Source: Muribaculaceae bacterium (lineage in GTDB: Bacteria; Bacteroidota; Bacteroidia; Bacteroidales; Muribaculaceae). Taken from it: DNA of 24,342 nucleotides. Shown piece by piece: positions 1-24,342 of the stretch (positions are counted from its first letter, which is position 1; each line of letters starts with the position of its first letter). A model generated the notes under the pieces. It saw only the letters and a list, made by a program, of their open reading frames with translations, ran no database searches and was not told the origin of the DNA. The stretch spans positions 1 through 24,342 of the forward strand of contig JAGCVR010000006.1 in the NCBI GenBank assembly GCA_017962285.1, written 5' to 3'. Position numbers and translations under genes: made by a program.

Positions 1-409
1 CGAGCATTGTGCCTCCGGTTGCAAGCAAATCATCATGCAGCACCACCACATCGTCGCTCGTGATGGCATCGCGATGAATTTCTATGGTATCGGTACCATA
101 TTCCTTCGAATAGGTCTTTTTCAATGTTATAGCTGGCAATTTACCCGGTTTGCGAAGAGGAACGAAACCGGCACCCAGCCGCGAGGCAAGAATTGAGCCT
201 CCAATAAAGCCACGGGCCTCTATGCCCACGACCTTAGTAACACCCAGGTCGCGATACTGCTCCTCCAAGGCATCCGCCATAATCTTCAGCGCTTCCGGAT
301 CCTTAAACGCGGTGGTCAAATCCTTGAACTGGATTCCCTTCACTGGGAAATCGGGAATGTTGCGCACCACCTTTTTTACACTTTCAAGTTTACTGTTATC
401 CATATTCAT
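1..409 (-). CDS. apt: Adenine phosphoribosyltransferase, C-terminus beyond window edge
   Basis: Purine salvage enzyme converting adenine and PRPP to AMP in the cytoplasm. The 136 residues visible begin MNMDNSKLESVKKVVRNIPD; the family motif FPVKGIQFKD follows at about 20-30, and the PRPP-binding loop VVVLHDDLLATGGTM lies just before the window edge. The family is usually 170-180 residues, so about 40 C-terminal residues are missing only because the window ends. The start could be the ATG at 407-409 or the in-frame ATG at 401-403; no Shine-Dalgarno sequence decides. The gene lies 32 bp downstream of mnmG in the same direction and is probably transcribed with ybeY and mnmG. The short gap holds a parS-like palindrome. 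Identity is secure from the PRPP loop. Confidence 0.93.
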   Translation of the reverse strand, partial: MNMDNSKLESVKKVVRNIPDFPVKGIQFKDLTTAFKDPEALKIMADALEEQYRDLGVTKVVGIEARGFIGGSILASRLGAGFVPLRKPGKLPAITLKKTYSKEYGTDTIEIHRDAITSDDVVVLHDDLLATGGTML

Positions 410-417
410 TTCATTAA

Positions 418-433
418 TGTTCCACGTGGAACA
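418..433. other. parS-type centromere site (ParB-binding palindrome)
   Basis: TGTTCCACGTGGAACA is a perfect 16-bp palindrome built on the CACGTG core. It matches the widely conserved chromosomal parS consensus (TGTTnCACGTGnAACA) in every fixed position. It occupies half of the 32-bp gap between the mnmG stop (442) and the apt start (409). ParB binds such sites and, with ParA and SMC, organises and segregates the origin region; parS sites cluster near oriC in most bacteria. No parA or parB gene is in the window. The match is seen directly; ParB binding is inferred. Confidence 0.85.
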
Positions 434-441
434 ATTTACAT

Positions 442-2319
442 CTATCTTCCTAATAATAAAAGCAAAATATTGATATCACTGGGAGAAATTCCGGGAATTC
501 TCGATGCTTGTCCTATGGTCTGCGGACGTATCTTCTGAAGCTTTTGACGAGCCTCTGTTGAAATCTGGGATATTTCCATGAAATCAATGTTATCTCCTAT
601 CCTGACATGTTCAAGTCGCTGTATCTTTTCGGCAATCTGGCGCTCACGTTCTATATATCCGCTATATTTAATCTTTATCTCGGCAGATTCCAATATCTCC
701 TCTCGACGCTGCGGGTCGAATGACTCTATCATCGCCCTAAGCGGCTCAATTGCCTCAGAAAGCTGAAGGATGCCAAGTTGGGGTCGCAATATCAGGTCGT
801 AAAGTTTCATTCCCTGATGCAATGGTTCAAAACCATTGTTCTCCATCCACTGATTGATATCCGCCAATTTTACGGAATAACTCCTTGCGAAATCCACCAA
901 TGCCTCAACACTCTCGCGCTTTTCACACATCAACCGATAACGCTCATCAGTAGCAAGGCCTAAAGCATAGCCAAGCGGAGTGAGACGGAAATCGGCATCG
1001 TCCTGCCGCAACAAAATGCGATGCTCAGCACGAGAGGTGAACATGCGATACGGCTCATCCACACCCTTTGTTACCAAATCGTCGATCAAAACGCCGATGT
1101 ATGCCTGGTCACGACCAAGAACGAACGGTTCCTTTCCCGCCACGTTCTGATGCGCGTTAATACCGGCAATCAGACCCTGACCGGCAGCTTCTTCGTAGCC
1201 AGTCGTACCGTTGACCTGACCCGCGAAAAACAGATTCTTCACAAGTTTCGTCTCCAGATTGTGGCGCAACTGAGTGGGGTCGAAGAAGTCGTATTCAATA
1301 GCATATCCAGGTCGATAAACATGCACGTTTCTAAGAGCGGGAATCTGGCGTAATGCATCGATCTGAACTTTCCACGGCATAGATGACGAGAATCCGTTAA
1401 CGTACATCTCGTTAGTATTCTCGCCCTCGGGCTCAAGGAACAACTGGTGCATATCCTTGTCGGGGAAAGTAACAAGTTTTGTTTCGATACTTGGGCAATA
1501 TCTCGGCCCTATACTCTGGATTTGACCGTTATAAAGAGGCGAATCCGGCAGTCCGTCTCTAAGGATTGTGTGTACCTCGCTGTTGGTGTAAACAATCCAG
1601 CATGAGCGCTGCTTCAGAGTCGATTTCACCGAAGGCAGATACGAGAAATGGTGGAAATCGGTATCTCCGTCCTGACGGGTAGCAAGCGAATAATCCGCAG
1701 TCCGCGCATCAATACTCACCGGTGTTCCCGTTTTCATCCTGTCGGCGGTGAATCCGAGCGAAACCAGTTGTTCGGTTATTCCGTGCGACGGTGGTTCCGC
1801 CACTCTCCCACCCTTAACCTGCACTCTGCCCACATGCATCAATCCGTTCAGGAACGTACCAGCCGTAAGCACCACTGCTTTTGCGTGAAACTCAACACCA
1901 AACGCGGTTTTCACACCCTTAACCACTCCCCCGTCGATAATCAATTCTGTGGCTGAATCCTGCCACAGATACAGGTTTGGTGTGTTGTCCAACACCTCCC
2001 GCCAATTCTGAATAAACCGCGAGCGGTCCGATTGAGAACGAGGACTCCACATAGCCGGACCTTTCGACCTGTTCAGCATCCTGAACTGAATCGACGAACG
2101 GTCGGCAACAATTCCCATCTGCCCGCCGAGAGCATCTATCTCTCTGACAATCTGTCCCTTAGCAATCCCACCTACCGCAGGGTTACAGCTCATCTGGGCT
2201 ATCTTGTTCATGTCCATAGTGATAAGCAGAGTTGACGACCCCAGACGAGCCGCTGCACATGCCGCTTCACATCCGGCATGCCCCGCTCCTATCACTATCA
2301 CATCGTAAGAATAATTCAT
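442..2319 (-). CDS. mnmG: tRNA uridine 5-carboxymethylaminomethyl modification enzyme MnmG (GidA)
   Basis: FAD-dependent subunit that, with MnmE, modifies the wobble uridine (position 34) of tRNAs reading split codon boxes. The 625-residue length is normal for the family. It shows the N-terminal dinucleotide motif GAGHAG (residues 11-16), the conserved SCNPAVGGIAKG segment with a catalytic cysteine, RSKGPAMWSPR, and CPSIETKLV with the second conserved cysteine. The FAD-binding GTTGYEEAAGQGL block and the C-terminal helical domain (IKYSGYIERE, IPGISPSDI) are also present. Its ATG overlaps the ybeY stop by 4 bp (ATGA), implying translational coupling, and apt follows 32 bp downstream. No defects are seen. 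Confidence 0.97.
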   Translation of the reverse strand: MNYSYDVIVIGAGHAGCEAACAAARLGSSTLLITMDMNKIAQMSCNPAVGGIAKGQIVREIDALGGQMGIVADRSSIQFRMLNRSKGPAMWSPRSQSDRSRFIQNWREVLDNTPNLYLWQDSATELIIDGGVVKGVKTAFGVEFHAKAVVLTAGTFLNGLMHVGRVQVKGGRVAEPPSHGITEQLVSLGFTADRMKTGTPVSIDARTADYSLATRQDGDTDFHHFSYLPSVKSTLKQRSCWIVYTNSEVHTILRDGLPDSPLYNGQIQSIGPRYCPSIETKLVTFPDKDMHQLFLEPEGENTNEMYVNGFSSSMPWKVQIDALRQIPALRNVHVYRPGYAIEYDFFDPTQLRHNLETKLVKNLFFAGQVNGTTGYEEAAGQGLIAGINAHQNVAGKEPFVLGRDQAYIGVLIDDLVTKGVDEPYRMFTSRAEHRILLRQDDADFRLTPLGYALGLATDERYRLMCEKRESVEALVDFARSYSVKLADINQWMENNGFEPLHQGMKLYDLILRPQLGILQLSEAIEPLRAMIESFDPQRREEILESAEIKIKYSGYIERERQIAEKIQRLEHVRIGDNIDFMEISQISTEARQKLQKIRPQTIGQASRIPGISPSDINILLLLLGR

Positions 2320-2753
2320 CTGTTAAAAGCATCTTGTTTTAATAAGCGAAGTGCCTCATTTTCATGATGTTCCATTATCTCGCGTTCGCCTTCTCCCTTA
2401 TCGTTTATTCCGCAGAGGTGAAGCACTCCATGCACTATCACACGCAGCAGTTCGTCCTCGTATCCCACGCCGAATTTATCGGCATTAGTCCGCACCGTGT
2501 CGAGCGAAATCACCATGTCTCCGCTCACCCTGCGACATGTGGAATAATCGAAGGTGATAATATCGGTGAAATAGTCATGATTGAGGTATTTTTTATTCGT
2601 CTCCAGAATGTAGTCATCGTCGCAAAAAATATAGGTTAATCTTCCCGCGGTTTTTCCGTGCAACCGAACAACTTCACAAAGCCACTCCCGAACCACATCT
2701 TTTTTCAATTCCGGAACGGGAACATTCTGACCTATGAATTCCAAATTTATCAT
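2316..2753 (-). CDS. ybeY: Endoribonuclease YbeY (16S rRNA 3'-end maturation)
   Basis: Single-strand-specific metallo-endoribonuclease that acts in 16S rRNA 3' processing and ribosome quality control. The protein has 145 residues, typical for the family. The UPF0054 signature appears as HGVLHLCGIND followed by GEREIM. The first two zinc-ligand histidines (HxxxH) are intact, but the position of the usual third histidine (GYDH) reads GIND, so an aspartate replaces it. I believe this variant is common in Bacteroidales, so it is probably a clade trait and not damage. This is the first gene of the run ybeY-mnmG-apt, and its stop overlaps the mnmG start. A -7 element lies about 27 bp upstream. Confidence 0.93.
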   Translation of the reverse strand: MINLEFIGQNVPVPELKKDVVREWLCEVVRLHGKTAGRLTYIFCDDDYILETNKKYLNHDYFTDIITFDYSTCRRVSGDMVISLDTVRTNADKFGVGYEDELLRVIVHGVLHLCGINDKGEGEREIMEHHENEALRLLKQDAFNR

Positions 2754-2779
2754 TTTTGCAACTTTACATTCTTCAATAG

Positions 2780-2813
2780 CAAATTTACGAAATAATTTTC
2801 ACTTCAGTCCAAT
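2780..2813 (-). promoter_or_regulatory. Probable Bacteroidota promoter for ybeY-mnmG-apt
   Basis: On the minus strand TAAATTTG (2780-2787) matches the -7 consensus TAnnTTTG exactly. The -33 side is weaker: ATTG at 2810-2813 with a 22-nt spacer. The expected start of transcription would leave a short leader before ybeY. The -7 match is seen; function is inferred from position. Confidence 0.5.
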
Positions 2814-2965
2814 TCCTCTGTTTTTTATTCTTTTTGCCATTTTTTCACACGTTATCACTACACAACGTATTTTGCTGATTACCTGTATTTTATGTCACTT
2901 ACAACCTTTTGAGATTTAAAAATTTTCTTCTTTCCCCTGCCGTTATTCGGATTTTTTCACTCTCG

Positions 2966-2981
2966 TGGCACACTTTTTGCA
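2966..2981 (+). promoter_or_regulatory. Sigma-54 (RpoN) -24/-12 promoter element ahead of nfeD-SPFH operon
   Basis: TGGCACACTTTTTGCA fits the RpoN consensus TGGCACr-N4-TTGCA, with the invariant GG (2967-2968) and GC (2979-2980) 12 bp apart as required. Transcription would start near 2992, leaving a leader of about 90 nt before nfeD. No bacterial enhancer-binding protein gene is in the window. The match and spacing are seen; activity is inferred. Confidence 0.65.
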
Positions 2982-3013
2982 TATTATTTTTTTGAAGTCT
3001 GATTAAGAAAAAT

Positions 3014-3044
3014 TTTGACGGATGGATTTTAACTATTAATTTTG
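3014..3044 (+). promoter_or_regulatory. Bacteroidota -33/-7 promoter for nfeD-SPFH operon
   Basis: TTTG (3014-3017), a 19-nt spacer, then TAATTTTG (3037-3044) match both halves of the Bacteroidota housekeeping promoter. The predicted start near 3051 gives a leader of about 30 nt. It lies downstream of the sigma-54 element, so the operon may have basal and inducible promoters. Confidence 0.7.
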
Positions 3045-3083
3045 GGAAAACGAATTTTTTGAACAACATATATATTTATAATT

Positions 3084-3533
3084 ATGATTGAGTATTTTTC
3101 CGCCAACCTTTGGCAAGTCTGGGCAATTATTTTCTTCATTTGCCTCATCCTTGAGCTTAGCTCGGGCGATTTCTTCATTATATGCTTCTCCATTGGAGCT
3201 CTTTTTGCTGGAATTGCTGCAGGAATTAACCTGAACCTCACGGTACAGGTAATCATTTTTGCCATTGCCTCCACGTTAAGCATCTTCTTCGTGAGGCCGG
3301 TCATGCTCCGCTATTTTCACAAGCCACAGAAAGAGCGCCTCAGCAACGCCGACGCTCTGATAGGGCAGACGGGTAGGGTGAGCCAGGAGATTGAAGCCGG
3401 AGGCTATGGTCGTGTTGCAATCGACGGTGACGACTGGAAGGCACTGAGTGCCGACGGCAGCGCCATTGAGAAAGACGCACGCGTCAGGGTAGTGAACCGC
3501 GAAAGCATCATCATCACAGTGGAACGTATTTAG
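3084..3533 (+). CDS. Short NfeD-like membrane protein
   Basis: 149-residue partner protein of SPFH (stomatin/flotillin-type) membrane proteins, of the short NfeD/YbbJ kind that lacks the ClpP-like protease domain. Two to three hydrophobic segments fill residues about 8-72 (WAIIFFICLILEL, FFIICFSIGALFAG, VQVIIFAIASTLSIFF). A charged linker follows, then a C-terminal OB-fold-type beta domain from about 90 to the end, with the family's typical LIGQTGRVSQEI and GRVAIDGDDWKA segments. The SPFH gene follows 29 bp downstream, the standard pairing for this family. The pair is thought to organise membrane microdomains or protect membrane-protein quality; the exact role here is unknown. Two candidate promoters precede it. 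Confidence 0.85.
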   Translation: MIEYFSANLWQVWAIIFFICLILELSSGDFFIICFSIGALFAGIAAGINLNLTVQVIIFAIASTLSIFFVRPVMLRYFHKPQKERLSNADALIGQTGRVSQEIEAGGYGRVAIDGDDWKALSADGSAIEKDARVRVVNRESIIITVERI

Positions 3534-3562
3534 AATTAATCACTTTATAACAATATTTAATT

Positions 3563-4516
3563 ATGGACATTTCAATAGCTATTCTTGCCGTGCTCGTTAT
3601 CCTCGCCCTTATAGTGGTGAAAATGAGCCTCGTTATCATCCCGCAGTCGGAAACGAAAATCGTGGAGCGCCTTGGTAAATACTATGCCACACTGAAACCG
3701 GGCATCAACATCATCATTCCGTTTATCGACCGCCCCAAGACAATCATCGCAATGACAAACGGCCGGTATCACTACACAAACAGTATTGACCTTCGCGAAC
3801 AGGTTTATGATTTCGACAAGCAGAACGTGATTACCAAAGACAACGTGCAGACACAAATCAATGCTTTGCTCTACTTCCAGATCGTGGATCCGTTCAAGGC
3901 CGTTTATGAAATCAACAATCTGCCCAACGCCATTGAGAAGCTCACGCAGACCACTCTGCGTAACATTATCGGTGAGCTTGAACTTGACGAGACGCTGACA
4001 TCGCGCGACACCATCAACACCAAACTCCGTGCCGTGCTCGACGATGCCACAAACAAGTGGGGAATCAAGGTGAACCGCGTGGAGCTGCAGGACATCACAC
4101 CTCCGCAAAGTGTTCTCCAGGCAATGGAGAAACAAATGCAAGCCGAGCGTAACAAACGTGCCACCATCCTCACCAGCGAAGGTCAGAAAGCAGCCGCAAT
4201 CCTTCAGTCGGAAGGAGAGAAGACAGCCCGTATCAACCGAGCCGAGGCCGACAAGCAGACCGAAATCCTCAAGGAAGAAGGTGAAGCTACGGCACGCATC
4301 CGCAAAGCAGAGGCCGAAGCTGTGGCTATCGATAAAATCACCGAGGCCGTTGGCAAGAGTTCTAACCCCGCCAACTATCTGCTCGCCCAGAAATACATTG
4401 CCATGCTCGAAGAAGTGGCTAAAGGCGACAAGACCAAGACGGTGTATCTGCCTTACGAAGCAACCAATCTCATGGGCAGCATCGGCGGCATAAAAGACCT
4501 CTTCAAAGAAAGTTAA
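3563..4516 (+). CDS. qmcA: SPFH/stomatin-family membrane protein (QmcA-like)
   Basis: 317-residue integral membrane protein of the SPFH (band 7) family. An N-terminal anchor occupies residues about 3-27 (IAILAVLVILALIVVKMSLVI), followed by the typical IPQSETKIVERLGKY entry to the SPFH domain. The domain core includes TKDNVQTQINALLYFQIVDP and the RAVLDDATNKWGIKVNRVELQDITPP signature region. A long alanine/glutamate-rich coiled coil spans about 185-265 (EKQMQAERNKRA and following repeats), and a short C-terminal tail ends LMGSIGGIKDLFKES. The length and architecture match E. coli QmcA and related stomatins. It is paired with the upstream nfeD-like gene. Its 3' part and downstream hairpin recur, decayed, at 12239-12410. 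The symbol is by family resemblance, not proven orthology. Confidence 0.9.
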   Translation: MDISIAILAVLVILALIVVKMSLVIIPQSETKIVERLGKYYATLKPGINIIIPFIDRPKTIIAMTNGRYHYTNSIDLREQVYDFDKQNVITKDNVQTQINALLYFQIVDPFKAVYEINNLPNAIEKLTQTTLRNIIGELELDETLTSRDTINTKLRAVLDDATNKWGIKVNRVELQDITPPQSVLQAMEKQMQAERNKRATILTSEGQKAAAILQSEGEKTARINRAEADKQTEILKEEGEATARIRKAEAEAVAIDKITEAVGKSSNPANYLLAQKYIAMLEEVAKGDKTKTVYLPYEATNLMGSIGGIKDLFKES

Positions 4517-4553
4517 TCAAATCCGTAAAGGACAGAAGAAACTAACCTAAACA

Positions 4554-4598
4554 GAACTCCCTCACCCGTTTGCCACAGCCGGCAGGGTGGGGGAGTTC
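4554..4598 (+). terminator. Strong hairpin after the SPFH gene
   Basis: A 14-bp stem (4554-4567 with 4585-4598; one T-G wobble) encloses a 17-nt loop that contains a further TGCC/GGCA pairing. It begins 38 bp after the SPFH stop. There is no clear T-tract on the plus-strand side, so intrinsic termination is likely but not textbook. The stem recurs unchanged at 12347-12391. Confidence 0.6.
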
Positions 4599-4738
4599 AC
4601 TATATCTCAATATCTGAAAATATTAGTGTCCGCTAAACATTAAAAAACCATCAACATATTAGAAGGTATGCCTCACATTCTGGCACACCTCAGTGCTGAT
4701 CTCATACGATAGATTCTGACAAAAAATAAGACAAAGAC

Positions 4739-4771
4739 ATTGGGATTTTGTCTGGTTTTTATGTACCTTTG
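4739..4771 (+). promoter_or_regulatory. Probable promoter of the folD-hut cassette
   Basis: TACCTTTG (4764-4771) matches the Bacteroidota -7 box. ATTG (4739-4742), 21 nt upstream, supplies a partial -33 box; a better TTTG at 4747-4750 is too close (13 nt). The predicted leader before folD is about 20 nt. No comparable promoter is seen in the 63-bp folD/ftcD gap, so the whole cassette may be read from here. Confidence 0.6.
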
Positions 4772-4797
4772 TATATTAAAAGTTTAAGCCTTTTGTC

Positions 4798-5679
4798 ATG
4801 CAGATTATTGACGGGAAGAAAGTTGCATCTGAAATAAAACTTGAGATATCGGAGAAGGTTCAACAAATCGTTGCTATGGGCGGTCGTCGTCCTAATCTTT
4901 CAGCAATACTTGTGGGCCATGACGGCGGTAGCGAGAGCTATATGATGATGAAGACTCGTGCGTGCGAGGAGTGCGGTTTTGAGTCGGCTCTGATACGCAT
5001 GGAACCTGATGTAACTCAAGCAGAACTTATAGCAAAGATTGACGAGTTGAATAAAGACGAAAGTGTTGATGGCTTTATTATCCAACTTCCATTGCCTAAA
5101 CACATAGATGAGCAGGCAGTAATTGAAGCTATTGACTATCGCAAAGATGCAGATGGTTTTCATCCAATAAATGTTGGCCGCATGGCCCTGGGGCTTCCAT
5201 GTTTCAAGCCAGCCACACCATCGGGTGTGATGTTGCTTCTTGAACGTTATGGCATTGCCACCAGCGGCAAACACTGCGTAATTCTGGGTCGCAGCAATAT
5301 TGTGGGCAAACCTCTGGCAAATATGCTCATCCAGAAAGCATATCCCGGCAACTGCACTGTGACTGTGTGCCATAGTGCGACGCCAAATATCAAGGAACTA
5401 ACCCTTCAAGCCGACATACTTATTTCGGCATTAGGCTGCCCGGGTTTCGTTACCGAAGATATGGTCAAGGAAGGTGCGGTGGTGATTGATGTGGGTACAA
5501 CTCGAGTACCCGACTCGACCCGCGAGCGCGGCTGGCGATTGTGTGGCGATGTGGATTATAAAAATGTGTCGCCGCATTGCAGCTACATTACTCCCGTGCC
5601 AGGCGGAGTGGGACCTGTGACGACAGTTGCACTTATGCTCAACACCCTGCTTGCCGCCACTAATGGGCATCGTGAGTAG
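4798..5679 (+). CDS. folD: Bifunctional methylene-THF dehydrogenase / methenyl-THF cyclohydrolase
   Basis: Cytoplasmic folate enzyme interconverting 5,10-methylene-, 5,10-methenyl- and 10-formyl-tetrahydrofolate. Its 293 residues are usual for FolD. The active-site segment [15 protein letters not shown] supplies the conserved tyrosine and the catalytic lysine (YxxxK). The signatures [22 protein letters not shown], the cofactor loop [14 protein letters not shown], and [12 protein letters not shown] near the C-terminus are all present. It stands first in the histidine-degradation cassette, 63 bp before the ftcD fusion. This suits its chemistry: the cyclodeaminase there releases 5,10-methenyl-THF, which FolD passes to the one-carbon pool. 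Whether a second folD exists elsewhere in the genome cannot be seen. Confidence 0.96.
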
Positions 5680-5742
5680 CAGGAACGATTAACTAAAAAC
5701 AAAAATACTAATCAAAAACCTATTAATACTTATAGAAACAAC

Positions 5743-7434
5743 ATGAACCGACTGATTGAATGCGTGCCTAATTTTAGCGAGGGTCGCAACATCGAAATCA
5801 TTAACCAAATAACCGATACAATAAACAAGTCGAAAGGTGTAAAGTTGCTTGATGTTGACCCGGGTGAAGCTACCAACCGCACTGTGGTGACATTTGTGGG
5901 CAGCCCCGAAGCCGTGGTTGAAACGGCATTCCAGGCAGTAAAGCGTGCCGGCGAGCTGATTGATATGCGTCAGCACCACGGAGCTCACCCGCGTATGGGC
6001 GCTACCGATGTGTGTCCACTCATCCCCATTTCGGGCATTACCCTCGAGGAGTGCGCCGATCTCGCAAGGAAACTTGCCGAGCGCATTGCCACCGAAGCTG
6101 GAATTCCGTGCTATTGCTACGAAGCTGCAGCATTTACCCCCGAGCGTCGCAACCTGGCGGTGTGCCGTGAGGGCGAGTATGAAGCACTTGCCGAGAAACT
6201 GGTTTCAGAGACAGGTAAACCCGATTTCGGTGCCAGGCCACTCGACGAGCAGGTGGCACGCACTGGTTGCACGGCTGTGGGCGCACGCGACTTCCTCATT
6301 GCAACAAACTTCAATCTTAACACCACCAGCACCCGCCGCGCCAACGCTATAGCATTTGACGTGCGCGAGAAAGGTCGCCCGGTGCGTGAGGGCAATTCCA
6401 TCACAGGTAAACCAATGAAGGATGAGAATGGCGAAATCATAATGCGTCCGGGTACACTTAAGGGCACTAAGGCAATAGGGTGGTACATCGGTGAGTACAA
6501 AATAGCCCAAGTGTCGATGAACATCACTGACATCAACGCAACGCCGTTGCACGTTGCTTTCGATGAAGTGTGCCGCTGTGCCCAGAACCGCGGAATACGC
6601 GTCACAGGCACCGAAATCGTAGGACTCTTGCCAAAACGCTGCCTTATCGATGCCGGCAAATACTTCCTCGAGAAGCAGCATCGCTCCACAGGTATCCCGG
6701 AGGCCGACATTATTAATATAGCAATCCACTCGCTTGGACTCGACGACCTCAAGCCCTTTGACCCAAAGGAGAAAGTGATTGAGTACATGATTGAGGATAA
6801 CAGCGCCAAGAAACTCGTAGACTTCACTGTGAGCGAGTTTGCCAATGAGACTTCGCGCGAATCGCCTGCTCCTGGTGGTGGCACAATCTCGGCATATATG
6901 GGAGCACTGGGTGCAGCGTTGGGCACAATGGTTGCCAACCTGTCGAGCCACAAGCCAGGCTGGGACGACCGCTGGCAAGAATTCAGCGTATGGGCCGACA
7001 AGGGGCAGGATATTGCCAAAGAACTTATGCTTCTTGTGGACGAAGACACCGAGGCGTTCAACCGCATAATGACTGCATTTGGCATGCCAAAGAAGACCGA
7101 CGAGGACAAGGCTGCACGCAGTGCGGCAATCCAAGCCGCCACTCTCTATGCCGCACAAGTGCCATTAAGGACGATGAAAGAGTCGTTCAAGGTGTTTGAG
7201 TTGTGCCGTGCCATGGTTATAGAAGGCAATCCCAATAGCGTGAGCGACGCAGGTGTGGGAGTTTTGGCAGCACGGGCAGCAGTGCTTGGCGCTGGCATGA
7301 ATGTGAAGATTAATGCCGGTTCGCTCAAAGACCGCGAGACAGCCGACGCTCTCATCGCCGAGGCCAATGAACTTATAGCACGAGCCAACGCCGAGGAAGC
7401 TGAGATTACCAAAATCGTAGAAACAAAGCTTTAA
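5743..7434 (+). CDS. ftcD: Glutamate formiminotransferase / formimidoyl-THF cyclodeaminase fusion
   Basis: Two-domain enzyme for the last steps of histidine degradation. The N-terminal formiminotransferase (about 1-340) moves the formimino group from formiminoglutamate to THF, giving glutamate. The C-terminal cyclodeaminase (about 355-563) converts 5-formimino-THF to 5,10-methenyl-THF and ammonia. Visible signatures are ECVPNFSEGR at the N-terminus, HHGAHPRMGATDVCP with the catalytic-type histidine, GARDFLIATNFNLN, and in the second domain SPAPGGGTISAYMGALGAAL. The 563 residues match the fused form known from animals and from Bacteroidota, in contrast to separate bacterial proteins. It lies 13 bp upstream of hutU. 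No hutG or hutF was found, so this fusion is the only route to glutamate encoded here. Confidence 0.96.
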   Translation: MNRLIECVPNFSEGRNIEIINQITDTINKSKGVKLLDVDPGEATNRTVVTFVGSPEAVVETAFQAVKRAGELIDMRQHHGAHPRMGATDVCPLIPISGITLEECADLARKLAERIATEAGIPCYCYEAAAFTPERRNLAVCREGEYEALAEKLVSETGKPDFGARPLDEQVARTGCTAVGARDFLIATNFNLNTTSTRRANAIAFDVREKGRPVREGNSITGKPMKDENGEIIMRPGTLKGTKAIGWYIGEYKIAQVSMNITDINATPLHVAFDEVCRCAQNRGIRVTGTEIVGLLPKRCLIDAGKYFLEKQHRSTGIPEADIINIAIHSLGLDDLKPFDPKEKVIEYMIEDNSAKKLVDFTVSEFANETSRESPAPGGGTISAYMGALGAALGTMVANLSSHKPGWDDRWQEFSVWADKGQDIAKELMLLVDEDTEAFNRIMTAFGMPKKTDEDKAARSAAIQAATLYAAQVPLRTMKESFKVFELCRAMVIEGNPNSVSDAGVGVLAARAAVLGAGMNVKINAGSLKDRETADALIAEANELIARANAEEAEITKIVETKL

Positions 7435-7447
7435 AACCATTATAGCC

Positions 7448-9454
7448 ATGACCAAAGAAGAATTTATTGCCGACATTAGGGCTGGAATACCAGACGTTCT
7501 TCCTGAACCTATGCCCTATGACAACGACATAAACCATGCTCCTAAACGTAAAGACATACTCTCGCCCGAAGAGAAGAAACTTGCCCTTCGCAACGCTCTT
7601 CGCTACTTCCCGCCTAAGCATCATGCCGCACTCATCCCCGAATTCAGCAACGAACTTGAGAAATATGGCAGAATATACATGTATCGCTTGCGTCCACGCT
7701 ATGAGATGAAGGCCCGACACATCGATGATTACCCTCATCGTTCGCGTCAGGCTGCTGCAATCATGATGATGATTCAAAACAACCTCGATAAGGCTGTGGC
7801 ACAGCATCCACATGAACTTATCACCTATGGCGGCAACGGCGCCGTATTCCAGAACTGGGCACAATACCGCCTGGTAATGAAATACTTGAGCGAGATGACC
7901 GATGAGCAAACACTTGTGATGTATAGCGGCCATCCGCTAGGCTTGTTCCCCTCGCACCGCAATGCTCCGCGAGTGGTGGTGACCAATGGCATGGTAATTC
8001 CAAACTACAGTAAGCCCGACGACTGGGAACGTGGCAACGCACTGGGTGTTACACAATATGGCCAGATGACTGCCGGCTCATATATGTATATTGGTCCGCA
8101 AGGTATCGTGCACGGCACAACTATCACTGTGCTTAATGCTGCTCGCAAAGTGATGGGCGATGAGCGTGAGAAACGCATCCCGCTGTTTGTAACCGCTGGT
8201 CTTGGTGGCATGAGCGGTGCGCAACCCAAAGCAGGAAATATTGCCGGTGTAGTGAGTGTTATCGCCGAAATCAATCCTCTCGCGGCGCGTAAGCGTTACG
8301 ATCAGGGTTGGGTTGACGAGCTGCATGAGAATCTCGACGAACTGATTCCTGCCATCCGCAAGGCTGTGGAAGAGAAACGCGTGGTGTCGATGGCGTATGT
8401 GGGCAATGTAGTTGACTTGTGGGAACGTCTTGCCGAAGAGAAAATCCATGTTGACCTCGGCAGCGACCAGACTTCGCTTCACAACCCGTATGCAGGCGGC
8501 TATTATCCTGTGGGTTATTCACTCGAGGAATCGAAGCAGATGATGGCTGAGGAGCCCGACCGCTTCAAGGCGTGCGTGTTTGAGTCGCTTCGCCGTCAAG
8601 TGGCAGCAATCAACCGACTTACTGCCGACGGCATGTACTTCTTCGACTATGGCAATGCATTCATGCTGATGGCCAGCCGTGCTGGTGCCGATATCATGAA
8701 AGATGAGCATCATTTCCGATATCCGAGTTATGTTCAGGACATCATGGGACCAATGTTCTTCGACTATGGTTTCGGTCCGTTCCGTTGGGTATGCACATCG
8801 TGCGACCCGCATGACCTTGAAGTGACCGACCGCCTCGCTGCCGAAGTTCTAAGCGAAATGATGAACCATGTGACCGACGATATAAAAGGACAGCTTGCCG
8901 ACAATCTGCACTGGATTCGTGAAGCAGGCAAGAACCACCTTGTGGTGGGGTCTCAAGCTCGCATTCTGTATGCCGACTGCGAGGGTCGCACAAAGATTGC
9001 GCTTGCCTTCAACGACGCTATTCGCCGCGGCGAAATCTCAGCCCCAGTGGTTTTAGGCCGTGACCACCACGATGTGAGCGGCACCGACTCACCTTTCCGC
9101 GAAACGAGCAACATTTACGACGGCAGCCAGTTTTGCGCCGACATGGCAGTGCAAAATGTCATAGGCGACGCATTCCGTGGCGCAACTTGGGTAAGCATTC
9201 ACAATGGTGGTGGAGTTGGTTGGGGAGACGTAATAAATGGAGGTTTTGGTATGGTAATCGATGGCAGCGAAGACTCCGAAAGGCACATTCGCCAAATGCT
9301 GCTTTGGGATGTAAACAACGGCATCGCGCGTCGCTCATGGGCACGCAATGGCGGTTCTATCGACGCCATCAAGCGTGAGATGGAGCGCACACCAGGCCTC
9401 GTGGTCACAATTCCCAACCTCATCGACGACACACTCCTCAACGAACAACGTTGA
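7448..9454 (+). CDS. hutU: Urocanate hydratase, long form
   Basis: NAD-dependent urocanase converting urocanate to imidazolone propionate. At 668 residues it belongs to the long class resembling the vertebrate enzyme, not the roughly 555-residue Pseudomonas type. Recognisable segments are YGRIYMYRLRP near residue 80, ITYGGNGAVFQNWAQY, VVTNGMVIPNYS, YIGPQGIVHGT, the nucleotide-binding TAGLGGMSGAQPKA, DLGSDQTSLHNPYAGGYYPVG, and FRWVCTSCDPHDL with the conserved active-site-region cysteine. The C-terminus includes VLGRDHHDVSGTDSPFRET and SIHNGGGVGWGDVINGGFG. It lies between ftcD (13 bp) and hutH (40 bp) in one operon. The assignment is secure. Confidence 0.97.
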   Translation: MTKEEFIADIRAGIPDVLPEPMPYDNDINHAPKRKDILSPEEKKLALRNALRYFPPKHHAALIPEFSNELEKYGRIYMYRLRPRYEMKARHIDDYPHRSRQAAAIMMMIQNNLDKAVAQHPHELITYGGNGAVFQNWAQYRLVMKYLSEMTDEQTLVMYSGHPLGLFPSHRNAPRVVVTNGMVIPNYSKPDDWERGNALGVTQYGQMTAGSYMYIGPQGIVHGTTITVLNAARKVMGDEREKRIPLFVTAGLGGMSGAQPKAGNIAGVVSVIAEINPLAARKRYDQGWVDELHENLDELIPAIRKAVEEKRVVSMAYVGNVVDLWERLAEEKIHVDLGSDQTSLHNPYAGGYYPVGYSLEESKQMMAEEPDRFKACVFESLRRQVAAINRLTADGMYFFDYGNAFMLMASRAGADIMKDEHHFRYPSYVQDIMGPMFFDYGFGPFRWVCTSCDPHDLEVTDRLAAEVLSEMMNHVTDDIKGQLADNLHWIREAGKNHLVVGSQARILYADCEGRTKIALAFNDAIRRGEISAPVVLGRDHHDVSGTDSPFRETSNIYDGSQFCADMAVQNVIGDAFRGATWVSIHNGGGVGWGDVINGGFGMVIDGSEDSERHIRQMLLWDVNNGIARRSWARNGGSIDAIKREMERTPGLVVTIPNLIDDTLLNEQR

Positions 9455-9494
9455 AGACACAATTAAGTATAACCTCATAAATTGCATAAACCCA

Positions 9495-10970
9495 ATGACA
9501 CATTTTATCAGTGCCGCGCACCTTACCATAGAACGCATAGGCGAAATCATAGAGAAAAACATTAAACTTGAGCTGAGCGACGACGCAAAGCTACGCATAA
9601 TCCGTTGCCGCGAGTACCTTGATAAGCACATCGCTGGCAGCGACGAACCTGTTTATGGCGTGACTACGGGGTTTGGCTCATTGTGCAACGTGAAAGTTGA
9701 CCATGACCAGCTCTCGCAACTGCAAACAAACCTCATGATGTCTCATGCTTGCGGTGTGGGAGAGCGAGTTCCTAACAATATAGTGCGCATAATGCTTTTG
9801 CTCAAGATTCAGTCGCTGAGCTATGGATATTCGGGCTGCAAGCTCGATACAGCGGAGCGTCTTATTGATTTTTTCAACGAGGGCGTAATCCCCGTGGTGT
9901 ACCGTCAGGGTTCGCTGGGTGCTTCGGGCGACCTGGTGCCGCTGGCTCACATGTGCCTGCCGCTGTTAGGCCTTGGCGAGGTTGAATATGAAGGGAAAGT
10001 GATGACTGCTGCCCACTTGCACAAACTCAAAGGTTGGAAACCGATTGAGTTGGCAAGTAAAGAAGGCCTGGCTCTGCTCAATGGCACACAGAACATGAAT
10101 TCGTTTGCCGTGTGGGCGATGCTTCAGGCCGAGCGTTTGAGCGATTGGGCCGATAAGATTGCCGCTATGTCACTCGATGCCTATGACGGTCGCATCGAGC
10201 CGTTTACTGAGGCTGTTCACCTTGCGCGTCCGCATAAGGGTCAACTTGAGACAGCTGCCCACATGAAAGCGCTTTTGGCTGAAAGCGAACTTATCGCATC
10301 GCCAAAGATGCATGTACAAGACCCATATTCGTTCCGCTGCGTTCCTCAAGTACACGGAACTGTGAAGGACACCATAAGATACATAAAAACTGTTATCGAC
10401 ACCGAAATCAACAGTGCGACCGATAATCCCACAGTGTGTCCCGATGACGACCTCATCATAAGTGCCGGAAACTTCCACGGCGAACCAATCGCTATGCCCA
10501 TGGACTTCCTCGCCATTGCCTTGAGCGAACTTGCCAATATAAGCGAACGCCGTATTTATCGCCTTGTGTCGGGCACTCGCGGACTGCCCAACTTCCTAGT
10601 TGCCAATCCGGGTCTCAACAGCGGATTTATGATTACTCAATACACTGCGGCAAGCATTGTAAGCCTCAACAAGTCGCTTGCCACGCCATCAAGCCTCGAC
10701 AGCATTCCCTCGTGCCAAGACCAGGAAGACCATGTGAGCATGGGAGCAAATGCCGCGATTAAGCTCTATCAAGTGGTGCTCAACACCGAGCGAGTGCTTG
10801 CAATCGAGCTGTTTAACGCTGCTCAAGCCCTCGAATTCCGCTTCCCCAAGAAATCGTCTCCAGTAATCATGAAGATACATGAGGACTTCCGCCGTGAAGT
10901 GCCATTCATCAGCGACGATGTGGTGATGTATCCATATATTGAGAAAGCTATTCAGTTCTTGCGCCGATGA
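9495..10970 (+). CDS. hutH: Histidine ammonia-lyase
   Basis: First enzyme of histidine catabolism, releasing ammonia to give urocanate. The 491 residues start at MTHFISAAHLTIERIG. An earlier in-frame ATG at 9348 would lie inside hutU and add unrelated sequence, so 9495 is preferred. The Ala-Ser-Gly triad that forms the MIO electrophile is present in GSLGASGDLVPLAHM. YGVTTGFGSLCNV, LLNGTQNMNS, TDNPTVCPDDD, the FHGEP segment and SCQDQEDHVSMG are further family signatures. It follows hutU by 40 bp, and its TGA overlaps the hutI start (ATGA), indicating coupled translation. Confidence 0.97.
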   Translation: MTHFISAAHLTIERIGEIIEKNIKLELSDDAKLRIIRCREYLDKHIAGSDEPVYGVTTGFGSLCNVKVDHDQLSQLQTNLMMSHACGVGERVPNNIVRIMLLLKIQSLSYGYSGCKLDTAERLIDFFNEGVIPVVYRQGSLGASGDLVPLAHMCLPLLGLGEVEYEGKVMTAAHLHKLKGWKPIELASKEGLALLNGTQNMNSFAVWAMLQAERLSDWADKIAAMSLDAYDGRIEPFTEAVHLARPHKGQLETAAHMKALLAESELIASPKMHVQDPYSFRCVPQVHGTVKDTIRYIKTVIDTEINSATDNPTVCPDDDLIISAGNFHGEPIAMPMDFLAIALSELANISERRIYRLVSGTRGLPNFLVANPGLNSGFMITQYTAASIVSLNKSLATPSSLDSIPSCQDQEDHVSMGANAAIKLYQVVLNTERVLAIELFNAAQALEFRFPKKSSPVIMKIHEDFRREVPFISDDVVMYPYIEKAIQFLRR

Positions 10971-12205
10971 AACTTTTAATAACTAATATTGCCACCCTTG
11001 CCGGCATCGACAGCGGAGGTATGCTTAAAAAATGCGGTGCCGAAATGGCGCAGTTCGACTCCATAAGCGACGCCTGGCTTCTTGTCGAAGACAGGATTAT
11101 TACCGATTTTGACAGCAGGGAAAACCGCAAAGAGCCCACCGATGCAGATCGTGTATTTGACGCAAATTGGGGCACAGTAATGCCAAGTTGGTGTGACTCA
11201 CACACACATATTGTGTATGCCGGAAGCCGCGAGCAGGAGTTTGTGGACAAAATCAACGGTCTGTCGTATGCCGAAATAGCAAAACGCGGCGGAGGCATAC
11301 TCAACAGCGCCGACCGCCTGCACGAGCTGACTGAGCAACAACTCTATGAGCAGGCCTCAGAGCGACTGCACGAGGTTGTCGCCAAAGGTACAGGTGCAAT
11401 TGAGATAAAGAGCGGTTATGGGCTCAACACCCATGACGAGCTCAAGATGCTCCGCGTCATAGCACGTATGCAGGAGAGTTCCCGAATGCGCATCGTTTCT
11501 ACTTTCCTCGGTGCTCACGCTGTGGGGAGAAGATATGCCGGTCGCCAAAGCAAGTATGTGGACCTTGTGGTCAACGAGATGATACCCGCTGTGGCCGCCG
11601 AAGGACTTGCCGACTTTGTCGATGTGTTCTGCGACCAAGGTTTCTTTACTCCCGAAGAGACATCTCGCATTCTTGAGGCAGGAGCGAAATATGGAATGCG
11701 AGGCAAAATACACGGGCAGGAACTCGCTCCGTCGGGTGGCGTAGAGGTGGCTGTGAAACATAATGCGCTATCGGTCGACCATCTTGAGAGTATGACCGAT
11801 GCCGACATTGCTTTGCTGCGAGGCACTAACACAATTCCCACCGCACTTCCTGGCACATCATTCTTCCTCAACTTGCCATTCGCGCCGGCTCGCAAGATGA
11901 TAGAAAACGGCCTGCCTGTGGCAATAGCCAGCGACTACAACCCGGGCTCCACGCCCAGCGGAGATATGAAATTTGTGGTTTCGCTCGCCTGCATCAAGAT
12001 GAGGCTACAGCCAGCCGAAGCATTCAACGCTGCCACAATTAACGGTGCTGCGGCCATGGGCCTCAGTGCTGATTTCGGAAGCATCGCCCCTGGGAAGGTC
12101 GCAAACTTCTTCATAACCAAACCCATCCCTGACATCAACTTCATCCCTTACGCCTACACCACCCCAATAATCGCACACGCCTTCCTCGCCGGCGAAGAAC
12201 AATAG
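10967..12205 (+). CDS. hutI: Imidazolonepropionase
   Basis: Amidohydrolase-superfamily metalloenzyme that opens the imidazolone ring to give formiminoglutamate, the FtcD substrate. The 412 residues show the metal-binding DSHTHIVYAG (HxH), EIKSGYGL, FLGAHAV, KIHGQELAPSGG, VDHLE, and the metal/catalytic ASDYNPGSTPSGDM. The C-terminal amidohydrolase segment ATINGAAAMGL...GSIAPGKVANFFI is intact. It overlaps hutH by 4 bp and is the last gene of the cassette. Directly beyond it lie a small hairpin and a decayed copy of the SPFH gene end. No regulator such as HutC is present. Confidence 0.96.
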   Translation: MKLLITNIATLAGIDSGGMLKKCGAEMAQFDSISDAWLLVEDRIITDFDSRENRKEPTDADRVFDANWGTVMPSWCDSHTHIVYAGSREQEFVDKINGLSYAEIAKRGGGILNSADRLHELTEQQLYEQASERLHEVVAKGTGAIEIKSGYGLNTHDELKMLRVIARMQESSRMRIVSTFLGAHAVGRRYAGRQSKYVDLVVNEMIPAVAAEGLADFVDVFCDQGFFTPEETSRILEAGAKYGMRGKIHGQELAPSGGVEVAVKHNALSVDHLESMTDADIALLRGTNTIPTALPGTSFFLNLPFAPARKMIENGLPVAIASDYNPGSTPSGDMKFVVSLACIKMRLQPAEAFNAATINGAAAMGLSADFGSIAPGKVANFFITKPIPDINFIPYAYTTPIIAHAFLAGEEQ

Positions 12206-12216
12206 GAAAACCGTTT

Positions 12217-12238
12217 CTCTGCTGTTGTGACAGCAGAG
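12217..12238 (+). terminator. Hairpin downstream of hutI
   Basis: CTCTGCTG (12217-12224) and CAGCAGAG (12231-12238) form a perfect 8-bp stem with a 6-nt loop, beginning 12 bp after the hutI stop. No T-tract follows, so termination is only suggested by position. The hairpin ends exactly where similarity to the SPFH gene begins, so it may instead mark the joint of the cassette. Confidence 0.4.
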
Positions 12239-12410
12239 CAGACCACACTGCGTAACATTATCGGTGAGCTGGAATCGGCGTCTTAAAAGACCTCTTCAAA
12301 GAAAGTTAATCAACTCCGTAAAGGACAGGAAAAACAAACCCAAACAGAACTCCCTCACCCTCTTGCCACAGCCGGCAGGGTGGGGGAGTTCGCTATATCT
12401 CAATATTTGA
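12239..12410 (+). pseudogene. Decayed copy of the SPFH gene 3' part plus its downstream hairpin
   Basis: Two blocks match the intact SPFH locus. Block 1 (12239-12273 and the base following) matches 3947-3982 with 2 mismatches in 36. Block 2 (12274-12410) matches 4482-4618 with 11 mismatches in 137 and no gaps, by hand alignment. About 499 bp of the gene between the blocks (3983-4481) are missing, and the joined frame stops at once (E-L-E-S-A-S-stop), so nothing functional is encoded. Block 2 spans the end of the coding sequence, its stop and the 14-bp hairpin. The copy lies in the same orientation as the original, making it a direct repeat around the hut cassette. Confidence 0.85.
12347..12391 (-). 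terminator. Hairpin terminator between convergent hutI and the AAA+ gene
   Basis: The stem (12347-12360 with 12378-12391) is identical to the one after the SPFH gene. Read on the minus strand it is followed by a T-rich run (TGTTTGGGTTTGTTTTT). It therefore suits termination of the AAA+ ATPase gene, whose stop is 28 bp away, better than termination of hutI. Confidence 0.6.
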
Positions 12411-12418
12411 ATCAGAGT

Positions 12419-14158
12419 CTATAACTCTTCAATATCATCGGGAGCAATGGTTCGCAACATCTCCTCCGTTATCGGGCTTATACCTGACAGGCGGTTGGCC
12501 TGATTCTGGACCATTTTTTCAAATAAGTTTCTCACATAACGACCGTTCCCGAATTTTCTGTTCCGTCTCTGATGAGCATCGGCAATTATCTTGCAAGCCT
12601 TAACCTCTGCATCTTCCGACATTTCATAATCACTGCTCTTTAAGTTGCTTTTCAGTATTTGCAGCAATTCCTCATCACTATAGTCGGGGAATTCAATATA
12701 GTTATTAAAGCGCGATTGCAAACCTGGATTTGAGTCAATAAAGGTTTTAATTTCATCGGTATATCCAGCTAAAATCACAACAAGCCTGTTTCTGTCATCT
12801 TCCATTCGCTTTAACAAAGTCGCTATAGCCTCCGGTCCAAAATCTTCCTTTGCCTTGTTTGCCAACGTGTATGCCTCATCAATGAAAAGAATTCCATCTA
12901 ATGCACGGTCAATCACCTTGTTGGTCTTAACCGCTGTCTGCCCTACATATTCCGCCACAAGCCCAGAGCGATCAGTCTCAACAAGATGACCCTTTTTCAC
13001 TATTCCCAAGTCACGATAAATCCCTGCAAGCAGCCTCGCAACTGTCGTTTTTCCTGTTCCTGGATTTCCTGTGAACACACAATGATAGCTGATTGGCGCC
13101 GTTTTAAGACCTTTTCCCGCACGTTCTTTCTGTATCTTGATAAAATTCACAAGTGTTGTAACAGATTCTTTAACCGTCTGCAATCCTATCAACTTTTGCA
13201 ACTCATCCATAGGATTTGACAATGGATAGGAAATCTTGTTCTCCTCATTTTTATCCTGTGAATCTTCCACATAATCACGGGCATCATCGGGAGCGTTAAT
13301 CGCCTTGACTATTGAAGCCGTTTTCATACACCGCACCAGCAAAGAAAGCACTGACTTCTCTTTGTCTGTAACTTTATCATCAATCTTTGCGATTATGGAG
13401 AACAATTTGTATAGATGTGAAATATAACGATTCTTTAATTGCTCGTCGAACGACTCCGCTACATAAGCAATAACAAGCACTTCGGGAGACATGGTAACTT
13501 TACAGTAAGTTCTCATGCTGCGCATACTTTCCAACAAAGTTGGGTTGAATTCACGCATAATATCGTAAGAATACGGTTCTTCCCTGTTTTTCCCGACATC
13601 TAATATTTTGGCAAGTGTAACGTGCAGACATAGCTGTTCAGGCGACTGCACCGAATCGTCATATCCCATCTTATCGAACAAATAGCACAGGTCCGAGAAT
13701 ATCATATACTTAAACGTGAGTTTTCTCTTCTCCTCTATGCTTTCTGTTCCACTTGAGTTTTCGACATTTACAACCGAAAAAGCGTGATCAACAAATCTCT
13801 CATTTTCTACCATCTCTTCAGAGAAATACACCAAGCGATTGATATACCTCAACACCTTCCCATATTTCTCTTCTGTCAAGACAGAAAATAACATGTCGGG
13901 ACTGGTCGGCACATCTAAGCCCCAGCTTTCATCATTTTCCGAAACATCATTCAAACCATTACTGTATGAATAATTACGTTGCGTTTCATCATTAGTGCCA
14001 GAATCTTTATTACTACTCGTTAATATCATGAGTCCTATAAGAAATGCACTCACCACCAGCAGGGCTATACCCAACACGATATAACCATTTATCAGTGCTA
14101 CTGCCATTAGAGAAAGTGCTACAACTACAAAAAGAAACAAACATCCTTCTTTATTCAT
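12419..14158 (-). CDS. Membrane-anchored CbxX/SpoVK-type AAA+ ATPase
   Basis: 579 residues if started at MNKEGCLFLF (14158). An upstream in-frame ATG (14212) would place 18 residues before the membrane segment and is less likely. Two hydrophobic helices (about 6-24 and 27-47) anchor the N-terminus, followed by a polar, asparagine/serine-rich linker. A helical middle region includes LFSIIAKIDDKVTDKEKSV (about 252-270), resembling a TerB-like acidic metal-binding repeat. The AAA+ module follows: GLQTVKE, Walker A GNPGTGKT (364-371), Walker B ILFIDEA (423-429), sensor-1 region ILAGYTDE, and the arginine-finger region GLQSRF. The AAA part resembles CbxX/CfxQ, SpoVK and EccA remodelling ATPases. 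The client is unknown. It is transcribed alone and convergent with hutI. Confidence 0.85.
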   Translation of the reverse strand: MNKEGCLFLFVVVALSLMAVALINGYIVLGIALLVVSAFLIGLMILTSSNKDSGTNDETQRNYSYSNGLNDVSENDESWGLDVPTSPDMLFSVLTEEKYGKVLRYINRLVYFSEEMVENERFVDHAFSVVNVENSSGTESIEEKRKLTFKYMIFSDLCYLFDKMGYDDSVQSPEQLCLHVTLAKILDVGKNREEPYSYDIMREFNPTLLESMRSMRTYCKVTMSPEVLVIAYVAESFDEQLKNRYISHLYKLFSIIAKIDDKVTDKEKSVLSLLVRCMKTASIVKAINAPDDARDYVEDSQDKNEENKISYPLSNPMDELQKLIGLQTVKESVTTLVNFIKIQKERAGKGLKTAPISYHCVFTGNPGTGKTTVARLLAGIYRDLGIVKKGHLVETDRSGLVAEYVGQTAVKTNKVIDRALDGILFIDEAYTLANKAKEDFGPEAIATLLKRMEDDRNRLVVILAGYTDEIKTFIDSNPGLQSRFNNYIEFPDYSDEELLQILKSNLKSSDYEMSEDAEVKACKIIADAHQRRNRKFGNGRYVRNLFEKMVQNQANRLSGISPITEEMLRTIAPDDIEEL

Positions 14159-14204
14159 AATAATGCAAAAAATAACTGAAACACTATGTTCTGCATAACA
14201 AACA

Positions 14205-14233
14205 GACCTCATGCGCAGCGATTGCGTGAGGTC
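14205..14233 (-). terminator. Terminator of the tRNA-Tyr gene
   Basis: GACCTCA (14205-14211) pairs with TGAGGTC (14227-14233). An inner CGCA/TGCG stem (14214-14217 with 14223-14226) continues it after a 2-nt bulge. On the minus strand it begins 11 bp after the tRNA 3' end and is followed by TGTTTGTT, fitting an intrinsic terminator. Confidence 0.6.
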
Positions 14234-14244
14234 CGGCGTTTATG

Positions 14245-14327
14245 TGGGTAGAGATGGATTCGAACCACCGAAGCGATGACGCAGCAGATTTACAGTCTGC
14301 CCCATTTGGCCACTCTGGAATCTACCC
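14245..14327 (-). tRNA. tRNA-Tyr (anticodon GTA)
   Basis: 83-nt class II tRNA with a long variable arm. The acceptor stem GGGTAGA pairs fully with TCTACCC at the other end. The anticodon loop CTGTAAA gives GTA (tyrosine). The T arm contains GGTTCGAATCC, and the D arm CAGAGTGGCCAAATGG is typical. The discriminator base is A and no CCA is encoded. It has its own promoter upstream and a terminator hairpin downstream. Confidence 0.95.
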
Positions 14328-14346
14328 AAAGTCCATTAGGACACTG

Positions 14347-14378
14347 CAAATTTAATGCTTTTTTCCATAATCCGCAAC
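14347..14378 (-). promoter_or_regulatory. Promoter of tRNA-Tyr
   Basis: Minus-strand GTTG (14375-14378), a 20-nt spacer and TAAATTTG (14347-14354) match the Bacteroidota -33/-7 pattern. Transcription would begin roughly 13 nt before the mature tRNA 5' end. The same pair of boxes with the same spacing stands before the DUF4153-like gene. Confidence 0.65.
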
Positions 14379-14397
14379 ATCCGCTTCACTTTTTTCA

Positions 14398-15126
14398 TCA
14401 TTTTTCCTTCTTTGCCACGATGGCGGCATATTCAGCCTTGGCGGCGGCAAGGGCGGCACAGAACTCGGCATTGCCGTGAAGCGCCACGAAAGTCGCCATG
14501 GCCACAAGGCGTGAGGCTTCCACATCGCTCTGATAGTGATATCCGGCAATCACTCGGCCCTGCCCGAAAGTCACGGCACGGGCAAAGATATCGGCAGTGG
14601 CGGCTGGATTAATCTCCGAAAGGATAAGTGCCACAATCCATCCTCGTGACGTGTGTCCCGATGGGTAAGAAAAGTCGGTGCGCTCCTCTTCTTCACTTTC
14701 GGGCTCGAGCGAAGTCTCGTTGAACTGCACAAACGGCCGCGTGCGCTGGAAATGATTCTTGGCACGCTTGTTTATCTTGTGCGCATCGGTCACCGAACGG
14801 CTCATCACCTCGTAAATGGCAGGTGTGGACTCCGGAGTGACAAGCAACCCAAACGGCTCGGCAAACACCTCCGCGAGATTATACCAGGAGCCGTGCTTCG
14901 CATCGAAATAGGCAAGCGCTCCAAGTTCTGTGTCGCGCACGCTTTTTCCCCACTGATACTGCGTCCAGTCGTTAAAGAACAAGCGGTCGGAGGGGGAGGG
15001 TGGGGCAGGGAGGAACTTGAGCGGGTCGGGGGCGGCCTCTTTGTTCATGAAAGCGGGTGGCTGAGCCATCACCGACATCACAGCAGCCATTAAGACTGCG
15101 ACAAAAAACAATCTTCTCCAATTCAT
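14398..15126 (-). CDS. Class A non-specific acid phosphatase (PAP2 superfamily), secreted
   Basis: 242 residues from MNWRRLFF (15126). Longer starts at 15147 and 15156 only add a polar stretch before the signal peptide. An N-terminal signal peptide (about 1-21, cleavage near VMA-QPP) predicts a periplasmic enzyme. The three-part phosphatase signature is present: K123-x6-R130-P131 (KNHFQRTRP), PSGH at 155-158 (FSYPSGHTS), and R191-x5-H197-x3-D201 (GRVIAGYHYQSD). This is the vanadate-haloperoxidase-like active site of class A acid phosphatases such as PhoN, which hydrolyse a range of organic phosphomonoesters. The usual serine before the third-motif arginine is glycine here. It starts 72 bp downstream of the helicase stop, with no clear promoter of its own. 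Confidence 0.88.
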   Translation of the reverse strand: MNWRRLFFVAVLMAAVMSVMAQPPAFMNKEAAPDPLKFLPAPPSPSDRLFFNDWTQYQWGKSVRDTELGALAYFDAKHGSWYNLAEVFAEPFGLLVTPESTPAIYEVMSRSVTDAHKINKRAKNHFQRTRPFVQFNETSLEPESEEEERTDFSYPSGHTSRGWIVALILSEINPAATADIFARAVTFGQGRVIAGYHYQSDVEASRLVAMATFVALHGNAEFCAALAAAKAEYAAIVAKKEK

Positions 15127-15198
15127 ATTATTATCTTTTAATTTCATTATTCTCATCTTAAATGCTAATCTTCAATCAAAAACTGACCACAAATGTTC

Positions 15199-17958
15199 TT
15201 ATTGCCACTTTGATATCCGCTTCGACCTCTTGCGTTTCATGGCCGAGAATGCGGCTTTGCGCGCTTTCAACAGAACTTTCCTGCCCTCAACACTTCTGGT
15301 ATAGACCACTTCGCAATCGCCTATATTCTTTTCCCACAGGGCGCCGAATTTTTCCGCTTCTTTCCTGTTGGGCGACACTATAGCGGGGATGGCGTAATAG
15401 TCGGTCTGCTTGATGAATCCCCAGAGCTCGTGACGGCTCACAAGCAGATACCTCGGGCTGTCGATTGGGTCAAGGAATTCGCGCAATGCCTGAATGAAAA
15501 GATTATTTTCCTGCGCCGGCAAGTTGCTGCATGAGACAAAGAACTTTCCCTTGTCCGTTTCTTTCACCCTCAGTCCCACTTTGTTCACATAAGTTTTAAG
15601 CAGCCCCTGATTTGACATGGTTTCCAGAATAATCATTCCCACCTGGTGCATCACGCGCGACACGGTGCCGGTGCGCAGATACTTTATCAGCACTCTGATT
15701 GAAGCAATCAGCGAGATCAGTGCCACAACTGCGAAAATGATAAACGTAAAGCCGTTCGGAAGGTAATAAAACACATATCCGGCTATTGACAGTGAAGCGC
15801 CTATGCAGGAAAGAATATACTTATAATCGGTATAAAGCAACGACCTTATCGTTAGTTTTTCGGCATTAACACCAGTTGAGAGCATGGAGTTGTTCCCTGA
15901 CCCATCGTACAGGGCATTGTTCCACCACTGCCGGATAAGTTCCCTGTTTCTCGCAAGTTCCGGAGTAAGTTGTTTTACCCGTGCTATTGTTTTCTTGAAT
16001 GGCTCTTCTTCATCGTTGCGGTACATCCCTTCAGGCGGCTCAAGCAAGCGTTCAATCCCCGAGCGGATGTCGTGCGTTCCGGTGTAGGCCGGTGCTTCAT
16101 ACCCTTGAAAACGCGCCGCCAGCTGGTCGAGGTCATAGGTATAGAGTTCTAATGCGCCGGCATCCTCGGGCGCTGCATTTACCAACGAGAATGTCTCGGC
16201 AAGCGAGGGTGAGTCAACGGTTGCCAAATGCCAGATGTTCGACACCTTGCCGGGGTTGTTCCTGTCGACGCGTATTGCGCGTCCACGCATCTGGTTCGAC
16301 AGCATATAAGAACTTACCGTACTCGACAGAATCAAGGAGTTGATGCACGGTGCGTCCCAACCTTCTCCCAAAAGAGCCTGAGTGCCGATAAGCACGTTGA
16401 TATCACCGGCACTGAACATATCGGTAACGATCTGAACAATTCTGTTTTTAAGACTTTCCTTGGGCGTGACGCGGACATAACCTGCAATGTCGCAGAATCT
16501 GCTGAAGGACACCGCATCAGGATCGATATTATTATCTGCCAGCAATGCGCGCAACTGTTCCATTTTCCGCTCGGGCAGCAAAATGAGCGAACCGCACAAC
16601 ACACCCATGGATATACTGTCGGCAAAGGCGGCTCTGAGCCTCATCCAAATCGGCACCACACCCAGGCTTGAGCAAGTGGTGTCGTCAATGCGGATGTAGT
16701 CGGCAAGAACCACCATCCTGAGCTGTTCACCGAGCTGTGCGTGCTCCAGTTGAACAATCTCAACAATTGAGTCGAGTTTTCCCAGACTGCTTGCAATCTG
16801 CCGCTGAATCTTTTTATTCTCTCCCAGAACAATCTTTTTATTGGCAATAAGTCCCAGCCGATGCACCATGTTCATGTACTCACCCCTTTTCGCCTCCATC
16901 GGGAGGAAATCAGCCTCATTCTTCGGGAAAAGGAATCCGTTCAGAAAGACCGATGCCCTTTTTAAATTAAACTGGGGGAGCTCCATCTGGCGCGCATTAA
17001 ACAAGCCCAAAAAGCGCGACGACACTTTATATCCGGCTGCCTTAAGCAACGAAGCCACAGAAATGTAGAAATCAACGTCGTCGAAAATCGTCTCCACTTC
17101 GGCATCTGTAGGGTTGAGATAACGCATTCCGGAGAGGAAATCGAGCAGTTCGCGGTCTTCTTTTATGGTTCTGATAATGGTCTTTATATTTTCCGTGTGC
17201 CGGCTCAGCATTTCACGCTCCTCCTGCTTGAGGAACGAAAAATAGATATAGTCCTGATGGGGGCAAAGGTCGCCGTTTTTAACAAGTTCAGGAATGGAAA
17301 TAACCTCGTCGATATTACCGCACAACTCTTGGTAGCGGTTCCATTCGGCGGCATCCACGTCATAGGGTGGGGTAGCGGTAAGCGCCAGAGTCTGACCCGG
17401 TTTCAAATGCTCGTTGAGGTAAGTCAAGGCTTTCCACCATTCCTTACGCAGGTGGTGCGCCTCATCGAAACACAACAGGGATATTTTCGCCGTTTTCAAA
17501 ATGGCGATGACAGCCTCGGCATTCTTCTCGCTGAATCGCGAAGAAGATGTAATGGTGTTGTCGTCCGACTCGTCTCTGTCCTCTGTTGGCTCCAAAGTCT
17601 CGGCGGTATCTTCAGCGTCGTTGTCGCAGAACGCAGCAAGCAGAGCCTGATATGTAATGACCGTGATATAACCAGGGTTGCGGATGTCGGTGGATACAAT
17701 CCCGTAATCCTGTTCTTTTAGGAAAGAACTGCAGATGCGGTCTCTCCACTGGCTTTTAATGGTATTGGTTGGACACAGGACAAGGGCGGGACGGCCTATC
17801 CTTGCCATCACCTCAATGCCCAGCGTGGTCTTTCCCGCACCCGGGGCCGCAACAACATGAAGTTTATTGTCGGTGAGGTGCGAATCAAGATTCCTTAGAA
17901 TCCTTTCCTGGTAACTCCGCCATCGGCCATTGAAATTCAAAATCCTGTTCTGTTGCAT
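15199..17958 (-). CDS. DEAH-box SF2 helicase with C-terminal membrane segments
   Basis: 919 residues. The SF2 motor is complete: Q-like SYQERIL, motif I GAGKTT (40-45), motif Ia LCPTNTIKSQW, motif II DEAH (165-168), motif III LTATPP (193-198), TQALLGEGWDAP (526-537), and motif VI QMRGRAIR (556-563). An acidic insert lies at about 112-135, and nearly 300 residues of non-motif sequence separate the two RecA lobes. Unusually, residues about 712-761 form two hydrophobic stretches (SCIGASLSIAGYVFYYL, FTFIIFAVVALISLIAS), predicting membrane attachment, followed by a basic 158-residue tail. It starts 12 bp after the DUF4153-like gene and is clearly in its operon. Whether it acts on DNA or RNA, and its role, are unknown; a defence function is possible but not shown. 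Confidence 0.85.
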   Translation of the reverse strand: MQQNRILNFNGRWRSYQERILRNLDSHLTDNKLHVVAAPGAGKTTLGIEVMARIGRPALVLCPTNTIKSQWRDRICSSFLKEQDYGIVSTDIRNPGYITVITYQALLAAFCDNDAEDTAETLEPTEDRDESDDNTITSSSRFSEKNAEAVIAILKTAKISLLCFDEAHHLRKEWWKALTYLNEHLKPGQTLALTATPPYDVDAAEWNRYQELCGNIDEVISIPELVKNGDLCPHQDYIYFSFLKQEEREMLSRHTENIKTIIRTIKEDRELLDFLSGMRYLNPTDAEVETIFDDVDFYISVASLLKAAGYKVSSRFLGLFNARQMELPQFNLKRASVFLNGFLFPKNEADFLPMEAKRGEYMNMVHRLGLIANKKIVLGENKKIQRQIASSLGKLDSIVEIVQLEHAQLGEQLRMVVLADYIRIDDTTCSSLGVVPIWMRLRAAFADSISMGVLCGSLILLPERKMEQLRALLADNNIDPDAVSFSRFCDIAGYVRVTPKESLKNRIVQIVTDMFSAGDINVLIGTQALLGEGWDAPCINSLILSSTVSSYMLSNQMRGRAIRVDRNNPGKVSNIWHLATVDSPSLAETFSLVNAAPEDAGALELYTYDLDQLAARFQGYEAPAYTGTHDIRSGIERLLEPPEGMYRNDEEEPFKKTIARVKQLTPELARNRELIRQWWNNALYDGSGNNSMLSTGVNAEKLTIRSLLYTDYKYILSCIGASLSIAGYVFYYLPNGFTFIIFAVVALISLIASIRVLIKYLRTGTVSRVMHQVGMIILETMSNQGLLKTYVNKVGLRVKETDKGKFFVSCSNLPAQENNLFIQALREFLDPIDSPRYLLVSRHELWGFIKQTDYYAIPAIVSPNRKEAEKFGALWEKNIGDCEVVYTRSVEGRKVLLKARKAAFSAMKRKRSKRISKWQ

Positions 17959-17970
17959 ATCAATTCATTT

Positions 17971-19569
17971 TTACTTTGAAGACTTCCTGAAAAGCAGATA
18001 ATCGTTGCAGTCAACGCTCTGAATCTCATTGTCGCAGACTGTGAGATTGTTGAGAATCAACATGATTGAGTCGTTGCGATAAACGAACAGTTGCTCGCCG
18101 CCAATAAGCAGTGTGGAGTCTGCCTTGAAGATGGAAACGATGGGGTATTCAACAACGACAGGGCCTTCCCTGAGACTCACCGTCACCTTCTTCCCTTTAA
18201 AGCGGCATCTGTATCCCGCATTCGACAATGCCACATCGTATTCGCCCAAAGCCACCGGTTCTCTTCTGGTGTAGTAGGTCTGCTCTGTGGGCGGAGCAAT
18301 CACGCTGCGTCGGTCCAGTGTCCATTCTCCGTATTTCTCCTTGAACTCGTCATGTCCCATTTCGCTGCGGACATAGCCAACGATGTCGCAGGCTTGCAGG
18401 AATTTATCTGTCAGATCTTCGTCGCTCTTTATCCTGCCCAGGTCGATGCCGCAATTTATCTTGCCGGTCTTGGCATCGGTCATGTTCAATTCGCTGAGAA
18501 TTGCCGTCATCCGCTCTTCCTGACACCTCAGCCCTATGCTCTTCGCAGAAATTCCGGGGATGTAGGTAAACAATGCTATCGCCACTCCGAAAATGACTGC
18601 CATCCACTGGAAACGACGCGTGCGCTCATGAAACAGCATCAGAATGAACAGCGTCATAAGCACACCCGCAAGCAACAGATAGAAGCGGCTTTCCGTGAAA
18701 CCATACATCCGGATGCGATAAACCGCACCCACCCAGAACATAATCAGCGGAGCAATGGCAATAAAGGGGAAAGGCTTGTAAAACCAGTCGTAGTATCGCT
18801 GGGTGAGTACGCTCTGCGCCATGTATCCGGCAAGCGCCACAGCAATATAAGCCATCACCATCCATGCCAGGCCTCCTATGGGCAAATCCCATTCAAGGAC
18901 GATTTTCACGAAATACACGTAGAGAATGAGGGTGTAAACAATAACCGTCGGCGAAAGAATGTAGTTGAGGATGATTTTAAGTGCCTTCGACGGTTCCGTC
19001 ACATCATATTCGTTCTGTGTAATCAGCGTGCAGCACACAAGCGGTGACAGAACGAACCAGACGAACATCAGAGTATATTTCAGCAGGTTTTCCGGATCCA
19101 CCGTGAAAATATAGCAGAACGAGGCCACCACAGCCGCAACAGCCAGCGTGAGCAGGCCAATTATCACCATGCCGAAAAGCAACTGCGTTATGACATGAAT
19201 TGCATGAGCCACAAACGGACGGTTGTCCATCCTCTTACGGTCCACAATGAGCAGGACCAGGGCAAGAAGGAATGTGAAGAAATATCCCTCGGTCCACAGG
19301 AAAGGGGTGAGGTCAATTGCCATCAACGGCACGAACACGAAAAATGATGCGAAATATGCCCAGCGGTTCACTCGCCTCAACCAGAACGAAAGAACTATCA
19401 GTTGGAAACTCAGATGCAATATGTCTCCATCCACGTCGATATCGCTCGATGCCGGCAAAGTCTCGAGAATCGCAATTATATAAAACACCACCCCCAGAGC
19501 CGCCTCGACGGGAAATTTCCTCGGGCTGTCGCTCAGCAGCTTCAATAACTCCTTCAGTTTCTGCTTCAT
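17971..19569 (-). CDS. DUF4153-like polytopic membrane protein
   Basis: 532 residues. About ten hydrophobic segments fill residues 20-345, with short loops. A soluble C-terminal domain (about 350-532) follows, rich in beta-type sequence and containing CGIDLGRIKSDEDLTDKF. The segment LSPLVCCTLI...LNYILSPTVIVYTLILYVYFVKIV, in which loop-linked helices contain conserved prolines, resembles the DUF4153 family common in Bacteroidota. The assignment is by memory of the family pattern. The function is unknown. It is the first gene of a two-gene unit with the membrane-attached helicase 12 bp downstream, so the two proteins may act together at the membrane. A good -33/-7 promoter precedes it. Confidence 0.75.
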   Translation of the reverse strand: MKQKLKELLKLLSDSPRKFPVEAALGVVFYIIAILETLPASSDIDVDGDILHLSFQLIVLSFWLRRVNRWAYFASFFVFVPLMAIDLTPFLWTEGYFFTFLLALVLLIVDRKRMDNRPFVAHAIHVITQLLFGMVIIGLLTLAVAAVVASFCYIFTVDPENLLKYTLMFVWFVLSPLVCCTLITQNEYDVTEPSKALKIILNYILSPTVIVYTLILYVYFVKIVLEWDLPIGGLAWMVMAYIAVALAGYMAQSVLTQRYYDWFYKPFPFIAIAPLIMFWVGAVYRIRMYGFTESRFYLLLAGVLMTLFILMLFHERTRRFQWMAVIFGVAIALFTYIPGISAKSIGLRCQEERMTAILSELNMTDAKTGKINCGIDLGRIKSDEDLTDKFLQACDIVGYVRSEMGHDEFKEKYGEWTLDRRSVIAPPTEQTYYTRREPVALGEYDVALSNAGYRCRFKGKKVTVSLREGPVVVEYPIVSIFKADSTLLIGGEQLFVYRNDSIMLILNNLTVCDNEIQSVDCNDYLLFRKSSK

Positions 19570-19601
19570 TATCTTCTGAATTATTAATTACCTTTCGATG
19601 A

Positions 19602-19633
19602 CAAATTTACGCATACCTTATCACATACGCAAC
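19602..19633 (-). promoter_or_regulatory. Promoter of the DUF4153-helicase unit
   Basis: Minus-strand GTTG (19630-19633), 20-nt spacer, TAAATTTG (19602-19609) fits the Bacteroidota pattern. It lies about 33 bp before the ATG at 19569. No other promoter is seen before the helicase. Confidence 0.65.
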
Positions 19634-19665
19634 ATTCCACCACACTAACATTGAGTCATTGGCAT

Positions 19666-19834
19666 GGTGTTGCAAAAATCGTTGAAGACGATGACTTTTC
19701 AGCAAACACCCGGTTATAGAAGTGAGCGCAAGCTAACAGAAGAACCTGGTGCTAAGGCGATGTCTCTTAACAGTTCCTCGACGAGGAACACCTTGTTCTG
19801 TTCGAAAAAACCAATTCTACAGTTTTGCAACACC
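19666..19834. mobile_element. Possible MITE or insertion-sequence remnant with 12-bp inverted repeats
   Basis: GGTGTTGCAAAA (19666-19677) and TTTTGCAACACC (19823-19834) are perfect inverted repeats bounding 169 bp. Weaker similarity extends outwards on both sides (ATTGAG about 10 nt outside each repeat). The interior has no credible gene but contains a 7-bp hairpin (19773-19789, GTTCCTC/GAGGAAC). No target-site duplication was recognised. It sits in the 309-bp gap between the DUF4153-like gene and hdc. Other than these repeats and a promoter, I see nothing in that gap. Confidence 0.45.
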
Positions 19835-19840
19835 CTCAAA

Positions 19841-19860
19841 TTGCTCAATCGGGAGAGCAA
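19841..19860 (-). terminator. Possible terminator of the histidine decarboxylase gene
   Basis: TTGCTC (19841-19846) and GAGCAA (19855-19860) form a 6-bp stem with an 8-nt loop, 18 bp after the stop of the upstream minus-strand gene. Only a short T run follows on the minus strand, so this is a weak call. Confidence 0.35.
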
Positions 19861-19878
19861 AATGGGGCTATCAACGAG

Positions 19879-21120
19879 CTATGGCTTCGGTGCTGCCGAA
19901 GCATCCGCCCAGTCCTTAAGAGCCTTGACGAACACATCAATTTTCTCTTTCGTGACCTGCTGCATCACCACGACATGAGCCAGTTCGCCGCCAAAATTCT
20001 CGTCATAGCCCTGAGCCAGCGTGTAGAGTTGCACGATATCGGCGGGTGGGCGGCGGAAGAACACTGTATTGCTATACTTGTTGACCCAGGCAGGCCAACC
20101 GATATTGTCGAGCTGCTGCTTGAGGTAGGCTGTGCATTCCATAATCTGCTCCGCCTGCCGTGACCATCCTTCGGCACCCACTTTCCGGATCAGCCACCAG
20201 AATTTAAGCGGCTGCACGGCATCGCGAGAGCAGTTAATCATGCGCATATTGCCGTTCAGATAGGTTACGTTGAAATCCGCCTGATTGTCATACACTTCGC
20301 GGGTACACAGAAACAGTCCCGACGGCGAGTCTATGCCGAAGAACTTGTGTCCGCTGATTGCAATGGATTCAAAGTGCATTGCCTTGTGGCTCACCATCTC
20401 CCTGTGCTCAGTGAAAGGCAGATAACCGCCGAAGAGAGCCGCATCCACGTGGCGATAGACGGCAGGTATCTCCGTGTGCCGGTCGAGCAGGGCGTTAAGC
20501 GTCGCCATGTCATCTATGGCACCCTTGAATGTGGACCCCATGGCATATACAATCAGCACCGGGCGACTCGTGTCGAGAACTTTCTCCAGTTCCTCGGGAA
20601 TCATGCGACCCATCTTGTCGCTTTTCACGAGGCGCATGTCCAAGTTCTGCAAATGAGCAAGACGCATGTTGGAGTAGTGCGCCTCATCGCTTACATAGAC
20701 AATGGGTTCCTGTCCGGTCTTGTTATAGAGGTAGTTCGCGCCGAAGTAGATTCCGTGGCTGTTCCCATCGGTCCCACTGTGCGTCACAATGCCCCAAACG
20801 TCGTTCAGGTCGAAACCGTAATAAGGCGCGAAATATTCAATCACATCGCGCTCGAAAGCCTGCGACGACATTTTCCAAGGCTCGTCGGTCATCGGGTCTC
20901 CGGCATTGTTGAGATTAATCACTTCCATTCCAGTGGAGAGATACCAATCATAGAAGTCTCTCAAAGCTGATTTCTGATTGACGGGATAGCCGAAGTAGGT
21001 CTGCTGACCTGTCTTCCATATTTCCACCCAATCGTCAAGTTTTTGAAACCCCGATGTCTGGGCATCCATATAATGTGTCCCAAACAATAGGACAAACAGG
21101 AAAATCACTAACTTTTTCAT
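19879..21120 (-). CDS. hdc: Exported PLP-dependent histidine decarboxylase family protein
   Basis: 413 residues. The N-terminus MKKLVIFLFVLLFGTHYMDAQ is a clear Sec-type signal peptide, so the enzyme is predicted to be outside the cytoplasm. The rest resembles the PLP-dependent (Morganella-type) histidine decarboxylases of the group II decarboxylase fold: GIVTHSGTDGNSHGIYFG (about 110-127), DEAHYS with the cofactor-stacking histidine 148, GSTFKGAIDD, HVDAAL with aspartate 226, and SGHKFFG with the Schiff-base lysine 259. The expected reaction is histidine to histamine and CO2, possibly giving acid resistance; activity on another amino acid is not excluded. It starts 36 bp after the pepD reading frame with no clear own promoter, so the two are probably co-transcribed. 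The symbol is by family resemblance. Confidence 0.8.
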   Translation of the reverse strand: MKKLVIFLFVLLFGTHYMDAQTSGFQKLDDWVEIWKTGQQTYFGYPVNQKSALRDFYDWYLSTGMEVINLNNAGDPMTDEPWKMSSQAFERDVIEYFAPYYGFDLNDVWGIVTHSGTDGNSHGIYFGANYLYNKTGQEPIVYVSDEAHYSNMRLAHLQNLDMRLVKSDKMGRMIPEELEKVLDTSRPVLIVYAMGSTFKGAIDDMATLNALLDRHTEIPAVYRHVDAALFGGYLPFTEHREMVSHKAMHFESIAISGHKFFGIDSPSGLFLCTREVYDNQADFNVTYLNGNMRMINCSRDAVQPLKFWWLIRKVGAEGWSRQAEQIMECTAYLKQQLDNIGWPAWVNKYSNTVFFRRPPADIVQLYTLAQGYDENFGGELAHVVVMQQVTKEKIDVFVKALKDWADASAAPKP

Positions 21121-21156
21121 GACATTTATGTTTTTAATTCTTTTCTTTTCAAAGAT

Positions 21157-22581
21157 TTATGCAAGTCGTTTCAGCAGTTCGATGAGTACACACCAGATGT
21201 CCTCAATGGTGGAAATCTCCACGCGCTCACTGGTGGAGTGGGGCTCCACAATGCGGGGACCGATGCTGGCTATCTGAATGCCAGGGTAGTGCTCCACAAA
21301 GAACCCCGCCTCGAGCACAAAGTGCATGGCAACCATGCGAGGCCGCCAGCCAAGCACATCCAGAAATGTATCGGACGTCAGCTGCAGGAATGGCGACTGC
21401 TGATTCTCCTGCCATGCTGGAGCCGACATCACAGTCTCGCTCTTGGCACCAACAGCGGCGAACACGTCGGCAATCCTGCGGCTGAGCGCCTCCATCTCGG
21501 TGTCGGTGAAACTGCGCGTATGGGTAGAGATCAAGATGCTGTAGTCTTCAGTCATAACGCGACCCACATTGTTCGAGGTCTCCACCGTGTCTTTCATTGT
21601 GTCGCTCATTTTCACAACGCCTTGCGGAATTTGTTCCAGACATGTAATCAAAGCATCGGTGGCCTCACGGTTAATTACTGTTCCCTGCGGTTCGCAATAT
21701 TCTATGACACAGCGCATTCCCGGGTCGCTTTCAGCAAAATGTCCGTGCAGCCAGTTATTCATCCTGTCTTCGAGATTCTTGATGAATTCCACCCCTTAAG
21801 GCGAAACCCGGATGATGGCTTCGGCCGATGAAGCAATGGAGGCATTTGCCTCGCCGATATTGAGCGATGCCACGTCGAAGTCACACTCTTTCCGAATGGC
21901 AGTCAAAGCCGTAAGCATAGCCACAACTGCACTGCATCGTCCCTTGTTTATATCAACTCCTGAATGGCCTCCCAATCCACCTTCGAAGCGGATGCTGAAC
22001 CAGCAGCCTTTCCTGGCTTGCCTGCGCTCCACTGGGATGCGGTGGAACTGAAGACAGGCACCTGCCGCTCCGGTAGTGATAGTGTCGTAGTCCTCAGAAT
22101 CAAGGTTGATGACCTTACGGCCCTTCAGGAAATCCTGGCTCAACTGCGAAGCGCCCGACATACCGTCCTCCTCGTTTGTTGTTGTCATTACCTCAATAGG
22201 CCCATGCACTATTTCATCGCTCTCAAGTACAGCCAGAGCCATCGACAGTCCTATACCGTTGTCGGCACCGAGCGAAGTGCCGCGGGCTTTCATCCATCCG
22301 TTCTCCACATACGCCTCAATAGGTGAGTTGAGTGGGTCGTCCATGCCCACACACACCATGTCCATATGATTGAGCAACACAATTGGCTCAGCATCTTCAT
22401 GACCCGGAGTAGCAGGTTTGCTGATTACGACACAGTTCTCAGCATCGCGCTTATACGGCAGATGCAGATGCTCGGCAAATCGGCACAGATAGTCGGCAAC
22501 TCGCTCCTCGTGGTGCGACGGCCGTGGAATCTGGTTAAGTTCCTTGAATATCTGAAACACGCGTTCTGTAGTAGGTCTCAT
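21157..22581 (-). pseudogene. pepD: Cytosolic dipeptidase PepD interrupted by an in-frame TAA
   Basis: M20-family aminoacyl-histidine dipeptidase (cytosol nonspecific dipeptidase), a zinc enzyme that cleaves Xaa-His and other dipeptides. The N-terminal part (261 codons) holds LLNHMDMVCV, SLGADNGIGLSMAL, TTNEEDGMSGA and NLDSED, which supply the metal and catalytic residues. The C-terminal part (212 codons counting from the same frame) ends with the metal-ligand-bearing GPRIVEPHSTSERVEI. Both parts are in one reading frame, split only by TAA at 21796-21798, between IIRVSP and GVEFIKNLED. Together they give about 474 codons, close to the normal 480-490. A GTG lies 3 nt beyond the stop and could allow reinitiation. 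This is a nonsense mutation, a sequencing error or, less likely, readthrough. The break falls inside the lid/dimerisation domain. Confidence 0.88.
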
Positions 22582-22648
22582 AATCTTCTATCGGTTACAT
22601 TCTTTGTATCTGATTCACTATTCCTTGTTCTGTCAAAAATATCATCTT

Positions 22649-22679
22649 CAAAGATAGTGTTTTTCTTTCTATAATCAAA
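22649..22679 (-). promoter_or_regulatory. Promoter of pepD-hdc
   Basis: On the minus strand TTTG (22676-22679), a 19-nt spacer and TATCTTTG (22649-22656) match the Bacteroidota consensus in full. The predicted leader before the pepD ATG is about 60 nt. This promoter being intact argues that pepD damage is recent or only apparent. Confidence 0.7.
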
Positions 22680-22780
22680 GCTAAAGTATCAGATTTTGAT
22701 TCTTCGCTTAACATTCTTCATTTTAGCTTGTTTCCGTGATAAAAATGTGGAATTTTTTATGTGGTTTTGCGAATAAATTG

Positions 22781-22788
22781 TATTTTTG
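22781..22788 (+). promoter_or_regulatory. Probable -7 box of the NRPS-type gene
   Basis: TATTTTTG matches TAnnTTTG. No good -33 TTTG stands 19-21 nt upstream (the nearest TTTG is only 11 nt away), so the promoter may be weak or activator-dependent. The predicted leader is about 80 nt. Confidence 0.45.
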
Positions 22789-22797
22789 TAAAATGGA

Positions 22798-22829
22798 ATA
22801 ATTGTTGCCAGAAATGACGGAACAATTAT
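22798..22829 (+). promoter_or_regulatory. Inverted repeat in the leader of the NRPS-type gene
   Basis: ATAATTGTT (22798-22806) and AACAATTAT (22821-22829) form a perfect 9-bp inverted repeat with a 14-nt spacer. It lies just downstream of the -7 box and about 48 bp before the start codon. It could be an operator for a dimeric regulator or a leader hairpin; the sequence does not decide. Confidence 0.4.
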
Positions 22830-22876
22830 AGCAAAACGAATTCATTATCATAAACATACGATTAAAACATAAATTT

Positions 22877-24342
22877 ATGAACACGACAATTGAAGACAGA
22901 CGGACACAGACGGTGGTATCGCTGTTCCGTCGGTGCGTCAAGGAACATGCGGACAAAACCGCTGTCATATATAACGATAAACACTTCACCTATGCGCAGG
23001 TGGATGCCATCAGCGACCGGCTGGCAGCCCATATCGCCTCGCTGGGACTTGGCCGTGAGGATGTGGTGAGCATACTTATCCCGCGGTGTGAGTGGATGGC
23101 GATAGCCTCGCTCGGCGTGCTGAAGGCAGGATGCGCCTATCAGCCACTCGACCCCACTTACCCGAAAGAGCGCCTGAACTTCATGGTGAAAGATGCAGAC
23201 GCAAAGCTGCTGATTGCCGATGAGTCGCTGCGCGACCTCGTGGATGAATATCAGGGCAACGTGCTGTTGACGAGCAGCCTGGAGCAACTGCCACCGGCAG
23301 AAAAACTGCCAGAAGGACCGGAATCCGACAGTCGGTTTATTCTGCTCTACACCAGCGGTTCCACAGGGGTGCCGAAAGGGTGTATGCTGACGCACAGGAA
23401 TCTGGTAACGTTCTGCGACTGGTACCGGCGTTACTACGACCTTAATCCAGGCGACCATGTGGCAGCCTATGCCAGCTATGGCTTCGACGCCTGCATGATG
23501 GACCTGTACTCGGCGCTTACCACTGGCGCTACGGTTTATATAATCCCGGAAGAAATCCGTCTGGACCTGATTGCCCTGAACGATTATTTCGAAGCCAACC
23601 ACGTTACCCATGCCTTTATGACTACGCAGGTGGGATGCCAGTTTGCCGAGATGGACAACCACTCGCTGCGGCATCTTTCCGTGGGTGGTGAAAGTTTCAT
23701 TCCCGTGGAGCCACCCAAAAACTTCCAGTTGTATAATGTCTATGGACCTACAGAATGTACCATCTTCACTACCGCATATCCCGTCAGGCAGTTTGAAAAG
23801 AATGCCCCAATAGGCAAACCGCTCGATTCGTTCCGCCTCTATGTTGTGGACCAGGATGGGAAGCAAGTGGAGAACGGACAACAGGGCGAGCTGTGGATCA
23901 GCGGTCCGCAGGTGGCTCGCGGCTACCTGAACCGCCCGGATCAGAACGCCAAGGCATTTACACCGAACCCATTCTGCCAGGAACCCGACTATGACCGCGT
24001 TTACCACACCGGCGACATCGTGCGGTGGCTGCCCGACGGAAATCTGCAGTTCGTGGGTCGCCGCGACGGTCAGGTGAAGATTCGCGGATTCCGCATCGAG
24101 ATGCGAGAGGTGGAAGGCGTCATCAAACAGTTCCCCGGCATCAAGGACGTAACCGTTCAGGCTTTCGACGAAAATGACGGAGAAGGGTCGGGGGGCGGCA
24201 AGTTTATCGCTGCTTACATCGTGAGCGACGAACAGATAGACATTGAAGCGCTGAACAACTTCATTCTGGAGCGCAAACCACCCTACATGGTCCCGGCTGC
24301 GACAATGCAGATTGATGCCATTCCATTGAACCAGAACCAGAA
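22877..24342 (+). CDS. NRPS-type amino acid adenylation domain protein, runs off window
   Basis: 488 codons are visible and the frame is open at the right edge. This is an ANL-superfamily adenylation domain that activates an amino acid as aminoacyl-AMP, normally to load an adjacent carrier protein. Core motifs appear in order: FTYAQVDAISDRL (A1 region), LKAGCAYQPLDPTYP (A2), LYTSGSTGVPKGCMLTH (A3, about 155-172), YGFDACMMDLY (A4, about 200), NVYGPTECTI (A5, about 287), GELWISGPQVARGYLNRP (A6), YHTGDIVRWLPDGNLQFVGR (A7) and DGQVKIRGFRIEMREVE (A8). The window ends inside A10 (IPLNQNQ). No condensation domain precedes it, so it is either an initiation module or a stand-alone NRPS-like enzyme. 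The aspartate of FDA fits an alpha-amino acid substrate, which I cannot name. It diverges from pepD-hdc. Confidence 0.9.
   Translation, partial: MNTTIEDRRTQTVVSLFRRCVKEHADKTAVIYNDKHFTYAQVDAISDRLAAHIASLGLGREDVVSILIPRCEWMAIASLGVLKAGCAYQPLDPTYPKERLNFMVKDADAKLLIADESLRDLVDEYQGNVLLTSSLEQLPPAEKLPEGPESDSRFILLYTSGSTGVPKGCMLTHRNLVTFCDWYRRYYDLNPGDHVAAYASYGFDACMMDLYSALTTGATVYIIPEEIRLDLIALNDYFEANHVTHAFMTTQVGCQFAEMDNHSLRHLSVGGESFIPVEPPKNFQLYNVYGPTECTIFTTAYPVRQFEKNAPIGKPLDSFRLYVVDQDGKQVENGQQGELWISGPQVARGYLNRPDQNAKAFTPNPFCQEPDYDRVYHTGDIVRWLPDGNLQFVGRRDGQVKIRGFRIEMREVEGVIKQFPGIKDVTVQAFDENDGEGSGGGKFIAAYIVSDEQIDIEALNNFILERKPPYMVPAATMQIDAIPLNQNQ

Follow-up and report, generated by a model that had tools for sequence, protein, structure and literature searches.

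The window, i.e. the whole 24,342-nt stretch of DNA analysed here, carries the five genes folD-ftcD-hutU-hutH-hutI between an intact SPFH gene and a second, 5'-truncated copy of the end of that gene, both copies being in the same orientation. This arrangement is unique in the data compared, the position of the hut genes is non-ancestral, and the interval ends at a tRNA-Tyr gene that also forms its right border in the nearest relative compared. Insertion by a single crossover followed by decay of the right SPFH copy is the best explanation for the locus, to which we assign a probability of roughly 60%. A literature search covering titles and abstract openings found no paper on an SPFH-hut-SPFH-tail arrangement.

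Two copies of the SPFH tail bracket the hut genes

The features of the locus are (window coordinates, strand, description):

3084..3533, +, nfeD, conserved left neighbour (PF01957; matched in 80/80 named SPFH loci)
3563..4516, +, SPFH/Band 7 gene, intact, 317 aa (PF01145, 7.5e-39)
3946..3982, +, first SPFH stretch found again in the second copy
4481..4618, +, SPFH end, stop codon and terminator-like hairpin, found again in the second copy
4554..4598, +, terminator-like hairpin behind SPFH (folding of 4540-4625: -33.8 kcal/mol, z -6.3)
4764..4771, +, putative promoter box TACCTTTG, 34 nt ahead of folD
4798..5679, +, folD (PF02882, PF00763)
5743..7434, +, ftcD, formiminotransferase-cyclodeaminase (TIGR02024 above cut-off; PF07837, PF02971, PF04961)
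7448..9454, +, hutU, urocanate hydratase (TIGR01228 above cut-off)
9480..10970, +, hutH, histidine ammonia-lyase (TIGR01225 above cut-off)
10967..12205, +, hutI, imidazolonepropionase (TIGR01224 above cut-off)
12213..12243, +, small hairpin behind hutI (folding, alignment)
12238..12411, +, second SPFH copy, lacking its 5' part and a 499-nt piece at 12274 (repeat search, genome search, alignment)
12347..12391, strand unassigned, kept copy of the SPFH hairpin between convergent hutI and AAA+ (folding, alignment)
12419..14212, -, AAA+ ATPase with SpoVK/CbbX-like C-terminal domain, below the cut-offs of those families (domain searches)
14244..14327, -, tRNA-Tyr(GTA), closing the SPFH interval on the right, as it does in the nearest relative compared (tRNA search, comparison)

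The preliminary description had read the block behind hutI as a decayed match to two parts of the SPFH gene in the same orientation and had suggested comparing the window with itself. Indeed, a self-repeat search recovered two direct repeats, i.e. 4481-4618 versus 12274-12411 (138 nt, 92%) and 3946-3982 versus 12238-12274 (37 nt, 95%); the earlier coordinates agree with these to about one base. Both blocks abut at 12274, so that the right copy corresponds to 3946-4618 (673 nt) minus 499 nt, a length that is not a multiple of 3, with a 1-nt overlap at the joint. When aligned over 174 nt, the copies show 13 differences (92.5% identity). The right fragment stops 7 bp short of the stop codon of the AAA+ gene. 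Gene calls and domain searches place all five genes of the cassette between the intact and the decayed copy, as had been described.

Of the differences 4 are coding, two of them silent and two absent from all 11 relatives aligned there, a pattern equally compatible with simple decay following the duplication and with a donor allele. At the left end of the fragment, the 3' foot of the small hairpin behind hutI enters the SPFH sequence, which places the right-hand joint there. Further downstream, none of the 9 non-coding differences hits the 36 paired positions of the hairpin at 12347..12391 (P = 0.016, in a test devised post hoc). The hairpin part of the SPFH end was found in 0/100 congeners searched. 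Both hairpins escaped an automatic scan for terminators, probably because a T-run is lacking. The retained hairpin may be a putative terminator common to the convergent genes hutI and AAA+.

A repeat dispersed over unrelated loci, the alternative raised in the preliminary description, was rejected after searches of the own genome and 101 genus genomes, which returned matches at the SPFH locus and not scattered copies. In its own genome (61% complete), the fragment matches the SPFH locus (E 2.0e-52 and 5.7e-10) and nothing beyond it. With the intact SPFH end plus hairpin as query, matches were obtained in 64/101 genus genomes (own genome included), and in the relatives these are confined to the SPFH coding end of the query, apart from two weak ones (34 and 40 nt). 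Since the matches in relatives fall on the coding end and the own genome holds no extra copy, the fragment is no dispersed repeat. Moreover, a downstream SPFH-coding piece is absent from all 115 further SPFH loci (a few contigs entered twice; 100/116 with at least 2 kb downstream); one of them, L164, has a 23-nt match on its upstream side.

The SPFH-tRNA-Tyr interval in relatives

The genes ftcD, hutU, hutH and hutI and the AAA+ gene were found beside SPFH in 0/80 named loci, 72 of which extend for at least 2 kb and 52 for at least 8 kb downstream. Likewise, ftcD, hut genes or the AAA+ gene adjoin SPFH in 0/20 genus loci (several with little downstream DNA). In the nearest relative compared (G038), which the mnmG tree places as sister to the window (support 100/99) and whose SPFH is 95-96% identical, the gene is followed by a DNA_alkylation repair gene and tRNA-Tyr on the minus strand, with 955 bp from SPFH to the tRNA and no hut. 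The window has SPFH, hut, the scar and AAA+, followed by tRNA-Tyr on the same strand as in G038; positions 14244-14365 are 91% identical to the tRNA-Tyr region there. These comparisons support the view that hut is no ancestral neighbour of nfeD-SPFH, as the preliminary description had proposed.

That description had also predicted relatives without hut in which SPFH and its hairpin are followed directly by the AAA+ gene. This order occurs in no congener, and no close relative of the AAA+ gene was found in the genus; the common right border is tRNA-Tyr instead. The G038 interval is free of hut, yet it holds another gene where AAA+ sits, so that a strictly empty site is not known among the genomes compared. 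Given SPFH, a different gene and tRNA-Tyr in G038 versus hut and AAA+ in the window, hut probably entered an interval of varying content. Across 82 loci (window counted), the first gene of at least 130 aa downstream of SPFH belongs to 34 families. SPFH followed by tRNA-Tyr on the minus strand was seen at 5/87 distinct loci with at least 3 kb downstream (window counted), and in three loci tRNA-Tyr is otherwise placed (L255, plus strand; L258 and L095, upstream). Other tRNAs lie near SPFH in 14/101 loci, which we count, together with the three loci of deviating tRNA-Tyr position, against the insertion reading. On balance, the SPFH-tRNA-Tyr interval is probably one of changing content, which received hut and had the SPFH tail duplicated along the way.

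The AAA+ gene is the outlier of the region in GC content (40%). Defence-system profiles applied to four right-hand genes gave weak partial matches only with the AAA+ and helicase genes and zero matches with the remaining two.

Hut genes of the genus at a new position

The clustering of HutH, HutU, HutI and FtcD family members predicts histidine utilisation to glutamate via the formiminotransferase. For hutH the start was set at 9480 (the ORF opens at 9348), and matches of relatives begin at residue 1-8 of the chosen start. Both Pfam domains of the folD product score far over cut-off, while its best NCBIfam equivalog reaches 492.8 versus an own cut-off of 507. The box TACCTTTG is presumably a -7 box of the Bacteroidota type, and a TAnnTTTG box lies 34-37 nt ahead of folD in 5/5 complete cassettes. 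The presence of folD within the unit is a feature of this genus and not of all hut operons. Four congeners (G092, G013, G012 and G029) carry the intact five-gene unit at other loci, which in the latter three is located between an S58 peptidase gene and apbE; homologues of neither neighbour were found in the own genome (61% complete). General mobility of hut through its own flanking repeats was not seen: at 22 other hut loci, some of which have next to no flanking DNA on one of the two sides, left-right flank matches are limited to 20-39 nt in L075, L078 and L082.

The preliminary description had suggested that the cassette is a chromosomal island inserted at nfeD-SPFH. Composition and gene trees, the latter being weak, lend no support to a foreign origin. 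The GC content of hut (0.49-0.54) is host-like compared to the left flank (0.44-0.51) and the six ORFs right of AAA+ (0.50-0.54), and the organism names among the best 120 HutI homologues are all Muribaculaceae where shown. In codon usage, the hut genes are slightly closer to one another than to either flank, and SPFH fits hut likewise. As species marker we used mnmG, because rpoB and rplB had no match in the own genome. The trees (HutH 22 rows, HutI 23, HutU 9 and FtcD 8, versus MnmG 28 and SPFH 36) provide a weak test. The best HutH tree contains the mnmG-like grouping at support 24/4, and for HutI this grouping is not rejected (p-AU 0.45) after exclusion of G039, G015 and G047, whose HutI looks exchanged; grouping of HutH with G012, G013 and G029 is likewise not rejected (p-AU 0.23). 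A conflict between hut gene trees and the species tree, expected earlier, was therefore not found with support in these weak trees. An early hint of transfer, HutH being about 90% identical to genomes in which SPFH is 81-86% identical, was weakened: the mnmG ranking resembles that of HutH, which leaves SPFH as the discordant marker. The G042 clade is placed differently by the trees of mnmG and SPFH. As judged from sequence, the hut genes look native to the genus, i.e. the locus would reflect a change in gene order and not a new system.

History of the locus and known systems

The insertion itself, the route taken, the succession of steps and what the hairpin does today are inferred as follows. 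The ancestor would have resembled G038, with a short stretch of changing content between SPFH and an oppositely oriented tRNA-Tyr gene. A genus-resident hut unit, comprising its own putative promoter and folD-ftcD-hutU-hutH-hutI, would have joined right behind the SPFH terminator, thereby duplicating the 673-nt SPFH tail with terminator and leaving SPFH intact at the left and a 5'-truncated tail at the right, beside the AAA+/tRNA-Tyr side. The likeliest route would be a single crossover inside this tail, the incoming molecule having brought hut together with a trimmed end of SPFH. Subsequently, 499 nt would have been lost inside the right copy and both copies would have drifted to their present divergence, the hairpin being kept, plausibly to terminate the convergent genes hutI and AAA+. 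Indeed, a single stretch of the chromosome flanks the insert on both sides in the same orientation, as in Campbell-type insertion; that no donor molecule was seen counts against this reading. It is improbable, and at present speculative, that the SPFH-tRNA-Tyr interval is a recurrent Muribaculaceae landing spot, at which metabolic units bring an SPFH tail as homology arm that survives through reuse of its hairpin as shared terminator of the convergent pair created.

A tandem duplication would account for the identical anatomy, and we hold it to be a possible but unlikely course of events. Here, hut would already have reached its place behind SPFH by another route, the stretch from 3946 to just past hutI would have been doubled in tandem, and a deletion would have removed the second hut, so that the SPFH tail and hairpin alone were left. 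Illegitimate joints often show short overlaps, and the internal deletion joint has one of 1 nt; the differences between the copies resemble ordinary drift. However, this course requires one extra step, in which a whole second hut was lost with an endpoint within bases of the hairpin, and by itself it leaves the presence of hut at SPFH (0/80 named relatives) unexplained.

Since the source is a draft genome (224 contigs, 61% complete), the contig might fuse two strains or loci at SPFH, which we consider highly improbable. The window contains no N, and the joints show no repeat other than the SPFH copies; moreover, a misjoin at SPFH should leave one copy rather than a full copy and a shortened one 7.8 kb off. 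The HutI and AAA+ clusters each comprise 2 contigs, the longer one being of 31,357 bases in both cases (versus 24,342 here), which suggests a second assembly with hutI and AAA+ linked. SPFH of the window's own contig is absent among the 120 protein-collection matches listed, and SPFH is unplaced on the 31,357-base contig. An island delivered by an integrase, with the repeats serving as attachment sites at tRNA-Tyr or the 3' end of SPFH, is scarcely credible: such islands typically show direct repeats of a gene 3' end and an adjacent tRNA gene, which the SPFH repeats and neighbouring tRNA gene fit, and the AAA+ gene at the 3' side of the tRNA is low in GC, but 0/5 genes between the repeats encode an integrase, the tRNA-Tyr 3' end has no second copy of at least 12 nt within the window, and the repeat is long and diverged instead of a short identical core.

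We regard the locus, to be explained best by single-crossover insertion, as a legible scar of operon relocation with no transposase or integrase alongside. It represents a single event in a single draft genome and ordinary genome plasticity. The source genome is of a gut- or rumen-type Bacteroidales. More strains would allow a direct test of catabolic operon reshuffling between loci in gut and rumen Bacteroidota.

A laboratory precedent exists in E. coli, where 56/60 clones gave a PCR product marking duplication of a homologous gene end, and duplications of 109-950 bp in 14 sequenced clones were explained by an end-trimmed circle entering through a single crossover (PMC3240628). Our locus is alike in that an insert lies between direct repeats of a gene end of several hundred bp, one of which is truncated; it differs from that system (PMC3240628) in being natural and older (7.5% diverged, internal deletion) and in having no vector or identified donor. 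Homology-facilitated illegitimate recombination could also yield an insert that shares homology at just one of its ends, with joints usually overlapping by 3-10 bp; however, it usually leads to a deletion of similar size, whereas the window shows a duplication (PMC3240628). Within the genus, the hut/ftcD operon of G092, G013, G012 and G029 has the same gene order as the unit in the window, which resides between SPFH and tRNA-Tyr, whereas that of G013, G012 and G029 adjoins apbE and the S58 peptidase gene.

The repeated SPFH end

Contig C180, which makes up the window, belongs to a draft genome of 1.48 Mb (224 contigs, 61% complete), whose congeners match named rumen and gut Bacteroidales/Muribaculaceae records. 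Its features are as follows.

Left side of the window: mnmG, ybeY, nfeD and the SPFH/Band 7 gene
Behind the SPFH gene, + strand: folD, ftcD, hutU, hutH and hutI (Pfam and NCBIfam)
Right of the hut genes, - strand: an AAA+ gene, tRNA-Tyr and further genes
14244-14327, - strand: tRNA-Tyr (tRNA scan)
21157-22581, - strand: M20-type dipeptidase gene in two ORFs (211 and 261 aa)
22877-24342, + strand: AMP-binding (adenylation-type) gene, of which only the start lies on the contig

The dipeptidase gene is a single 478-aa ORF in the congener G039, and its split form reflects a frameshift, decay or a sequencing error.

A repeat search found that positions 3946-3982 recur at 12238-12274 (95% identity) and 4481-4618 at 12274-12411 (92%), both in direct orientation, which confirms the preliminary description of a second SPFH copy with the hut genes between the two. 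Since the two pairs abut at one shared A, the right copy corresponds to the stretch 3946-4618 without 499 nt, with 13 differences in 174 nt. Two of the four coding differences are silent, and the other two are changes absent from all 11 relatives alignable there. Searched against its own genome (61% complete), the fragment matched only the SPFH locus. The intact end of SPFH, hairpin included, matched 64 of 101 genus genomes; matches in the relatives fall on the coding end, apart from two weak ones (34 and 40 nt), and none of the relatives among the 101 genomes has the hairpin itself.

Each copy forms the same strong hairpin, and the folded stretches have energies of -33.8 and -34.5 kcal/mol. 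None of the nine non-coding differences falls within the hairpin's 36 paired positions, out of 102 in all (P = 0.016 in a hypergeometric test devised post hoc). As hutI and the AAA+ gene converge on the right copy, it is plausible that its hairpin has been kept as a putative two-way terminator; a pattern scan for terminators listed neither hairpin.

Position of the hut unit and its right border

In the best 80 of 576 named SPFH loci, ftcD, hutU, hutH, hutI and the AAA+ gene were all absent from the stretch covered, which reached at least 2 kb downstream in 72 and at least 8 kb in 52; one of them has folD alone. The same genes were missing from 20 SPFH loci of the genus, several with little downstream DNA. 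The hut unit is no old neighbour of SPFH. HutH of at least 66% identity occurs in 80 of the 101 genus genomes (a few partial), at places other than SPFH, and two more carry only a 36-38% relative. The complete five-gene unit is present in G092, G013, G012 and G029, flanked in the last three by an S58-family peptidase and apbE. DNA similarity to these cassettes begins at or within folD and stops no more than about 10 bases from the hutI stop, and all five complete cassettes, the window's included, have a -7 promoter box of the Bacteroidota type 34-37 nt upstream of folD. The 115 SPFH loci other than this one, a set in which some contigs occur twice, showed no comparable scar downstream (100 of the 116 loci offer 2 kb or more there), nor did the surroundings of 22 other hut loci; the hut-SPFH scar therefore looks like a single event.

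In G038, the nearest relative examined, a DNA-alkylation-repair-type gene comes next after SPFH, and tRNA-Tyr, on the strand it has here, lies 955 bp beyond SPFH; window 14244-14365 matches this place at 91% over 125 columns, a stretch made up of the tRNA and some 38 nt ahead of it. SPFH followed by tRNA-Tyr (- strand) also occurs in G046 (4701 bp) and at loci L108 (1341 bp) and L117 (2015 bp), giving, with the window counted, 5 of the 87 distinct loci that extend 3 kb or more downstream. The border carries limited weight, because tRNA-Tyr is placed otherwise in three loci (L255, L258, L095) and other tRNAs lie near SPFH in 14 of 101. Across 82 loci, the nearest gene downstream of SPFH that encodes 130 aa or more belongs to one of 34 families. 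We infer that SPFH to tRNA-Tyr is an interval inherited in part of the group with changing content, hut being the content of this lineage.

The AAA+ gene (GC 40%) has only partial or 39-61% relatives in the genus and, among 120 listed homologues from a large protein collection, relatives outside its own cluster that reach at most 62% identity and cover 41-62% of it; judged by these comparisons, it is particular to the window genome. Within 12419-14327, it starts 31 bp from the tRNA-Tyr 3' end, and its base composition sets it apart from the rest of the window. The other listed homologues (42-62% over 41-62%) belong, where named, to other groups, among them Lentisphaeria, Kiritimatiellae, Clostridium and Paenibacillus.

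Other SPFH loci showed arrangements of their own. One to three CotH-kinase-type genes, mostly with a glycosyltransferase next, stand behind SPFH at L035-L038, L042, L045, L046, L048 and L049; of these, only the L037 copy was scanned, and it has a dockerin-like domain as well. At L129 (RUG10667), two ORFs of 363 and 386 aa downstream of SPFH lie between repeats (11034-11120 and 13939-14018) containing the near-palindrome GGGACGTGCCGTGGCACGTCC. No mnmG/ybeY was found beside nfeD-SPFH at L254-L263 (G042, G050, G092, G099, G080, G030, G063, G011, G001, G090), where SPFH has diverged (81-85%); despite this, mnmG of the seven genomes tested is among the closest to that of the window. L257 and L259 carry repeat arrays of 108-nt spacing downstream of SPFH.

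Ancestry of the hut genes

In the mnmG tree, the window and G038 are sisters (support 100/99) inside a 13-row group (97/96). The best HutH tree holds a corresponding group (14 rows, genomes not quite identical) at only 24/4. For HutI, the mnmG-like grouping was not rejected (p-AU 0.45; G039, G015 and G047 omitted, as their HutI looks exchanged), and neither was HutH grouped with G012, G013 and G029 (p-AU 0.23). The mnmG and SPFH trees conflict over the G042 clade. Given these weak supports and unrejected alternatives, the hut trees are compatible with vertical descent and too weak to prove it. The best listed HutI relative reaches 90%, the next 87% (Muribaculaceae), and all organism names shown among the 120 listed are Muribaculaceae, in a search scoring only the 7999 candidates that share most words. 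The hut genes have the same GC as their neighbours; in codon usage they resemble one another a little more than they do either flank, and SPFH fits them too. Hence, the island at nfeD-SPFH proposed previously is half supported: insertion at a non-ancestral place stands, as judged from the 80 named loci; a foreign source is not supported by the host-like GC or by the weak trees. G038 (88% complete) showed neither hutH nor hutU, and either loss there or gain in the window lineage would fit.

In G039, G015 and G047 (L065, L268, L269), HutI is only 73-76% identical to that of the window and groups with G046 (100/99), while HutH is 90-92% identical (partial in G047); it looks as though hutI was exchanged inside the operon.

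Origin of the scar

A hut-carrying molecule with an SPFH end may have entered by one crossover. Alternatively, hut was relocated, and a tandem duplication followed by deletion left the SPFH tail. The single-crossover route may be preferred, as it requires the smaller number of steps and an E. coli experiment offers a parallel. An assembly artefact is unlikely: the window contains no N, and the protein clusters of HutI and of the AAA+ gene list two contigs each, the longer one of 31,357 bases in both, although SPFH was not placed on the longer contig. An integrase island is unlikely, since there is no integrase between the SPFH repeats and no tRNA repeat of at least 12 nt in the window.

The arrangement as a whole is genome plasticity of an ordinary sort, with an unusually legible scar. 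In the E. coli experiment (PMC3240628), 56 of 60 recombinants gave a PCR product marking partial duplication of the homologous gene end, and 14 sequenced clones confirmed duplications of 109-950 bp; the duplication in the window spans 673 bp.
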